Positions 1 to 64,000 of a stretch of 64,000 nucleotides of DNA are shown in pieces. Source of the DNA: Promicromonospora soli (GTDB lineage: Bacteria > Actinomycetota > Actinomycetes > Actinomycetales > Cellulomonadaceae). The stretch is taken from the NCBI RefSeq assembly GCF_014653785.1, contig NZ_BNAS01000001.1:310001-374000 (forward strand). Direction: 5' to 3'. The notes beneath the pieces are model-generated. The model was not told the DNA's origin. It ran no database searches and saw nothing but the letters and a program-made list of their open reading frames with translations. Each line of letters starts with the position of its first letter. Positions within the stretch are counted from its first letter, which is position 1. The translations under genes were made by a program, and so were the position numbers.

Positions 1-438
1 AACTCGTACCCGAGGGCCAAGGAGACCGGCTACGCCGAGCGGCTCCAGATCGCCGCGGGGATCGCGAATGTGGACCCGAAGGCAGGCGTCAAGCTCCCCG
101 CCCGCACCGAGCCCGAGGCAACGATCACGCTGACCGTCTACAACTACAGCCCCGACGATTTCGAGATGGTCTACACCGGCCCAGCGACGGGGGTGGTCAC
201 GATCGACCCGTGCGACGACTGCACGTACTACGCGGAGGGCGACGCGCCGGAGTGCACCGGCTACTCCCTGACCGTCCCGAGCACGAAGGTCACGGTCCCC
301 GCCGGCAGCTACCTCACGGCTGTCCGGCGCGACGGAGTCGTGACCGGCTGGATGGACGACGGTGGTCAGGAGAGTGTTGAGAAGGCGGACTTCAGCATTG
401 ACGGCACCTGGTACTGCACCTGGATCTACAAGCCCTGA
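1..438 (+). CDS. C-terminal part of an unknown protein, cut by window edge
   Basis: The reading frame is open from base 1 and ends at TGA 436-438. An internal GTG at 70 could be the start, but the frame continues upstream with normal composition, so I read it as the 3' end of a longer gene. The visible 145 residues are rich in Thr, Tyr and acidic residues, have no membrane segment, and contain a CDDC motif and two further cysteines, as expected of a beta-rich, possibly exported protein. I do not recognise a family. A strong hairpin follows 10 bases after the stop. Confidence 0.6.
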   Translation, partial: NSYPRAKETGYAERLQIAAGIANVDPKAGVKLPARTEPEATITLTVYNYSPDDFEMVYTGPATGVVTIDPCDDCTYYAEGDAPECTGYSLTVPSTKVTVPAGSYLTAVRRDGVVTGWMDDGGQESVEKADFSIDGTWYCTWIYKP

Positions 439-448
439 GCGCCCGACA

Positions 449-493
449 CGCTCCCGCACCGCCGGATTCAGTTCCCCCGGCGGCGCGGGAGCG
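449..493 (+). terminator. hairpin terminator after the first gene
   Basis: Arms 449-465 and 477-493 are inverted repeats of 17 bp with one mismatch, separated by an 11-base loop. The hairpin starts 10 bases after the stop at 438. No T-run follows, which is common for actinobacterial hairpin terminators. Confidence 0.65.
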
Positions 494-572
494 GTTGAAT
501 GCGTTCTGACATGACTACGCCAGGTGAGCTGGAGCCCTCGAGCTGGGCGTGACATGAGGCGGGACATGACAA

Positions 573-605
573 GAGCGCACGTTCGGAGGTGATGAACGTG
601 CGCTC
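573..605 (-). terminator. hairpin, probable terminator of the HTH gene
   Basis: Arms 573-584 (GAGCGCACGTTC) and 594-605 are a perfect 12-bp inverted repeat with a 9-base loop. Read on the minus strand it is followed by TTGTCATG, so it most likely ends transcription of the minus-strand gene that stops at 693. The rest of 439-692 shows no convincing gene on either strand. Confidence 0.55.
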
Positions 606-692
606 AGGCGTCAGGGTGCGTGGCTTCGTCGGTTCGCGGGGCCGACGCACTGCGTCAGCGGAAGCGCCAGAGCGCCTGCCGCCGCGCGGGGG

Positions 693-923
693 TCATGCGG
701 ATACGAGTGCCTCCGCGTCGCGGTGCTCGCGGTCCGACTTGTAGGACTCGATCTCCGCGGCGTTGAACATGACGTCCGCCCCGACCATGTGGTAGTCGAT
801 CTCACCAGCCTCGAGAAGGTCGATCACGTGCAGCTTCGAGACGCCCAGCAGCCGCGCGGCTTCGAGCGCAGTGAGGTCTTGGTGCGGCCTGTTGACTTCT
901 GCTTCCAATGTGATTTCGTTCAC
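693..923 (-). CDS. small HTH (excisionase/antitoxin-like) DNA-binding protein
   Basis: This 76-residue protein carries one winged-helix HTH of the MerR/excisionase type: residues ~18-50 read LTALEAARLLGVSKLHVIDL followed by a wing around HMVGADVMF. It resembles the HTH antitoxins usually paired with a PIN-domain toxin, and also small excisionase-like regulators. No toxin gene follows: about 90 bp downstream there is a terminator-like hairpin and then the end of an opposite-strand gene. It is therefore an orphan antitoxin remnant or a stand-alone regulator. The 250-bp spacer to the divergent methyltransferase gene is AT-richer than its surroundings and should hold both promoters. Confidence 0.7.
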   Translation of the reverse strand: MNEITLEAEVNRPHQDLTALEAARLLGVSKLHVIDLLEAGEIDYHMVGADVMFNAAEIESYKSDREHRDAEALVSA

Positions 924-1173
924 ACAACCAGTCTTGCGCGTCGAGGTGGCCGAAGTCCAGTCGAATCGGTCCGAGTTTCGCTATCCGGCCGGTGATTCTT
1001 TTCTCCGGGAGGTAGAGTGTCGCGGCAATTGCCCACTCACCACGTCGAACGCCTGAAAGCAGCGCCACGCAAGATGTGACACGATAAGCGCCATTCGGCC
1101 GATCGCGATTGCAGATCGGCGATTTCCTGTCAACTGGCGGATCGGAACGATCCGTCGCGCGCGAGGGGGATGG

Positions 1174-1944
1174 ATGGCCGCGCCGTCCGCAGTGCCCACA
1201 CTCATTCCAGCCGTTAGCAGCGCCCCTCCCGATCTCCTGTCCATTCTTGATATCAATCGCGCCGCTTACGACATCCTCGCGAGAACGTACAAAGGCACGG
1301 CCGCGGTGCGTCAAGAGAACGCCAAGAAGTGGCTCATTCAGCGACTGCCGGAGATCACCACCGCGGGGCAACGGACGGCGCTGGACGTCGGATGTGCGGA
1401 CGGCACTCACTCCCGCGTCCTGTCCGCCCTCGGGTACACGGTCACGGGCGTCGACTTCTCGGCGCAGATGATCTCCGCCGCGCGCGAGCTCACGGACGAC
1501 CCGACACTCCCGAACAAGCCGTCCCTGCTGCACGGCGAGTTCCTGGCCGGACGGTACGTCGACGAGGACGGTACGCGCGCCCGGATCGACGGCGCGCGTT
1601 TCGACCTGGTGCTCGCCACCGCCTTCGTCCACCTCTTCCCGCCGGACGCCGACGATGACGCCGTCCGCAAGGTGCTGAGCCATGTCGCCCCCGGCGGCAC
1701 GGCACTGCTCTCGACGACGGCCGCGATGTCGAACCGGCGGGGCCTCGAGCTCAAGGTCGGAGCGGGCGGGCAGGTCGCCCGCCGCTGGCGGAACCACTAC
1801 ACGCTCGAATACTTCGTGTGGCTCGTTCGCGAAGCCGCCCGCGACGTGTTCGGCGTCAAGGTTCCGGTGCGGCCCTGGGTCGTCGTGGACCCGGACTCCG
1901 AAGGAAAGCTCTGGGTCGACGTCGTCGTGACCCGACCGGCCTGA
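1174..1944 (+). CDS. class I SAM-dependent methyltransferase
   Basis: The protein has 256 residues. The SAM-binding motif I is seen as LDVGCADGTHS near residue 70, followed by an acidic strand end in VTGVDFSAQM near residue 90, and a post-motif region FDLVLATAFVHLF near residues 146-158. This is the Methyltransf_11/25 type of fold acting on a small molecule, but the substrate cannot be read from sequence. The start at 1174 is supported by GAGGGGGA just upstream. The gene ends base-to-base with the convergent phosphoesterase gene. The neighbourhood looks accessory, so a role in resistance or specialised metabolism is possible but only inferred. Confidence 0.8.
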   Translation: MAAPSAVPTLIPAVSSAPPDLLSILDINRAAYDILARTYKGTAAVRQENAKKWLIQRLPEITTAGQRTALDVGCADGTHSRVLSALGYTVTGVDFSAQMISAARELTDDPTLPNKPSLLHGEFLAGRYVDEDGTRARIDGARFDLVLATAFVHLFPPDADDDAVRKVLSHVAPGGTALLSTTAAMSNRRGLELKVGAGGQVARRWRNHYTLEYFVWLVREAARDVFGVKVPVRPWVVVDPDSEGKLWVDVVVTRPA

Positions 1945-2691
1945 TCACATCCCCTGAGACCCGCGGTACACGGCCGTCCGCAGCTCCACCGCGTACGGTT
2001 CGAACGACGGCATCTCGAGGCGCGCGGCTGCGGCGATCTCGGCCTCGATGTCGTACGGCACGCGGATGAAGTGCAGGCCGAACGGCGCCTGCTCGGGCTC
2101 GTCGACGACGCCCTCAAGAATCGCGTAGCTGGGGACCGGTTCGTCCAACGGGTTGCCGACGCTCCCCACGTTGAAGAGCGTCCGGCCGCGCTCGACCTCG
2201 ACAAAGGTGTCGTGGATGTCGCCGTAACCCACCATGGAGGGCACCGGCCCGTTGCCGGTCATCCCGGTGTTGACGAACATGCCCTCGAACTCCTCTGCCG
2301 TGTGGTTGGCATGCACACGCACGTGCGGGCTGGTCGCCGAAGCGTGGAACAGCCTGATGTGCCGCCCGCTCATCAGCAGGTCGTGGCTCAGCGGCAGCGC
2401 CCTCAGCCAGTCACGCTGGTCCTGGCGCAGCTCGTCGCGCCACCAGACCATCTCCGTCGCCGACTCGTCGCTCCACACCGGCAGGTGGTCGTCCCAGTTG
2501 CCACGGATATTGACGTCGCACGCCTTGGCGCACCGGTCGACGACCTCACTCCCCCGCGGCCCCTTCCCGACGAAGTCACCGAGGTTGATGATCCGCTCGA
2601 TCCCACGTGACTTGATGTCGTCGAGCACTGCATCGAGGGCGGTGAGGTTGCCGTGGACATCACTGATGAGGGCAATCCGCTCCAAAAGCAC
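1945..2691 (-). CDS. calcineurin-like metallophosphoesterase
   Basis: The 248-residue protein shows the metal-binding motifs of the YfcE/MJ0936-like phosphodiesterase group in order: SDVHGN (residues ~9-14), GDFVGKGP (~38-45), GNWDD (~64-68) and a later GDIHDT. Such enzymes hydrolyse phosphodiester or phosphomonoester bonds with two metal ions in the cytoplasm; the substrate is unknown here. GTG at 2691 or TTG at 2685 could be the start, since the first motif lies within ten residues of both. It lies 41 bp downstream of the membrane-protein gene on the same strand, so the two may be co-transcribed. Confidence 0.82.
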   Translation of the reverse strand: MLLERIALISDVHGNLTALDAVLDDIKSRGIERIINLGDFVGKGPRGSEVVDRCAKACDVNIRGNWDDHLPVWSDESATEMVWWRDELRQDQRDWLRALPLSHDLLMSGRHIRLFHASATSPHVRVHANHTAEEFEGMFVNTGMTGNGPVPSMVGYGDIHDTFVEVERGRTLFNVGSVGNPLDEPVPSYAILEGVVDEPEQAPFGLHFIRVPYDIEAEIAAAARLEMPSFEPYAVELRTAVYRGSQGM

Positions 2692-2732
2692 GCTTTGGAT
2701 CGTCCCACACCCTGGCTTCGCGTCACGTCGAT

Positions 2733-3596
2733 TCAGTCGGACTCCTCGCCCAGCGCCAGCCCCTCGTCGCCGACCCTCAGCGGGGGCGGCCTCCGTTCCG
2801 CGGGCACAGGATGCCCGACGGCCAGCGCGAGCGAGTGCAGGACGTGTTGCAGGATCGGCGGATTCAGGTCGTCATCGCCGTCGTACTGCGTCAGGCCGAT
2901 GCCGAGCCGCTCGATGGACTTCCGGTAGAGATGGAACTCCACGTAGCCGGAGGCTCCGGACGTCCCGGGATCCCGGATCGAGCCGCTGTACTGGACGGTG
3001 GTCCGGTAGGTGTGGATGGTCAGCTGACCGCGCCCCGCCGCGTTGATCTGGCGAGCGAGCTCCTCCAACCGGTCGTGCGCCTGCAGAACCTGCCCGATGA
3101 ACGCCTCGTTCCGGTCGTAGTACCCGTCGATGGTCGCGGCGATCGCCGGGTGGTTCACGAGCCACTCCGGATCGACCTTGATGACATCGACGTCCACGCC
3201 GCGGTTGACCATCGCCCAGATCAGGTTGGGGTCGCGCGCCACGCTCGTCATGCCGAACCCGAACACGACGACCTGACGCCGGGCGGTCTTCCAGATGTCG
3301 AGCGACGCGTTCCGGTGCTCCCGGTCCGCGCTCACCCACTCGATGCCCCGGTACTGGCGCAGCTCGTTCAGCAGGCGCGCCCGCTCCAGCTCGGCCTCCC
3401 GCTCCACCCGCTGACGGGCGGCGATGGTCTGCTCGAACAGGTACACGACGGCGATGACAACGGTGGCGACGGCGGTGCACCAGATGATCGGGATCGTGAC
3501 CTGGTGCGGCATCACGTCAGGGATGAAGGTGAGAGCGAGGTTCGACATCGCACCCAGCGCAACGACCAGGAGACTTCCCCGAGCCCAGTTCTTCAT
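2733..3596 (-). CDS. two-TM membrane protein with coiled coil and PLD-like cytosolic domain
   Basis: The ~287-residue protein has two N-terminal transmembrane segments (about residues 5-27 and 35-56), a charged coiled coil (~57-85) and a soluble C-terminal domain. That domain has the alternating strand/helix pattern of a phospholipase-D-like fold (VVVFGFGMTSVARDPNL, then VDVDVIKVDP), but I see no HKD motif, so catalysis is doubtful. I do not recognise a named family with confidence. ATG at 3596 is preferred over GTG at 3605 because a GGGGGTGG tract lies 6-8 bases upstream. The downstream metallophosphoesterase gene may be its partner. Confidence 0.65.
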   Translation of the reverse strand: MKNWARGSLLVVALGAMSNLALTFIPDVMPHQVTIPIIWCTAVATVVIAVVYLFEQTIAARQRVEREAELERARLLNELRQYRGIEWVSADREHRNASLDIWKTARRQVVVFGFGMTSVARDPNLIWAMVNRGVDVDVIKVDPEWLVNHPAIAATIDGYYDRNEAFIGQVLQAHDRLEELARQINAAGRGQLTIHTYRTTVQYSGSIRDPGTSGASGYVEFHLYRKSIERLGIGLTQYDGDDDLNPPILQHVLHSLALAVGHPVPAERRPPPLRVGDEGLALGEESD

Positions 3597-3605
3597 GTGG
3601 ACCAC

Positions 3606-3715
3606 CCCCAGGAATCGCGCAGAACGACCTGGTTCCAGGAATTTGATGCTAAGGCAACAAACTAGTCAAGTCTAGACATTAACGAAACATCAGTTTTGCA
3701 AGGTGCGCGGGGCGT
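3606..3715. other. AT-rich spacer with putative minus-strand promoter
   Basis: This 110-bp spacer is clearly AT-richer than its flanks. On the minus strand a TTGACT element at about 3663-3668 is followed 17 bp later by TCAAAT, a plausible sigma-70 type promoter for the membrane-protein gene that starts at 3596. The -10 match is only four of six bases. Confidence 0.35.
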
Positions 3716-5917
3716 TCAGGCTGTGCGGCTCAGCCGCTCCTGCTCCTCGGCGAGGATCGTGCGCGACAGCGAGGTCTCGGACGGCGCCGCCACGTCCACC
3801 GCCGACGGCGCAGCGTCGGTGATCTCGGACTGCCGGGCGAACTCCTCGAACAGCGCCGACTTGGAGCCGAGGATCTCCATCATCCGCTGGTCCACCGACT
3901 GCTCGACCAGGAGCCGGTGCACCTGGACGGTGCGGGTCTGGCCCATCCGGTGCGCCCGCGCCACGGCCTGCGCCTCGATGGTGGGCTTCACCTGGGGCTC
4001 GCAGAAGATGACGACGCTCGCGGCCTGCACGTTCAGGCCGACTCCCCCGGCGGTGATCTGGCTGACCAGCACCGACGGCCCGCCGGGCTCGGACAGGGCG
4101 TCCACCATGGTCTGCCGTTCGGGCACGGGCACCGATCCGGTCAGGGGGCCCACCGCAAGGTCCCCGAGCAGGTCCATCACCTGCTCCAGCACCGACAGGA
4201 AGTAGGAGAAGACGATCACGCGGCGGCCGCCGTCGACCGCCTCGGTGACGATCTCGCGCAGGCGCACCAGCTTGGCCGACTCCTCGGGCGCGGAGACCGC
4301 GAACGCGGCCCGGCGCATCGCCATGAAGTTCCCGGCGAGCACGGCGTCGCGGTAGGCGGCGCCGTCAACCGGGCCGAACTGCTCCCACTCCTCGACCTGC
4401 ACCATCTCGGGCAGCTCGGTGAGCACGTCCTCCTGGTTGCGCCGCAGGTAGGCCGGCGCGACGATCCGGCGGAACGCCTTGGCCCCGGACAGGCCCGCGT
4501 TCGGGTCGAGCTGCCCCGCCACCTCGGGCTGCAGGTAGCCCACCATGTTCTTGAACTCGGCGACCTTGTTCTCCATCGGGGTGCCGGACAGGAACAGGAC
4601 GCGGTCGGACCGGTCGGCCCAGCGCCGCACCTCGCGGCCGCGGAGGGTCTCGGGGTTCTTCACGTAGTGCGCCTCGTCCACGACCAGGAGTGCGGGCCGC
4701 AGGTCGTACGGCAGGTCGAGCCGCCCCAGCACCTCGAACGTCGTGATCGCGACGCCACCGCCGTCCAGCCAGGCCGTCGCTGCCTCCTCCCGGTCGTTGC
4801 CGTGCATCACCACGGCCGTGAGGTCGGAGTGCTGCTCCACCTCGCGCTTCCAGTTGGTGACGACGCTCGCCGGGCACACCACGAGCGCGTGGGTGCCGCC
4901 GGTGGCGATGAGGTGCGCGGCCACCGCTATCGACTGCATGGTCTTGCCGAGGCCCATCTCGTCGCCGAGGATCGTGCGCCGCTGCACCAGCGCGTACTTG
5001 GCGCCGAACTGCTGATAACCGCGCAGGTTCGCGCGCAGCAGGGTCCGGTCCAGGGGCTGCGCCTCGACCCGCCGCACGACGTCGGCGGGCAGGCCGCCCT
5101 CGGCGGCCTCGTGATCGTCGCCCAGGTCCACGACCTGCGACAGCAGGCCGTAGTACTCCGCGGACCGGGCCTCGAAGTCCGCCCACACCTCTGACCCCTG
5201 GGGCGGCTGCCCGACAGCGGCGCGCACCGCACGCGCGTCGTCCGTCAGCCGCGCACCGCCGACCTGGTCGGCAAGCGCGGAGACCGCCCCGAAGGCGGCG
5301 GCCCTGCGGTCGGCGGGCGCCACCAGCCGGCGCCAGACGCTGGTGGCGAGCCGGGCGGGCTCGAGGTGCCCGGGCACGACGGCGGACACGCGGCGCGCCT
5401 CGTCGAGATGCCGGTGCCGGGCGTCGGTGGCCAGCCCGAACGCGTACAGGGACTGGACGAGCACCGTGGCGTACGGGTCGTCGGGGTCGACGTCGATGCG
5501 GAACCGCAGGTCGGCGTCGACCTCGTCGGCGAGCTCGCGGGCCGCCGAGGTCGCGAGCTTCGCGGTGCCCGCGCCGATGCCCGCCTCGACGAGCCGGTCG
5601 GTGCCAGTGACGAGCACCTGGGTGACGGTCTTGAACCCGGCCTTCTCCAGGACGGCGACGCGCAGCTTCTTGCGCCGCTCCTCCAGGGCCGTGACGCCGA
5701 CGGTGCGCAGGTCGGCGTGAATGCGCACCTCGCGGGTAGCCGCATAGGCGTCGCGGACCCGCTCGCGCAGGCCGACGTCAGCGGTGGTGAGCAGCCGGGC
5801 GTCGTCGAGCAGCGCCTGGGCCTGCTCCACGACGCGGCGTGCCGCGCGGGCCTTCCACGTCCGGGGCGTGCCGGCGGGGGCGTCTGCTGGGCTGGGGAGG
5901 GTCGTCTGCTCGGTCAT
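3716..5917 (-). CDS. SNF2-family DEAD/DEAH helicase
   Basis: The 733-residue protein is an SF2 SNF2-type ATPase. The Walker A region reads GDEMGLGKTMQS near residue 320, the DEAH box is VVDEAHYVKNP near 415, motif III is LFLSGTPMENK, and the C-terminal RecA lobe ends with RAHRMGQTRTVQVHRLL. The first ~290 residues are a variable alpha-helical extension. Such enzymes translocate on double-stranded DNA and remodel protein-DNA complexes. The C-terminal 60 residues after the Q-box are short and polar. ATG at 5917 is chosen over an in-frame ATG at 5956, which would add only 13 atypical residues; neither has a clear ribosome site. Confidence 0.88.
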   Translation of the reverse strand: MTEQTTLPSPADAPAGTPRTWKARAARRVVEQAQALLDDARLLTTADVGLRERVRDAYAATREVRIHADLRTVGVTALEERRKKLRVAVLEKAGFKTVTQVLVTGTDRLVEAGIGAGTAKLATSAARELADEVDADLRFRIDVDPDDPYATVLVQSLYAFGLATDARHRHLDEARRVSAVVPGHLEPARLATSVWRRLVAPADRRAAAFGAVSALADQVGGARLTDDARAVRAAVGQPPQGSEVWADFEARSAEYYGLLSQVVDLGDDHEAAEGGLPADVVRRVEAQPLDRTLLRANLRGYQQFGAKYALVQRRTILGDEMGLGKTMQSIAVAAHLIATGGTHALVVCPASVVTNWKREVEQHSDLTAVVMHGNDREEAATAWLDGGGVAITTFEVLGRLDLPYDLRPALLVVDEAHYVKNPETLRGREVRRWADRSDRVLFLSGTPMENKVAEFKNMVGYLQPEVAGQLDPNAGLSGAKAFRRIVAPAYLRRNQEDVLTELPEMVQVEEWEQFGPVDGAAYRDAVLAGNFMAMRRAAFAVSAPEESAKLVRLREIVTEAVDGGRRVIVFSYFLSVLEQVMDLLGDLAVGPLTGSVPVPERQTMVDALSEPGGPSVLVSQITAGGVGLNVQAASVVIFCEPQVKPTIEAQAVARAHRMGQTRTVQVHRLLVEQSVDQRMMEILGSKSALFEEFARQSEITDAAPSAVDVAAPSETSLSRTILAEEQERLSRTA

Positions 5918-6002
5918 GGCGCTGCGAGCGTACCCGGATGGTCTGACATGCCCCATTCGCGGGGTGTGGGTCAGGCACTGGTCGCCGACGACGCGACCGG
6001 CT

Positions 6003-6008
6003 TATGTT
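6003..6008 (+). promoter_or_regulatory. -10 box TATGTT, probable leaderless start
   Basis: TATGTT lies six bases upstream of the ATG at 6015, the spacing expected if transcription begins at the start codon. No -35 consensus is evident. Confidence 0.45.
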
Positions 6009-6014
6009 GAGGCC

Positions 6015-6659
6015 ATGACCAACCAGCCGAGCAGGTTCGGCGGGACTCCCGTCACCACCGTCGAGGAGCTCCGCGAGATCATCCCTCCGCCCCTCGGCCC
6101 GGCGGCGGGCAAGGTGCGCACCGCGCTGCACGACCTCGACCGGCAGTGGCTCCAGGCCGCGCCGCTGTGCCTGGTCGCCACGTCGGACGCCGAGGGCAAC
6201 CTCGACGTCTCCCCCAAGGGCGACCCGGCAGGCTCGCTGGTGCGTGTCCTGGACGACCGCACCATCGCGATCCCCGAGCGCCCCGGCAACCGCCGCACCG
6301 ACGGGTTCCTCAACGTGCTGGCCAACCCGCACGTGGGCCTCATCTTCGTGATCCCGGGGCGCGGCGACACGCTGCGGATCAACGGCTCGGCCCGCCTCGT
6401 ACGCGACGCGCCCTACCTCGCCGAGCTCCAGGTCCGGCGCAACCTCCCCGTGCTCGCGCTCGAGGTGGACGTCGAGGAGGTCTTCCACCACTGCTCCAAG
6501 GCGTTCCTCCGCTCCAAGACCTGGGACCCCGCCGCCTGGGACCTGGAGTCGGTGCCGCGCCGCGCCGTCATCGCGCACACCCTGGAGCGCCAGGACCAGA
6601 CGCTCGAAGAGGTCGAGGAGCACTACGGCCCGAAGTACGCCGAGACGATCTACGGGTGA
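6015..6659 (+). CDS. PPOX-class FMN-dependent flavoprotein
   Basis: The 214-residue protein belongs to the pyridoxamine-5'-phosphate-oxidase-like split-barrel fold. Residues ~60-90 carry APLCLVATSDAEGNLDVSPK, followed by IPERPGNRRTDGFLN, the signature region of the MSMEG_1061-type PPOX group where FMN or F420 binds. Residues 130-160 contain a LRINGSARL strand typical of the barrel. The biological substrate is unknown. A TATGTT box directly before the ATG suggests a leaderless mRNA. It is divergent from the helicase gene and convergent with the GNAT gene. Confidence 0.82.
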   Translation: MTNQPSRFGGTPVTTVEELREIIPPPLGPAAGKVRTALHDLDRQWLQAAPLCLVATSDAEGNLDVSPKGDPAGSLVRVLDDRTIAIPERPGNRRTDGFLNVLANPHVGLIFVIPGRGDTLRINGSARLVRDAPYLAELQVRRNLPVLALEVDVEEVFHHCSKAFLRSKTWDPAAWDLESVPRRAVIAHTLERQDQTLEEVEEHYGPKYAETIYG

Positions 6660-6692
6660 CCGGCCCCGGTCCGGGTGAGACGCGAGAACGAC

Positions 6693-7358
6693 CTACGGCT
6701 GAGGGTCCATCTTCAGCATTGCCCGGACCGGGTCCACCCCGTGGAGCGTGACGTCCGGCCGGTGCACAGCCGGTCGCGCCTCCCACATCTCGCGCGTCAT
6801 CCGGTACCGGTTCTCGGTGGCCGCCTCGCCCTGCCGGTCCGCCAGGCCGACCCCGTTCGGCACGTAGCCGAGCGACCGCGTCACCCCGTTGGACTCCGGG
6901 TTGTCGTCGAACGCCTCGGTCGTCGCGTCGACGGCGTCGAACCCCTCGAACAGCAGGTGCAGCGCCATCAGGCGCATCCGCTTGCCGATGCCCTGACCTT
7001 GATGTGCCAGGCCGAGCCAGGAGCCGGTCCCCGCAGAACGGGTCACCGGGAAGTTCTTGGCGCCCACGCTCTGGATACCGATCGGCTCGCGATCGCGGAA
7101 CGCCGCGAGCTCCAGCGCCCATCCCTCGGGCGAGACCTTGCCGCGCGACGACCAGTGGTACTGCAGCAGGCCGCGACGCACCTCATCGGGCTCGCCGACG
7201 TTCCAGGGGTGCAAGAACGGGCTCCGCTCGGGCGGGTGGACGCCGGCCAGGGCGACGTCGGCCAGGCGGAGCAGCTCGGCGTCGTCAGGCAGGCGCAGCT
7301 CGAGGTCCCCGCAGGTAGCCCGGAGGCCGAACGGCGGGAAGGCGGTGGCAAGATCCAT
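6693..7358 (-). CDS. GNAT N-acetyltransferase (RimJ/RimL-like)
   Basis: The 221-residue protein has the GNAT fold. The acetyl-CoA pyrophosphate loop reads GLAHQGQGIGKRMR near residue 130, preceded by WALELAAFRDREPIGIQSV and followed by the helix/strand region with NPESNGVTRSLGY near 170, which is typical of RimJ/RimL-type enzymes acting on protein N-termini or small amines. The start at 7358 (MDLATAF) is favoured because an upstream in-frame start at 7433 would add a proline- and arginine-rich extension outside the domain. The substrate cannot be predicted. Confidence 0.78.
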   Translation of the reverse strand: MDLATAFPPFGLRATCGDLELRLPDDAELLRLADVALAGVHPPERSPFLHPWNVGEPDEVRRGLLQYHWSSRGKVSPEGWALELAAFRDREPIGIQSVGAKNFPVTRSAGTGSWLGLAHQGQGIGKRMRLMALHLLFEGFDAVDATTEAFDDNPESNGVTRSLGYVPNGVGLADRQGEAATENRYRMTREMWEARPAVHRPDVTLHGVDPVRAMLKMDPQP

Positions 7359-7506
7359 GCGCGGAAATGTCCCAGACTGCGCAGGCCGGAGCAACGGGAA
7401 TTCTGGTCGAGCGGGCGGCTGATGCCTCGACACAGCCGCGGGGCGGCGTGGTCGACGGCCGCGGATGGCGTGGCCGGCACTGCGGCGGAGACCACACCCA
7501 GGTGAA

Positions 7507-7629
7507 GGGTTGTCAGGTGCGGTGAATTTCGTTCGCCTCAGCCACGCGTGATCCGGCTCAGCCGATCTGTTCGGCCACGGTGAGCTGGACAGGGTTCAGC
7601 CGAACGAAATTCACCGCACCTGGTAACCC
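7507..7629. repeat. long inverted repeat (22-bp perfect arms), MITE-like or regulatory
   Basis: Arms 7514-7535 and 7601-7622 are perfect 22-bp inverted repeats (starting CAGGTGCGGTGAATTTCG). With two G-T wobbles they extend to 7507-7535 and 7601-7629. The 65-base interior contains a smaller stem (GCCGA...TCGGC, 7561-7575) and three TCAGCC copies. It sits in the 398-bp divergent spacer between the GNAT start (7358) and the HTH gene (7757). The rest of this spacer shows no gene. The arms could be termini of a non-autonomous mobile element or an operator pair. Confidence 0.75.
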
Positions 7630-7756
7630 CTCGGCTGGGTGTAGCTGTCCCCACGCAGCCCGCCACGACAGGGCTCCGCACATGAGAGAGCCACAGCACG
7701 ACTAGCCCTGTGGACGGCCCCGGACGCCAGCCCTCGGCAGGCGCCAGGCTGGTTCC

Positions 7757-8122
7757 ATGGCACGCACCACCTACGACCCCCTGGACCCCGACCCGCTCTT
7801 CGACGGCACGCTCGACCCCGATCTCGACGACGAGGTCCGACCCGTCGTCCGACCCCGGCCCGCACCCACGCTGAAGCGCGACGGGCTCGCCCTGCTGTGC
7901 GCCGCGGCGATCCGGTTCGAGGCCGCTCGGCGCGGCCTCAGCCAGATGCAGATCGCGGCCGAGGTCGGGCTCTCCCGCGCGGCGGTCTCCGACCGGTTCC
8001 GGGGCCGGACGCCCTGGACACTGGACCAGGTCGGCGTGATCGCCGAGCTCTTCGGCTGCGATCCCGCCGTCCTCGTGAACGAGCCGCGCAAGCCCGTGCG
8101 GGACATCGCCGGGAACTGCTGA
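7757..8122 (+). CDS. XRE-family HTH regulator
   Basis: This 121-residue protein has a ~45-residue acidic/proline-rich N-terminus and then a Cro/CI-type helix-turn-helix (residues ~50-105): GLSQMQIAAEVGLSRAAVSD is the recognition region, followed by FRGRTPWTLDQVGVIAELFG. It probably binds DNA as a dimer. Its target is unknown; the long inverted repeat 130-250 bp upstream is a candidate for autoregulation, which is inference. The start is the ATG at 7757. Confidence 0.75.
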   Translation: MARTTYDPLDPDPLFDGTLDPDLDDEVRPVVRPRPAPTLKRDGLALLCAAAIRFEAARRGLSQMQIAAEVGLSRAAVSDRFRGRTPWTLDQVGVIAELFGCDPAVLVNEPRKPVRDIAGNC

Positions 8123-8162
8123 CGAGCTCCACGGAGCCCGTTCCGGCCTCGGACATCAGGCC

Positions 8163-9260
8163 TTACAGCAGCGTCGCGTCCGCCGCCCGCAGCGCTACCG
8201 CACCCAGATCGCCGTCGGCCTCGACCGCCCAGGCCCGCTGGCGCGACGCGCCGTTGCCGCCCGCCCAGAGCACGCCCAGCAGCTCGGTCACGTGGTCGAG
8301 GTCGCCCATGTCCACCAGGGCGTCGCGGACGTGGTCCACGAGCGCGCCCACGACGTCGTGCGCCGGGGCGGGCCGCCAGGTCCGGGGGTCCAGGAGGTCA
8401 CCGGCGAGGCCCGAGCGCCCGGCCCGCCAGAGCGCCGTGCGCAGGATCTCGATGGGTACGTCGGGTGTTGGAGAGTCCGCCGCCCGCGCCGCCGTCTCCA
8501 CGAGGCCACGGGCCAGCGCGGCGAGCAGCGTCGCCGTGTCCGCGGAGAGGCACACGTCGGCGACCCGGATCTCCACGGTCGGATAGCGCGCCGAAAGGCG
8601 CGCGTCGAAGTAGATCATCCCCTTGTCCAGGATCGTTCCGGTCGCGAGCAGGCCGTCCACGGCCGCGTGGTAGGCCTCCGGGGTGCCGAAGCACCGCGTG
8701 GGGCCTGACGTCGGCCAGCGGGACCAGACCTGGGAGCGGAAGCTCGCATACGCGGAGTCGACGCCCATCCAGTACGGCGAGTTCGCCGACAGGGCCATGA
8801 GCGGCGCCAGCCACGGCCCGATGCGGTCCAGCACCGCTACGCCCTCGGCGTCGTCGGCCACCGCGACATGCACGTGGCAGCCGCTGGTGAGCTGCTCGCG
8901 GGCGGTCAGGCCGAACTCCGCGCGGGCGGCCAGGTACCGGAGCTTGTCGACGGTCGTGCCGTCGACCGGCAGCGGTGAGGTGGCGAGGGCCGCGATGCGC
9001 GCGTCGTGCCGGTCCGCCGCGGCTTGTGCCCCCGTCCGGTTCGCCCGGATCGCCGCGGCGATGTCCTCGAGCGCCGCGAGCGGCGGCGTGGCCGTCTCGA
9101 TCTGCTCCTGCATGAACTCGTGCTCCAGCGGCCCGTCGGTCGGCTCGGCAGTACCGATCACGGCCCCGGCCCGAGGGACCGGAGCCCCGTCGTGCCCGAC
9201 CAGCAGCAGCTCCTCCTCGACACCGACGGTGCGCGCCGTCCCAGTCCCCGTGCCAGTCAC
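8163..9260 (-). CDS. YbdK-type carboxylate-amine (glutamate-cysteine-like) ligase
   Basis: The 365-residue protein matches the GCS2/YbdK family of ATP-dependent carboxylate-amine ligases. Visible signatures are TVGVEEELLLV at the N-terminus, the acidic EHEFMQEQIETATPP segment near residue 50, and SGCHVHVAVAD near residue 125, which holds metal-binding residues. In actinobacteria these are often called glutamate-cysteine ligase, but many lack that activity in vivo, so the product is uncertain. The GTG start at 9260 has GCGAGG directly adjacent and is not ideal; no better in-frame start exists before the conserved VEEE. It lies 35 bp downstream of dxs on the same strand. Confidence 0.82.
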   Translation of the reverse strand: MTGTGTGTARTVGVEEELLLVGHDGAPVPRAGAVIGTAEPTDGPLEHEFMQEQIETATPPLAALEDIAAAIRANRTGAQAAADRHDARIAALATSPLPVDGTTVDKLRYLAARAEFGLTAREQLTSGCHVHVAVADDAEGVAVLDRIGPWLAPLMALSANSPYWMGVDSAYASFRSQVWSRWPTSGPTRCFGTPEAYHAAVDGLLATGTILDKGMIYFDARLSARYPTVEIRVADVCLSADTATLLAALARGLVETAARAADSPTPDVPIEILRTALWRAGRSGLAGDLLDPRTWRPAPAHDVVGALVDHVRDALVDMGDLDHVTELLGVLWAGGNGASRQRAWAVEADGDLGAVALRAADATLL

Positions 9261-9295
9261 CCTCGCAGTCTCACACGCCGCACACGGGACAGGCG

Positions 9296-11194
9296 TCAGA
9301 GCAGCGCGAGTGCCGCGAGCGCGTCCCGGGTGGCGTCCGCGGCGGTCATGCGCTGCGCCCTGACGATGTGGTCCCGGCTCGCGTGGTCGAGGAACTGGAC
9401 CGGCAGGCCGATGTGCACCTGCGGCGTCCCGATGCCCTGCTCCCCCGCGCGCTGCGCGAGCATGTCGCCGACGCCGCCGTCGACCACGCCGTCCTCCACC
9501 GTGACCACCAGGTCGTGCTCGCCGCACAGCTTGACCAGGTTCTCCGGGACGGGCAGCACCCACGTCGGGGACGCGACCGTGGCCTCGACGCCGTGCGCCG
9601 CGAGCGCCTCGCCGGTCTCCATGGCGCAGCTGGCCATCGAGCCGACGCCGACGACGAGCACGCGCCGGGTCACCCCGCTGGTCGAGCCGGTCGAGACCCT
9701 GGCCTCGAACTTCCCCACGACGTCCACGCCGTCGAGCTCCTCGACCGCCGGGATGTCCTCGCCCACGGCGCCCTTGGGGTAGCGCACCACGGTGGGCGCG
9801 TCGTCGACGTCGACGGCGGCGCGCAGCGCGGCGCGCAGCGTCGTCTCGTCGCGCGGGGCGGCGAGGCGCAGACCGGGGACGATGCGCAGCATTGCCATGT
9901 CCCACATGCCGTTGTGGCTGGCGCCGTCGTCGCCGGTGATGCCGGCGCGGTCGAGCACGAAGGTGACGCCGGCCTTGTGCAGGGCGACGTCCATCAGGAC
10001 CTGGTCGAACGCCCGGTTCAGGAACGTGGCGTAGACGGCGACGACGGGGTGCAGGCCGGCGAAGGCCATGCCGGCCGCTGACGTCGCGGCGTGCTGCTCG
10101 GCGATCCCGACGTCGAACGTGCGCTCCGGGAACTGCTCCTGGAAGGGCGCGAGCCCCACGGGGTGCAGCATGGCGGCGGTGATCGCCACGACGTCGGGCC
10201 GGCGGCGGCCGATCTTCACGATCTCGTCCGCGAAGACCTTGGTCCAGCCGAACCGGCTGGGCGCGACCGGCAGCCCGGTCTCGGGGTGGATGACGCCGAC
10301 GGCGTGGAACCGGTCGGCGATGTCCTCCTCGGCGGGCTTGTAGCCACGGCCCTTCTCGGTGATCGCGTGCACGATCACGGGGCGGCCGTACGCCTTGGCA
10401 CGGCCGAGCGCCCGCTCGAGCGCCTCGGTGTCGTGGCCGTCGACGGGGCCGATGTACTTGATGCCCAGGTCCTCGAACAGGCCCTGAGGCGCCACGACGT
10501 CCTTGAGGCCCTTCTTCAGGCCGTGCAGCCAGCGCCACGCGAAGCGTCCGGGCGGGCCGGAGCGGTGCAGGGCGCGCGTGCCCCAGCTGAGGAAGGCCTC
10601 GTAGCCGCGCGTGGTGCGCAGGGTGTCGAGGTGGTTCGCGAGCCCGCCGATGGTCGGTGAGTAGGACCGGCCGTTGTCGTTGACGACGACCACAAGCTTG
10701 CGGTCCCGGCTCTCCGCGATGTTGTTCAGGGCCTCCCAGGCCATGCCGCCGGTGAGGGCACCGTCGCCGATGACGGCGACCACGTGGTCGTCCTTGCCGC
10801 GCACCTGGTTGGCCTTGGCGATGCCGTCCGCCCAGGACAGGGCGGTCGAGGCGTGGGAGTTCTCCACGACGTCGTGCGGGGACTCGGCGCGGCTCGGGTA
10901 GCCGGACATGCCGCCGCGCTTGCGCAGGTCGGAGAAGTCGTGGCGGCCCGTGAGCAGCTTGTGCACGTAGGACTGGTGGCCGGTGTCGAACACGAGGGTG
11001 TCGCGCGGCGAGTCGAAGACGCGGTGCAGGGCGATGGTCAGCTCGACGACACCGAGGTTCGGGCCGAGGTGCCCGCCGGTGCGCGAGACATTGTCGACCA
11101 GGAACCTGCGGATCTCCTCGGCGAGCTCCGGCATCTGCCCGGGCGTCATCGCCCGGACGTCCTCGGGGATGCGGATATCACTCAGCAGACCCAT
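9296..11194 (-). CDS. dxs: 1-deoxy-D-xylulose-5-phosphate synthase
   Basis: The 632-residue enzyme condenses pyruvate with glyceraldehyde-3-phosphate, the first step of the MEP pathway to isoprenoids, using thiamine diphosphate. Signatures: [16 protein letters not shown] in the N-terminal domain, the ThDP/Mg motif [16 protein letters not shown] near residue 150, [12 protein letters not shown] with the catalytic Glu near 365, and [18 protein letters not shown]. Length matches the family. The ATG at 11194 has GAAAGGA upstream. Residues ~499-505 (VSTGSTS) are encoded by a 20-bp tract nearly identical to half of the palindrome at 30863-30900, suggesting a repeat inserted in the linker before the C-terminal domain. 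Confidence 0.97.
9679..9698. repeat. half-copy of the 38-bp palindrome inside dxs
   Basis: TGGTCGAGCCGGTCGAGACC matches the right half of the palindrome region (30884-30903) at 19 of 20 bases. It is in frame and encodes part of RVSTGSTSG in a predicted loop of Dxs. Confidence 0.6.
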
Positions 11195-11354
11195 GCGCGT
11201 CCTTTCGTCGTGCCCCCCAGCAGGGGAATCGGGGCCCCACTCTAAGGGGCGCCGACCTCTCCACTGTGCCACGTGAGCCCTGGCTCGCACGTCTGTCTCC
11301 CGAACCTCCACACCGATGTGGCCAGATTCATATGCACCAGGAGGAGAACTCTTT

Positions 11355-11360
11355 ACCATG
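11355..11360 (+). promoter_or_regulatory. -10 box TACCAT, probable leaderless start of guaB1
   Basis: TACCAT lies seven bases before the GTG at 11368. An AGGAGGAG tract at 11339-11346 is too far (22 bases) from the GTG to serve it. An ATG-AGT-TAA triplet run (11358-11366) overlaps this box; it would be a two-codon upstream frame only if transcription started further upstream. Confidence 0.4.
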
Positions 11361-11361
11361 A

Positions 11362-12819
<1,458 letters not shown>

Positions 12820-12824
12820 CCCCC

Positions 12825-12891
12825 TTGGTTGTGGGCGCGATCGTTGCGCCTAAAACGGGCGCATAGTCGCAACGATCCCGCCCACAACCAA
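12825..12891. repeat. 61-bp hairpin element, copy A (bidirectional terminator position)
   Basis: Arms 12825-12848 and 12868-12891 are 24-bp inverted repeats with one mismatch, around the loop CCTAAAACGGGCGCATAGT (12849-12867). It lies exactly between the convergent ends of guaB1 (12819) and helR (12900). A second copy in the opposite orientation lies at 30793-30853. Confidence 0.85.
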
Positions 12892-12899
12892 CCTCGCGG

Positions 12900-14942
12900 T
12901 CACTCGACGATCACCAGCCGGCGCGTCGGGCGGGTCAGCGCGACGTAGAGGTCGCGCTCGCCGCCCGGGCGCGCGTGCCGAATGCCCTCGGGGTCGGCGA
13001 CCACCACGGCGTCGAACTCCAGGCCGCGCACCTGGGAGACCGGCACCACGCGCGCCGCACCGTCCAGCGCCTCGGCCAGGCCGGGCGCGGCGTCGTCCGC
13101 CGCGACCACGGCCACGAGGTCGCCGTGCGCCGCCTCCGTGGCCACCTCCTCCACCACTGCCGCGGCCAGGTCGCCGCCCGCCGGACGACGCCGGGGCTCG
13201 TCCCCGTGCCGGACCGCGCGGCTCGGCGCCTGGTACGGGGCGATCTCCGCCAGGAGCGGCGCCGCCACCTCCAGGACCTCGGCAGTGGTGCGGTAGCAGA
13301 CGGTCAGGGTGCGCACGTCGGCGCGCTTCGCCAGGTCGCTGCCCAGCGCGTCGGCCCAGGACGCGGCGCCCGTCGCGGGCCCGGCCTGGGCCAGGTCGCC
13401 GACCACCGTCATCGAGCGGCCCGGGCAGCGGCGCAGGACCGAGCGCCACTGCATCGGCGTCAGTTCCTGGGCCTCGTCCACGACCACGTGCCCGTAGATC
13501 TTCGCCGGCGGTCCGTTCACCAGGTGCTCGGCCTCGTCGAGCAGCGGCAGGTGGGCGGCGGTCCAGGCCTCGGCGTCCCCGAGGGCGCCGTCGAGCGCGA
13601 GCTCCGGGTGCGCCTCCAGCACGTCCAGCACCACGTCGTCCCGATCCAGGCGCGGCCACGCGGCCTCGACCGCCCGCTCCAGGGCGAGGTCGTCGGCCAG
13701 CTCCGCCCGCAGCGCACCCGGGTCCAGCTCGGCGACGGCGGCGGCGTGCCCGAAGGCGCCGCCCTCGTCGGGGGCGAAGCCCAGCCGCTCCAGGTCCTTC
13801 CCCGCGGCCCGGTCGAGGTTCACGCCGCCGGTCAGCACCTCCATGTCCTCGTCCAGCCTCGCGAGCAGCACGCGGGCACGGGCCTGGACCTCGTCGGCCA
13901 CGAAGTCCACGACGAGATCCTTGAACAGCGCCCTGGCCTGGTTGTGCGGCAGGCCGGCACCCCCGGCGGTCTGCCGCGCCTCAGCGAGGGCGCGCTCGTC
14001 CAGCGTGGCCGGGTCGCCGTCGACCAGCACCGTCAGGGTGCCGGCGGGCGCCTGGTACTGCCGCACGATGTCGGCCATCTCGTCGGCGAGCCGGACGTCG
14101 CCGGCGGCGCGACGCAGGTCGTGGCCCACGGCTGGGGCCTCGGCCACGCCCAGGGCGTCGGCGACCAGGTGGTCGGCGGTGCTCATCGCCACGTCGTTCT
14201 CGCCGAGCGAGGGCAGCACCTCGGCGATGTAGTCGAGGAAGCGCGAGTTGGGGCCGAGCACGAGGACGCCGTCGGCCCGGGCCTCGTCGAAACCCGCCAG
14301 GACGTAGGCCGCGCGGTGCAGGGCGACCACCGTCTTGCCCGTCCCCGGGCCGCCCTCCACGACGGTGACGCCGCGGTGTGCCGAACGGATGACCGCGTCC
14401 TGCTCGGCCTGCAGCGTGGAGACGACGTCGCGCATGCGGCCGGTGCGCCGGGCGCTGATGGCTTCCAGGAGCGGCCCGTCGCCGACGACGTCGTCCTGCC
14501 CGGGCTCCGTGCCGTCCAGGAGCTCGTCGCTGACCTGCGAGACCCTGCGCCCGTCCAGACGGAGGTGCCGGCGCCGGTGCAGCCCCATCGGGTGGGCGGC
14601 GGTGGCGGCGTAGAACGGGCGGGCCGCGTCGGCGCGCCAGTCGACGAGCAGCTGGTCGTCACCGTCGCTCAGACCGGTGCGGCCGATGTGCAGCGAGCGG
14701 CCGTCGGCACCGTCGATGCGGCCGAAGCAGAGGTGGTGCTCCGCCGCGCCCAGGGTGCGCGCCCGGCGACTGAGCATGGCGACGCGCACCTCGCGGGTGT
14801 ACGCCTCCCCCGGGTCGGTCGAGGACCTGCGTACCGCGTCGTCGAGGTCCGCGCGCACCCGCGCCACCTCGCCGTCGAGCCGCGCGTACATGGCGTTGAC
14901 GTGCTCCTGCTCGACGGCCTGCTCGGTGTGGCGCTGCTGCAC
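12900..14942 (-). CDS. helR: HelD-family RNA polymerase recycling ATPase HelR
   Basis: The 680-residue protein is a UvrD/PcrA-like SF1 ATPase of the HelD group. An N-terminal coiled coil (residues 1-70) precedes Walker A EGGPGTGKTVVALHRA near residue 198; Walker B is GHVVVDEAQELTPMQW near 490; the C-terminal lobe ends LYVALTRPTRRLVIVE. Actinobacterial HelR dissociates stalled RNA polymerase and displaces rifampicin-bound enzyme, giving rifamycin tolerance. Assignment as HelR rather than another HelD class is from length and overall pattern. GTG at 14942 is chosen because AGAGGAG lies five bases upstream. A degenerate 12-bp tandem repeat lies upstream of the gene. Confidence 0.85.
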   Translation of the reverse strand: MQQRHTEQAVEQEHVNAMYARLDGEVARVRADLDDAVRRSSTDPGEAYTREVRVAMLSRRARTLGAAEHHLCFGRIDGADGRSLHIGRTGLSDGDDQLLVDWRADAARPFYAATAAHPMGLHRRRHLRLDGRRVSQVSDELLDGTEPGQDDVVGDGPLLEAISARRTGRMRDVVSTLQAEQDAVIRSAHRGVTVVEGGPGTGKTVVALHRAAYVLAGFDEARADGVLVLGPNSRFLDYIAEVLPSLGENDVAMSTADHLVADALGVAEAPAVGHDLRRAAGDVRLADEMADIVRQYQAPAGTLTVLVDGDPATLDERALAEARQTAGGAGLPHNQARALFKDLVVDFVADEVQARARVLLARLDEDMEVLTGGVNLDRAAGKDLERLGFAPDEGGAFGHAAAVAELDPGALRAELADDLALERAVEAAWPRLDRDDVVLDVLEAHPELALDGALGDAEAWTAAHLPLLDEAEHLVNGPPAKIYGHVVVDEAQELTPMQWRSVLRRCPGRSMTVVGDLAQAGPATGAASWADALGSDLAKRADVRTLTVCYRTTAEVLEVAAPLLAEIAPYQAPSRAVRHGDEPRRRPAGGDLAAAVVEEVATEAAHGDLVAVVAADDAAPGLAEALDGAARVVPVSQVRGLEFDAVVVADPEGIRHARPGGERDLYVALTRPTRRLVIVE

Positions 14943-15022
14943 GGGTCTCCTCTTGGTCGGGGGCCTGGTGTCAACGCGGACGAATCCCAGAACGTTCCCA
15001 GGTATGCACCGCACTCGGGCGT

Positions 15023-15070
15023 GGCGAGGGGCCTGGCGAGGGGCTTGGCGACGGGCCTGGCAGCGGGCTC
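15023..15070. repeat. four degenerate 12-bp tandem repeats upstream of helR
   Basis: Units start at 15023, 15035, 15047 and 15059 (GGCGAGGGGCCT, GGCGAGGGGCTT, GGCGACGGGCCT, GGCAGCGGGCTC). They lie in the 138-bp spacer between helR and the DUF1801 gene. A TTGACA on the minus strand (14969-14974) could be a -35 element, but no -10 follows at the right distance. Confidence 0.6.
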
Positions 15071-15080
15071 AGCCGGCGGG

Positions 15081-15509
15081 TCAGGACTCGCGGGCCCGCT
15101 GCCCGAACGTCCCGGCGGTGACCGTCGCCCAGGAGCGGCGCAAGATCTCCTCGAGCACCGCCAGGTCCACCGTTTCCAGGTCCTTCAGATACAGGCAGCC
15201 GACGCCGGTGGTGTGCGGGCCGAGCCGGGCGAGCAGGTCCTCGTGCGCGCCGATCCCGTCCGGGAGGTACACGGTGCTGGCGGCCTTTCGGGGCGAGAAG
15301 CTCGCGGCGGGGGCGTCCCCGGAGTGGCCGCTGGCGTACTCGTAGTGGTACTCGCCGAAGCCGATCACCGACGTGCCGAACATGCGCGGGGCCTCGCCCG
15401 TCACCCGCTCCATGAGGTCGCGGAGGGTGTGCGCGTCGCGCCGCCGGACGGCCGGCGTGACCGCGTCGAGGTAGGCGGCGGGGTCGTCGTCGGTCCAGGT
15501 AGTGACCAT
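15081..15509 (-). CDS. DUF1801 (YdhG-like) protein
   Basis: The 142-residue protein matches the DUF1801/YdhG fold: residues ~15-45 carry the helical TPAVRRRDAHTLRDLMERVT, ~50-65 carry MFGTSVIGFGEYHYEY, and ~80-110 carry KAASTVYLPDGIG and GCLYLKDLETVDLAVLEEIL. Members are small cytoplasmic proteins of unknown function related to the iron-chaperone-like YdhG/frataxin superfamily. The ATG at 15509 begins the domain. It is divergent from the phosphotransferase homologue. No catalytic residues are known for the family. Confidence 0.75.
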   Translation of the reverse strand: MVTTWTDDDPAAYLDAVTPAVRRRDAHTLRDLMERVTGEAPRMFGTSVIGFGEYHYEYASGHSGDAPAASFSPRKAASTVYLPDGIGAHEDLLARLGPHTTGVGCLYLKDLETVDLAVLEEILRRSWATVTAGTFGQRARES

Positions 15510-15635
15510 GGTCCCAGTATGGGCATGCGACTGCTCGGTTGGTCGGCCGACGGCGCGAGGCGGGCACCCAGTACCGTTGACGATCGCCCTCACCACGCCA
15601 CACAGCAGAAGCCGCACACCAACAAGGAGGCCGCC

Positions 15636-16337
15636 GTGGTCGCTGCCGACCTCGACGTCACCGTCGACCTCGCCCGGTCGCTGCTGGAGGAGCAGCACCC
15701 CGACCTCGCCGACCGGCCGCTCCAGCTGGTCGCGAACGGCTGGGACAACGTGATGATCCGGCTGGGCGACGACCTCGCCCTGCGCCTCCCCCGGCGCGAG
15801 CTCGGGGCTCAGCTCATGCGCAACGAGCACCAGGTGCTCCCGCTGCTCGCCCCGCGGCTGCCGGTCGCCGTCCCTGACCCCGTCCGCACGGGCGTGCCCA
15901 GCCCGGCGCTCGGCTACCCGTGGCCGTGGGGCGTCGTGCGCTGGGCCGACGGCGTCGCGGCGGCCACCGTCCCAGCCACGGAGCGCACCCCCTGGGCCGA
16001 ACACCTGGCGCGCTTCTTCGTGGCGCTGCACCAGCCCGCGACGGACGACGGCCGGCTCTCCGCGGTCATCGACTTCGGGGACGTGACCAGCGGCGACCCG
16101 GCGTCGGACCTCGGCACGATGTGGCTCACCTTCGACGCCGAGGGCCGGAAGAGGTTCCGCCGCGTTGTGGACGCCGAGGCGCGGGACGGGCGCGGCTGGG
16201 ACACCGGGATGTGGCGCAGGGCCCAGGGCTGGGCCCTGCTGTACACGACCATCTGCTTCTCCTACCCGGACACGCACCCGATCATGGTCCGCGTCGGGGA
16301 GCACGCGGTCGAGCAGCTCTTCAGCGAGGGTGCCTGA
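15636..16337 (+). CDS. aminoglycoside phosphotransferase homologue lacking the catalytic loop
   Basis: The 233-residue protein aligns to APH/choline-kinase-like proteins that are normally ~300 residues. The N-lobe is present (LVANGWDNVMIRLGDDLALR, RRELGAQLMRNEHQVLPLL) and so is the end of the C-lobe (GRLSAVIDFGDVTSGDPASD, residues ~142-161). Between them, FFVALHQPATDD runs straight into GRLSAVIDFG, so about 70 residues containing the Brenner motif HGDxHxxN are missing in frame. Without that loop, phosphotransfer should be lost, although the metal-binding DFGD remains. The GTG at 15636 has AAGGAGG five bases upstream, so translation seems intact. It is a decaying gene or a binding-only pseudo-kinase. 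Confidence 0.8.
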   Translation: MVAADLDVTVDLARSLLEEQHPDLADRPLQLVANGWDNVMIRLGDDLALRLPRRELGAQLMRNEHQVLPLLAPRLPVAVPDPVRTGVPSPALGYPWPWGVVRWADGVAAATVPATERTPWAEHLARFFVALHQPATDDGRLSAVIDFGDVTSGDPASDLGTMWLTFDAEGRKRFRRVVDAEARDGRGWDTGMWRRAQGWALLYTTICFSYPDTHPIMVRVGEHAVEQLFSEGA

Positions 16338-16349
16338 CCGTCCGTCGGG

Positions 16350-17282
16350 TCAGAGCTGGACGGCCGTCGTGTTCGCCCCGCACACCAGCACTGCTACCCG
16401 CTCCCCCGGCTCCGGCACATAGGTGCCGGACAGCAGCGCGGCGAGCGCCGTCGCGCCGCCGGGCTCGGCCACGACCCGCGCCGCCTCCCAGAGGGAGAGC
16501 TGGGCCGCCGCGATCGCGTCGTCGGTGACCAGGACGGACTCCGCCACGAACTGCTGAGCCAGCGGGAACATGAGCTGCCCCACCTGCTTGGGCGCGAGCG
16601 AGTCGGCCGCGATCCCCTCGGTCGGAGCGTCCACCGGCATGCCGGCCGCGAGCGCCCGGTGCAGGGTCGGCGCACCCTCCGGCTCCACGGCGACTACGCG
16701 CACGTCGCCGCGGTACCAGGCTGCGATGCCGCCGATGAGCCCGCCGCCGCCCACGGCGACGAGCAGCGTGTCGAGGTCCGGCAGGTCCTGCGCGATCTCC
16801 AGCCCGAGCGTGCCCTGCCCGATCAGGGTCTCGGGCTGGTCGTAGGCGTGCACGGTCATGGCGCCCGTTCCGGCGACGAACGCTTCGCTCGCGGCGAGCG
16901 CGTCGGCGTAGCGGTCGCCGCCAACGACGAGCTTCGCGCCGTACCCGCGGATGCGTTCGGCCTTGGCCGGGGAGGTCACGCTCGGCACGAAGATCGTCGC
17001 GGGGATGCCGAGCCGGGCCGCGGCATAGGCGACGGCCGCCCCGTGGTTGCCGCCCGAGGCCGCGACGACGCCGGCGTCGGGCACGTCGCGGGTCAGGAGG
17101 CTGGTGAACGCGCCGCGTGCCTTGAACGAGCCGGAGTGCTGGAGGCACTCGAGCTTGAGCGCCACCGGCCGCGCCGGGCGGCCGAAGTCCGCCAGGTCGA
17201 CGTCCAGCACGGGCGTGTGCCGCACGTGCGGGCGGATCACGGCAGCGGCGTCGCGGATCGCGTCGCGGGTCACTTCGGTCAT
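16350..17282 (-). CDS. PLP-dependent threonine/serine dehydratase
   Basis: The 310-residue protein is a fold-type II PLP enzyme. The PLP lysine lies in QHSGSFKARGA near residue 52, the substrate loop is VAASGGNHGAAVAYAA near 78, and the glycine-rich phosphate loop is VAVGGGGLIGGIAAW near 175. These fit catabolic threonine or serine dehydratases and related racemases; it lacks the C-terminal ACT regulatory domain of biosynthetic IlvA. AGGAGG precedes the ATG at 17282, which overlaps the stop of the nucleotidyltransferase gene by four bases, so translation is probably coupled. Confidence 0.85.
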   Translation of the reverse strand: MTEVTRDAIRDAAAVIRPHVRHTPVLDVDLADFGRPARPVALKLECLQHSGSFKARGAFTSLLTRDVPDAGVVAASGGNHGAAVAYAAARLGIPATIFVPSVTSPAKAERIRGYGAKLVVGGDRYADALAASEAFVAGTGAMTVHAYDQPETLIGQGTLGLEIAQDLPDLDTLLVAVGGGGLIGGIAAWYRGDVRVVAVEPEGAPTLHRALAAGMPVDAPTEGIAADSLAPKQVGQLMFPLAQQFVAESVLVTDDAIAAAQLSLWEAARVVAEPGGATALAALLSGTYVPEPGERVAVLVCGANTTAVQL

Positions 17283-18025
17283 CGCGTCCTCCTGAGCTCT
17301 TCGAGCACTCCGGTCAGCCTGCCGGCGAGGGCCGCGTCGTGCCGTGCAGCCTCGTCGCCGATCGCGCGGACCGCGGCGTCGTGCGCCTTCCGCAGCTCCA
17401 CCGGGCCGACGGCCGCCGCGCGCACCCGGGCGAGGGCGTCCAGCTCGGCGGCGGGCAGGTCGTCGACGCCGCGGCCCTGATGGGGGTTGAGCCCGTGCCG
17501 CAGGCAGGCGAGCGAGACGAGCTGCTCGCGGACGCCGTCGAGCATGCTCACGGCTTGCCAGTGGCGGCCGCGGGCGATCGCGGACCGGGCGTGGAGCGCG
17601 TGCAGCCACGCCATGCCGATCAGCCGCTCCGGGCCGGGCGGTGGGAGGTGCGCGGGCGGGTTGGTGTCTCCGAACAGCAGCCGGAACCCCGGACCGGTCT
17701 CGCCGAACCGCTCGTACGGCCAGAACGACACGTCCACCTGCAGCGACCCGGCCAGCAGGAACACCCGGTACAGCACGCCGCCGGCCACGACGTCCAGATG
17801 ATGCACGGCGCCGTGCGTCGTGTACATCGTCTCGGTCCACCGCGCGGCGACGTCGGCGGGTTCGCCGTCGGCAGCGATCCGCAGCACCAGGTCGATGTCC
17901 GACCACTCGTCCTCGCGCCCGGTCGCGCCGGAGCCGACCAGCGCGGCGGCGGCCACGGCGTCGTCGGCCCGGGCCGCGGCCACCAGCATCTCGCGCAGCG
18001 CCTCGCGGGTGTCGCTGGTGAACAT
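17279..18025 (-). CDS. nucleotidyltransferase-fold protein
   Basis: The 248-residue protein starts with a minimal nucleotidyltransferase domain: AAALVGSGATGREDEWSDID (residues ~25-45) carries the GS and DxD catalytic motif of the pol-beta superfamily. The following ~150 residues are alpha-helical, as in aminoglycoside-adenylyltransferase-like and lincosamide-type enzymes. It may adenylylate a small molecule, or be a housekeeping paralogue of unknown substrate. Start and stop overlap the neighbouring genes (1 bp with the NUDIX gene, 4 bp with the dehydratase gene), so the three form a tightly coupled operon. Confidence 0.7.
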   Translation of the reverse strand: MFTSDTREALREMLVAAARADDAVAAAALVGSGATGREDEWSDIDLVLRIAADGEPADVAARWTETMYTTHGAVHHLDVVAGGVLYRVFLLAGSLQVDVSFWPYERFGETGPGFRLLFGDTNPPAHLPPPGPERLIGMAWLHALHARSAIARGRHWQAVSMLDGVREQLVSLACLRHGLNPHQGRGVDDLPAAELDALARVRAAAVGPVELRKAHDAAVRAIGDEAARHDAALAGRLTGVLEELRRTR

Positions 18026-18711
18026 CACCTGATGGCCAGCTCTTTGGTGCGGTCCCAGTCCTCGGTCCAGCCGAGCTGGTCGAACATCGCGTCGAGGACC
18101 CCGGCGGTGAACCCCCACACGAGATGCGTCAGATCGCCGTCGTGCACGTGGAAGCCCGGGCCGCGCCAGGTCTGGTTGCCCCGGCGCACCACGACGGTGA
18201 AGCGGTTGGCGGGGTCCAGCAGGTCGGCCACCGGGGCGCGGAAGACGTGCGCGGACTCGGCGACGTCGACCACCCGCACGGGCGTGGGGCGGGCCCACCA
18301 GCCGAGCACGGGCGTGACCACGTGGTTGCTGACCGGCATGGGCAGCTCGCCGAACGTGCCCAGCACCTCCACGCCCGACGCGTCGAGGCCGGTCTCCTCC
18401 ACTGCCTCGCGCAGTGCCGCGGTGACGGCGTCCTCCCCGTCGTCGGCGCGGCCGCCAGGGAAGGCGACCTGCCCTGCGTGGCTGCGCAGCGTCGCGGCGC
18501 GCGCGAGGAGCAGGACGTCGAGGTCGGCCGGCACCGCCAGGTCGTGGTCGTCGCGGTCCGCAGCGAGGTCGTCCAGCACGCCGAACAGGACGAGGACCGA
18601 CGCGGGGCGCGCGCTGTCCGAGAAGTCACCGCGCGCGTGCCGCCACGGCCCCTCGAAGCCCCGCTCAGCGAGGGCCACCAGCTGCTTGCGTGCGGATGCG
18701 GAAGTGCTCAC
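18025..18711 (-). CDS. NUDIX hydrolase, probable CoA pyrophosphatase
   Basis: The 228-residue protein contains a full NUDIX box beginning GGRADDGEDAV and continuing to REAVEETGLD (residues ~85-107). It is preceded by LLLARAATLRSHAGQVAFPG, the signature of the YeaB/NUDT7-NUDT8 group that cleaves CoA or acyl-CoA to 4'-phosphopantetheine and 3',5'-ADP. Length and motif spacing agree with that group. It is the first gene of a three-gene coupled unit on the minus strand. The ATG at 18711 opens the gene, with no strong ribosome site visible. Confidence 0.85.
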   Translation of the reverse strand: MSTSASARKQLVALAERGFEGPWRHARGDFSDSARPASVLVLFGVLDDLAADRDDHDLAVPADLDVLLLARAATLRSHAGQVAFPGGRADDGEDAVTAALREAVEETGLDASGVEVLGTFGELPMPVSNHVVTPVLGWWARPTPVRVVDVAESAHVFRAPVADLLDPANRFTVVVRRGNQTWRGPGFHVHDGDLTHLVWGFTAGVLDAMFDQLGWTEDWDRTKELAIR

Positions 18712-18746
18712 CGACCGACCCTAACCCGGGTCGCTGACACTCCGGC

Positions 18747-19529
18747 TCACCAGAGAAACGACCGGATGGCGGTCGCCACCGCCGACGGCCGGTCGCGGTG
18801 CACGGCGTGCCCGGCGCCCACCACTACGCGCACCCGGACGCTCGGGTTACGGATCATGAGCTCGACCCCGGTCTTGGCGCGGAACAGCGCGCCGTAGGCG
18901 GGGTCGGCGCCCAGCACGAGCGTCGGGACCACCAGTCGCGTGATCACGTCCGTGTGCCGCCAGGGCGCGTTGTCGCGCAGGGTGTGTGCGACCGCCGTGG
19001 CGTCGGCCGCCCTCGCGGCGGCGGCGACCGCCGCGGCGTCCCGGCGGTCCCAGCCGGCGTGCGCGCCCTGCACCACCCTGGTCGACGGCGGACGGATCGC
19101 GTCCTCGATCTCGGCGTCCGCGCCGGTGTCGAACCGGTCTTCCGCTATGTCGAGGGCGGGGTCGAGCAGCACCAGGCGCCGCGTGAACCCGTGGTCGGCG
19201 TCGGCGGCCAGCGCGCCGAGGAGGCCGCCGAGGCTGTGCCCGACCACGAGGTCCCAGCCGGTGCCCAGCGCGCGGATGTCGGCGACGTGGTCGGCCAGCA
19301 GGTAGGAGTCGGCGCGCGGGCTCGAGCCGTGTCCGCGGAGGTCAGGAGCCACGACCTCGTAGCCGTCGTCGGCGAGCGTCTCCCCGAGCCGCCACCAGGT
19401 GGCCCCGGCGGACACGATGCCGTGCAGCAACAGCGCCCGGCCCGGCCCGGTGCCCCAGCGGGTCGTGGCGAGCGCGACGGCAGCGGGTGGTTCGGACCTG
19501 CCGTCGGGAACTTCGTGCGACGTCGCCAT
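18747..19529 (-). CDS. alpha/beta hydrolase
   Basis: The 260-residue protein is an alpha/beta-hydrolase fold enzyme. The oxyanion loop is ALLLHGIVSAGATWW (residues ~33-47), the nucleophile elbow is VVGHSLGG near residue 95, an acid follows in VLLDPALD, and the catalytic His is in VVGAGHAVHRDRP near residue 240. The substrate is unknown; esterase or lactonase activity is most likely by family. It stands 35 bp upstream of the NUDIX gene on the same strand and follows the TetR gene by about 50 bp, so it may be read from the TetR promoter. Confidence 0.82.
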   Translation of the reverse strand: MATSHEVPDGRSEPPAAVALATTRWGTGPGRALLLHGIVSAGATWWRLGETLADDGYEVVAPDLRGHGSSPRADSYLLADHVADIRALGTGWDLVVGHSLGGLLGALAADADHGFTRRLVLLDPALDIAEDRFDTGADAEIEDAIRPPSTRVVQGAHAGWDRRDAAAVAAAARAADATAVAHTLRDNAPWRHTDVITRLVVPTLVLGADPAYGALFRAKTGVELMIRNPSVRVRVVVGAGHAVHRDRPSAVATAIRSFLW

Positions 19530-19582
19530 GAACTGAGGGTAACTAGAACGTGTATACCGGCTTGAAACAATTGAACTTCTCG

Positions 19583-20215
19583 CTAGACCAGGCCGGCCGG
19601 ATCCGCTCCCCGCGCCACCAGCAGCGCCCGGACCGCCTCCCGGGCGCGCCCGTACACGCCGTCGTCGCCGAGCAGGAGGGACCTGTCGTTCGCGGCGTTC
19701 AAGAGCGCGTTGATCTCGAACTCCACCTGGTCAGGGTCGGTACCCGGGGCCAGCTCGCCGGCGTCGACCGCCGTCCGCACCTGGTGGGCGACGTACGACT
19801 CCCAGGACCGCTGCGCCGCGACGACGGCGTCCCGCACGGCGCCCTCCCGCATGTCGAACTCCACCTCGACGCTGCGGAAGAAGCACCCGCCCTGGAACAC
19901 CCGCCCGCGCGAGTACTCGATCCAGGCCAGCACCAGCGCCCACACCCGCGGGAGGCCGCGTTCCGCGGACCGCGCCGGGACGATCACGTGCTCCGTGTAG
20001 ATCTCCGCGGCTCGCTCCACCGCGGCGAGCTGCAGCTTCTCCTTGGACCCGAACAGCCCGGCGATCGCGCTCTTGTTCACGGGCGCCGTCGCCGCCAGCG
20101 CGCCGAACGACAGCGCGTCCAGCCCGCGCACCGACGCCTCCTGCACTGCGTGGTCCAGCACGGTGCGACGGGTGCGGTCGCCGCGGACGCGCCGGCCGTC
20201 GATGTTCATGGCCAT
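19583..20215 (-). CDS. TetR/AcrR-family transcriptional regulator
   Basis: The 210-residue protein has an N-terminal TetR HTH (residues ~10-58): ALSFGALAATAPVNKSAIAG and LFGSKEKLQLAAVERA match the recognition helix and following helix. The C-terminal ligand domain contains GGCFFRSVEVEFD, typical of the TetR_C_16-like group. Directly upstream of its start are two copies of a TACGNNCGTK motif, one helical-turn-pair apart, so it probably represses itself. The same motif occurs in the promoter of the alpha/beta hydrolase gene at 29889, a likely second target. Confidence 0.85.
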   Translation of the reverse strand: MAMNIDGRRVRGDRTRRTVLDHAVQEASVRGLDALSFGALAATAPVNKSAIAGLFGSKEKLQLAAVERAAEIYTEHVIVPARSAERGLPRVWALVLAWIEYSRGRVFQGGCFFRSVEVEFDMREGAVRDAVVAAQRSWESYVAHQVRTAVDAGELAPGTDPDQVEFEINALLNAANDRSLLLGDDGVYGRAREAVRALLVARGADPAGLV

Positions 20216-20224
20216 GGTGGAAAG

Positions 20225-20258
20225 TGTACGACCGTTCGGATAGATCTGTACGGCCGTG
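20225..20258. promoter_or_regulatory. TetR operator, two boxes 22 bp apart
   Basis: TGTACGACCGTTCGGA begins at 20225 and TGTACGGCCGTG at 20247, giving two boxes of the form TACGNNCGTK spaced by 22 bp, i.e. on the same face of the helix. They lie 10-43 bp upstream of the TetR start codon. The first box matches 29813-29828 almost exactly. Confidence 0.65.
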
Positions 20259-20391
20259 CTGATCTGCTTGCCGAACCAGGGCCGAGTCCCGGCACGACAT
20301 CACCAAACGAATACCGAGAATCTTCCCTGACCTGCGGAAACGCCGTACGCTCCTGTCCGGTTTATACCGATTCTGCGCGGAGGGGAACACG

Positions 20392-21009
20392 ATGGAGCAC
20401 ACGAGCGACGGTGCCCTGGCGGCGGCGGCAGTCAGCGTCCTGGCGGGCCTGTGGTTCGCCTGGACGATCCGGCACTCAGGCCCTTGGACGCGGCTCCTCC
20501 CCGTCGCCGGCGTCGCGCTGGCCGGGGTCGTCGTGGCGATCGGCGTGCTGGCCACCGTTCGCGCCTGGCCCGACGGCTCCGTGGTGACCGGCCGCGTCGT
20601 CAGCATCTACGTCGCGGCGCTGATCGCTCATGGCGCCCTGACACGGCTGTGCACCGGGCTCGTCGCGAGCAAGTACCGCCGGGCCGTCGCCGCGGCCAAG
20701 GACGAGGACAAGGCGGGCGTCACCGCCGGCAAGCCCCGGCTCCACCTGATCCCGACGGTGGTCGCGATCTCCACCGCCATCCAGGTGGGCGTCATCGCCA
20801 ACACGCTCGACGTGCCGGAGCTGTACCTCGGAGCGGCCGCCGCCTTCGCGGCCGCGGTGCTGGCGTGGCCGCTCGGCTGGGCGCTCCGCACGGCCACCCA
20901 CCCGCGGGGCCACCGTCCGACGGCGGCGCTCGCCCACCCGCTGACCGGCCTGCTCACCGGGGCGGTCCTGGTGGCGTCGGCGGTCTGGCTGCTCGTCGCT
21001 CTCGCCTAG
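20392..21009 (+). CDS. membrane protein of unknown function
   Basis: The 205-residue protein has about five or six predicted transmembrane segments (residues ~8-27, 37-58, 68-88, 118-138, 145-165, 180-203), with one positively charged cytosolic loop between the third and fourth (SKYRRAVAAAKDEDKAG). No motif of a known transporter or enzyme is visible. GGAGGGGAA precedes the ATG at 20392. A short GC hairpin (21023-21042) downstream may end transcription before the glycosyltransferase gene. I do not recognise the family. Confidence 0.65.
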   Translation: MEHTSDGALAAAAVSVLAGLWFAWTIRHSGPWTRLLPVAGVALAGVVVAIGVLATVRAWPDGSVVTGRVVSIYVAALIAHGALTRLCTGLVASKYRRAVAAAKDEDKAGVTAGKPRLHLIPTVVAISTAIQVGVIANTLDVPELYLGAAAAFAAAVLAWPLGWALRTATHPRGHRPTAALAHPLTGLLTGAVLVASAVWLLVALA

Positions 21010-21137
21010 GGCACGTCTCACCCGCCCGGGTCAGGGTGGGCGGAGGAATGCCGCGCCGCGACACGACGGCAGGAATAGCATCATTGACACGACGTTCGGC
21101 CGAGCCTGCCCGGGCGGATCGGACGAAGGGGACCGTG

Positions 21138-22424
21138 ATGCGCTCCATGCTTCTTGCCGCACACGTCGCGGACGGGCACGTCGCGCCCATGCTCGGCGTC
21201 GCCGCACACCTCACCGCCGTCGGGAACCGGGTGCGTTTCCTCGCCGGCGACCGGTTCGCCGACGCGGTCCGCGGCACGGGTGCGGAATTCATCCGATGGC
21301 CGGACGGCGCCCAGATCGACCACCGCGCTGCGATGGCCGAGTCCCGCCGGGGCGGAGACCGGCGCGAGGGGACGAAGGGGATGGTTCGCAACATCGAGGA
21401 GTTCTTCATCGCGCCCGCCCTGGACCAGTACCGGGCGCTGCGTGCGGCGATCGATGCAGAGCCGACCGACGCGGTGCTGACCGAGTTCACGGTCGTCGGC
21501 GCCGCAGCTCTGGCACAGTCGCGCGAGCCGCGGCCCCCGCTCGTGGTGTGCGGCGTCCTTCCGCTGGGGCTGTCCAGCGTCGACACAGCCCCATGGGGAC
21601 TGGGCATCCTGCCCCGCGACGACCTGATCGGTCGCACCCGCAATCGCTTCCTGAACCTGATGGCGAGGCATGTCATCCTCCGCAAGCCACAGCACCAGGT
21701 CGCGGAGTTCGTGCACGAGGTGACCGGTGCGGACCTCGGCGTCTACTTCTTGGACTGGGCGGTACACGCCGACCACTTCGTGCAGTTCACCGTGCCCGGG
21801 TTCGAGTACCCGCGCCGCGACCTCCCCCCGACCGTCAGCTTTGTCGGCCCCGTCTCCCGCACCTCGAGGCCCGTTGCGCTGCCCGCCTGGTGGTCGGACC
21901 TCGACGGCAGCCGCCCCGTCGTGCACGTGTCGCAGGGCACGGTCGCGAACGAGGACCCGGGCGAGCTGATCGTCCCCACGCTTCGCGCGCTGGCCGACCG
22001 CGACGTGCTCGTGGTCGTGACCACGGGAGGTGCGCCCCTTGCCGCGCTCGGCACCCTGCCACCCAACGCGCGGGCGGCGGAGTTCATCGGCTACGACGAC
22101 CTGATGCCGAAGGTCGACGTCTTCGTCACGAACGGCGGCTACGGCGGGCTCCACTACGCCCTCGCGCACGGCGTGCCGATGGTCGTCGCCGGTGACACCG
22201 AGGACAAGGCCGAGACGACGCGGCGTGTCGAGTGGTCGCGCACCGGGGTGAACCTGGGAACGGCACGACCCGACGAGGCGACCATCGCACGGGCGGTGGA
22301 CGAGGTGCTTGTTGTCCCGTCCTACCGGGAGCACGCACGTGCCCTTCAGGCGGAGATCGCCGGCGCGCCGGGTGTCGCGGGCGTGGCGCAGATCACGCTC
22401 GACCTCGTCGCCGCGCGGGGCTGA
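21138..22424 (+). CDS. GT1 (UDP-glycosyltransferase/MGT-like) glycosyltransferase
   Basis: The 428-residue protein has the two-Rossmann GT-B layout. The N-terminal acceptor domain begins LLAAHVADGHVAPMLGVAAH, and the C-terminal donor domain has VVHVSQGTVANEDPGELIVP near residue 257 and the nucleotide-sugar motif VFVTNGGYGGLHYALAHGVP near 330, followed by AGDTEDK. This resembles macrolide/antibiotic and lipid GT1 enzymes. The acceptor and sugar are unknown. AAGGGGA precedes the ATG at 21138; a GTG three bases earlier is an alternative. The gene precedes the exported-redox operon but is separated from it by that operon's own strong promoter. Confidence 0.85.
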   Translation: MRSMLLAAHVADGHVAPMLGVAAHLTAVGNRVRFLAGDRFADAVRGTGAEFIRWPDGAQIDHRAAMAESRRGGDRREGTKGMVRNIEEFFIAPALDQYRALRAAIDAEPTDAVLTEFTVVGAAALAQSREPRPPLVVCGVLPLGLSSVDTAPWGLGILPRDDLIGRTRNRFLNLMARHVILRKPQHQVAEFVHEVTGADLGVYFLDWAVHADHFVQFTVPGFEYPRRDLPPTVSFVGPVSRTSRPVALPAWWSDLDGSRPVVHVSQGTVANEDPGELIVPTLRALADRDVLVVVTTGGAPLAALGTLPPNARAAEFIGYDDLMPKVDVFVTNGGYGGLHYALAHGVPMVVAGDTEDKAETTRRVEWSRTGVNLGTARPDEATIARAVDEVLVVPSYREHARALQAEIAGAPGVAGVAQITLDLVAARG

Positions 22425-22475
22425 TCTTTCCCAGGTGCTGCACGCGAAGTCTGCCGTTCCCTGTCGAACTTTTGC

Positions 22476-22504
22476 TTGACACCCGTCATAAGTCCTCCTA
22501 TGTT
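22476..22504 (+). promoter_or_regulatory. strong sigma-70-type promoter of the redox operon
   Basis: TTGACA (22476-22481), a 17-bp spacer and TATGTT (22499-22504) form a near-consensus promoter, the best seen in this window. The predicted start is near 22511, 180 bp upstream of the multicopper oxidase start codon. Confidence 0.75.
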
Positions 22505-22511
22505 CGCAATA

Positions 22512-22526
22512 TCACCCGTCGGGTGA
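22512..22526. promoter_or_regulatory. palindromic operator at the transcription start
   Basis: TCACCCGTCGGGTGA is a perfect 7-bp palindrome around one central base, placed at the predicted start site. CACCCGTC also occurs at 22480-22487, 33 bp upstream, inside the promoter spacer. A regulator bound to both would lie on one face of the DNA. Confidence 0.5.
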
Positions 22527-22548
22527 CCCACCCATGGAGGGAACGACG

Positions 22549-22617
22549 ATGAGGTCAACCTTCGTGTCCGTGACACCGCTGTCACTCGCGGCGACGCCGA
22601 CGGCTTCGCGCGCCTGA
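22549..22617 (+). CDS. possible 22-residue leader peptide
   Basis: ATG 22549 to TGA 22617 encodes a 22-residue peptide beginning [10 protein letters not shown], with GGAGGG eight bases upstream. It lies in the 5' leader of the redox operon, 73 bp before the oxidase start. It is rich in Ser, Thr and Ala and shows no run of one amino acid that would suggest classical attenuation. It may be a spurious frame. Confidence 0.3.
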
Positions 22618-22690
22618 GCCCGGTCCCCACCCGATTCCTGTCTCGTCGGAACGGCCGGAACGGCTGCCCGACGGCGTCGAACGGAGACTC

Positions 22691-23788
22691 ATGCCCCAGT
22701 ACAGCTCTGACACCCGATCCCAGCAGAGCGGCGTGTCCCGTCGCTCGATCCTGACCGGCACGCTCGCCGGGCTCATGGTGCCGACGGCGGCCCTCACGCT
22801 CGGCGCGGACGGTGCGGCCGCCGTCGGCCCCGGGCCCATCAGACCGCTCGGTACCACCCGGCACATCACCGTCTACGCGGAGCCCCTGCCCGGCGGCCTC
22901 CACGGCTACGGGCTCGCCCCAGGCAAGGCCACCATCCCCGGCCCCCTTCTGGAGATGTGGGAGGGCGACACCCTCCAGGTCGAGCTGGTGAACAACACCG
23001 ACAAGCGCCTGTCGATCCACCCGCACGGGGTCGACTACACGACCGAGTCGGACGGCAGCCCGTTCAACGACTCGTTCAACGAGCCCGGCGAGACCCGCAC
23101 CTACACCTGGCGCAGCCACGCGCAGACCCAGCTCGACGACGGCCACTGGGTACCCGGCACCGCGGGCTACTGGCACTACCACGACCACGCGATGGACGGG
23201 GAGCACGGCACGGCGGGCCTGCGCGCGGGCCTGTACGGCGGGCTCGTCGTGCGGCGCAAGGGAGACATCCTGCCCGACCGCACGTACACCGTCGTGTTCA
23301 ACGACATGACCATCAACAACAAGTCGGCCCCCGACACCCCGATGTTCGAGGCGAACCTCGGGGAGACCGTCGAGTTCGTCGCGATCGGGCACGGGGACCA
23401 GCTCCACACGTTCCATCTGCACGCCCACCGCTGGGCGAACAACCGGACCGGCTACCTGACCGGCCCCGACGACCCCAGCCAGGTGATCGACACCCGCGAC
23501 CTCAACCCGGGCGACTCGTTCGGGTTCCAGGTGAAGGCCGGGCAGGCGGTCGGCGCAGGCGCCTGGATGTACCACTGCCACGTCCAGTTCCACTCCGACG
23601 GCGGCATGGCCGGGATCTTCCTGGTACGTAACGCCGACGGCACCATGCCCGCCGGCGCGCAGGAGGCCATCGACCGGTTCCACGAGCACGGCGGCCATAC
23701 GGCGGGCAGCACCGCCGGGACCGATGCCGAGACCCGCACCCAGACCGACGCCGCCACGCACGCAGAAGAGGGCCACACCGGCCACTGA
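22691..23788 (+). CDS. exported two-domain multicopper oxidase (small-laccase type)
   Basis: The 365-residue protein begins with a twin-arginine-like signal ([20 protein letters not shown], residues ~15-34). Copper ligands appear as HPHG near residue 110 and [14 protein letters not shown] near 160 in domain 1, and [10 protein letters not shown] near 240 and [14 protein letters not shown] near 300 in domain 2. This is the two-domain arrangement of actinobacterial small laccases, which work as trimers and reduce O2 to water while oxidising phenols or metals outside the membrane. The C-terminal tail is His/Thr-rich. It is the first large gene of a probable three-gene operon with a quinoprotein-type dehydrogenase and a cupredoxin. 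Confidence 0.92.
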
Positions 23789-23834
23789 CCGGGACATCCC
23801 GGACGACTTTTCGATCACGCGCAAAGGAGCAGTG

Positions 23835-26800
23835 ATGGAACGGACAGGAAGACGCATCCTCGCCGCAGTGGCAGGCGCCGCCCTCGTCGTCGGGCTGGCT
23901 ACGGTCCCGGCGCAGGCCCGGCGGAGCACCACGGCCGACGCCGCCCCGGCAGCCGTCGCACCCGCCGCACTCGCCACCACCCCGGACGCGGCAGACGTCA
24001 CCGTGCTCGTGTTCCACGGGGCGCCGGACAAGCAGCTCGACCCGGTGGCGGTCGCCACCAGGACCATCCGGGAGCTCGGCGCGGAGCACGGGTTCACCGT
24101 GCACACGGCGAGCGACCCGAAGGTCTTCACCGCGAAGAATCTCGCGGAGTACCGCGGCGTGGTCTTCCTGTCCGCCGAGGGTACGCAGCTCACCACCGCG
24201 CAGGAGGATGCCCTCAAGGCCTACGTACAGGGCGGCGGCGGGTTCCTCGGCATCCGCGACGCGGCGCGGGCGCAGGACCGTTCGCAGTGGTTCACGGGCC
24301 TGATCGGCACCCGGCCGGCCGGCAACCTGCCGGACCCGCTGGCCGTCGCGAGCGTCACCGCGAGCGCGGAGAACCCGCCGAACGAGGACGCCCCGAACCT
24401 GATCGACGGCGATGCGAACACCAAGTGGCTCGCCTTCGAGCCGACGGCGGTGATCGACCTCGAGATGGCCGAGCCGGTCGTCGCCTCCCGGTACGCGCTC
24501 ACGTCGGCCAACGACTTCGCCGGTCGTGACCCGAAGAGCTGGACCCTGCAGGGCTCCACGGACGGTACGACGTGGACCGACCTGGACACGCAGACCGACC
24601 AGGACTTCCCTGAGCGGTTCACCCCCAACGACTACCGGTTCGAGAACACGGTCGCCTACCAGCACTACCGGCTCGACATCACGGCGAACGCGGGTGACGA
24701 CCTCACCCAGCTCGCGGAGATCCAGCTCTTCGACAGCTCCGGCGAGGCGGAGCCGGACCCCGAGGTCCCGGTGCAGGAGGCGACGGTCAACGTCGTCGAC
24801 CGCGCGCACCCGGCGGGCGGCGGGCTCCCACTGAGCTGGACCCGCTCGGACCGGTGGCTGAACTGGTCGCCGAACCCGGTCGGCGACGTGCACACCGTGG
24901 CGCAGGTCGAGGAGTGGGACTACGAGCCGGGCGAGGGCGCGAACGGCCCGTTCCACCCCGTCTCGTGGTGCCGCGACTACGACGGCGGCCGGTCGTTCTA
25001 CACCGGCATGGGCGGCACCGCCGCGAGCTACGCGGAGGCGGAGTTCCGTGACCACCTGCTCGGCGGCCTGCTCTGGTCGACCGGCATGGTGCGCGGCGAC
25101 TGCCAGGCGACCATCGCGGCGAACTACGAGTCCGAGCGCCTGACGGTGAAGAACGCCGCGGGCGCGCTCGACCAGATCGGCGAGCCGCACGGACTCACGG
25201 TGGCGCCGGACGGCGGCGTCTTCTACATCGGCAAGGCCGCCTGCCCCTCCGGACCGGTCGTGGCGTGGGAGGACGCGAACGTGGGGCTGGGCTGCGGCAC
25301 CGTCCACCGCTGGGACCCGGAGTCCGGGACCACGAAGCTCCTGACCACCCTCGACGTCATGGGCAACCGCGGCAGCGGCAGCGAGCTGGTCAAGAACGAG
25401 GAGGGCCTGCTCGGCATCACCCTCGACCCGCAGTTCGACGAGAACCGGTGGGTCTACCTCTACTGGATGCCGCACGAGTCGATCGACCGCGAGCGCCGCG
25501 TCGGCCAGCGGACGGTGTCGCGCTTCACGTACGACGCCGAGGCGAACACGATCGACCAGTCCACCCGCAAGGACCTGCTGCAGTGGGAGACGCAGATCCA
25601 CAGCTGCTGCCACGCGGGCGGCGGCATGGACTTCGACAACGAGGGCAACCTCTACATCGGGTCGGGCGACAGCAACTCGTCGGGCGGGTCGAGCGGCTAC
25701 TCCGGCAACAACTGGACCCAGGAGTACGCGGGCATCTCGTTCCAGGACGCGCGGCGCACCGCCGGCAGCACGAACGACCTGAACGGCAAGATCCTGCGGA
25801 TCCACCCGGAGCCGGACGGCACGTACACGATCCCGGAGGGGAACTTGTTCCCGGAGGCGGACGACCCGGGCGACAAGACGCTCCCGGAGATCTACGTCAT
25901 GGGCGTGCGCAACATCTCGCGGCTGGCCTACGACACGAAGAACGACTGGCTGACCGCGGCGTGGGTCGGACCGGACGCGGGCCTGCCGGACCCGGAGCTC
26001 GGGCCGGCGAAGTACGAGACCGCCACGATCATCACCTCGGCGGGCAACCACGGCTGGCCCTACTGCATGGGCAACGGGCAGCCCTACCGGGACCGCAGCA
26101 ACGAGGACGCGACGGTCCTGACGGGCTGGTACGACTGCGACAACCCGAAGAACACGTCGCCGCGCAACACCGGCCTGGTCGACCTCCCGCCGGTGCGCGA
26201 CAACATGATCTGGTACTCGCCGAGCGGCGGCGGGCCGGTGTTCCCCGCCCGGGAGAACGGCGTCCCGTCCTACGTGGACTCCGAGGCGACCTACACCCAG
26301 CCGTACCTGCGGGGCGGCGGGCAGGCCGTGATGAACGGTCCGACCTACCACCGGTCCGAGGTCGACACGGGCAGCGGCGTCGCCTGGCCCGCGTACTGGG
26401 ACAACAAGTGGTTCATCGGTGACCAGTCGAACGCGAACAACCGGGTAGCCGTCACGGTGAACCCGGACACCGTCGAGGAGGCCGGTCCCCCGGTCTTCGC
26501 CGAGGACCTGCGCCAGATCGTCCACGGCGGCAACGGCGACAACGACGTCGAGCAGTGGATGGACGCCAAGTTCGGTCCCGACGGCGCCCTGTACCTGCTC
26601 GACTACGGCGGCGGCTTCTTCTCCCTGACCGATCGCCAGAAGCTGGTCCGGATCAGCTACACGGGCGGTCCGGCCACGCCGGCACCGGCCGGTTCCGGGG
26701 CGAGCGTGCAGAGCGACCCGCTCACCGTCGCCTTCACCGGCGACCGCTCGGGCGGCGTCTCCTACGCCTGGGACTTCGGGGACGGGACCACGTCGACGGA

Positions 26801-27803
26801 GGCGAACCCGCGGCACACCTACCCGCGCGTCGGCAGCTACGACGCGAAGCTCACGGTGACCTATGCGGACGGCGAGTCGAGAGAAGTGGACGTACCGGTC
26901 AGGACCACGTGCACAGTCCCGGACGACCGGGACACCGTCTGGATCGGCGACGAGAACAGCGGTGTCACCAACGACGACCTGGGCGGCTGCACGATCAACG
27001 ACCTGATCCGCGACGAGGCCGAGTGGGACACCAGCGGGCAGTTCGTGAACCACGTGACCGCGGTGGCCGACCAGCTCCTGGCCGACAGGGTCATCACCAG
27101 GAAGGAGAAGACGGCGCTGGTCTCGACCGCCACGAAGTCCGGCATCGGGACGGAGGGCAGCACCGGGTACCGGTGGCTGTTCGACGGCACCTCCGAGTCC
27201 CTCGGGGGCTGGCGGCAGGCGCCGGGCGGCAGCTTCGACCTGCGGCCGGACGGCTCCCTGCGGTCGCAGGGCGGTCTGGGCATGCTCTGGTACGCGGCGG
27301 AGGAGTTCGAGGACTTCTCGCTGAAGCTGGAGTTCCAGGACGTGTCGGCCGGCGCGACCCGTGCCAACAGCGGCATCTTCACGCGGTTCCCCGACCCGCG
27401 GGTCCCCCGTGACGAACTTCCGGAGTGCGGGCAGCTGACCGACGCCGAGGCCTGGGTCGCCATCTACTGCGGCCAGGAGATCCAGATCTACGACGGGGAG
27501 GCGGGCGAGCCCCAGAAGACGGGCTCGGTCTACAACTTCGACCCGGTCACGCTCGACGGCGCCGGGGCGACCCCCAAGGGCGTCTGGAACGAGTACGAGG
27601 TCCGGGTGGTCGGCCAGCAGTACACGATCATCCGAAACGGCGCGGTGATCAACGAGTTCGACAACTCTCCGGGCAAGGAGTCCTCCCGCCCCGGTGACCC
27701 GCCGACGGACCTGCGGCAGTTCCTCAGTGGGTTCGTGGGGCTGCAGAACCACGGCAGCTCGGACCTCATCGAGTTCCGCAACATCCGGGTGCGAGACCTG
27801 TGA
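23835..27803 (+). CDS. secreted ThuA / discoidin / sugar dehydrogenase / PKD / DUF1080 protein
   Basis: The 1,322-residue protein has a signal peptide cleaved after VPAQA. Order of domains: first half of a ThuA-like domain (~56-160, VTVLVFHGAPDK); an F5/8 type C domain (~171-302, LIDGDANTKWLAF); second half of ThuA (~313-430, SWCRDYDGGRSFYTGMGG); a glucose/sorbosone-dehydrogenase propeller (~430-945, AGGGMDFDNEGNLYIGSGD, DLNGKILRIHPEPDG); a PKD domain (~949-1024, YAWDFGDGT); a ~79-residue Cys-containing module (1026-1104); and a C-terminal DUF1080 concanavalin-like domain (~1111-1322), a family that includes 3-keto-glycoside hydrolases. It probably binds and oxidises or cleaves glycans outside the cell; PQQ dependence is inferred. 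AAGGAG precedes the ATG at 23835. Confidence 0.9.
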   Translation: MERTGRRILAAVAGAALVVGLATVPAQARRSTTADAAPAAVAPAALATTPDAADVTVLVFHGAPDKQLDPVAVATRTIRELGAEHGFTVHTASDPKVFTAKNLAEYRGVVFLSAEGTQLTTAQEDALKAYVQGGGGFLGIRDAARAQDRSQWFTGLIGTRPAGNLPDPLAVASVTASAENPPNEDAPNLIDGDANTKWLAFEPTAVIDLEMAEPVVASRYALTSANDFAGRDPKSWTLQGSTDGTTWTDLDTQTDQDFPERFTPNDYRFENTVAYQHYRLDITANAGDDLTQLAEIQLFDSSGEAEPDPEVPVQEATVNVVDRAHPAGGGLPLSWTRSDRWLNWSPNPVGDVHTVAQVEEWDYEPGEGANGPFHPVSWCRDYDGGRSFYTGMGGTAASYAEAEFRDHLLGGLLWSTGMVRGDCQATIAANYESERLTVKNAAGALDQIGEPHGLTVAPDGGVFYIGKAACPSGPVVAWEDANVGLGCGTVHRWDPESGTTKLLTTLDVMGNRGSGSELVKNEEGLLGITLDPQFDENRWVYLYWMPHESIDRERRVGQRTVSRFTYDAEANTIDQSTRKDLLQWETQIHSCCHAGGGMDFDNEGNLYIGSGDSNSSGGSSGYSGNNWTQEYAGISFQDARRTAGSTNDLNGKILRIHPEPDGTYTIPEGNLFPEADDPGDKTLPEIYVMGVRNISRLAYDTKNDWLTAAWVGPDAGLPDPELGPAKYETATIITSAGNHGWPYCMGNGQPYRDRSNEDATVLTGWYDCDNPKNTSPRNTGLVDLPPVRDNMIWYSPSGGGPVFPARENGVPSYVDSEATYTQPYLRGGGQAVMNGPTYHRSEVDTGSGVAWPAYWDNKWFIGDQSNANNRVAVTVNPDTVEEAGPPVFAEDLRQIVHGGNGDNDVEQWMDAKFGPDGALYLLDYGGGFFSLTDRQKLVRISYTGGPATPAPAGSGASVQSDPLTVAFTGDRSGGVSYAWDFGDGTTSTEANPRHTYPRVGSYDAKLTVTYADGESREVDVPVRTTCTVPDDRDTVWIGDENSGVTNDDLGGCTINDLIRDEAEWDTSGQFVNHVTAVADQLLADRVITRKEKTALVSTATKSGIGTEGSTGYRWLFDGTSESLGGWRQAPGGSFDLRPDGSLRSQGGLGMLWYAAEEFEDFSLKLEFQDVSAGATRANSGIFTRFPDPRVPRDELPECGQLTDAEAWVAIYCGQEIQIYDGEAGEPQKTGSVYNFDPVTLDGAGATPKGVWNEYEVRVVGQQYTIIRNGAVINEFDNSPGKESSRPGDPPTDLRQFLSGFVGLQNHGSSDLIEFRNIRVRDL

Positions 27804-27832
27804 CCACGTCCGCGAAGATGAGAGGCGCCCCC

Positions 27833-29704
27833 ATGTTCAGACAGAAGCTGTCCCGCCTGCTCGCCGCTGCCGCGGCCGGCGCACTCGTGGCGCTGCCGCT
27901 GGCCTCGACCGGGGCCACCGCCGTGGAGTACCGCGGCGACGGCGTGACCGCCTGGTCCACCGCTGAGGTGGCGGACCAGGCCGCAGCGGACCAGGTCCTC
28001 ACCTGGACCGCGAACGCCGGCGTCTCGGCGTACGCCTCGGCGCCGGCCACGGCGACCGCCGGGGCCGCCACCGTGGTCTTCGAGAACAGCGTCGCCACGG
28101 GCAACAACATCGGCATGTCCCACACCCTGACGTTCGACACCAGCACGCCGGGGTACAACCACGACGTCACCCTGGACATCCTGGCCAACCCCCTGGACAA
28201 CAACGGCGGCCGCTACGAGGCCGAGGTCGTCCTGACCCCGGGCACCTACCGGTACTTCTGCGCGATCCCGGGCCACGGCACGATGGTGGGCGAGCTCGTG
28301 GTCACGGAGGGGCCGGGCGAGGACACCACCGCCCCGGTCGTCACGGCGCAGGTCGCCGGCCAGCAGGACGCCGACGGCGCGTACATCGGCTCGGCCACCG
28401 TGAGCCTCGCGGCCGAGGACGACAGCTCGGGCGTCGCCTCCGTCGAGTACTCGGTCGACGGCGGCGCGTACGTCCCGTACACCGAGCCGGTCGTCCTCGA
28501 CCAGCCCGGCATGTACATGCTGGAGCACCGGGCCACGGACAACGCCGGCAACACCTCGGACCCCGGGACGGTGCACGTGGTGGTCGTGGCCGCCGACGGG
28601 GAGGACACGACGGCGCCCGTCGTCACTCCCGAGATAACGGGCGAGCTCAACGACGACGGTGCCTACGTAGGGTCCACGACCGTGAACCTCACGGCCCTGG
28701 ACGCCGGCTCGGGCGTGGCCACCGTCGAGTACGACGTGGACGGGGCGGGGTACGCGACCTACACGGGCCCTGTCGTCGTCGACACGCCGGGCGAGCACAC
28801 GGTGGCCTACCGGGCCACCGACAACGCCGGCAACACGTCCCAACCCGGTTCGGCGACGTTCACCGTCGTCGAACCGTCGGCGGAGGACACCACGCCACCG
28901 ACCGTCACCACCCAGGTCACGGGCGAGCAGGACGGCGGCGGCGCGTACATCGCCTCGGCGACGGTGGCGGTCCTGGCCGAGGACGCCGGAACGGGGGTGG
29001 CGGGGGTCGAGTACAACCTGGACGGCGCCGGGTACGTGGCCTACACGGCCCCGGTCGTCGTCGACGTCACAGGCCCGCACCGGCTGCTGTACCGGGCCAC
29101 CGACAACGCCGGCAACACCTCTCCACCGGGCTCGGTGGAGCTGGTCGTCGTCGGCGGCAGCGATCCGCCGGACCGGACGCCGCCGATCGCGTCGGCGCAG
29201 GTCGACGGGGAGCAGGACGAGCTCGGTGCCTACATCGACTCGGCGACGGTGTCCATCAGCGCCCGGGACGACGAGTCCGGGGTGGCGTTCATCGAGTACG
29301 CGCTCAGCGACACCGCCTTCCGGGAGTACACGGGCCCGTTCGACGTCACCGGCTCCGGGGCGCACGAGCTGCGGTACCGGGCCACCGACAACGCCGGGAA
29401 CGTCACCCGGACGGGGACGCTCAGGTTCTCCGTGTCGCGGGAGGGCATCGACGCCTGCCCGGTCTCCGACGAGCGCCCGACGGTGATCATCTCGGATGTG
29501 GACAGCAAGGTGGCCAACGTCGACACCGGCAACGGGTGCACCGTTGCCGACCTCATCGACGCGGACGGGCCGTGGGTCAGCCACACCGCCTTCGTGAGCC
29601 ACGTCGGCCAGGTCACCGACCGGCTCAGCACGGCCGGCGTCCTCACCACGAGGCAGGCCGACAAGCTGGTGGCCGCGGCCAAGCGGTCCGACGTCGGGCG
29701 GTAG
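27833..29704 (+). CDS. secreted cupredoxin with four Ig-like repeats
   Basis: The ~623-residue protein has a signal peptide (KLSRLLAAAAAGALVALPLA). A plastocyanin-like domain (~40-160) follows with the type 1 copper motif FCAIPGHGTM and an upstream His in MSHTLTF. Four ~93-residue OmpL47/Ig-like repeats follow, each starting DTTAPVVT-like and ending near YRATDNAGNTS. A C-terminal module (542-622) is shared with the preceding gene product. It probably shuttles electrons between the dehydrogenase and the multicopper oxidase. ATG 27833 with GAGAGG seven bases upstream is preferred; GTG 27800 overlaps the previous stop and is an alternative. Confidence 0.85.
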   Translation: MFRQKLSRLLAAAAAGALVALPLASTGATAVEYRGDGVTAWSTAEVADQAAADQVLTWTANAGVSAYASAPATATAGAATVVFENSVATGNNIGMSHTLTFDTSTPGYNHDVTLDILANPLDNNGGRYEAEVVLTPGTYRYFCAIPGHGTMVGELVVTEGPGEDTTAPVVTAQVAGQQDADGAYIGSATVSLAAEDDSSGVASVEYSVDGGAYVPYTEPVVLDQPGMYMLEHRATDNAGNTSDPGTVHVVVVAADGEDTTAPVVTPEITGELNDDGAYVGSTTVNLTALDAGSGVATVEYDVDGAGYATYTGPVVVDTPGEHTVAYRATDNAGNTSQPGSATFTVVEPSAEDTTPPTVTTQVTGEQDGGGAYIASATVAVLAEDAGTGVAGVEYNLDGAGYVAYTAPVVVDVTGPHRLLYRATDNAGNTSPPGSVELVVVGGSDPPDRTPPIASAQVDGEQDELGAYIDSATVSISARDDESGVAFIEYALSDTAFREYTGPFDVTGSGAHELRYRATDNAGNVTRTGTLRFSVSREGIDACPVSDERPTVIISDVDSKVANVDTGNGCTVADLIDADGPWVSHTAFVSHVGQVTDRLSTAGVLTTRQADKLVAAAKRSDVGR

Positions 29705-29717
29705 CCAAGCAGAACGG

Positions 29718-29775
29718 TCGGCAAATGGTCAGGAGATCGGCAGTCCGAGCTGCCGATCTCCTGACCATTTGCCGA
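29718..29775 (+). terminator. 26-bp perfect hairpin ending the redox operon
   Basis: Arms 29718-29743 and 29750-29775 are perfect 26-bp inverted repeats around a six-base loop, starting 13 bases after the cupredoxin stop. No U-run follows. It separates the operon from the hydrolase promoter. Confidence 0.85.
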
Positions 29776-29807
29776 TCACCGGGCCCTGGGCCGCCTGGGA
29801 ACCGAAA

Positions 29808-29866
29808 GAAACTGTACGACCGTTCGGACAGCGTGCTAGTGTCCGAACGATCGTACGGACAGTTTC
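29808..29866 (+). promoter_or_regulatory. promoter with TetR-type operator for the hydrolase gene
   Basis: An imperfect inverted repeat runs from GAAACTGTACGACC (29808) to its mirror ending at 29866, with a 3-bp indel. It contains boxes TACGACCGTT (29815-29824) and AACGATCGTA (29846-29855). The extended -10 TGCTAGTGT (TAGTGT 29837-29842) lies between the boxes, so a bound repressor would block RNA polymerase. The left box is nearly identical to the operator upstream of the TetR gene (20225-20240). Confidence 0.7.
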
Positions 29867-29888
29867 TTCAGCACCCAAGGAGCGCACC

Positions 29889-30782
29889 ATGCCCCCCGCC
29901 CTGCGCGTCACCGCCGCCTCGCTCCGGGCCCTCGCCCGCATCGCGCCGCCGCTCGCGGCCGAGGTCGCGACCCGGCTCTACTTCCGCGTCGGGCCGCCTG
30001 CCGCGGTCCGCCCGCAGGAGCGCGCGGTCCACGAGGCGGCACGCACCAGCACGATCCGGCACCAGCGCATGGCCACCACCGGGCGCAAGCCTGTCGACGT
30101 CGTCGTGTACACCTGGGGCGAGACCGACGCGCCCGGCGTCCTCCTGGTGCACGGCTGGCAGTCCCGCGCGTCGTTCTTCGCGCCGTTCGTCGAGGACCTG
30201 CTGGCGGCCGGCCTGCGCGCCGTCGCCTACGACGCGCCCGCGCACGGCGACTCGGGCGGCCGCCGGCGAACGATCGTCGACGACGTGGCGATCATCCACC
30301 GCCTGTCGGACGCCGAGCCGGCCGCGTGGGCGGGTGTCGTCGGCCACTCCGCCGGGGCCCTCGCCGGCGGCGTCGCGCTGGCGGACGGGGTGGCGGCGCG
30401 CCGGTTCACCAGCCTGTCCGGCGTCTCGTCCGCGTCCGCGCTGGCCGAAGGGTTCTTCGCGCTCGCCGGCCTGCCGCCGAGCCTGCGCCCGCAGTTCGAC
30501 GACGTCGTCCGCCGCCGCAGGTTCCCCGACGTGCCCGACGTCTACGAGCGGTACGACCTCACGCGGCGGCCGGTGCCCGGCGCGGTCCCCGCCCTGTTCC
30601 TGCACGACACGGACGACCGGCAGGTCCCGTATCGCCATGCCGAGCTCCTGCTCGCGGTGCACGCAGACTCCGCGGAGCTGGTGACCACCACAGGCCTCGG
30701 CCACAACCGGATCGTCCGGGACCACGCCGTCCGCGGCCGCGTCGTCGACCACCTCACAGCCCCGGTCCCCGCTGACGCCTAA
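29889..30782 (+). CDS. alpha/beta hydrolase under TetR-type control
   Basis: The 297-residue protein has an N-terminal helical extension (~1-75) and an alpha/beta-hydrolase core. The oxyanion loop is VLLVHGWQSRASFFAPF near residue 85, the nucleophile elbow VVGHSAGALAGG near 155, the acid in LFLHDTDDRQVPY near 240, and the His in GLGHNRIVRD near 275. It resembles BAAT/hydrolase-4-like esterases of unknown substrate. AAGGAG precedes the ATG at 29889. The gene is monocistronic, lying between a terminator hairpin and a hairpin repeat. Its promoter carries the TetR operator. Confidence 0.85.
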   Translation: MPPALRVTAASLRALARIAPPLAAEVATRLYFRVGPPAAVRPQERAVHEAARTSTIRHQRMATTGRKPVDVVVYTWGETDAPGVLLVHGWQSRASFFAPFVEDLLAAGLRAVAYDAPAHGDSGGRRRTIVDDVAIIHRLSDAEPAAWAGVVGHSAGALAGGVALADGVAARRFTSLSGVSSASALAEGFFALAGLPPSLRPQFDDVVRRRRFPDVPDVYERYDLTRRPVPGAVPALFLHDTDDRQVPYRHAELLLAVHADSAELVTTTGLGHNRIVRDHAVRGRVVDHLTAPVPADA

Positions 30783-30792
30783 CCACCACCAT

Positions 30793-30853
30793 GTTGTGGG
30801 CGCGATCGTTGCGACTACGCGCCCGTTTTAGGCGCAACGATCGCGCCCACAAC
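30793..30853. repeat. 61-bp hairpin element, copy B
   Basis: Perfect 21-bp arms 30793-30813 and 30833-30853 surround a 19-base loop. The reverse complement matches the element at 12828-12888 at all but two bases (one in an arm, one in the loop). It lies between the convergent ends of the hydrolase gene (30782) and acnA (30914). Confidence 0.85.
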
Positions 30854-30862
30854 GAAGGGTTC

Positions 30863-30900
30863 CTCGACAGGCTCGACCACCGGTGGTCGAGCCTGTCGAG
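30863..30900. repeat. 38-bp perfect palindrome
   Basis: 30863-30881 and 30882-30900 are perfect 19-bp reverse complements with no spacer (CTCGACAGGCTCGACCACC in the left arm). It lies ten bases from hairpin element copy B, just past the acnA stop. A near-identical half is found inside dxs. Confidence 0.85.
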
Positions 30901-30913
30901 ACCCGGTACTACC

Positions 30914-33676
<2,763 letters not shown>

Positions 33677-33808
33677 TGTGGCTCCTTCTGCGGGGCTGAC
33701 GGGGCGTCGGCTCTCACAGGCGCGGTCATCGCGCAAAGGAGCCTTCGCATGGGTTCCAGGGGGCTTCACCCAGCCTAGGCCGGGCTGCTCAGGCCAGCAT
33801 AACGCATT

Positions 33809-33826
33809 TATCTTGACGTCAAGATA
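33809..33826. promoter_or_regulatory. 18-bp palindromic operator upstream of acnA
   Basis: TATCTTGACGTCAAGATA is a perfect palindrome. On the minus strand it contains TTGACG, a possible -35 element for acnA, with TATGCT 15 bp downstream. It also overlaps the last codons and stop of the upstream SGNH gene. The shape fits a dimeric MarR- or TetR-type regulator; which one is unknown. Confidence 0.6.
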
Positions 33827-34589
33827 TCTGCGAGATCACCCGGCGCGCGATCGCTGCGTTGCCCAGGTCGGTGACGTGGACGCCGTCCTCGTGCACGTAG
33901 CCCTCCCGCACCACGTCGGGGTCGATCAGCGAGACGTACGTTGCCCCGTGCTTCTCTGCCGCCGCCCGCACCGCGCTGTCGAGGGCGCGAGCCTCCAGCC
34001 CGATGGCCCACGGCGTGGACGGCCCGACCGCGACGATCTGCGCCTCTGGGAACCGCTGTGCGGCCAGCGCGTACGTGTCGGCGACCGCCTCGAAGACGCG
34101 CGCCGGCCTCGTCCGCAGCTCGCCGAAGTCGTTCTGGCCGCCCGCGATCACCACGACGTCCACGCCCTTGGGGCCCACGGAGCGCAGCTGCTCCCGGTAC
34201 GAGAGCAGGTCCCGCTCCGGATACCTGCGCACGAAGCCGGTCCCGCCGTCCGCGACGTTGCGCTCGGTCCAGCCCAGCTCGCGGGCCACCAGCGTGCTCC
34301 ACCGCTTCGCGGGCGACGACGCGCCCTGGCCCACCGTGTACGAGTCGCCGACGAACAGCGCCGTGAGCGGCTCGGTCTCGGCATTCGTCGCCGACGGCGT
34401 GGGAGCCGGCGTCGGCGACGGCGACACCGTCGCGACCGGGGCCGACGAGCTGTCCGGCGCCAGGGTGGGCTCGCCGGACGTCATGCCGCCGCCACCCACG
34501 ATCATGCCCACCGCGACGGCGACGGCGAACGCCACCACCACGGAAATTACGATCCCGCCGACTACCAGCCACCGCTTCACGATGCGCAT
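33819..34589 (-). CDS. membrane-anchored SGNH/GDSL hydrolase
   Basis: The 256-residue protein has an N-terminal transmembrane anchor (residues ~7-34), a Pro/Ser/Thr-rich linker (~40-70) and an SGNH hydrolase domain. Block I is [11 protein letters not shown] near residue 80, with the nucleophile Ser. Block III is [10 protein letters not shown] near 148, and block V is [10 protein letters not shown] near 235, with catalytic Asp and His. It probably deacylates a glycan or lipid outside the membrane. Its stop codon lies inside the palindromic element upstream of acnA. The ATG at 34589 opens the gene. Confidence 0.85.
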
Positions 34590-34628
34590 CCTATGCGCCC
34601 GAACAGGGCGCTTTGTCCATCTTGCCCG

Positions 34629-36029
34629 TCAACCCTGCCGGTCGAGCACGGCTACCGCCTCGACGTGGTGCGTGTGCGGGAAGAGATCGAACGCGCGCAC
34701 GCCTGTGAGGGTGTAACCGTGCCCGGCGAAGTAGCCGACGTCGCGCGCGAGCGCCGCCGGGTCGCACGCCACGTACACGACGCGACGCGGGACCCGGCCG
34801 GCGACGGCGTCCACGACTGCTCGCCCGGCACCGGACCGCGGCGGGTCCAGCACCACGACGTCGGCGTCCGGCACGACGGCCTCGCCCGGGCCGCCCGCCA
34901 GCACCCGCTCCACGGATCCCACCTGCAGCTCCACCTGCCCGAACGCGTGCGCGTTGCGGCGGGCGTCCTTCGCGGCCTGGGTGTCGCCCTCGACCGCGAC
35001 CACCCGTCCGTCGGGCCCGACGGCGTCCGCGAGCGGCAGCGTGAAGAGCCCGGCGCCGGAGTACAGGTCCAGCACGGTGGCCCCGGCCAGCTCGCCCGAC
35101 GTCGCGCCGGTCGCCTCCAGCACCGCGCCGGTCAGCACGGCCGGCGCCTCGCGGTGCACCTGCCAGAACCCGTCGGCGGCCACGCGGTAGCGGTGCGTGC
35201 CCCACGGCCCGGTCACCGTCTCGGTCACCGCGCGGCGGGCGTTGGGCCGACTGTCGGGCTTGCCGCGGCGCCACGGCTCGCCGTCGACCAGCAGCACCGG
35301 GTCGCCCTCGGACGGCGCCACGAGCGCCAGCTGCGCGCCCGGCTGCCAGGTGCGGGTGAACACCTCCTCGGCGATCGCGAACGCCGAGAGCTCGGCGGTC
35401 GCGAGCGGCATCTTCTTCAGCGCGAGGACGTCGTGCGAGCGGTGCTTGCGCATTCCGGCGCGGCCGTCGGCGTCGGCCACCAGGTCGATGCGGGTGCGGT
35501 AGTGCAGGCCGCGGCGCTCGTCGTCACCGGGCGCGGCCTCGACGGTGACCTCGCGGGCCAGCCACTCGGTGTCGATGCGGCCCAGGCGCTGCAGCTGCTC
35601 CACGAGCACGTCGGTCTTCCAGCGCCGCTGCGCGGGCAGTGCGACGTGCGACAGCTCGCCACCGCCCACGCCGTCGGCCCCGGCGGCGGGCCAGGCGGGC
35701 TCGACACGGTCGGGCGACGCCTGGAGCACCTCGACGGCGTCGGCCCGCCAGAAGCTCGGGCCGCCCTCGGTGACGCGGGCGCGGACGCGCTCACCCGGCA
35801 GGGTGTGGCGGACGAAGACGACGCGGCCGTCCAGGCGGGCCACGCAGTGGCCGCCGTGCGCGACGGGACCGACCTCCAGCTCGACCTCGAGGCCCACCTC
35901 GGCCGCGGGCGCGGCGTCGCTCACGCGGCGGGCCCGGCCCGGCCGCGGGGAACGCTGCGGACGACGGCGCGGGCGGCCGCCCTGCTCGGGGTCGGCGGGC
36001 GCGGTGCGACGGTCGGGGTTGCGGGGCAT
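34629..36029 (-). CDS. TRAM-domain RNA (uracil-5-)methyltransferase
   Basis: The 466-residue protein has a basic N-terminal tail, a TRAM RNA-binding domain (~45-105, GPVAHGGHCVARLDGRVVFV) and a class I methyltransferase core. Motif I is VLDLYSGAGLFTLPLA near residue 320, motif IV is DVVVLDPPRSG near 395, and the catalytic Cys lies in VVYVACDPAALARD near 425. This matches the TrmA/RlmD group that makes 5-methyluridine in tRNA or rRNA. The Fe-S cysteine cluster of RlmD is not evident. It follows the K+ permease gene by 48 bp on the same strand; the same order occurs around Rv2689c-Rv2690c in mycobacteria. Confidence 0.88.
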   Translation of the reverse strand: MPRNPDRRTAPADPEQGGRPRRRPQRSPRPGRARRVSDAAPAAEVGLEVELEVGPVAHGGHCVARLDGRVVFVRHTLPGERVRARVTEGGPSFWRADAVEVLQASPDRVEPAWPAAGADGVGGGELSHVALPAQRRWKTDVLVEQLQRLGRIDTEWLAREVTVEAAPGDDERRGLHYRTRIDLVADADGRAGMRKHRSHDVLALKKMPLATAELSAFAIAEEVFTRTWQPGAQLALVAPSEGDPVLLVDGEPWRRGKPDSRPNARRAVTETVTGPWGTHRYRVAADGFWQVHREAPAVLTGAVLEATGATSGELAGATVLDLYSGAGLFTLPLADAVGPDGRVVAVEGDTQAAKDARRNAHAFGQVELQVGSVERVLAGGPGEAVVPDADVVVLDPPRSGAGRAVVDAVAGRVPRRVVYVACDPAALARDVGYFAGHGYTLTGVRAFDLFPHTHHVEAVAVLDRQG

Positions 36030-36077
36030 GCCCCCAGTATCCCCTGCCCGGACGGCTGCCCGTGGCCTACCTGCGCC

Positions 36078-38075
36078 TCAGAGCCGGCGGCCGTCCATGA
36101 ACGTGTCGCCCTCGAGGCCGGTCTGGCCCTGCGTCGAGGCGAGCTGCCACGGCACGGATGCCACGACGACCCCGGGGGTGAACAGCAGGCTCCCCTTGAG
36201 GCGCAGCGCGGACTGGTTGTGCAGCAGCTGCTCCCACCAGTGCCCCACCACGTACTCGGGGATGTAGACGATCACGAGGTCGCGCGGCGACTCGCGGTGC
36301 ACCGACCGCACGTACTTGAGCACGGGCCGGGTGATCTCGCGGAACGGCGAGTCGAGGATGCGCAGCGGCACGGGCAGGTCGAGGGCCTCCCACTGGGCGA
36401 CGAGGCCCTCGATGTCCTCGCGGTCCACGCCCACGGTGACCGCCTCCAGCACGTTGGGCCGTGCCGCCCGCGCATAGGAGAGGGCGCGCATGGTCGGCTT
36501 GTGCACCTTGGAGACCAGCACGATGGCGTGCACGCGGCTCGGCAGTGCGCGGGCGGCGGAGACGTCGTCCAGCGCCAGCTCGTCGCGCACCCGGTCGTAG
36601 TGCTTGCGGATTCCCTGCATGAGGACGAACAGCACGCCCATGGCGAGGATCGTGATCCAGGCGCCGTGGGTGAACTTGGTGGCCAGCACGATGATCAGGA
36701 CGGTGCCAGTGAGCGCGAAGCCCATGCCGTTGACCACCCGCGAGCGCTTCATGCGGCTGCGCACCTCGGGGTTGGGCTCGGTGCGCAGCTCGCGCGTCCA
36801 GTGCCGCAGCATGCCGAGCTGGGACAGCGTGAACGACACGAACACGCCCACGATGTAGAGCTGGATGAGGCGGGTCGTCTCGGCGTCGAACGCGATGATC
36901 AGGACTATCGCGGCGATCGCAAGCGTGATGATGCCGTTCGAGAACGCGAGGCGGTCGCCGCGGGTGTGCAGCTGGCGCGGCAGGTAGCCGTCGCGGCCGA
37001 GGATCGAGCCCAGCACCGGGAACCCGTTGAACGCCGTGTTCGCGGCGAGCACCAGGATCAGGCCCGTGACGGCGGACACCGCGTAGAAGGCGGGCGGGAA
37101 GCCGGAGAACACGGCCTCGGCGAGCTGGCCGATCACGGGGATCTGCACGTAGTGGTCGGAGACCGGCTCCCCGTTCAGCGTGAGCTGGCTGTGCGGGTCC
37201 TCGGCGAACTGGACGCCCGTGGCCTGGGCCAGCAGCAGGATCGAGATGATCATCGTCGAGGAGATGGTGCCGAGAAGCAGCAGCGTGGTCGCGGCGTTGC
37301 GCGACTTCGGCTTGCGGAACGCGGGCACACCGTTGCTGATGGCCTCGACGCCGGTCAGGGCGGCGCAGCCGGACGCGAACGCCCGGGCCAGCAGGAACGC
37401 GCCCCCGATGCCGATCAGGCCCTGGTCGAAGGCTGCCTCCGCGGAGAGCTCGAACTCCGCGCTCTGGGCCTTCGGCAGGCTTCCCGAGAAGAAGCGGAAC
37501 GCGCCGGTGACCACCAGGGCCCCGACGATCGCCATGTAGCAGTAGGTCGGGATCGCGAATGCCGTGCCCGACTCCTTGACGCCGCGCAGGTTGACCAGGG
37601 TGAGCAGCGCCACGGCGATCACCGCCGCGGTCGCCTCGTTCCCGCGCAGCGCGGGGATGGCCGCGGACGCGTACTGGGCGGCCGCCGAGATCGACACCGC
37701 CACGGTGAGCACGTAGTCGACGAGCAGCGCGGACGCCACGCCGATGCCCGCCGACCGGCCCAGATTGGTGGTGGCGACCTCGTAGTCGCCGCCGCCGGAC
37801 GGGTAGGCGTGCACGTTCTGGCGGTAGGACGCGACCACGATGAGCAGCACCACTACCACCGCGAGGCCGACCCATGGCGAGAACGCCAGGGCGGCCACAC
37901 CGGCCAGCGAAAGAGTCAGGAGGATCTCGTCCGGTGCGTACGCGACGGACGACAGGGCGTCGGAGGCGAACACGGGCAGGGCGATCCGCTTGGGCAGCAG
38001 CGTGTGCCCCAAGCTCTCGCTGCGCATAGGGCGGCCGACGAGCAGTCGTTTGGCCGCATCGACAATGTCCGACAC
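36078..38075 (-). CDS. KimA-like APC-superfamily potassium permease
   Basis: The 665-residue protein has about 12 transmembrane segments and a ~170-residue cytosolic C-terminal domain. It closely resembles Bacillus KimA (YdaO): PVFASDALSSVAYAPDE, LLVDYVLTVAVSISAAAQYA and CAALTGVEAISNGVPAF conserve the three acidic residues placed at the K+ site in KimA. KimA imports K+ with H+ and is inhibited by c-di-AMP; K+ transport here is inferred from homology. GTG at 38075 fits the family N-terminus and sits eight bases after a TAGAGT box, so the mRNA may be leaderless. It is divergent from ceoB-ceoC, RCK-type K+ regulators. Confidence 0.85.
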   Translation of the reverse strand: MSDIVDAAKRLLVGRPMRSESLGHTLLPKRIALPVFASDALSSVAYAPDEILLTLSLAGVAALAFSPWVGLAVVVVLLIVVASYRQNVHAYPSGGGDYEVATTNLGRSAGIGVASALLVDYVLTVAVSISAAAQYASAAIPALRGNEATAAVIAVALLTLVNLRGVKESGTAFAIPTYCYMAIVGALVVTGAFRFFSGSLPKAQSAEFELSAEAAFDQGLIGIGGAFLLARAFASGCAALTGVEAISNGVPAFRKPKSRNAATTLLLLGTISSTMIISILLLAQATGVQFAEDPHSQLTLNGEPVSDHYVQIPVIGQLAEAVFSGFPPAFYAVSAVTGLILVLAANTAFNGFPVLGSILGRDGYLPRQLHTRGDRLAFSNGIITLAIAAIVLIIAFDAETTRLIQLYIVGVFVSFTLSQLGMLRHWTRELRTEPNPEVRSRMKRSRVVNGMGFALTGTVLIIVLATKFTHGAWITILAMGVLFVLMQGIRKHYDRVRDELALDDVSAARALPSRVHAIVLVSKVHKPTMRALSYARAARPNVLEAVTVGVDREDIEGLVAQWEALDLPVPLRILDSPFREITRPVLKYVRSVHRESPRDLVIVYIPEYVVGHWWEQLLHNQSALRLKGSLLFTPGVVVASVPWQLASTQGQTGLEGDTFMDGRRL

Positions 38076-38083
38076 GTTGGAAG

Positions 38084-38089
38084 ACTCTA
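38084..38089 (-). promoter_or_regulatory. -10 box TAGAGT of the K+ permease gene
   Basis: Read on the minus strand, TAGAGT is followed by eight bases and then the GTG at 38075. No ribosome site is present, which suggests a leaderless transcript. Confidence 0.45.
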
Positions 38090-38134
38090 TGCCCGTTGAT
38101 GGTCGGTAGCGCACCAAAGGCGTCACCGGCGCGG

Positions 38135-38140
38135 TAGCGT
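38135..38140 (+). promoter_or_regulatory. -10 box TAGCGT of ceoB
   Basis: TAGCGT is followed by seven bases and the GTG at 38148, with no ribosome site, again suggesting a leaderless transcript. Both divergent promoters lie in a 72-bp spacer. Confidence 0.45.
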
Positions 38141-38147
38141 TCCGTCC

Positions 38148-38816
38148 GTGCACTTCGTGATCATGGGCTGCGGCCGCGTGGGCTCCAGCCTCGCGCAGGA
38201 GATCGAGGGCCGCGGGCACTCCGTGGCCGTCATCGACCAGAACCCGGACGCGTTTCGGCGCCTGCCCGCAGACTTTTCCGGCAAGAAGGTGACCGGGGTC
38301 GGTTTCGACCGCGACACCCTGGTCCAGGCGGGGATCGAGGACACGTACGCGTTCGCCGCGGTGTCCGACGGAGACAACTCCAACATCCTGGCGGCCCGCG
38401 TGGTGCGCGAGACCTACGGCGTGGACAACGTGGTGGCCCGCATCTACGACCCGCACCGCGCCGAGATCTACCAGCGTCTGGGCATCCCCACGGTCGCCAC
38501 CGTGCGCTGGACCGCGGACCAGGTGCTGCGCCGGATGCTCCCGCTGGGTGCCACCGACGAGTACGTCGACCCGTCCGGCACCGTCCGGCTGGCGCAGATC
38601 GACTACCACCGCCGCTGGGTGGGCCGCACGCTGCTCAGCCTCGAGGCCGCCACCGGAGCGCGCGTCGCTTTCGTGATCCGGTACACGACGGCGGTGCTGC
38701 CCACACCCGACACAGTGCTCCAGGAGAACGACGTGCTGCACCTGCTCATGACGACCGACAGCACCGCCGTCGTGGAGCGGATGCTCACCGCCGCCCCGCC
38801 CGTCGAGGAGGACTGA
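38148..38816 (+). CDS. ceoB: TrkA-type RCK protein CeoB
   Basis: The 222-residue cytosolic protein has an NAD-binding TrkA_N Rossmann domain (HFVIMGCGRVGSSLAQEIEG, acidic end of the second strand in VAVIDQNPDAF) and a C-terminal TrkA_C domain (~138-215, ending NDVLHLLMTTD). Such RCK proteins gate K+ transporters in response to nucleotides. Its stop overlaps the ceoC start by one base, so the pair is translated together. No TrkH/TrkG pore is encoded in this window; the divergent KimA-like permease is the nearest candidate partner. Confidence 0.9.
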   Translation: MHFVIMGCGRVGSSLAQEIEGRGHSVAVIDQNPDAFRRLPADFSGKKVTGVGFDRDTLVQAGIEDTYAFAAVSDGDNSNILAARVVRETYGVDNVVARIYDPHRAEIYQRLGIPTVATVRWTADQVLRRMLPLGATDEYVDPSGTVRLAQIDYHRRWVGRTLLSLEAATGARVAFVIRYTTAVLPTPDTVLQENDVLHLLMTTDSTAVVERMLTAAPPVEED

Positions 38817-39481
38817 TGCGCGTAGTCATCGCCGGGGCCGGCTCCGTGGGCCGCTCGATCGCCCGGGAGCTGCTCAGCCACGACCACGAGGTCACCATCA
38901 TCGACAAGAACCCCTCGGCCATGCGGGTCTCGCAGGTCCCCGAGGCGGAGTGGGTGCTCGCCGACGCCTGCGAGCTCCCCGCGCTCGAGGCCTCCGAGCT
39001 GGAGCAGGCCGACGTCGTCGTGGGCGCCACCGGCGACGACAAGGTGAACCTCGTGTTCTCCCTGCTGGGCAAGACGGAGTTCGGCGTGCCGCGCACGGTC
39101 GCGCGCGTGAACAACCCGAAGAACGAGTGGATGTTCGACCAGTCCTGGGGCGTGGACGTCGCGGTCTCGACGCCCCGCATCATGACCGCGATGGTCGAGG
39201 AGGCCGTCGCCGTGGGCGACCTCGTGAAGATCTTCAGCTTCAGCCACTCCGCCGCCGACATCCTGGAGCTCACGCTGCCCGCGGACTCCCGCGTCGCCGG
39301 GACGCGCGTGGGCCAGGTGGTGTGGCCGGCCGACGTCACGCTCGCGACCATCGTGCGCGACGGCCGGCCGCTGGCGCCCAGCCCCGACGACACCCTGGAG
39401 GCCGGCGACGAGCTGCTGCTGGTCGCCGGCGCGGACGCCGACACGGACGCGCTCCAGAAGCTGCTGGTCCCGAAGGGCTAG
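38816..39481 (+). CDS. ceoC: TrkA-type RCK protein CeoC
   Basis: The 221-residue protein is a paralogue of CeoB: MRVVIAGAGSVGRSIARELL opens the TrkA_N domain with a complete GxGxxG, VTIIDKNPSAMRV gives the ribose-binding acid, and a TrkA_C domain (~140-221) ends GDELLLVAGADAD. CeoB and CeoC are expected to form a hetero-oligomeric gating ring. The stop overlaps the stop of the convergent DUF3159 gene by four bases (CTAG). Confidence 0.9.
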   Translation: MRVVIAGAGSVGRSIARELLSHDHEVTIIDKNPSAMRVSQVPEAEWVLADACELPALEASELEQADVVVGATGDDKVNLVFSLLGKTEFGVPRTVARVNNPKNEWMFDQSWGVDVAVSTPRIMTAMVEEAVAVGDLVKIFSFSHSAADILELTLPADSRVAGTRVGQVVWPADVTLATIVRDGRPLAPSPDDTLEAGDELLLVAGADADTDALQKLLVPKG

Positions 39482-40245
39482 CGCTCGGGCCGCCGGCGCA
39501 CGACGTACCAGGTCAGGTACAGCACGAGCGCCCAGAGCGGCACGCCCAGCAGCAGGTGGAACGTCCCCAGCCACGCGATGTCACCGGCGAAGTAGAGCGG
39601 CGTCTTCACCGCGAGGCGCAGGGCGAACAGCCCCACCCAGAGCCAGGTGGCTATCGCGTACATGCGCATCTTCGCCGGGTCGTCCCGCCAGGCCGTCAGG
39701 GCGGCGAAGGGCGAGGGCTGGTCGTCCTTCCTCTCCTCGCCGTCGGCGGCGCGGTTGGCCTCCGCCTTCACGGCCTCGGGCGTCAGGCCGGCGCGTAGGC
39801 CCTCGACGACGTAGCCGACGGCGGGGCGGCGCGCGACGATCGTGCCGAGCAGCACCACGAGGTAACCGGCGTTGAGCAGCAGGCCGCCCGCGTAGTAGTT
39901 CTCCGCCTCGCCGGACCGCCAGGCCCACAGCACGCCGATGGCGATGCCGAGCAGGCCGCCCAGTGCCTGCGTGACGGGCGTGCGCTGTACCAGGCGCGCC
40001 ACGACGAGCACCAGCGCGGCCACGACCGATGCGACGAGCGGGATCATCAGGTCGGGGGTGAAGATCACGAACGCGACCACGAACACCAGGCCGGGCAGCA
40101 CGGCCTCCACCAGGCCGCGTACGCCGCCGATCGCCTGGGCTGCGGAGAACTCCTCGCCCGCGAGGGCACGGACGCCGCGCGCAGGAGCGTCCGCTGGGGT
40201 GTCTGACGACTGCTGGGGCACGTCGCGACGTGCTGGTTCGCTCAT
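39478..40245 (-). CDS. DUF3159 membrane protein
   Basis: The 255-residue protein is an actinobacterial DUF3159 member. It has about six transmembrane segments: residues ~47-62, 65-85, 95-112, 122-140, 195-215 and 228-248. Conserved features are LAGEEFSAAQAIGGVRGLVE before the first segment and FRxLVKTPLY-like LRLAVKTPLYFAGDIAWLG near residue 215. Function is unknown; homologues (e.g. Rv2693c) always sit beside ceoC, suggesting a link to ion homeostasis. ATG at 40245 is preferred to one nine bases upstream. CACAAT seven bases before the ATG is a possible leaderless -10. Confidence 0.82.
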   Translation of the reverse strand: MSEPARRDVPQQSSDTPADAPARGVRALAGEEFSAAQAIGGVRGLVEAVLPGLVFVVAFVIFTPDLMIPLVASVVAALVLVVARLVQRTPVTQALGGLLGIAIGVLWAWRSGEAENYYAGGLLLNAGYLVVLLGTIVARRPAVGYVVEGLRAGLTPEAVKAEANRAADGEERKDDQPSPFAALTAWRDDPAKMRMYAIATWLWVGLFALRLAVKTPLYFAGDIAWLGTFHLLLGVPLWALVLYLTWYVVRRRPER

Positions 40246-40300
40246 GGGACTCATTGTGCCGTGCTCGCCTGGGTGCTGATTCACCCGACCACGCGCACGG

Positions 40301-40681
40301 TCACTCGCCCGGCCGCGGCCGGAGCTCGTAGCGCGGGTTGAACATGGTGCGGCGCCCATCGACGTCGCACACCATGCCCTCGACGCGGATCCGGCGGCCC
40401 GGCTCGATGCCGTCGATGGTGCGCCGGCCAAGCCACACGAGGTCAAGGGCGCCGGACCCGTCGAAGAGCTCCGCCTCCGTGGTGGGCACGCCCTCGCGCG
40501 GGCGCAGCACCACCGAGCGCAGCACGCCGGCTACCTTGCCGCGGGTGCGGACGGGCAGCGACGCGACGGCCTTGCAGCCCACGTTCTTGGAGGCGTCGGA
40601 GCGTTCCTCGATGTTCTGGACCTGCTCGTTGGACGCCAGCGTCTCAGCGATGCGGGACTTGAGTGCCGACCGCAGCGACAT
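40301..40681 (-). CDS. OB-fold nucleic acid-binding protein
   Basis: This 126-residue protein has a helical N-terminus (residues 1-35) and a single OB fold (~40-122): ASLPVRTRGKVAGVLRSVVL, TTEAELFDGSGALDLVWLGR and RIRVEGMVCDVDGRRTMFNP are the barrel strands. It resembles the RecG/tRNA_anti OB domain and is conserved beside DUF3710 and dut in actinobacteria (Rv2694c-like). It probably binds single-stranded nucleic acid; partner unknown. It starts 15 bp downstream of the DUF3710 gene stop, consistent with co-transcription. Confidence 0.85.
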   Translation of the reverse strand: MSLRSALKSRIAETLASNEQVQNIEERSDASKNVGCKAVASLPVRTRGKVAGVLRSVVLRPREGVPTTEAELFDGSGALDLVWLGRRTIDGIEPGRRIRVEGMVCDVDGRRTMFNPRYELRPRPGE

Positions 40682-40696
40682 CAGTGGTTCACCTCG

Positions 40697-41422
40697 TCAG
40701 CCGATCTGGGTGATCTCGGGGCCGCGGCGCAGCGGGCCGAGGTCCGGAACCTGCGGTACGGCGTCCTCCGGGCCGGCAGCGGATGCGGCCGGCTGGGCAC
40801 CATCCTTCCGCGCCGACTTCGGCAGCGCCAGGGGCAGCAGGTCACGAGGCGGGCGCGGGCTCTGGTCGCGCACCACCACGATGTTCGCGAACACCGACTC
40901 CAGCGGCTTGGCCGCCTCGGCGTCGAGCGCCGCCTTGCCCGCGAGGACGCCGCGGATGAACCAGCGCGGGCCGTCCACCCCGACGAACCGCGCGGGCCGC
41001 TGGCCGGACTGCCCGTCCGGGCCGGTCACGGGCATGCGGACCAGCAGCTCGCGGCCGAACACGCCGGGCACGTCGTCCACGATCCCGCCCTGCCCGCTCA
41101 CGGACTGGGCGATCTCGTGCCGGATCTCGTCCCAGATGCCCTCGGTGCGGGGCGCGGCGAAGGCCTGGATCTGGAGGTTCGACCCCTCCAGCGCGGCCGT
41201 CACGCCGGTCACCTTCTGCGTCTTCTTGTCGATCTCCATGCGGAGCTCGAGGCCGGGCATCACCGGCAGCCAGATCGCACCGAGGTCGACACGGGGGCCC
41301 ATCTCCTCCACCTGCGACCGGTCGAACGGTCCGTGCGGCCGCTTCTGCTGCTCGGCCTCCACCGACGCCCACTCGACCGATGCGGGCTCATTCGCCGTGC
41401 CTCGTCGGCTGAACAGACCCAC
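40697..41422 (-). CDS. DUF3710 protein
   Basis: The 241-residue soluble protein matches DUF3710: GPFDRSQVEEMGPRVDLGAI (~30-50), LRMEIDKKTQKVTGVTAALE, and RWFIRGVLAGKAALD (~160) are typical. The last 40 residues are a disordered Ala/Pro/Asp tail. Function is unknown; it is conserved next to dut and the OB-fold gene. The second GTG (41422, giving MGLFSRRG) is chosen because AAGGAG lies seven bases upstream; the GTG at 41428 would be only one base from it. Confidence 0.85.
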   Translation of the reverse strand: MGLFSRRGTANEPASVEWASVEAEQQKRPHGPFDRSQVEEMGPRVDLGAIWLPVMPGLELRMEIDKKTQKVTGVTAALEGSNLQIQAFAAPRTEGIWDEIRHEIAQSVSGQGGIVDDVPGVFGRELLVRMPVTGPDGQSGQRPARFVGVDGPRWFIRGVLAGKAALDAEAAKPLESVFANIVVVRDQSPRPPRDLLPLALPKSARKDGAQPAASAAGPEDAVPQVPDLGPLRRGPEITQIG

Positions 41423-41542
41423 AGCCACGCTCCTTCGTAGTTCGGGCGCCCGCGATTGCTTCGCCGGGCGTCGTTATCCGCTCGTTATTTACAGACTAGA
41501 CCCGTCCAGGGCGGAGTCGGGACGGAAGCCGGGACAGCGTGG

Positions 41543-41565
41543 CGCCGGGCGTTCAGCGCCCGGCG
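41543..41565 (-). terminator. hairpin overlapping the dut stop
   Basis: CGCCGGGCG (41543-41551) and CGCCCGGCG (41557-41565) form a 9-bp stem with loop TTCAG, covering the last codons and stop of dut. It may limit read-through into the DUF3710 gene. Confidence 0.5.
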
Positions 41566-42029
41566 AAACCGCCGCTGGAGCCGAAGCCGCCGTCGCCCCG
41601 CTGCGATCCGGGCAGCGTCTCGGCGGCCAGGAACCGCGCCCGCTCGACCTTCTGGATCACGAGCTGCGCCACCCGGTCGCCACGGGCCAGCTTGACGGCC
41701 TCGGTGGTGTCGGTGTTGAGCAGCGTGACCTTGATCTCGCCGCGGTAGCCCGCGTCCACGGTGCCCGGCGCGTTCACGATGGTGACCCCGTGCTTCGCGG
41801 CCAGTCCCGACCTGGGGTGCACGAACGCCGCGTAGCCGTCCGGCAGCGCTATCGAGACCCCCGTGGGGACCACCACCCGGCCCTGCGGCGGGATCTCGAC
41901 GTCGACCGTCGTCACCAGGTCGGCCCCGGCGTCGCCGGGGTGCGCGTAGGAGGGGACGGGAACGTCGTCGAGGAGGCGGATGAGCACGTCGACCGTGCTG
42001 CCGTCGTCGGATGGCACAGGGGTGGGCAC
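41553..42029 (-). CDS. dut: dUTP diphosphatase
   Basis: The 158-residue enzyme hydrolyses dUTP to dUMP and pyrophosphate. All five trimeric-dUTPase motifs are present: HPGDAGADL (I), HPRSGLAAKHGV (II), NAPGTVDAGYRGE (III), RGDRVAQLVI (IV) and the C-terminal RGDGGFGSSG (V) that closes over the active site. Length is normal. GTG at 42029 is chosen; a TACTCT box six bases upstream (42036-42041, minus strand) suggests a leaderless transcript. The gene is divergent from the DUF3093 gene, as in mycobacteria. Confidence 0.96.
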   Translation of the reverse strand: MPTPVPSDDGSTVDVLIRLLDDVPVPSYAHPGDAGADLVTTVDVEIPPQGRVVVPTGVSIALPDGYAAFVHPRSGLAAKHGVTIVNAPGTVDAGYRGEIKVTLLNTDTTEAVKLARGDRVAQLVIQKVERARFLAAETLPGSQRGDGGFGSSGGFAGR

Positions 42030-42107
42030 GCCGGAAGAGTACGCCACCTCGGCGCGTGGCGCCGCAAGAGTGCCCTGCCAGGCGTGCGGGCCTGGGATGA
42101 TGTCCCC

Positions 42108-42551
42108 ATGACGGCGACCACCCTCACCTTCCACGAGCGTCTTCTGCCTGGTCCCGGTGGCTGGCTCGGCACGGTCGGTCTGGGCGCCATCGCGGCGATC
42201 GCGCTGTGGCCGGTGCAAGCGGCGGCGGCAGTCGTCGCCGGGCTGCTGGTGTGCGTGGGATCGGCGGTCGCCCTGGGGGCGACCTCGCCCGTCGTGGAGG
42301 TGTCCGACGGCGTCCTGCGTGCCGGGAGCGCCCGTATCCCGGTCGGTCTGCTCGGCGCTGCCGAGGCCCTGGACGTCGCTGCCATGCGGCACGAGCTCGG
42401 CCCCGGCCTGGACGCGCGCGCGTACGTGTGCCTCCGCGCGTGGGCCAGGACCGGGGTGCGGGTCGCGCTCGACGACCCGGCCGACCCCACCCCCTACTGG
42501 CTCATCTCCACGCGCCGCCCGGAGCTCCTGGTGCAGGCCCTGCAGGGCTGA
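42108..42551 (+). CDS. DUF3093 membrane protein
   Basis: The 147-residue protein has two close transmembrane segments (residues ~19-35 and 38-58) and a soluble C-terminal beta domain with LRAGSARIPVGLLGAAEALD and a terminal YWLISTRRPELLVQAL, characteristic of DUF3093. Function is unknown; the gene is conserved opposite dut in actinobacteria. The ATG at 42108 is the only good start. A hairpin at 42575-42619 follows, shared with the convergent DUF4193 gene. Confidence 0.85.
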   Translation: MTATTLTFHERLLPGPGGWLGTVGLGAIAAIALWPVQAAAAVVAGLLVCVGSAVALGATSPVVEVSDGVLRAGSARIPVGLLGAAEALDVAAMRHELGPGLDARAYVCLRAWARTGVRVALDDPADPTPYWLISTRRPELLVQALQG

Positions 42552-42574
42552 GCCGGATGCCGGCCCGACCCCGG

Positions 42575-42619
42575 ACACGACGAAGGCTGCCACGCACTTG
42601 CATGACAGCCCGGTCGTGT
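42575..42619. terminator. two-part hairpin between convergent genes
   Basis: Outer arms ACACGAC (42575-42581) and GTCGTGT (42613-42619), and inner arms GGCTG (42585-42589) and CAGCC (42606-42610), form a nested stem between the ends of the DUF3093 and DUF4193 genes. It could serve both directions. Confidence 0.5.
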
Positions 42620-42643
42620 CGTCGGTGCCGAAGGCCTGGTGGA

Positions 42644-42943
42644 TCAGGCGGCGCACTCCGTGCAGATCATCTGGCCGGCCTTCTCGTAGGCCAGCTGGCT
42701 GCGGTGGTGCACAAGGAAACAGCTGGAGCACGTGAACTCGTCCGCCTGCCGCGGCAGCACACGTACTGCGAGCTCCTCGCCGGACAGATCGGCGCCCGGG
42801 AGCTCAAAGCCCTCGGCCGCTTCGGTCTCGTCCTCGTCCACAACGCCCGATGACTTGTCAGAACGACGGGCCTGCAGCTCCTGGATCGAATCCTGCTCGA
42901 CATCCTCATCGGTCTTGCGTGGGGCGTCGTAGTCAGTTGCCAT
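42644..42943 (-). CDS. DUF4193 zinc-ribbon-like protein
   Basis: The 99-residue acidic protein is a DUF4193 member: a disordered N-terminus (ATDYDAPRKTDEDVEQDSIQ) and a C-terminal four-cysteine motif FTCSSCFLVHHRSQLA...ICTECAA that should bind zinc. It resembles small RNA-polymerase-associated or housekeeping zinc proteins of actinobacteria; the role is unknown. GGAGA lies upstream of the ATG at 42943. Confidence 0.88.
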   Translation of the reverse strand: MATDYDAPRKTDEDVEQDSIQELQARRSDKSSGVVDEDETEAAEGFELPGADLSGEELAVRVLPRQADEFTCSSCFLVHHRSQLAYEKAGQMICTECAA

Positions 42944-43250
42944 GTGGTGTTCTCCGTGAGTAGGTGGTCATGCCGGGAGGTTCGGGTCATCCGGGGGTTC
43001 GACGCCACCCCGGCCGGGTCACCGCAAGCGCCGTCGAACGGCGTCCGTTACGGGTGTACGCGCAGATAATGCACACGGCCCCGGTTTTGTTCCCGAGTCG
43101 GCCCACGGATTGTGCACCATTTCCGGCAGGCGCGCTACATTTGCACGTGTAACCGAGGTCACGTATGCCCTGACCTGCAACAACGCTTGGATATTCGGCT
43201 TTGGGCGGGTTCACCGTGATCACTGCCCGTGGGCGCGTCACATAAAGACG
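42944..43250. other. 307-bp spacer without a convincing gene
   Basis: Between the DUF4193 start and the suhB stop the sequence is AT-richer, with runs such as GATAATGC and TACATTTGCACGTGTAAC. It should hold the promoter of the DUF4193 gene. In mycobacteria a cei-like gene lies in this place; I see no comparable coding frame here. A structured RNA cannot be excluded by eye. Confidence 0.4.
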
Positions 43251-44114
43251 TCACCCTCGTTCGAGGGACCCCGCGCCGTCGGCGTCCGCCGCCTCGAGAA
43301 TCGCGGTGAGCTGCGCGACGAGGTCGGGCGGGCCCGCCACCGTCATCGCGTTCCCGGCGGGCCCGCCGCGCAGACCCGTCACCACCGCCCCCGCCTCGGT
43401 GGCCACTATCGCGCCGGCCGCCATGTCCCACGGGTTGAGGCCCCGCTCGTAGTACAGGTCGATCGAGCCGTCCGCGAGCAGGCACAGGTCGATCGCCGCC
43501 GAGCCGAGCCGCCGGATGTCCCGGATCTTCGGCAGCACCTGCGTGAGGACCTGGGCCTGGTGGGCGCGGCGTCCGGCGTCGTACCCGAAGCCCGTGCCCA
43601 CCAGCGAGGTGCCGAGGGAGGCGGGGGCACCCACCCGGACGGGCACGCCGTCCCGGGTGGCGCCCTCGCCGAGCCCGGCCGACCAGGTGCGCCCGTCGGC
43701 GATGCTGTGCACGCACCCGGCCAGGATCGTCCACGAGGCGGGCTCCGGCGGGCCGGCGACCACAGCCACTGACACCGCCCATGACGCGACGCCGTACAGG
43801 TAGTTCACCGTGCCGTCGATCGGGTCCAGGACCCAGGTCAGGCCGCTGGTGCCGGCCACGTCGTCGCCCTCCTCGCCGAGGATGGCGTCGTGGGGGCGCT
43901 CCGCGGCGATCATCTCGCGCAGAAGCTCCTCCGAGGCCTGGTCCATGACGGTGACGGGGTCCACGTCGCTCGACTTGGTGGCGGCGACCACGACGCGCTC
44001 CGGTCTGCCCTCACGCACCAGGGCGCCTGCGGCCGTCGCGAGACGGACGGCGAGATCGCGGAGAGAAGTGACTGTGGCGCCGTCGGGCAGCTCGGGCAGT
44101 GCGGGTGAGATCAC
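43251..44114 (-). CDS. suhB: inositol monophosphatase SuhB
   Basis: The 287-residue enzyme belongs to the Mg-dependent inositol monophosphatase family. Metal-binding motifs: GEEGDD near residue 80, WVLDPIDGTVNYLYG near 98, and NPWDMAAGAIVATEAG near 232. In actinobacteria it makes myo-inositol for phosphatidylinositol and mycothiol. The GTG at 44114 gives the family-typical short N-terminus, with AGGA eight bases upstream. It is divergent from sepH by 120 bp. Confidence 0.92.
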   Translation of the reverse strand: MISPALPELPDGATVTSLRDLAVRLATAAGALVREGRPERVVVAATKSSDVDPVTVMDQASEELLREMIAAERPHDAILGEEGDDVAGTSGLTWVLDPIDGTVNYLYGVASWAVSVAVVAGPPEPASWTILAGCVHSIADGRTWSAGLGEGATRDGVPVRVGAPASLGTSLVGTGFGYDAGRRAHQAQVLTQVLPKIRDIRRLGSAAIDLCLLADGSIDLYYERGLNPWDMAAGAIVATEAGAVVTGLRGGPAGNAMTVAGPPDLVAQLTAILEAADADGAGSLERG

Positions 44115-44234
44115 GTACCCATCCTGCCGCAACCGCCAGCGGCGTACGATCCCGCGGCACACCGACGCGCCTGCGCCGCACTGCCGCCCCGCGATGGCAG
44201 GCTCGGCCCACAGGACTACCCCGGGAGGACTGGC

Positions 44235-45461
44235 ATGGACGAGCTGGAGCTGGTACGGCTGCACGAGGACGGTGAACGACTCGTCCTTGCTGCGCGCGAC
44301 GGCGCCCAGAGCACCCTGCCCATCACCGACGCCCTGCGCGCCGCCATCCGTGGTGACCGCCCGCGCCTGGAGTCGATCCGCGCCCAGGAGGAGTCCACCC
44401 TGCGTCCCCGCGAGATCCAGGCCCGCCTCCGGGCGGGCGAGACGTGCGAGCAGCTCGCCGAGGCCTCGGGCCTGCCGATCGAGCACGTGCGGCGCTTCGA
44501 GTACGCGGTCATCTCCGAGCGGGAGCACTCGATCGCGCGGGTGCGCGCCAAGGCCGTCCTGACGGACGACGACGGCGCCACCACGCTCGGCGAGGTCGCC
44601 GACGAGCGGCTGCGCTCGCGCGGCGTGCGGCCCGACGACGCCGGCTGGAGCGCCACCCGGCAGGGCAGCCACCCGTGGATCGTGCGGGTCGAGTTCGAGG
44701 CCGGCGAGCGGACGCGTACCGCCAGCTGGTCCCTCGACCCGCGCGGCGGCTTCGTGACGGCGCTCGACGACGAGGCGCGCTGGCTCGGCCTCCCGGAGGA
44801 TGACGGCGTCCCGGCCCTCGCCGGGGTGTCCGCCCTGCCGCCGCAGCGGAGCAACCAGCGGTCGTTCCGGACGACGCCGCCCGAGCCCGACGACACCGAC
44901 CTGCTGCTCGACAACCTGTCGGAGCGGCGCGGCCAGCGGCCCTCGCGCCGCTCGACCCCGGACCCGGAGCGGCCTGACCTGATGGAGCTCGACGACATGG
45001 AGCTCGACGACATGGACGGGCCCGACGGGCGCCCGCCCTGGCCGGAGCCCGGGTCGGGGCCGGGTTCCGGCCCGGACGACGCCCCCAGCGAGCCCGCGAC
45101 GGAGCCCGCCTCGGTCGTCGACCTCGGCGCGCGGCGCAGCGGGGCCCGCCCGAAGATGCCGAGGGTCAAGGTGCCGGACTCCCCCGCCGACCTCGAGTGG
45201 GAGGCGCCGAGCCAGTGGGAGATCACGGGCCCGGCGCCGGATACGACGTCCGATACTGCGTCGGGCCCGGCGTCGGGCGCGGCGTCGGGCGCCGAGAGCA
45301 GGCCGGAACCCGAACCCGCCCCGAAGCCGGAGCCCGAGCCGGAGAAACCGCCGGCCGAGCCCGCCGCCGCCAAGCGGCCGGCACCGAAGCGCGGCCGCAA
45401 GTCGCGCGCGCAGGTGCCGAGCTGGGACGAGATCGTGTTCGGCTCACGCCCGGAGGTCTAG
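44235..45461 (+). CDS. sepH: cell-division protein SepH (DUF3071)
   Basis: The 408-residue protein has the N-terminal DUF3071 domain (~1-200) with a helix-turn-helix: LRAGETCEQLAEASGLPIEH and VRRFEYAVISEREHSIARVR. A long disordered acidic/proline-rich region follows, and then a conserved C-terminal peptide RAQVPSWDEIVFGS. In Streptomyces, SepH binds FtsZ and promotes Z-ring assembly. The linker includes a duplicated ELDDM (15-bp direct repeat, 44986-45015) and Ala/Ser/Gly repeats. GGGAGGA precedes the ATG at 44235. Confidence 0.93.
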   Translation: MDELELVRLHEDGERLVLAARDGAQSTLPITDALRAAIRGDRPRLESIRAQEESTLRPREIQARLRAGETCEQLAEASGLPIEHVRRFEYAVISEREHSIARVRAKAVLTDDDGATTLGEVADERLRSRGVRPDDAGWSATRQGSHPWIVRVEFEAGERTRTASWSLDPRGGFVTALDDEARWLGLPEDDGVPALAGVSALPPQRSNQRSFRTTPPEPDDTDLLLDNLSERRGQRPSRRSTPDPERPDLMELDDMELDDMDGPDGRPPWPEPGSGPGSGPDDAPSEPATEPASVVDLGARRSGARPKMPRVKVPDSPADLEWEAPSQWEITGPAPDTTSDTASGPASGAASGAESRPEPEPAPKPEPEPEKPPAEPAAAKRPAPKRGRKSRAQVPSWDEIVFGSRPEV

Positions 45462-45468
45462 CCCGGGC

Positions 45469-46101
45469 TCAGCCCCAGAGCGACTCGTGGGCCGACCGGC
45501 GGCGCGCGGTCAGCGCGGTCATGCGCCGCATGTGGTGGCGGCGGCACAGCACCTCGTACGCGACCTCGGCGAGGCCGACGTCGCCGATCACCACCTGCTC
45601 GCCCTCGGTGACCATCACGCCGTCGACGGTGCGGGCGTTGTGCGTGGCGCGCGCCCCGCACCAGCACAGCGACTGGACCTGGAGCACCTCGATGCGGTCG
45701 GCGAGCTCGATGAGGCGGGCCGAGCCGGGGAAGAGCCGGGTTCGGAAGTCGGTGGTGATGCCGAACGCGAAGATGTCGATCTCCATCTCGTCGACGAGGC
45801 GGGCGAGCTGCTCCACCTGCGCGGGCGAGTAGAACTGCGCCTCGTCGCACACGAGGTAGTCGACGGCCTCGCCGCTCGACCGCCGGCCGCTGATCTCGGC
45901 CCAGAAGTCGGTGTCGTCCGCCACGTCGAGGGCGGCCACCTCGAGCCCCAGCCGGCTGGACACCCGGGCCGGGCCCGCCCGGTCGCCGCGGCTGAAGATG
46001 AGCCCCTCGCGCCCGCGGGCGCGGTAGTTGTGGTCCGTCTGGAGGGCCAGGGTGGACTTTCCGGAGTCCATGGTCCCGGAGAAGAAGACGAGCTCGGCCA
46101 C
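45469..46101 (-). CDS. tdk: thymidine kinase
   Basis: The 210-residue enzyme phosphorylates thymidine with ATP in the salvage pathway. It is a type II (TK1-like) kinase: P-loop FSGTMDSGKSTLALQ at the N-terminus, the DEAQF catalytic Glu motif in LVCDEAQFYSP near residue 85, the lasso region GITTDFRTRLFPGS, and two zinc-type cysteine pairs (LCWCGA and a later single C-R-R-H-H). AAGGAG precedes the GTG at 46101. It is the last gene of a three-gene minus-strand operon, nine bases after the phosphodiesterase gene. Confidence 0.93.
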   Translation of the reverse strand: MAELVFFSGTMDSGKSTLALQTDHNYRARGREGLIFSRGDRAGPARVSSRLGLEVAALDVADDTDFWAEISGRRSSGEAVDYLVCDEAQFYSPAQVEQLARLVDEMEIDIFAFGITTDFRTRLFPGSARLIELADRIEVLQVQSLCWCGARATHNARTVDGVMVTEGEQVVIGDVGLAEVAYEVLCRRHHMRRMTALTARRRSAHESLWG

Positions 46102-46110
46102 GGGAACTCC

Positions 46111-47304
46111 TTACGCGACTGCCGTGAGAAGGGGCACCAGCATCTCGTGCGGGGTGAACGAGCCGTGCACGCCGGGCAGCCCCCGGGCGTCCGCGGAGTG
46201 CACCCGCGAGTCCACCACGGTCGCGCCGCCGGTCATCGCCACCACCACGTCCCCGATCGTGGGCAGGACGTGCTCGGCGACCGGCCCGAACCAGCCTGCA
46301 GCGATCGCCCGCTCCCGCAGCACGACGACGGCGTGGTCGCCCAGGCGCTCGGCCCACCGCCGCGCGACGTCGGCCGGGTCGACGTCCTCGTCCGCGTAGA
46401 CGTGCAGGGCGCGCGGCTCGCCGCCGACCATCGATACGCCCGGCTTCAGCGCCGGGTCGAACGCGACGTCCCACTGGGTGCTCAGGTCTGCCTTGATCTG
46501 GCCGTGGTCCGCCGTGACGAGCACGAGCGTGCCGCGCGGGACGCTGCGCAGCAGGCGGCGCAGCTCGCGGTCGGTCGACTCCAGCGCGTCGCCCCACTGC
46601 CAGGAGTCCCAGCCGTAGCCGTGCCCGGTCTTGTCGACGTCGCCCTGGTACAGGTAGACCAGGCGCTGCCCGCCACCCGGCTGCCGCAGCGCCGTGACCG
46701 TGGCGTCCACCCGCTGCTCGAACGTCTCCGCGGCGACATAGGCCGGGCCGCGCAGCGCGGCCTGGGTCATGCCGGACCCGGCGAACTTCCGCGGGCCGGG
46801 TGACGTGACCTGCGTGCCGGCCGCGGCGAGCGCCTCGAAGACCGTCGGCTCGCGCTGCACGTCGGCGGGGTCGCCGAGCTCCCGCCACTGCACCACGGAG
46901 GCCAGCCGGTTCGTCGCCGGGTTGCGCTGCGTATAGCCCAGCATGCCGGTCCGGCCGGGGGCGGTGCCCGTGCCGAAGGTGCTCAGGCCCGCGGCCGTGG
47001 TGGACGGAAAGCTGGAGGTCAGCGTGGCGGCCTCCTCGCCCTGCTCACGCAGGAGCCCGCGCAGGAACGGCGCGTGCCCCCCGCGCTCGGCGAGGTTGCG
47101 GATGCCGAGCCCGTCCACCAGGACGACGACCACGCGGTCGGCGTCGGGCAGGCCGAAGGCCGCACGGCAGGCGGCCGCCGTGAGGCCGGTCGCCGTGGTG
47201 AGGTCGTGGCCCAGGGCGCCCGCCGCGGCCGGCATCACGGCGGCCAGGCTGGCGGTGTCGTAGGACGGTGCGACGAGGCCGTCGGGGAGTGCCGGTGCGG
47301 TCAC
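46111..47304 (-). CDS. alkaline-phosphatase-superfamily phosphodiesterase (NPP type)
   Basis: The 397-residue protein is a type I phosphodiesterase/nucleotide pyrophosphatase homologue. First metal site: VVVLVDGLGIRN near residue 62. The nucleophile is in SSFPSTTAAGLSTFGTG near 100, and later metal ligands are in YQGDVDKTGHGYG near 220 and VTADHGQIK near 265. There is no signal peptide, so it is likely cytosolic. Conserved in actinobacteria next to tdk; substrate unknown, nucleotide-like by family. Its start overlaps the DUF5998 stop by four bases, indicating coupling. Confidence 0.88.
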   Translation of the reverse strand: MTAPALPDGLVAPSYDTASLAAVMPAAAGALGHDLTTATGLTAAACRAAFGLPDADRVVVVLVDGLGIRNLAERGGHAPFLRGLLREQGEEAATLTSSFPSTTAAGLSTFGTGTAPGRTGMLGYTQRNPATNRLASVVQWRELGDPADVQREPTVFEALAAAGTQVTSPGPRKFAGSGMTQAALRGPAYVAAETFEQRVDATVTALRQPGGGQRLVYLYQGDVDKTGHGYGWDSWQWGDALESTDRELRRLLRSVPRGTLVLVTADHGQIKADLSTQWDVAFDPALKPGVSMVGGEPRALHVYADEDVDPADVARRWAERLGDHAVVVLRERAIAAGWFGPVAEHVLPTIGDVVVAMTGGATVVDSRVHSADARGLPGVHGSFTPHEMLVPLLTAVA

Positions 47305-47891
47305 GCAGTCGTGGCCCGCGACAGTGCGCGCGCGAAGTCGACGGCGGCCCGGACCGCGGCGTCGCCCTCGGCCTCGCCGGAGACCCGGACCACCACGTCG
47401 TCGGGCGTCATCTGGCCGGTCAGGCCGTGGTCCGCCGTGCAGTTCGGGTCCACGCAGGTGGCGGGCTCCAGGTCGATGCGCGACACCGCGCCCCAGCCCA
47501 CCGCGAGCGTGACCTCGCGCGTCGCCGCGCGCCGCGGGTACCGCTCCGGGTCCGCGATCACGTGCGTGAGCGCCACGGAACGGATCTCGCGCACCGGCAC
47601 CACCTCGGTGGTGGCCGACGCCGAGCCGGGCCGGGCCGGGTCGTCCCCCGCGTGGTCGTCCACGTGCGCGGTGACCAGGCGGGTCGGCGTCAGCACCAGG
47701 ACCGTGAGGTGACGGCGCACCTCCGAGTCGAAGGTGGTCTCGGCCTGCACCAGGTGAGCCACCACCTCCTCGCCGGCCAGCGCCACGTCGAGCACGTCCT
47801 CGACGAGCTCCGGGTAGTAGCCGGCCCGGTGCAGGTGGGCGGTCAGGTCGTCACGGGCATCGGTAGGGGCATGGGGCACAAAGAGAATCAT
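47301..47891 (-). CDS. DUF5998 protein
   Basis: The 196-residue protein matches the actinobacterial DUF5998 family: LTAHLHRAGYYPELVEDVLD at the N-terminus, VLTPTRLVTAHVDDH near residue 75, IRSVALTHVIADPERYPRRA near 110, and ATCVDPNCTADHGLTG near 155 with a Cys-x4-Cys pair. Function is unknown. ATG at 47891 is preferred over an upstream GTG at 47987, which would add a non-conserved tail. It is the first gene of the operon with the phosphodiesterase and thymidine kinase genes. Confidence 0.82.
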   Translation of the reverse strand: MILFVPHAPTDARDDLTAHLHRAGYYPELVEDVLDVALAGEEVVAHLVQAETTFDSEVRRHLTVLVLTPTRLVTAHVDDHAGDDPARPGSASATTEVVPVREIRSVALTHVIADPERYPRRAATREVTLAVGWGAVSRIDLEPATCVDPNCTADHGLTGQMTPDDVVVRVSGEAEGDAAVRAAVDFARALSRATTA

Positions 47892-47957
47892 CCCATCCGC
47901 GCGGAGGTCCGGTCCACATGATGCGGAGGAACCTTCTCGCGGGACGAAATCCCTGGT

Positions 47958-47973
47958 GAGCACTACAGTGCTC
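47958..47973. promoter_or_regulatory. palindromic operator over the -10 of the Trypco1 operon
   Basis: GAGCACTACAGTGCTC is a perfect inverted repeat of 7 bp with a two-base centre. TACAGT (47964-47969) inside it is a good -10 box for the plus-strand operon starting at 47994. A repressor bound here would directly block the promoter. Confidence 0.55.
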
Positions 47974-47993
47974 CAAAACGACCGCATGGGGGC

Positions 47994-48332
47994 ATGTCGG
48001 AAATGTCGAGTCAGGTGCAGGTCATCGAGATCCCGCTCGAAGACGGTGATTCGTTTCTCGTCGAGGTGTCCCGGCCCACCACAGCCGGGCTGGTCCCCGC
48101 GGCGCGGCCGGGGGCGGTCGTGGGCCGCGCCGGTGCGACGCTCGACGCGGCGCTGAGCGAGCTGCGGCCCGTGCTCGGCTCGCTGGCCGAGTGGGCCAGG
48201 TCGGCCGGACCGGACACGGCGGAGGTCGAGTTCGGGCTCAAGCTCACGGGCGGGACGTCCGTGATCGTGGCCAGCGGCTCGGCCGAGGTGAACTTCACGG
48301 TCCGGCTCACCTGGTCGGGCGGTGGGCGGTGA
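47994..48332 (+). CDS. Trypco1-domain (CU044_2847 family) protein
   Basis: This 112-residue protein matches the trypsin-co-occurring domain 1: a strand VIEIPLEDGDSFLVEV, a helix ATLDAALSELRPVLGSLAEW, and the C-terminal sheet VEFGLKLTGGTSVIVAS then AEVNFTVRLTW. Trypco domains were described in NTP-regulated conflict systems next to trypsin-like proteases, and are thought to be targets or regulators of the protease. Here the stop overlaps the start of the protease-fusion gene by one base (TGATG), so the two products are made together. A palindrome covers the promoter. Confidence 0.85.
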   Translation: MSEMSSQVQVIEIPLEDGDSFLVEVSRPTTAGLVPAARPGAVVGRAGATLDAALSELRPVLGSLAEWARSAGPDTAEVEFGLKLTGGTSVIVASGSAEVNFTVRLTWSGGGR

Positions 48333-50848
48333 TGCCGGAGCTCCGCGACGGTCTGGTCAACGGCCTGGTCACGGTCAACGGTCCGGACGGACCGGTCGGC
48401 ATCGGCTTCGTGGTCGGCCCCCGCACGGTTGTGACGTGCCACCACCTCTTCGAAAGGCTGCCCGGTGTGGTGGCGGAGGGCTCTCAGGTCTCCGTCACCT
48501 TCTTCGCGGACGACCGGACCCGCACGGCCGACGTCGTCGTCGACAACGCACGCCTGGACGTCGTGGTGCTGCACATCCCGCGTCGGGCGGTCCTGCCGAA
48601 GAACGTGCACACGATGCGGCTGACCCGGCCCCGGAACCGTGCCCAGGTCGACCTGTTCGGCTACCCGACGGACCGGCCCCACGGGTCATGGAACGAGTCC
48701 ACCGTCGCGGACTATGACGACCGGGACCGCCTGCAGCTCAACTCGCAGGGCGGCACGCCGCTCCAGCCGGGCTTCAGCGGCACTCCCGTCATCGAATCGG
48801 GCACCGGGCACGTCATGGGGATGCTCGTAGAGACCGCGGACACGGGCGAGCATGGCAACGCCCGGGCGGTCCCGGCCAGGACGATCAAGGCGCTGCTGCC
48901 GCCCGTCCCGCTGCGCGACCGCCTCGAACCCAGGGCACGGGCCTTCCGGGCCCGCGTCGCCGCCCTGTTCACGCGGCGCTGGCGGGCGGTCGTTGGCGTG
49001 TTCGCGACGGCGCTGCTCGCCGTCGCCGCCACGTCGTTGCTCACGGGTGGGGTCCCGTGGTGGCCCGCCCCAGGGGACTGTGTGGTGCTGAACGCGACGG
49101 TGTCCACGGAGAAGGACGAGCTCGTCGCGGAACTCGCGGACGACTTCGAGAACGGCCTCGGCGTGGGCCAGCAGTGCATCGACGTGCGGGTCACCGGGCT
49201 GACCTCCGGGGTCGCCGCAGCCGCCATCGCGAACGACTGGCAGTACGACGACCCCGCCGTCACCGTCGGGAACCGGCCGGACCTCTGGCTGCCGACGTCG
49301 AGCATGTCGGTGGAGCAGGTGGCCGCGGCGTCGCCCGAGATGGTGCCCGACGACGGGCGGCTCGGAACCGTGACGAGCAGCGTCCTGGCGATCGCCGTAC
49401 CGGCGGCCGACAAGGACGAGCTGTTCCCGGAGGGTGAGGAGAACTGGGACCGGCTGCGCGAGCTGTCCGCCGACCCGGGGTTCGTGCTCGGCCGCGACAA
49501 CCCGCACAACTCGACGTCGGGGCTCGCTGCGACCGTCGCCGCCTACTACGCGGGGATGACGTCGGCCGGTCACGGCGACGTGCTCGGCCCGGACCCGGAC
49601 TGGGCGGCGGTCCAGGGCCTCGTGGACGACCCGGCGGTCGGCCGCTTCGTGCACGGCATCGAGCAGTCGGTGCAGCGCTACGGCCTCGAGGCCACCGGGT
49701 TCATGCAGGAGATCTACGACGAGGGCCAGCGAGGCGGCCCCGACGGCGAGCGGCCCGTGAACGCCGTCGTCGTCCAGGAGCAGCTCATCCACCTGTACAA
49801 CTGCAACGCGCCGGAGGGTGGGCAGATCGGCCAGCTCCAGTGCGACGACCCGCCCGAGCTGCCCCTGACCGCGGTGTACCCCGCGGAAGGCTCTCTCGCC
49901 CTGGACCACCCCTTCGTCCTCCTCGGGCAGACGCCGCCGAACGGCGAGACGCGCGCCGCCGCCGAGGCGTTCTACGAGTACCTGCGCGGGGAGGAGGCAC
50001 AGGCGAAGTTTGTGGAGCTCGGCTTCCGCGAGGCGGACGACTTCGCCCACCCGACGCCCACCCTGGAGAGCTCGCTCGCGATCCTGCCCGGTCAGGAGCA
50101 GGACGTGCTGCCCACGCCGCCCGCCGACGTCCTGCGGCGGATGCTCGACACCTGGGTCGGGATCCAGCGCCGCGCCAACGTGACGCTCGCCCTCGACGTC
50201 TCCGGCTCGATGGGCGACTCGGCCGGCCCGGGCGGCAGCACGAAGATCGCGCTCGCCCAGGACGCCGCGACGCTGGGGCTCGGCATGCTGACCCCGGAGG
50301 ACCGGCTCGGGATCACCGTGTTCTCCGACACCGTCCGCGATGTCCTGCCCCTCACGGACCTGCGCGCGGCGGGCATGCTGCCGCCGTGCGCGGCGGGCCA
50401 GACGGGCGCCTGCGTCGACGCGGACTGCGACGACGCGCCGGCCGCGGCCCTGCGCGGCTGCGTGGTCGACGCGCTCGTTCCGCGCGGGAACACCGCCCTC
50501 TACGAGGCCGTCGGCACGGCGTTCGACCAGGCGCACAGCAGCCACGAGGCCGACCGCATCAACGCGGTGGTGGTGCTGAGCGACGGCGAGGAGACCAAGA
50601 ACCCTGGCGGGCTCGACGACCTGCTGACGCACCTGCGGGACCCAGCCCTGAACAACGACGACCACCGCGTCCAGGTGTACACGGTGGCCTACGGGGCCGA
50701 CGCCGAGAACGCCACCGGAGCGCTCCAGGACATCGCCACCGCCACCGGCGGCACGTTCTACGACGCGACCAGCGCTCAGGACATCGGCAAGGTCATGACC
50801 GACGTGTTCGCGAACTTCGGCGGCGACGACCCGGACTCGCCGTCCTGA
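48332..50848 (+). CDS. trypsin-like protease / TM / solute-binding / VWA fusion
   Basis: The 838-residue protein has no signal peptide. Residues ~1-190 are a trypsin-like protease with His37/38 (VVTCHHLF), Asp76 (NARLDVVVLH) and Ser149 (QPGFSGTPV). One transmembrane segment (~218-238, VFATALLAVAATSLL) follows. Residues ~245-590 form an extracytoplasmic solute-binding-like domain, and ~615-830 a VWA domain with MIDAS DVSGSMGDS at 622. The protease should face the cytosol and the sensor domains the outside. With the coupled Trypco1 protein this looks like a transmembrane signalling protease; partners and trigger are unknown. Confidence 0.88.
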   Translation: MPELRDGLVNGLVTVNGPDGPVGIGFVVGPRTVVTCHHLFERLPGVVAEGSQVSVTFFADDRTRTADVVVDNARLDVVVLHIPRRAVLPKNVHTMRLTRPRNRAQVDLFGYPTDRPHGSWNESTVADYDDRDRLQLNSQGGTPLQPGFSGTPVIESGTGHVMGMLVETADTGEHGNARAVPARTIKALLPPVPLRDRLEPRARAFRARVAALFTRRWRAVVGVFATALLAVAATSLLTGGVPWWPAPGDCVVLNATVSTEKDELVAELADDFENGLGVGQQCIDVRVTGLTSGVAAAAIANDWQYDDPAVTVGNRPDLWLPTSSMSVEQVAAASPEMVPDDGRLGTVTSSVLAIAVPAADKDELFPEGEENWDRLRELSADPGFVLGRDNPHNSTSGLAATVAAYYAGMTSAGHGDVLGPDPDWAAVQGLVDDPAVGRFVHGIEQSVQRYGLEATGFMQEIYDEGQRGGPDGERPVNAVVVQEQLIHLYNCNAPEGGQIGQLQCDDPPELPLTAVYPAEGSLALDHPFVLLGQTPPNGETRAAAEAFYEYLRGEEAQAKFVELGFREADDFAHPTPTLESSLAILPGQEQDVLPTPPADVLRRMLDTWVGIQRRANVTLALDVSGSMGDSAGPGGSTKIALAQDAATLGLGMLTPEDRLGITVFSDTVRDVLPLTDLRAAGMLPPCAAGQTGACVDADCDDAPAAALRGCVVDALVPRGNTALYEAVGTAFDQAHSSHEADRINAVVVLSDGEETKNPGGLDDLLTHLRDPALNNDDHRVQVYTVAYGADAENATGALQDIATATGGTFYDATSAQDIGKVMTDVFANFGGDDPDSPS

Positions 50849-50863
50849 CGGTCGCCGGCGCCC

Positions 50864-53686
50864 TCAGCCCGGCAGCGCCCTGCGCAGGGCATCGGTCCGG
50901 CGTTCCGCCGGACGGAGCCGGATCGTCGCGTGCAGCACCGAGGCGCCCCGCTCCGCGACCGCCACGGGGTACAGCTCCAGCGACGCGAGCTCCGGCAGGT
51001 CCTCCGCCATGACCGACACCCGGGCGAGCACGTCCTCGAGCGCGTCGACGTCGGCGGCGGGCGCGCCCTGGTAGCCGAACAAGCGCGGGGCTGCCCGGAC
51101 GCCGCGCACCATGCGCGACACGTCCACGTCGGTGAGCGGCGGCACGCCGTGCGTCACGTCGTCGAGCAGGTCGACGGCGTCGCCCGCCACCCCGAACGAC
51201 ACCACGGGCCCGAACAGCTCGTCCTCCACCGACCGCACCACGCATGCCACGCCGGTGGGCGCCATGGCCTGCACCTCCAGCGCCGGGTCGGGCGCCGGCA
51301 GCAGGGACGACGCCGCGGTGAGCATCCGCTCGGCGTCCTCGCGCAGGTCCTCGGCGTCGGCGATGTCGAGGCGCACGCCGCCCAGGTCGGCGCGGTGGCG
51401 CAGGGCGGGCGCGGCGATCTTGAGCGCCACCGGCCAGCCCAGCTCCTCGGCGGCGGCCACCGCATCGTCGGGTGTGCGGACGGTCCGGGAGCCCCACAGG
51501 GCCAGGCCGTAGCAGGCCAGCAGCTCGGTGGCGGCGGCCTGGTCCAGCACCGTGCCGTCGGGGTCCTGGCCCAGCAGCGACTCGACCAGCGTGCGCGCCT
51601 GCGCCCTCGCCGCGCCGTCGGACACGCCCTCCCGCAGCGCCGGGCGGACCGGGGTGCCGTGGTTCTGTGTGCGCCACTGCGCGTAGCGCACCACCTCCCC
51701 GAGGGCCCAGACCGCGTCCTCGGGCGTGGAGAAGGCGGGGATGCGGATCTCGCCGGCGGCGAGCTCGTCGGGCATGCCGTGCAGCCCCAGCGCGCTGACG
51801 ACGGTGGTGCGACCGGTGCGGGCGGCGGCCTGGGCCACGGCGCGGGCTATCGCGTCGGTGCGCGGCAGGACCACGGGCACGGAGACCACCACGACGGCGT
51901 CGCACGCGCCGGGCGCGTAGAGGGCGTCGACGGCGGCGGCGATCTCGTCGTCGGGGGCACTGGCCGAGAGCGGCTCCGGCGGCCCGACGACGGTGAGGCC
52001 CGCCGCGGCGACGGCGTCGGCCACGAGCGCCGCCAGCGACGGTGAGCTCGCGAGGATCCCGACCCGGCCACCCGCCGGGAGCGGCTGGTGCGCCAGCACC
52101 TGGGCGACGTCCATGAGCTGGTGCGTGTTCTCCGCGCGGATCACGCCGGACTGCCGCAGCACCTCGTCGAGCATCCGCCGCGGCGCGCGCGTGGCGCGCA
52201 CCGCGTGCCCGGGCGGCACCACGCTCCCGTGGCGGCCCGCCACGACCACGATCACGGGCTTCACCTGCGCCAGGCGCCGGGCGATACGCGAGAACTTGCG
52301 GGGGTTGCCGAGCGTCTCGAGGTAGAGGCACACGACGTCCGTGTGCGGGTCGTCCTGCCAGTACTGCATCACGTCGTTGCCCGACACGTCCGCCCGGTGC
52401 CCGGCGGAGACCATCGTGGACAGGCCCAGGCCGCGGCGGTTCACGGTGGCTGCCGCCGTGACGGCGGCGGGCGCGCTCTGGCTGAACAGGCCGACGCGGC
52501 CCGGTCGCGGGGCCGTGAGCGCGAGGCTCGCGCGCAGGCGCGCGCCCGGGACGTTGGTCAGCAGGCCGTAGCTCGCCGGGCCCACCACCCGCATGCCCTC
52601 GGTGTGGGCGGTGCGGAGCAGCTCGCGGCGGCGGGCGACGCCGTCCGGCCCCGCCTCGGCCCAGCCGGCCGACAGCACGACGACGCCGCGGGCGCCGGTG
52701 CCGCGCAGGCGCCGGACGGCGTCGAGCACCTCCTCCGGCGGCGCGGCGATCACGGCGAGGTCGATCTCGGCGGTCTCGTCCCCGGCTGTGCCTTCCCCGG
52801 CAGCCCTTTCCCCGCCCAGCCCGACCTGGCCGAGGTCCGCCCAGGTCACTTCCGTTCCGAGCACCAGGAGCTCGGTGTCGCCGGGGTCGGCCGCGTGGGC
52901 CTCGCGGACCCGGGCGGCGAGGAGCTCGTCGACGGTGCCGCCCTGCGCCGGGCCGACCAGCAGCACCCGCTTCGCGGAGAGCAGCCCCTGCATCGAGCGG
53001 GCCTCGGTGCGGTGCTCGCGGTCCGCCATGACCTCGCGGGACCGGTCCGTGGGGTCGAGGTCGACCGAGACGGACACGACGCCGTCGTCCAGGTGCTGCT
53101 CGACGGCGTAGCCCGCCTCCCGGAACACGCCGAGCATCGCGCGGTTCTGGGGCAGCACCTCGGCGATGAACCGGTGCACGCCCCGCTCGCGTGCGGCGGC
53201 GGCGATGTGCTCCAGCAGGACCGACCCGAGGCCCTGGCCCTGGAGCGCGTCCGCGATGTTGAACGCGACCTCGGCGGTGCGGCGTCCCGGCCGGTCGTCG
53301 GTCACGTCGTAGCGGGCCACCCCGACGATGTCCTCGCGGCCGGGCCCGTCCTGGCCCTGGGCCTGGTCCGGACCCGGCTCCTGGGCCGGCCGGACCGCGA
53401 CCAGCGCCGCCCGGCGCACGTGGTCCACCGTGACGAACTGGGTGAGCATGCGGTCGGGGATGCGCTGCAGGGCGGCGAAGAACCGGAGGTAGGTGGAACG
53501 CTCCGACTGGGTCATGTGGAACCGCTGGAGCGCGTCGGCGTCGTCGGGCCGGATCGGGCGTACGTGCGTGGTGGAACCGTCGCGCAGCACCACGTCGGCC
53601 TCCCACTCGACCGGGTACTCGGTCGAGTACGGCAGGCGCACGCTGCCGACCCGTGCTGGCTCGTCCACGGGACCAAGGCTAGCCAC
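50864..53686 (-). CDS. GNAT / NDP-forming acyl-CoA synthetase-like fusion (Pat-type)
   Basis: The 940-residue protein has an N-terminal GNAT domain (~30-210; VRPIRPDDADALQRF, acetyl-CoA loop LQGQGLGSVLLEHIA), then CoA-binding and ligase subdomains of the ADP-forming acetyl-CoA synthetase family (~235-690; VGLFSQSAPAAVTAA, VGILASSPSLAALVAD) and an ATP-grasp domain (~715-930; ELGWPVALKIAAPALRHRAD). This order occurs in actinobacterial protein lysine acetyltransferases and in many unnamed fusions. Whether the synthetase half is active is unclear. It stands alone on the minus strand, convergent with the VWA gene. Confidence 0.88.
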   Translation of the reverse strand: MASLGPVDEPARVGSVRLPYSTEYPVEWEADVVLRDGSTTHVRPIRPDDADALQRFHMTQSERSTYLRFFAALQRIPDRMLTQFVTVDHVRRAALVAVRPAQEPGPDQAQGQDGPGREDIVGVARYDVTDDRPGRRTAEVAFNIADALQGQGLGSVLLEHIAAAARERGVHRFIAEVLPQNRAMLGVFREAGYAVEQHLDDGVVSVSVDLDPTDRSREVMADREHRTEARSMQGLLSAKRVLLVGPAQGGTVDELLAARVREAHAADPGDTELLVLGTEVTWADLGQVGLGGERAAGEGTAGDETAEIDLAVIAAPPEEVLDAVRRLRGTGARGVVVLSAGWAEAGPDGVARRRELLRTAHTEGMRVVGPASYGLLTNVPGARLRASLALTAPRPGRVGLFSQSAPAAVTAAATVNRRGLGLSTMVSAGHRADVSGNDVMQYWQDDPHTDVVCLYLETLGNPRKFSRIARRLAQVKPVIVVVAGRHGSVVPPGHAVRATRAPRRMLDEVLRQSGVIRAENTHQLMDVAQVLAHQPLPAGGRVGILASSPSLAALVADAVAAAGLTVVGPPEPLSASAPDDEIAAAVDALYAPGACDAVVVVSVPVVLPRTDAIARAVAQAAARTGRTTVVSALGLHGMPDELAAGEIRIPAFSTPEDAVWALGEVVRYAQWRTQNHGTPVRPALREGVSDGAARAQARTLVESLLGQDPDGTVLDQAAATELLACYGLALWGSRTVRTPDDAVAAAEELGWPVALKIAAPALRHRADLGGVRLDIADAEDLREDAERMLTAASSLLPAPDPALEVQAMAPTGVACVVRSVEDELFGPVVSFGVAGDAVDLLDDVTHGVPPLTDVDVSRMVRGVRAAPRLFGYQGAPAADVDALEDVLARVSVMAEDLPELASLELYPVAVAERGASVLHATIRLRPAERRTDALRRALPG

Positions 53687-53707
53687 CGGCAGTCAGCGCA
53701 CCAGCAC

Positions 53708-54163
53708 TCAGCGCACCAGCACCATGCCGACGAGCAGCATCACGCCGAAGCCCACGAGCACCAGCCGCTGTCGGCGGCTCGGGCCGGACGCCGTGAGGAT
53801 GGCCGCTATCGCGGGGCCTGCCGCGAGCAGGAGCCAGGCGCCGAGCGCCGGGGCGACGTTCGCGGACACGGCGGCGACCACGACGACCACCACGCCGTGC
53901 ACCACTCCGAGCCCCACGCGCATCGAGACGACCACGTGGAGCACGGCGGCGAGCACCGCCAGGCCGGCCCACATGGTGATGCCCTCCTCCAGGCAGCCCC
54001 ACTCCTGCTCGGCGCACTGCCAGGACTGCATCCACCAGGTCACCAGCGCGCCGAGCACCAGGATCGGCAGCACGCTGAGCCCGACGACGCCGTAGGCGAG
54101 CCCGACGCGGACCAGCCAGCCCGGCAGGCCGGTCGACCTGCTGAGCAACGGCATTTCGGGCAT
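53708..54163 (-). CDS. small membrane protein of unknown function
   Basis: The ~151-residue protein starts at ATG 54163 (or 54154) and has about four transmembrane segments: residues ~18-41, 62-80, 84-105 and 112-130, plus a short C-terminal one. A short extracytoplasmic loop contains two cysteines (WQCAEQEWGC) that could form a disulphide. A longer upstream frame lacks sensible coding content. No family recognised. It is divergent from the topoisomerase gene. Confidence 0.6.
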   Translation of the reverse strand: MPEMPLLSRSTGLPGWLVRVGLAYGVVGLSVLPILVLGALVTWWMQSWQCAEQEWGCLEEGITMWAGLAVLAAVLHVVVSMRVGLGVVHGVVVVVVAAVSANVAPALGAWLLLAAGPAIAAILTASGPSRRQRLVLVGFGVMLLVGMVLVR

Positions 54164-54302
54164 ACGCGAATAGTGCCAGGTGATACGTGAAAAGTGCACA
54201 TGCCTCAGCGGGTGACCCTCGCGCGGTGCCACGGGAGTGTCGGCGGCGCGGGGTACGGTTTGCCTGTCCGAATCCGCCCCAGATTTCAGGAGCCCCAGAA
54301 CC

Positions 54303-56783
54303 ATGGCGCGCAAGCCGTCGCAGCCGCTCGATGAGAGCGAGATCCACGAGAAGGTCGTGGACATCGACGTCGCCTCGGAGATGGAGGCCTCGTTCCTCGA
54401 GTACGCCTACTCCGTCATCTACTCGCGGGCCCTCCCGGACGCGCGCGACGGCCTCAAGCCGGTACAGCGCCGCATCCTCTACATGATGTCGGACATGGGG
54501 CTGCGCCCCGACCGCGCGCACGTGAAGTCGTCGCGCGTGGTGGGCGAGGTCATGGGAAAGCTGCACCCGCACGGTGACGCCCCGATCTATGACGCGCTCG
54601 TGCGTCTCGCGCAGGACTTCTCGCTGCGGCTGCCACTCGTGGACGGGCACGGCAACTTCGGCTCGCTCGACGACGGCCCCGCCGCCCCCCGTTACACGGA
54701 GGCGCGCCTCGCGGCGTCGTCGATGGCGATGACCACGGGCCTCGACGAGAACGTCGTGAACTTCGTCCCGAACTACGACAACAAGCTCACCCAGCCCGAG
54801 GTGCTGCCCTCCGCGATCCCGAACCTGCTGGTCAACGGCGCGTCCGGCATCGCGGTCGGCATGGCCACGAACATGGCGCCGCACAACCTCGTCGAGGTCG
54901 TCTCCGCGGCGCAGCACCTGATCAAGAACCCGGAGGCGACGCTCGAGGACCTCCAGCGGTTCGTGCCCGGCCCGGACCTGCCCACGGGCGGCAAGATCGT
55001 CGGGCTGGACGGCGTCCGCGACGCGTACCGCACCGGCCGCGGCAGCTTCCGGACCCGCGCCACCGCGCGGATCGAGAACGTGACCCCGCGCCGCAAGGGC
55101 ATCGTCGTCACCGAGCTGCCGTACCTCGTGGGCCCGGAGAAGGTGATCGAGAAGATCGCCGACGGCGTCAAGGCCAAGCGCATCCAGGGCGTGACCAACG
55201 TCCAGGACCTCACCGACCGCACGCACGGGCTGCGGCTCGTCATCGAGGTCAAGACCGGCTTCGACCCCGACGCCGTGCTGGAGCAGCTGTACCGCGTCAC
55301 GCCGCTCGAGGACTCGTTCGGCATCAACAACGTGGCCCTGGTCGACGGCCAGCCGCGCACGCTCGGCCTGGTCGAGATGCTGCGCGTGTGGGTGGACCAC
55401 CGCATCTCGGTGGTCCGGCGCCGGTCGCAGCACCGCCTGGACAAGCGCGTCGAGCGGCTGCACCTGGTGGACGGCCTGCTCGTCGCGATCGTCGACATCG
55501 ACGAGGTCATCCAGGTGATCCGGTCGTCCGACGACGCCGGTATCGCGCGCGACCGCCTGCGCGAGATCTTCGAACTGTCCGAGCCGCAGGCGTCGTACAT
55601 CCTCGACCTGCAGCTGCGCCGCCTCACCCGGTTCTCGCGCATCGAGCTGGAGAAGGAGGCCGAGGAGCTGCGCCGCGAGATCGCGGAGCTCGAGGAGATC
55701 CTCGGCGACGAGAAGCTGCTGCGCCGCCTCGTCAGCACCGAGATGGGCGAGGTGGCCCGGACCTACGGCACGCCGCGCCGCACCGTGCTGCTCGACGCCG
55801 CGGGCGGCTCCGTCGGCTCGCTGGCCGCCGTCGCCCCGGCGAACGGGCGCAAGAAGGTCGTCGAGCCCATCGACCTGCAGATCAAGGACCTGCCCACCCG
55901 CGTGGTGCTGTCCGCGACGGGCCTGCTGGCCCGGCTCCCGGACGACGTCCCGGTGCCGCGCGACGGCAACCGCGCAGCGCACGACGCCCTGCGGGGCGAC
56001 GCCGCCGCGACCACCCGCGGCCAGGTGGGTCTCGTGACGTCGGCCGGCCGCATGCTCCGCATCTCCGTGCTGGACCTGCCCTCGCTCCCGCCGACCGACG
56101 GCGCGCCGTCGCTGTCCGGCGGGATCCCGGTCAGCGAGCTCGTGGAGCTGGAGCACGGCGAGACCGTGCGGACGGTGACCGGGCTCGGTCCCGACGCGCC
56201 GACCATCGCCGTCGGCACCGCGCAGGGCATCGTCAAGCGCATCGCGCCGTCGGACGCTCCCGCCAAGGGCGACGAGTGGCCGGTGATCGCGCTCAGGGAG
56301 GGCGACACCGTCGTTGGTGCCGCCGTCGTGCGCGACGACGACGAGCTGGTCTTCGTGGCCGACGACTCGTCGCTGCTCCACTTCCCCGCCTCCGCCGTCC
56401 GGCCGCAGGGCCGTGCCGCCGGAGGTATGGCGGGCATCAAGCTCGCCGCGGACCGGCGGGCCGTGTTCTTCGGCGCCGTCCCCGCCGGGGTGGACGCCAC
56501 CGTCGTGACCATCGCGGGTATGGCCGACTCGCTGCCTGGCGTGGAGGCCGGCTCGGGCAAGGTGACGCCGTTCGAGCTGTACCCGGGCAAGGGCCGGGCC
56601 ACCGGTGGTGTGCGGTCGCAGCGGCTCCTGAAGGGCGAGGACGGCCTCATCCTGGCCTGGGTCGGCGCCGCTCCCCCGCGCGCGCTCGGCGCCGGCGGCC
56701 AGCCGGTCGAGCTGCCCGAGGTGGACCAGCGCCGCGACGGTTCCGGTACTCCGATCGCTGCGCCGGTCGCGGTGATCGGCTGA
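54303..56783 (+). CDS. parC: type IIA DNA topoisomerase subunit A (ParC/GyrA type)
   Basis: The 826-residue protein is the DNA-cleaving subunit of a type IIA topoisomerase. The active-site Tyr131 lies in [10 protein letters not shown]. The winged-helix/tower core is complete ([33 protein letters not shown]), and the C-terminal beta-pinwheel (~510-826) has degenerate repeats and no clear GyrA box QRRGGKG, which favours ParC over GyrA. No ParE/GyrB gene is in the window. In the quinolone-determining region the usual Ser is Ala93 ([10 protein letters not shown]). AGGAG lies ten bases before the ATG at 54303. Confidence 0.9.
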
Positions 56784-56797
56784 GGCCTGACCAGTTT

Positions 56798-56822
56798 TGT
56801 CGAGGCTGTCGATTCTGGCGTC
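56798..56822 (+). promoter_or_regulatory. ECF42-type promoter upstream of the YCII gene
   Basis: TGTCGA (56798-56803) and CGTC (56819-56822) are separated by 15 bp. This matches the TGTCGA ... CG[A/T]C pattern reported for ECF42 sigma factors in Streptomyces. A second TGTCGA starts at 56807. The ECF sigma gene itself lies in the operon driven by this element. Confidence 0.6.
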
Positions 56823-56870
56823 GCTCGCCCGTCCAAGGCGTGTCAACATTCCATGAACGAGGAGCTCGAC

Positions 56871-57251
56871 ATGACTGACACCTGGGTATTCCTGATCCGC
56901 GAGTCCGACTGGGACTCGGACGCCTACCTCCCGGAGAACCTGCAGGGCCGCGACCCCTCCGAGGACATGAGCTTGGCCGCCCACGGGCGCTTCCAGGAGG
57001 CCATCACCGACCTGAGCGCCAAGCTCACCGGTGCCGCCGCCCTGCAGAACGCCAAGTACGGCGGTTGGGTGGCGCCCGGCAAGGACGGCGACGAGCCCGT
57101 CTACACCGATGCCCCGTTCACCGACACCAACGAGGTGATCACGGGCTTCTACCAGGTCGAGTGCGACGAGGCGACCGCGCGCAAGCTCGCGGCGCTCGTG
57201 CCCAGCGGCAATGCGGTCGAGTGGCGCAAGGTCATCAGCTTCGATTCCTAG
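56871..57251 (+). CDS. YCII/DGPF-family protein, ECF42 partner
   Basis: The 126-residue protein has the YCII-related dimeric alpha/beta fold. The usual DGPF motif appears as YTDAPFTDTNEVITGFYQVE near residue 80. The N-terminus is TDTWVFLIRESDWDSD. Genes for DGPF proteins regularly sit beside ECF42 sigma factors and are their targets. ATG 56871 is chosen because GAGGAG lies 6-8 bases upstream; ATG 56853 would place that site inside the coding sequence. Confidence 0.85.
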   Translation: MTDTWVFLIRESDWDSDAYLPENLQGRDPSEDMSLAAHGRFQEAITDLSAKLTGAAALQNAKYGGWVAPGKDGDEPVYTDAPFTDTNEVITGFYQVECDEATARKLAALVPSGNAVEWRKVISFDS

Positions 57252-57265
57252 CCGCAGACCGCTCA

Positions 57266-58501
57266 GTGCCGATCGACCCCGCGGCGTTCCGCACCGCCTG
57301 GCCCCAGGTGGTGCGGTCGCTCGCCGTGTCGACGCGCAGCCTGGACAGCGGTGAGGAGTACGCCGCCGAGGCGTTCGCGCGGGCCGCGGCACAGCCGGAC
57401 GGGGCGATCGAGGACCTGGTCGGCTGGTGCGTCCGGGTCGGACGCCGGACGTGGCTCGACACGGTGCGTCATCAGGCGGTGTTCGCCCGGCTCCAGCCCC
57501 AGCTCGCCCGCCCGGAGGTGGCCGACGTGGACGTGCCGCCCGAGCCCTCCGACGACCTCGACGACCGCCTCGCGCTGCTCTTCGTCGCCTGCGACGACGC
57601 ACTCGCCCCCGGCGCACAGCTGGTCCTCGCCATGCGGGTGGTCTGCGGCCTCTCGATCCGGCAGATCGCGGGACACCTCGGCGTCGCCGAAGCGACCGCG
57701 GCCGCGCGGCTCACACGGGCCAAGTCGGCGCTGGCCCGCGCCCGCGGCGAGTTCGCGGTGCCCGACGGCGCCGCGCGAGCGGCACGGTTGCCGGTAGTGC
57801 TCGCCTGCGTGGCCGGCCTGTTCACGGTGGGACAGCGGGACGGTTTGCAGCCCGCCGACGCCACGCAGGACCCGGCCCGCGACGCTTCGACGCTCGCTGA
57901 GGCCCTCGTCGCGGAGTACCCGGACGATCCCGAGGTGCTCGGCCTGCGCGCCGTGTGCCGCCTCGGGCTGGCCCGGCGCCCCGGACGGGTGCGCGACGGC
58001 GTAGCGCTGCCCCTCGACGAGGTGGACCGCTCGGCGTGGGACGGGCGCCTGCTGTCCGCCGGCCTGGACGACGCCACGGCGGCACTCGCCCGCGTCGAGA
58101 CGCCGGGACGCCCCGGCCGCTTCGTGCTGGAGGCCGCGATCTCGGGCGTGCACGCCACGGCTCGCGACGCGGCGAGCACCGACTGGCCCCGGCTGGCGCA
58201 GCTCTACGACGCGTTGCTGCACGTCTGGCCGTCGCCGGCGACGCGGGTCGCGCGCCTCGTCGTGCTCGGCCGGGTCGCGTTGCACGACGGCGGCGACCTC
58301 GCCCCGATCGAGCGCGAGCTCGAGGACCTGCTCGCCGACGGCCCGCCGTATGCCGCGCGGGATGCGAGCCTCGCCCTGGCCGACCTCGCCCGGCGCACCG
58401 GACGCGCCGACGAGGCGGCCGGCCGCTACCGCGAGCTGCTGGACGTGATCCCCGCCGGCCCGCTGCGCGAGTTCTGCCGCCGATACGCCGGGAGCCCCTA
58501 G
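57266..58501 (+). CDS. ECF42-type RNA polymerase sigma factor with C-terminal extension
   Basis: The 411-residue protein has sigma region 2 (~1-75) and region 4 (~110-165, LSIRQIAGHLGVAEATAAAR then LTRAKSALARARG), followed by a ~240-residue alpha-helical extension with TPR-like repeats (LADLARRTGRADEAAGRYRE). This architecture and the upstream YCII gene define group ECF42. No anti-sigma gene is present; the extension is thought to control activity in this group. The GTG at 57266 lies 14 bases after the YCII stop. Confidence 0.88.
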   Translation: MPIDPAAFRTAWPQVVRSLAVSTRSLDSGEEYAAEAFARAAAQPDGAIEDLVGWCVRVGRRTWLDTVRHQAVFARLQPQLARPEVADVDVPPEPSDDLDDRLALLFVACDDALAPGAQLVLAMRVVCGLSIRQIAGHLGVAEATAAARLTRAKSALARARGEFAVPDGAARAARLPVVLACVAGLFTVGQRDGLQPADATQDPARDASTLAEALVAEYPDDPEVLGLRAVCRLGLARRPGRVRDGVALPLDEVDRSAWDGRLLSAGLDDATAALARVETPGRPGRFVLEAAISGVHATARDAASTDWPRLAQLYDALLHVWPSPATRVARLVVLGRVALHDGGDLAPIERELEDLLADGPPYAARDASLALADLARRTGRADEAAGRYRELLDVIPAGPLREFCRRYAGSP

Positions 58502-58524
58502 CACCGAGCCCTCCAGATGAGGTC

Positions 58525-58578
58525 GGTCCGTTGCCCTGAGATCGGTCGGCTAATTGACTGGTCTCAGTGCAACGGACC
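58525..58578 (+). terminator. 17-bp hairpin after the ECF42 operon
   Basis: Arms 58525-58541 and 58562-58578 pair over 17 bp with one mismatch around a 20-base loop, 23 bases after the sigma-factor stop. Confidence 0.65.
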
Positions 58579-58589
58579 GGAGTCACTTC

Positions 58590-58615
58590 AGTTCGGTCAA
58601 CCGTGGGACCGAACT
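58590..58615. promoter_or_regulatory. 9-bp inverted repeat upstream of the GNAT gene
   Basis: AGTTCGGTC (58590-58598) and GACCGAACT (58607-58615) are perfect inverted repeats with an 8-base spacer. It could be a second hairpin or an operator for the GNAT/macro pair that begins at 58676. Confidence 0.4.
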
Positions 58616-58675
58616 CACACAGCGCACGCGTATTTCCCTCGGACAGCGCCACCACCCAGTGATTGACTCCGGACC

Positions 58676-59098
58676 ATGAACGACACCTCGCCCTACGAGT
58701 TCTCCGCCGACCCCACCCGCATCGACGCCGCGCGCGTGCACGAGCTCATCACGCAGACCTACTGGGCCAAGGACCGGTCGCGCGAGGTGATGGACGCGGC
58801 GATCGCGGGCTCGCGGCCCTACGGCGTCTACGGCACGGACACCGGTGAGCAGGTCGCGTTCGCGCGCGTGGTGACCGACGGCGTGACGTTCGCCTGGCTG
58901 GCCGACGTTGTCGTGGACCCGAGCCTGCGCGGGCGCAGCATCGGCAAGCTCTTGGTCGCGGGCGTGGTCGCCGACGTCGAGCCGCTCGGCCTGCGCCGCA
59001 TCCTCCTCGCGACCGCCGACGCCCACGGCCTCTACGGACAGTTCGGCTGGACACCGGTCGCCGAGGAGTACAAGTGGATGGAACGCTTGAGCGTATGA
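58676..59098 (+). CDS. GNAT N-acetyltransferase coupled to a macro-domain gene
   Basis: The 140-residue protein is a compact GNAT: ADVVVDPSLRGRSIGKLLVA (near residue 80) is the acetyl-CoA loop, and HGLYGQFGWTPVAEEYKWME is the C-terminal strand/helix region typical of the YgaF/Acetyltransf_10-like group. Its stop overlaps the start of the macro-domain gene (ATGA), so both proteins are made from one mRNA. The substrate is unknown; the pairing suggests a protein or metabolite whose acetylation and ADP-ribosylation are connected, which is inference. Confidence 0.85.
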   Translation: MNDTSPYEFSADPTRIDAARVHELITQTYWAKDRSREVMDAAIAGSRPYGVYGTDTGEQVAFARVVTDGVTFAWLADVVVDPSLRGRSIGKLLVAGVVADVEPLGLRRILLATADAHGLYGQFGWTPVAEEYKWMERLSV

Positions 59099-59622
59099 GC
59101 ATCTCGGTCGAGATCGGGGACCTCACCCAGGTCGAGGCGGACGCCATAGTCAACGCCGCCAACTCCACGCTCCTGGGTGGCGGCGGCGTCGACGGCGCCA
59201 TCCACGCGGCGGCCGGGCCGCGCCTGCTCGAGGCCTGCCGACGCCTCCGGAACACCACCCACCGCGGCGGCCTCGACGTCGGCGACGCGGTCGCCACCCC
59301 GGCGTTCGACCTGCCGGCGTCCTGGGTGATCCATACGGTCGGGCCGAACCTGCACCGCGGCCAGGACGATCCGGCCCTGCTCGCCTCGTGCTTCGCCCGG
59401 TCGCTCGACGTCGCCGCCGAGCTCGATGCGCGATCGGTCGCGTTCCCCGCGGTGAGCGCGGGCGCCTACGGCTGGCCGGTGCCCGACGTCGCCCGCATCG
59501 CCGTCACGACCTGCCGGGGCTGGCTCGCCGAACATCCCGACGGGAGCCCGCAGGAGGTGCGGTTCGTGGTCGTCGACGAGCGCATCCGGGACGCGTTCGA
59601 GGACGCCATCGGCATGGCCTGA
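59095..59622 (+). CDS. macro-domain ADP-ribose-binding hydrolase
   Basis: The 175-residue protein is a single macro domain of the MacroD/YmdB type: DAIVNAANSTLLGGGGVDGA (residues ~18-37) holds the ADP-ribose-binding Asn and the catalytic glycine loop, VIHTVGPNLHRG lies near 82, and FPAVSAGAYGWPVPDVARIA near 120. Such enzymes remove acetyl from O-acetyl-ADP-ribose or ADP-ribose from proteins. ATG 59095 is used rather than an upstream ATG at 59074, because the domain begins immediately and the overlap with the GNAT stop is typical. Confidence 0.92.
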   Translation: MSISVEIGDLTQVEADAIVNAANSTLLGGGGVDGAIHAAAGPRLLEACRRLRNTTHRGGLDVGDAVATPAFDLPASWVIHTVGPNLHRGQDDPALLASCFARSLDVAAELDARSVAFPAVSAGAYGWPVPDVARIAVTTCRGWLAEHPDGSPQEVRFVVVDERIRDAFEDAIGMA

Positions 59623-59698
59623 CGAGCGGACCCCGCCACGCCCCGCCCGGGCCGAGCGCCCGGCCCAACCAGTGCTGTGCCACGCGCCGGGCCGCCGC

Positions 59699-60199
59699 TC
59701 AGAGCTCCTTGCCGAACCAGTGCTCCGAATACGGGGTGAAGGTGTACGGCTCGATCTCGTCGTAGCCCAGGCGCTTGTAGAGGGCCCGGGCCGCGACGAA
59801 GTCCGACCTCGTCTCGAGGACCATCCGGCTCGCCCCGAGCAGCCGGGCCTGGTCCTCGGCCGCGCGGACGATGAGCGCGGCACCGCCCGTGCCCCGGAAC
59901 GCCGGGCGCAGGTACACGCGCTTCAGCTCGGCCCGCTCGTCGTCGAGCAGCCGGACGCCGGCCATGCCTGCCGCCGCGCCGTCGTGGCGGGCCACGACCA
60001 GCGATCCGCCGGGCGCCGCGAGCTCGGTGCCCGGGTTCGCGGCGATCTCCCGCTCCAGCTCGTGCGGGTCGGTGCGGCGGTCCTCCTTGAGCAGGTACCA
60101 GCTGTCGCTCATGTGGGTGTAGCACTCCCGCCAGAGGGCGGCGGCGTCGGGCGAGTCGAACGGCTCCGGGGCGACGGTCCAGGTGTCGTACGTGGTCAC
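59699..60199 (-). CDS. GNAT N-acetyltransferase
   Basis: The 166-residue protein has the GNAT core: the strand LKRVYLRPAFRGTGGAALIV near residue 98 contains the acetyl-CoA loop, and LYKRLGYDEIEPYTFTPYSE is the C-terminal signature of the Acetyltransf_1 group. The substrate is unknown. The GTG at 60199 is the likely start. It is the downstream partner of the HAD gene (14 bp gap) on the minus strand and convergent with the macro-domain gene; 76 bp between them hold no gene. Confidence 0.82.
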   Translation of the reverse strand: MTTYDTWTVAPEPFDSPDAAALWRECYTHMSDSWYLLKEDRRTDPHELEREIAANPGTELAAPGGSLVVARHDGAAAGMAGVRLLDDERAELKRVYLRPAFRGTGGAALIVRAAEDQARLLGASRMVLETRSDFVAARALYKRLGYDEIEPYTFTPYSEHWFGKEL

Positions 60200-60212
60200 T
60201 GTCGCGGCCGGC

Positions 60213-60905
60213 TCAGCTCGTGAGGAGCTTGCGCAGCTCCTCGGGCGTCGTCGCGATCGCCGCCGCGCCGGCGGCCTCCAGCTCGCCGGGCGCGGCGTAT
60301 CCCCAGGTCACGCCGACGGTCGGCACGCCGTGGTGGGCGGCCGCGTGCACGTCGTGCTCGCGGTCGCCCACCATGACGATCTGCCCGGCGTCGGCCCCGA
60401 GAGCCACCGCGTGCGCCACGGCGCGCTCGACCACCACCTCCTTGCCCTGCGCCTCGCCTGCCTCGTAGTCGGCGGCGCCGTGGACGCCGTCGAGCCCTCC
60501 GGTGAGGTAACCGTCCAGCCCGAAGTGCGCGACGATCTGCCGCGCGTAGCGCTCGGGCTTGGCCGTGGCGACCAGGAGCCTCACCCCGGTCTCACGCAGC
60601 CCCGCGAGCGCCTCCGGGACGCCGCCGAACACCGAGTTGTCGAACATGCCGTACGCCTCGAAGTCGCGCCGGTAGGCGGCGATCGTGGTGGCGGCGTCGG
60701 CGGCGGACAGGCCCATGCGGGTCAGGCTCGCCCCCAGGGGCGGGCCGACGAAGGTCCGCAGGACCTCGTCGGAGGGGACGTCGAAGCCGGCATCCGTGAA
60801 GCCCGTGCGCAGGGACGCGATGATGCCGGGCGCGGAGTCGGTGAGGGTGCCGTCGAGGTCGAGCAGGACGTGCGTGATGCGGCGGGGAAGAGAGAGGGTC
60901 ACCAC
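60213..60905 (-). CDS. HAD-superfamily phosphatase (phosphoglycolate-phosphatase-like)
   Basis: The 230-residue protein is a HAD subclass IA hydrolase. Motif I is LLDLDGTLTDSAPG near residue 16, the cap domain spans ~25-90, motif II is LLVATAKPERYA near 115, and motif III/IV is IVMVGDREHDVHAA near 180. This is the Gph/PGP-like group, acting on phosphoglycolate or another small phosphoester. GTG at 60905 or 60902 starts the frame; neither has a clear ribosome site. Confidence 0.87.
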   Translation of the reverse strand: MVTLSLPRRITHVLLDLDGTLTDSAPGIIASLRTGFTDAGFDVPSDEVLRTFVGPPLGASLTRMGLSAADAATTIAAYRRDFEAYGMFDNSVFGGVPEALAGLRETGVRLLVATAKPERYARQIVAHFGLDGYLTGGLDGVHGAADYEAGEAQGKEVVVERAVAHAVALGADAGQIVMVGDREHDVHAAAHHGVPTVGVTWGYAAPGELEAAGAAAIATTPEELRKLLTS

Positions 60906-60922
60906 GTGAGCGTGCCACAGGT

Positions 60923-62458
60923 TCAGTGGTGGCTTTGATGCCCGTCCGCCCCGCCACCCGGCACGGTTCCTGCGTCCTGCCCCGGTTCGACGACGACGAA
61001 CTGTCCCATCATCCCGTCGTCCTCGTGCATGAGCATGTGGCAGTGGAACATGTAGGGCATGTCGGGGTCGGCGTAGTCGTCGAACCGCATCAGGAACCGA
61101 TAGTCCTTGCCGGGCTCCACGTAGATGGTGTCCTTGCGGCCCGCCAGCTCCGGCGGCGGCGCCTCGCCGTCGATGCTGAGCACGCGGAACTGAACGTCGT
61201 GCACGTGGAAGCTGTGGGGAATCGGGACGGTGTTGCGCACCTCCCACACCTCGGTGCTGCCGACCGTGGCCACCTCGTCGATGCGGCCCATGTCCATCCG
61301 CTGGCGGTTGATCCTGCTGTCGTCCAGCTCGAACGTGCGGGTCACCGAGGCGTCTGCCTCGTCCAGCTCGTCCCCCGCAGCGTGCTCCGAGGCGTCCCAT
61401 CCGGGTTCGGGCGACGGCGCCAGCGTGTCGGCTGCGCGCAGCTCGAGCACGTCGAACGCGTCGTTGCCACCCATCGCGAACGGCACTGCGACGTTGCCCA
61501 GGTCGGCCTCGACGGAGCGCAGCCGAGTGGTCTCCCCCGGCTCCATCTCCACGACCACCTCGGCCCGCTCGCCCGGGGCGAGCCGCACGTTGTCGAGCCG
61601 GACGGGGGCGTCGAGCAGGCCGCCGTCAGTCGCCACGAGGTCCATGTCCAGGTCCTCGAAGCCGAGCTGGTAGGTGCGTGCCGTCGACCCGTTGAGCAGG
61701 CGCAGGCGCACCCGTTCGGTGGTCACCTCCTGATAAGCGCCCACCGTTCCGTTCGTCATGACGACGTCGCCCAGAATGCCCGGCTCGCCGCCGTTCCCCG
61801 GCTCGAGCTGCCCGTCGTCGTCGAGCGCCTTGTCCTGCACGATCACCGGCACGTCGTCGACCCCGTACTCCTGCGGCAGAGCGGCGGCGCGCGAGGCGTC
61901 GTCGTCCAGGAGGAACATTCCCGCCAGGCCGCGGTAGACGTGCTCCTCCGTGGCGCCGTGCGGGTGCGGGTGGTACCAGAGGGTGGCCGCGGGCTGGTCG
62001 ATCTCCCAGGTGGGGCGCCACGTGGCGCCGGGGGCGACCTCCTGGTGCGGCCCGCCGTCCATCGCGGCGGGCAGGTGCATGCCGTGCCAGTGCACGCTGG
62101 TCGGCTCGCCGAGGTCGTTGGTGACCTCGACGGCGACCCGCTCGCCGCGCTCGGCGCGCAGCGTCGGCCCGAGGTAGGAGCCGTCGAAACCCCACGTCTC
62201 GGTCTGGACGCCGGGCAGGAACTCCGTGGCGCCCTCCTGCGCGGTCAGGGAGAAGACGCGTGTGCCGTCCACGACGCGGGACGGCGCCAGCGGCGGGATG
62301 GCGAGCTCGTTGGTGAACTCGGCCTCGTCCACCGGGGTGACCGAGCCCGGGATCGCGCCGCAGCCCGCGAGCGCGAGCGCGGCGAGACCGGCGACGAGCG
62401 AGCCGACGGCGGTCCGCAGGTTCGCACGTCCGCGGCCCAAGGCAGGACGGCGGCTCAT
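60923..62458 (-). CDS. multicopper oxidase lipoprotein
   Basis: The 511-residue protein has a lipoprotein signal peptide with lipobox LALAGC (Cys ~33). Three cupredoxin domains follow with all copper motifs: HWHGMHLP near residue 120, WYHPHPHG near 160, PHSFHVHDVQF near 418 and FHCHMLMHEDDGMM near 475. A His-rich C-terminal tail ends DGHQSHH. It belongs to the CueO/SpoA-like group; oxidation of Cu(I) or of phenolic/bilirubin-like substrates outside the membrane is expected. GAGGGA precedes the ATG, which overlaps the stop of the upstream membrane gene by four bases. Confidence 0.92.
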   Translation of the reverse strand: MSRRPALGRGRANLRTAVGSLVAGLAALALAGCGAIPGSVTPVDEAEFTNELAIPPLAPSRVVDGTRVFSLTAQEGATEFLPGVQTETWGFDGSYLGPTLRAERGERVAVEVTNDLGEPTSVHWHGMHLPAAMDGGPHQEVAPGATWRPTWEIDQPAATLWYHPHPHGATEEHVYRGLAGMFLLDDDASRAAALPQEYGVDDVPVIVQDKALDDDGQLEPGNGGEPGILGDVVMTNGTVGAYQEVTTERVRLRLLNGSTARTYQLGFEDLDMDLVATDGGLLDAPVRLDNVRLAPGERAEVVVEMEPGETTRLRSVEADLGNVAVPFAMGGNDAFDVLELRAADTLAPSPEPGWDASEHAAGDELDEADASVTRTFELDDSRINRQRMDMGRIDEVATVGSTEVWEVRNTVPIPHSFHVHDVQFRVLSIDGEAPPPELAGRKDTIYVEPGKDYRFLMRFDDYADPDMPYMFHCHMLMHEDDGMMGQFVVVEPGQDAGTVPGGGADGHQSHH

Positions 62459-62886
62459 CGGACCGTCCCTCGCAGCCGCTGCACGCCTGCCGCGGCGAGG
62501 CCGGCGATCGCACCCCACATCGCGTCGAAGAGCAGCGCCGGGACGATGGTCCACGCCGGGCCGCCGCCGGGACCGCCGAAGCCCGCGAGGACGGGGACCA
62601 GCAGCCCGAGCGTCGTAGCGACGAGCCCGTAGGCGACGCCGGTGAGCGTGAGGGTGAGCACGGGCCGGGGCACCCGGCCAAGGCCGACCACCCCGATCCA
62701 GACGACGGCGGTGATGCCGATGACGACGAACGCGCGGGGTGCCCCGGTGCCGAGGACGCCGGTCAGGCCGGTCAGCGGCCAGAGCAGGGCCATCGTGGAG
62801 AGTCCGGCGACGACCCCCCACGGGACGGCCGCCGCGGTGGGCGGGGGCTGCGGCGTCGGCTGGAGCGGTAGCTGTCGTGATGTCAT
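62455..62886 (-). CDS. small four-TM membrane protein cotranscribed with the oxidase
   Basis: The 143-residue protein starts at ATG 62886 after a short proline-rich N-terminus and has four transmembrane segments (residues ~25-45, 52-72, 82-105, 115-138). No catalytic motif or metal-ligand pattern is visible. It is translationally coupled to the multicopper oxidase lipoprotein (ATGA overlap), so it may help in copper handling or oxidase placement, which is inference. The 132-bp spacer to the divergent histidine kinase gene should contain its promoter. Confidence 0.7.
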   Translation of the reverse strand: MTSRQLPLQPTPQPPPTAAAVPWGVVAGLSTMALLWPLTGLTGVLGTGAPRAFVVIGITAVVWIGVVGLGRVPRPVLTLTLTGVAYGLVATTLGLLVPVLAGFGGPGGGPAWTIVPALLFDAMWGAIAGLAAAGVQRLRGTVR

Positions 62887-63006
62887 GCCTCGACGGTGCC
62901 CGCTGGGGCACCTGTCCCACATCGGCCCCGGATCGTCTCCTGATGTCGCCTGCGAGCGACACCACCCTGACTCCCACGGGCTGATGCCTCAGGGACTTCC
63001 CGTCCG

Positions 63007-63012
63007 TAGGGT
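63007..63012 (+). promoter_or_regulatory. -10 box TAGGGT of the histidine kinase gene
   Basis: TAGGGT is followed by six bases and the GTG at 63019, with no ribosome site, indicating a leaderless start. Confidence 0.4.
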
Positions 63013-63018
63013 GGCCGT

Positions 63019-64000
63019 GTGCCCGAGCAGAGTGCGGTCCCGCGGACCGTCGACCCGCGCGTCACCGACGTTGTCCTGGCACTGGCCATGGCCCTGGTGG
63101 TCGCCGTGGTCATCGCCGCGGACCCCGACGCCGAGCAGCACGCCGGCCCGGGAGCGTACCTGTTCGCGGCGGGTTTCGGGGCGCTGGTCCTGCTGCGGCG
63201 CAGGGCGCCGCGCACGGTGCTCGTGGTCACGGTGCTTGCCGTGTTCGCCTACTACACCTTGCAGTTCGCGCCGATCGGCATGGCCTTGCCCGCGGTCGCG
63301 GCGCTGTACTCGGCGGCGGAGCTGCGGCGCACCGGCTGGGCGGTCGGCGCGGGCGCCACGCTGGTGGCCGTCGCGACCTACTACCGGACCGTGGGCAATA
63401 CTCCCGAGGAGCAGCTGACGCCGTACGACCTGGTCACGAACCTGGCGCTGGTCGCGGCGGCGATCGCGCTCGGCGTGGCGGTTCGGCTGTCCCGCGAGGC
63501 ACGAGTGCACGAGGCGCGCGCCGCCGAGCAGCGGCTGCAGGCCGAGCGCCTGCGCATCGCCCGGGACCTGCACGACGTCATCGGGCACAACCTGTCGGTG
63601 ATCGCCCTGCACTCCGGGGTGGCCGCCGAGGCAGTGGGCCGGGACGACGACGCCGCCCGGGGCGCGCTCGAACACGTGCGGGAGGCGGCGTCGGGCACGC
63701 TGCACGAGCTCCGGTCGACCGTCCGGCTGCTACGCGGTTCGCCGGGCGGCTCGGCGGGCGGTCCGGCGGGCGGTTCGGCGGGCGGTTCCGCCTCGTCCGA
63801 GGCACCCGCACCGACCGGCCTGGCCGGCGTCGGCGCCCTGGTGCGGTCGGCGCAGGCGGCGGGCCTCGGCGTCGACGTCACGCTCGACGTGCCGCCCGGA
63901 CTGCTCGACGGCGCCATCGACGCGGCCGCCTACCGGATAGTGCAGGAGTCCCTGACCAACGTGCTGCGGCATGCCGCCGCAACGCACGTGGCGGTCTCCG
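63019..64000 (+). CDS. NarL-type sensor histidine kinase, cut by window end
   Basis: The visible 327 residues comprise a membrane-spanning N-terminal region with about five transmembrane segments (~15-140), a HisKA_3 dimerisation domain (RIARDLHDVIGHN, phospho-acceptor His185), and the start of the HATPase domain (AAYRIVQESLTNVLRHA). The linker holds a Gly/Ser/Ala repeat encoded by a ~12-bp tandem repeat (63737-63790). A partner NarL-type response regulator is expected just beyond the window. It is divergent from the oxidase operon, which it might control. Confidence 0.9.
   Translation, partial: MPEQSAVPRTVDPRVTDVVLALAMALVVAVVIAADPDAEQHAGPGAYLFAAGFGALVLLRRRAPRTVLVVTVLAVFAYYTLQFAPIGMALPAVAALYSAAELRRTGWAVGAGATLVAVATYYRTVGNTPEEQLTPYDLVTNLALVAAAIALGVAVRLSREARVHEARAAEQRLQAERLRIARDLHDVIGHNLSVIALHSGVAAEAVGRDDDAARGALEHVREAASGTLHELRSTVRLLRGSPGGSAGGPAGGSAGGSASSEAPAPTGLAGVGALVRSAQAAGLGVDVTLDVPPGLLDGAIDAAAYRIVQESLTNVLRHAAATHVAVS

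Follow-up and report, generated by a model that had tools for sequence, protein, structure and literature searches.

What might a bacterium do, outside the cell, with a laccase, a cupredoxin and a multidomain protein containing a sugar-dehydrogenase-like propeller that are encoded side by side? The question is raised by a three-gene locus in the 64-kb stretch of Promicromonospora DNA analyzed here (the window). The physiological functions of most characterized bacterial laccases are still unknown, as stated in part of a SLAC-family paper (PMC3527528). For this locus, an earlier note had proposed an extracellular chain running from a PQQ-dependent sugar dehydrogenase domain through the cupredoxin to the laccase and on to O2.

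Organization of the Locus

The elements of the locus, with gene products designated P1, P2 and P3, are as follows.

22469–22504, + strand: promoter block CTTTTGCTTGACA, identical across 13 of 13 aligned Promicromonospora sequences
22571–22584, no strand: palindrome TGACA-N4-TGTCA in the 5′ leader, candidate operator (alignment of 13 Promicromonospora sequences)
22691–23788, + strand: P1, two-domain laccase (SLAC type) with predicted Tat export, 365 aa (ORF, Pfam, phmmer)
23835–27803, + strand: P2, predicted exported protein of 1322 aa with ATG start, ThuA / F5-8C / GSDH / PKD / C-module / 3-keto-disaccharide hydrolase (ORF, Pfam)
27800–29704, + strand: P3, predicted exported cupredoxin carrying a series of OmpL47-type Ig-like repeats plus a C-module, GTG start (ORF, Pfam, NCBIfam)
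29718–29775, no strand: perfect inverted repeat (hairpin) 3′ of P3, candidate terminator without a T tract

The near-consensus promoter, the three same-direction genes with gaps of 46 bp or less and the 26-bp perfect hairpin described in the earlier note were all recovered. Specifically, the promoter consists of a −35 element TTGACA (22476–22481), a 17-bp spacer and a −10 element TATGTT (22499–22504), with 10 of 12 consensus matches, and it is the single TTGACA-17-TATGTT-type site in positions 21500–31000 (shuffled sequence gives 0.3 ± 0.5). All three open reading frames lie on the + strand; P1 and P2 are separated by 46 bp, and the GTG start of P3 (27800) overlaps the end of P2 by 4 bp, with alternative ATG codons at 27818 and 27833. 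The hairpin has arms of 26 bp each (29718–29743 and 29750–29775) around a loop of 6 nt, and among the perfect inverted repeats of the window with loops of 3–12 nt it is the longest. The leader palindrome is whole in 11 of the 13 Promicromonospora sequences, and in L107 and L111 one end base is altered, as judged by eye.

Two further candidates were set aside. A leader peptide at 22549–22617 has a strong ribosome site, but the frame varies in length in L103, L107 and L109 (by eye), and it is therefore not claimed. Copper control through CsoR was likewise rejected, as scans based on a consensus from part of PMC3902906 found a G-tract CsoR-like operator in none of 16 Streptomyces-type laccase–P2 intergenic regions and none in the window. 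A looser TAC-N9-GTA repeat was present in one of these 16 regions (L154), and TACCC-N3-8-GGGTA in 9 of 160 whole loci, the window not among them; seven of the nine belong to a single type of sequence that recurs within P2.

The Laccase and Cupredoxin as a Conserved Pair

P1 contains the Pfam domains Cu-oxidase_3 and Cu-oxidase_2 only, with no middle domain, and its best match in the PDB is 3T9W (E 1.1e-128; two-domain laccase match over residues 48–325 by phmmer), which agrees with its previous assignment as a two-domain multicopper oxidase. The copper ligands are complete: residues H110, H112, H164, H166, H239, H242, H244, H295, C296, H297, H301 and M306 are invariant in 14 sequences, and C296 and ten His residues account for the one-Cys/ten-His ligand set described for two-domain laccases (PMC3527528, in part), with M306 in addition. 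A twin-arginine motif (SRRSIL) is present as well.

P3 was previously described as a type 1 copper protein with Ig-like repeats, and its domains support this description.

27890–28321, + strand: type 1 copper domain, ligands His108, Cys154, His159 and Met162 numbered from the GTG (alignment, motif)
28322–29449, + strand: OmpL47-type Ig-like repeats (NF047446, 327 bits)
29450–29701, + strand: shared C-module (Cdom) of P3 (P2–P3 comparison)

The PF00127 match is marginal (21.3 bits versus a cut-off of 21.2); the profile of the copper domain matches auracyanin, plastocyanin and azurin, and the His, Cys, His and Met ligands are invariant in 25 aligned sequences. The N-terminus is hydrophobic and Sec-like by eye. 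Motifs were counted in 160 loci, of which 157 laccase, 155 cupredoxin and 150 propeller matches passed length and score filters; in these counts, which are not independent because some species are represented in both L101–L180 and L183–L262 (L103 and L183, for example), the type 1 ligand motif occurs in 154 of the 155 cupredoxin loci (the exception, L213, lacks C-x4-H-x-M), and four strict laccase patterns are unmatched by 7, 6, 3 and 2 of the 157 laccase matches, respectively.

Conserved linkage had been set as a test of the proposal, and it was found. The SLAC-type laccase and the cupredoxin occupy exactly the same 49 of 394 class genomes, counts that are phylogenetically non-independent (9 of 138 genera) and in which absences are not proof, as the profile search scored only candidates from a loose first pass. 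The two genes lie 2.5–7.5 kb apart on one contig in 48 of the 49 genomes, with a contig break between them in the 49th, and P2 is present in 48 of the 49. In a family sample (n = 150), each of the 36 cupredoxin genomes has the laccase 4.5–5.5 kb away and a near-full-length P2. All three genes are found in 79 of 80 named loci, the 80th being truncated at a contig end, and the operon is also present in Cellulosimicrobium, Isoptericola and Georgenia. When 26 loci, including the window, were compared with a simple ORF caller, each of the three genes was matched in 20–24 of the other 25, against at most 5 other loci for any remaining ORF, and no further conserved neighbor (regulator, transporter, PQQ or copper genes) was seen.

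Taken together, these data make a cupredoxin–laccase pairing likely. Two loci (L156 and L157) carry a cupredoxin and two laccases with no P2 within the ~16.5 kb examined, although they are weak proof of a cupredoxin–laccase core since their genomes (G236 and G290) hold the full operon elsewhere. In three genomes (G023, G043 and G095) a laccase has neither P2 nor P3 adjoining, and the laccase can thus act alone. A cupredoxin that shares the genomic distribution of the laccase offers a direct and cheap test of the laccase's role.

Domain Architecture of P2

The following domains were located in P2.

23982–25076, + strand: ThuA domain in two stretches, the first with approximate bounds (Pfam)
24354–24719, + strand: F5/8C domain, splitting ThuA (Pfam)
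25095–26684, + strand: GSDH-like propeller with Cys591-Cys592-His593 and Arg692-Asn693 (profile, model, motifs)
26721–26888, + strand: PKD domain (Pfam)
26901–27158, + strand: C-module (Cdom) shared with P3, without a named family (P2–P3 comparison)
27171–27794, + strand: 3-keto-disaccharide hydrolase domain, PF06439 (profile match)

The architecture of propeller, ThuA, discoidin and DUF1080 domains reported earlier thus stands, with PF07995 matching the propeller at 79.3 bits (cut-off 25) and PF06439 (3keto-disac_hyd, the DUF1080 of the earlier note) at 112.2 bits (cut-off 26.8). The N-terminus is hydrophobic and Sec-like by eye, and no LPxTG motif is present in the operon products. A PF06439 gene of Caulobacter is important for lactose use and has been proposed to encode a 3′-ketolactose hydrolase (PMC9007349, in part). 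The family also overlaps a carbohydrate-binding family, CBM66 (PMC5673643, in part), so the P2 hydrolase domain may only bind.

A module of ~84 aa, missed in the earlier note, is common to P2 (aa 1023–1108) and P3 (aa 551–634), with 41% identity. It has no credible named family in Pfam or NCBIfam (best E 0.0024, in at most 3 of 13 members), and the scattered weak matches are taken as chance; nor was a known fold found by Foldseek (best E 2.3). PF06439 and the C-module reside on the propeller chain, P2, in other genera and on the cupredoxin chain in Streptomyces.

A Tentative Model and Its Alternatives

Our own reading, plausible but tentative, is that this conserved operon encodes a secreted module for copper-based redox chemistry on glycosides, with P3 and the laccase P1 as natural redox partners. 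P2 would bind glycosides and its propeller would oxidize them, most likely to 3-keto-glycosides, after which the ThuA and 3-keto-disaccharide hydrolase domains may process or cleave the oxidized product; P3, with its type 1 copper site on a putative Ig-repeat stalk, would pass electrons to the SLAC-type laccase, and the laccase would reduce O2. Judged from sequence, the linkage data favor the cupredoxin–laccase step, and electron transfer from P3 to the laccase is fairly likely, whereas the propeller–cupredoxin step is favored weakly and the propeller is less certain as the electron source; that the substrate would be a glycoside is something we infer. Should P2 feed the chain, the outcome would be O2-driven, NAD-independent oxidation and cleavage of glycosides outside the cell. 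A bolder proposal, which we consider improbable, is that SLAC laccases are the terminal oxidases of a cupredoxin-fed, extracellular copper chain that oxidizes glycosides at C3, the propeller being a new six-bladed oxidoreductase class without canonical PQQ and with a vicinal Cys pair by its catalytic His.

The same laccase–cupredoxin–P2 linkage would also fit a parallel attack, without a wire, on phenolic glycosides or lignin–carbohydrate bonds, in which P2 frees phenolic aglycones from (3-keto-)glycosides, the laccase oxidizes the phenols set free, and phenoxyl radicals or quinones may serve as acceptors for P2 or P3. Portions of the literature lend this some substance, as small laccases oxidize phenolics and SilA has been studied in lignin degradation (PMC3527528, PMC5675413), and in Agrobacterium a phenolic glucoside loses its aglycone by C3 oxidation and subsequent elimination (PMC10628242). 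Such an arrangement nonetheless fails to account for the laccase having a type 1 copper protein as its most strictly co-occurring partner, and we regard it as possible but rather unlikely.

That P3 and P1 occur in one and the same set of genomes could alternatively mean that P3 is a copper delivery or storage protein metallating the secreted laccase, with the unit serving copper handling and no electron chain. We find this distinctly unlikely: the ligand set of P3 is that of an electron-transfer type 1 site, folded export by way of the laccase's Tat motif would permit copper loading before secretion, and the G-tract CsoR-like operator is absent from all 16 Streptomyces-type intergenic regions and from the window.

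Cofactor of the P2 Propeller

In terms of the electron source, the chain as first written calls for PQQ in the propeller. The predicted propeller model (mean pLDDT only 68) has soluble quinoprotein glucose dehydrogenase (sGDH) as its best Foldseek matches (E 4e-16), and Ser-Cys-Cys-His (SCCH, with the catalytic His), GVRN (Arg-Asn) and the GWP motif were found in all 150 of the (non-independent) propeller loci, a Met pattern being missing in 4 of them. Moreover, a cell can scavenge PQQ, E. coli being an example, and the PQQ-binding residues of AA12 enzymes are partly different (PMC6881789, in part).

Against this, the TIGR03606 score of P2 is 46.5 bits versus a cut-off of 434.55, and Arg-x-Arg before the PDG motif, present in this genome's own canonical sugar dehydrogenase, occurs in none of the 150 propeller loci. 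As MAFFT left the last third of the propeller unaligned, the basis of this comparison is the motif search anchored on PDG, together with a short HMMER match to 2ISM that falls short of significance. The basic residues at the PQQ carboxylates were scored as lacking, with the Lys377-equivalent position judged by eye only. In sGDH, Arg406 is a further basic residue at these carboxylates, besides Lys377 and Arg408. Arg406 and Arg408 are also described, in part of PMC1781467, as forming a pocket next to where glucose sits. With respect to PQQ synthesis, PqqC and PqqE exceeded their cut-offs in 3 of the 30 operon genomes tested (84 found), this genome being one of the other 27; the three matches are the sole positive control, since none of 14 control genomes passed either cut-off.

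By its motifs, the GSDH domain of P2 belongs to a subfamily in which Ser-Cys-Cys-His is invariant and the canonical R-x-R before PDG is missing, and any canonical use of PQQ by it is improbable. Given this absence and the mostly missing PQQ genes, a redox role for the propeller is no more than putative. The original PQQ-dependent chain is accordingly highly doubtful: its single conserved unit, intact laccase and type 1 ligands and glycan/3-keto-glycoside domains stand, and the label of quinoprotein is not supported. The solved fold relatives of the propeller include hedgehog-interacting protein, which is not known to be an enzyme; this fold match, the many binding-type domains (F5/8C, PKD, Ig-like) and the CBM66 overlap would suit a reading of propeller, ThuA and hydrolase as non-catalytic glycan binders of a surface-anchored oxidase active in the chemistry of the cell wall or of development in filamentous actinobacteria, which is very improbable given catalytic-type residues invariant in 150 of 150 loci and an operon shared with Cellulosimicrobium, Isoptericola and Georgenia, genera that mostly are not known to form aerial mycelium.

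Comparison with Known Systems

P2 has the fold, catalytic His, Arg-Asn and GWP of the soluble quinoprotein glucose and aldose sugar dehydrogenases (PF07995), but differs from them in its missing R-x-R, the vicinal Cys-Cys at the catalytic His, its insertions and a score that falls well short of the TIGR03606 cut-off. The pairing of copper nitrite reductase with azurin or pseudoazurin is likewise one in which a cupredoxin feeds a two-domain multicopper protein, whereas the oxidase here is a laccase with a trinuclear center. Among the Streptomyces small laccases (SLAC, Ssl1, EpoA and SilA), P1 is a member by its two cupredoxin domains, complete ligands and Tat motif, and the PDB entries 3T9W and 3CG8 match it at E < 1e-117; the present locus adds P2 and P3, partners of a type for which a term search within parts of two small-laccase papers (PMC3918160, PMC3527528) returned no mention. 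In fungi, a PQQ-dependent pyranose dehydrogenase of AA12 that carries cytochrome b (PMC6881789, in part) also ties a six-bladed sugar dehydrogenase to a redox module, although here copper replaces heme, the chains are separate and PQQ binding is doubtful. Finally, the LacABC and DUF1080 route to 3-keto-lactose in Caulobacter similarly involves a PF06439 protein and the oxidation of glycosides outside the cytoplasm (PMC9007349, in part). At the level of the locus, no LacABC-type dehydrogenase lies beside the operon, P1–P3 contain no other dehydrogenase domain and no other neighboring ORF is conserved; in place of LacABC-type genes, the operon has a propeller, a cupredoxin and a laccase.

A conserved laccase, P2 and cupredoxin unit

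The earlier note had described a promoter, three genes in the same direction and a closing perfect hairpin. All of these were located in the window, and that anatomy is correct:

22476-22504, TTGACA-17-TATGTT promoter
22691-23788, P1, laccase, same direction as P2 and P3
23835-27803, P2, multidomain protein, same direction as P1 and P3
26901-27158, C-module of P2
27800-29704, P3, cupredoxin, same direction as P1 and P2
29450-29701, C-module of P3
29718-29775, 26-bp perfect hairpin at the end of the unit, after P3

By protein sequence match P1 is a two-domain laccase, and its copper ligand positions are invariant in the 14 homologues compared. Profile matches place a type 1 copper domain at the N-terminus of P3, together with OmpL47-type Ig-like repeats; His108, Cys154, His159 and Met162 are invariant across 25 aligned sequences. 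For P2, profile searches gave a ThuA domain interrupted by F5/8C, a GSDH propeller, PKD and a 3-keto-disaccharide hydrolase domain (PF06439).

Conserved linkage, whose absence the earlier note had set against its own proposal, was found widely. Among 150 genomes of the family, near-full-length P2 occurs in 36 (a match of any kind at E <= 1e-30 is seen in 78, those beyond the 36 being partial or paralogous), the cupredoxin in 36 and the laccase in 40, and the laccase lies 4.5-5.5 kb from the cupredoxin in all 36 genomes with the latter. Of the four laccase-only genomes, G149 has a contig that ends within ThuA; G023, G043 and G095 carry a laccase without adjoining cupredoxin or P2, and in the one inspected, G023, its neighbors are an SDR enzyme, an SBF-like transporter and an HxlR regulator. 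In the class sample of 394 genomes, the laccase was detected in 49 and the cupredoxin in exactly those 49, and the two share one contig, 2.5-7.5 kb apart, in 48; in the remaining genome (G313) contig ends fall at the cupredoxin and at P2. At E <= 1e-120, 48 of these 49 have P2, G165 being without it, and G244 has a P2 match at 47% identity though it lacks both partners. The 49 genomes fall in only 9 of 138 genera, so that the genome count overstates the number of independent events.

A search of named genomes turned up 487 stretches coding for cupredoxin-domain relatives, and laccase, ThuA/GSDH and cupredoxin occur together in 79 of the best 80, the exception (L259) being cut 210 bp upstream. 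By name these 80 are all actinobacterial, from Promicromonospora, Isoptericola, Cellulosimicrobium, Oerskovia, Georgenia, Nonomuraea, Micromonospora, Actinoplanes, Amycolatopsis, Prauserella, Jiangella, Streptomyces and others. When 26 loci were compared, the P1, P2 and P3 genes were each matched in 20-24 of the 25 others, no further ORF was matched in more than five, and flanking genes differed from genus to genus.

Two loci (L156, L157) contain two laccases beside the cupredoxin, and the ~16.5 kb examined at each lacks P2; cupredoxin and laccase may therefore be the core of the unit; against this reading, their genomes (G236, G290) carry the full operon elsewhere. L158 resembles both, although a contig end truncates it. 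Tandem laccase genes adjoin the cupredoxin at L141, L156, L157, L158, L179 and L180.

Candidate control elements

The promoter was the sole sigma-70-like site in a scan of 21500-31000. The hairpin is the longest perfect one in the window (loops of 3-12 considered); because it lacks a T tract, we treat it as a candidate terminator. The promoter block CTTTTGCTTGACA (22469-22504) is identical across 13 aligned Promicromonospora sequences, and CAAAAG recurs in the spacer of a TTGAC...TAnnnT match upstream of the laccase at 10 of 30 other loci, which suggests a putative shared operator (loci listed with the window block: L161, L163-L167, L169, L170, L172, L173). A pattern scan found no G-tract CsoR-like site in the promoters of related loci.

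The 5' leader holds a palindrome, TGACA-N4-TGTCA (22571-22584), complete by eye in 11 of the 13 aligned sequences, and L113 has a similar site. Between promoter and P1 there is also a 22-codon ORF (22549-22617) with a strong ribosome site and only partial conservation. The next gene after the operon encodes an alpha/beta hydrolase (29769-30782, or starting at ATG 29890). Upstream of or within its 5' end lies a near-palindrome, TGTCCGAACGA/TCGTACGGACA (29840-29861), which by eye is TetR-operator-like and thus suggests a separate transcription unit.

The propeller and PQQ

The best structural match of the propeller model (mean pLDDT 68) is soluble quinoprotein glucose dehydrogenase (sGDH); hedgehog-interacting protein is also matched. 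All 150 loci passing the filter keep the catalytic His593, Arg692-Asn693 and the GWP motif, and none has R-x-R before the PDG motif, which is present in the canonical enzyme of the same genome (GRLRAVHAGPDG). Cys591-Cys592, a vicinal pair directly before the catalytic His, is invariant. Cys-Cys-His is also found in a paralogous GSDH-PKD protein of this genome (L264, G000:C7:3410-4204; by eye no R-x-R before PDG), and may therefore be a property of a GSDH subfamily. Long paralogues, whose open frames reach 2,418 aa, are common in the family.

PMC6881789 describes three PQQ-binding arginines in the AA12 crystal structure, two of them conserved in sGDH and aldose sugar dehydrogenase, and names Lys377 and Arg408 of sGDH for PQQ in bacterial enzymes. 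AA12 uses an arginine at a different place, and so loss of R-x-R weakens the case for PQQ use, which may nonetheless occur. Of the 84 operon genomes found, 30 were tested for PqqC and PqqE; both scored over their cut-offs in three of these, the same three for each, and not in the window's own genome. Neither cut-off was passed in any of 14 controls, which leaves the three matches as the sole positive control. Below the cut-off, PqqE was matched in 30/30 operon genomes and 14/14 controls; we attribute these matches to other radical SAM proteins. We consider it unlikely that the propeller is an ordinary quinoprotein. The observation in the earlier note holds and gains strength; its copper-quinoprotein chain is partly supported: its linkage stands and its "quinoprotein" label does not.

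A module shared by P2 and P3

P2 and P3 have in common an ~84-residue C-module (41% identity), not described in the earlier note, with no credible match among Pfam or NCBIfam families. Its high-confidence predicted structure (pLDDT 90.5) comprises two strands and three helices and has no PDB fold match at E <= 0.001. Another copy precedes a separate PF06439-like domain in G084 (L140).

A second build is seen in nine complete Streptomyces loci from the named set, with 16 further loci also showing it. Here the laccase gene is divergent, P2' has ThuA and GSDH without F5/8C, PKD or hydrolase matches, and P3' combines cupredoxin, Ig-like repeats, C-module and 3-keto-disaccharide hydrolase; Pfam confirmed these domains at one locus, L142. 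The C-module immediately precedes the hydrolase domain in most loci of both builds, no such match being listed at L141, L180, L245 and L262. That this pair is carried by P2 in some loci and by the cupredoxin chain in others suggests that P2 and P3 share a substrate or one assembly.

Proposed function and known systems

Our searches, confined to an open-access library, listed none on the P1-P2-P3 operon among the papers retrieved, and searching PMC3918160 and PMC3527528 by terms brought up no P2/P3-type neighbors. The former gives SLAC as SCO6712, and the Streptomyces gene two genes away by number may be P3'.

P3 is most likely the redox partner of the laccase, with P2 supplying oxidized glycosides and their cleavage. 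P3 would pass electrons with P1 in a presumed direction, and P2 would oxidize glycosides and then cleave them, the substrate and cofactor likewise being presumed. Our best guess is that oxidation occurs at C3. As a counterpoint, PF06439 overlaps a binding family, according to PMC5673643; the guess is made because, in PMC9007349 on Caulobacter and others, LacABC and PF06439 proteins are proposed partners in lactose use via 3'-ketolactose.
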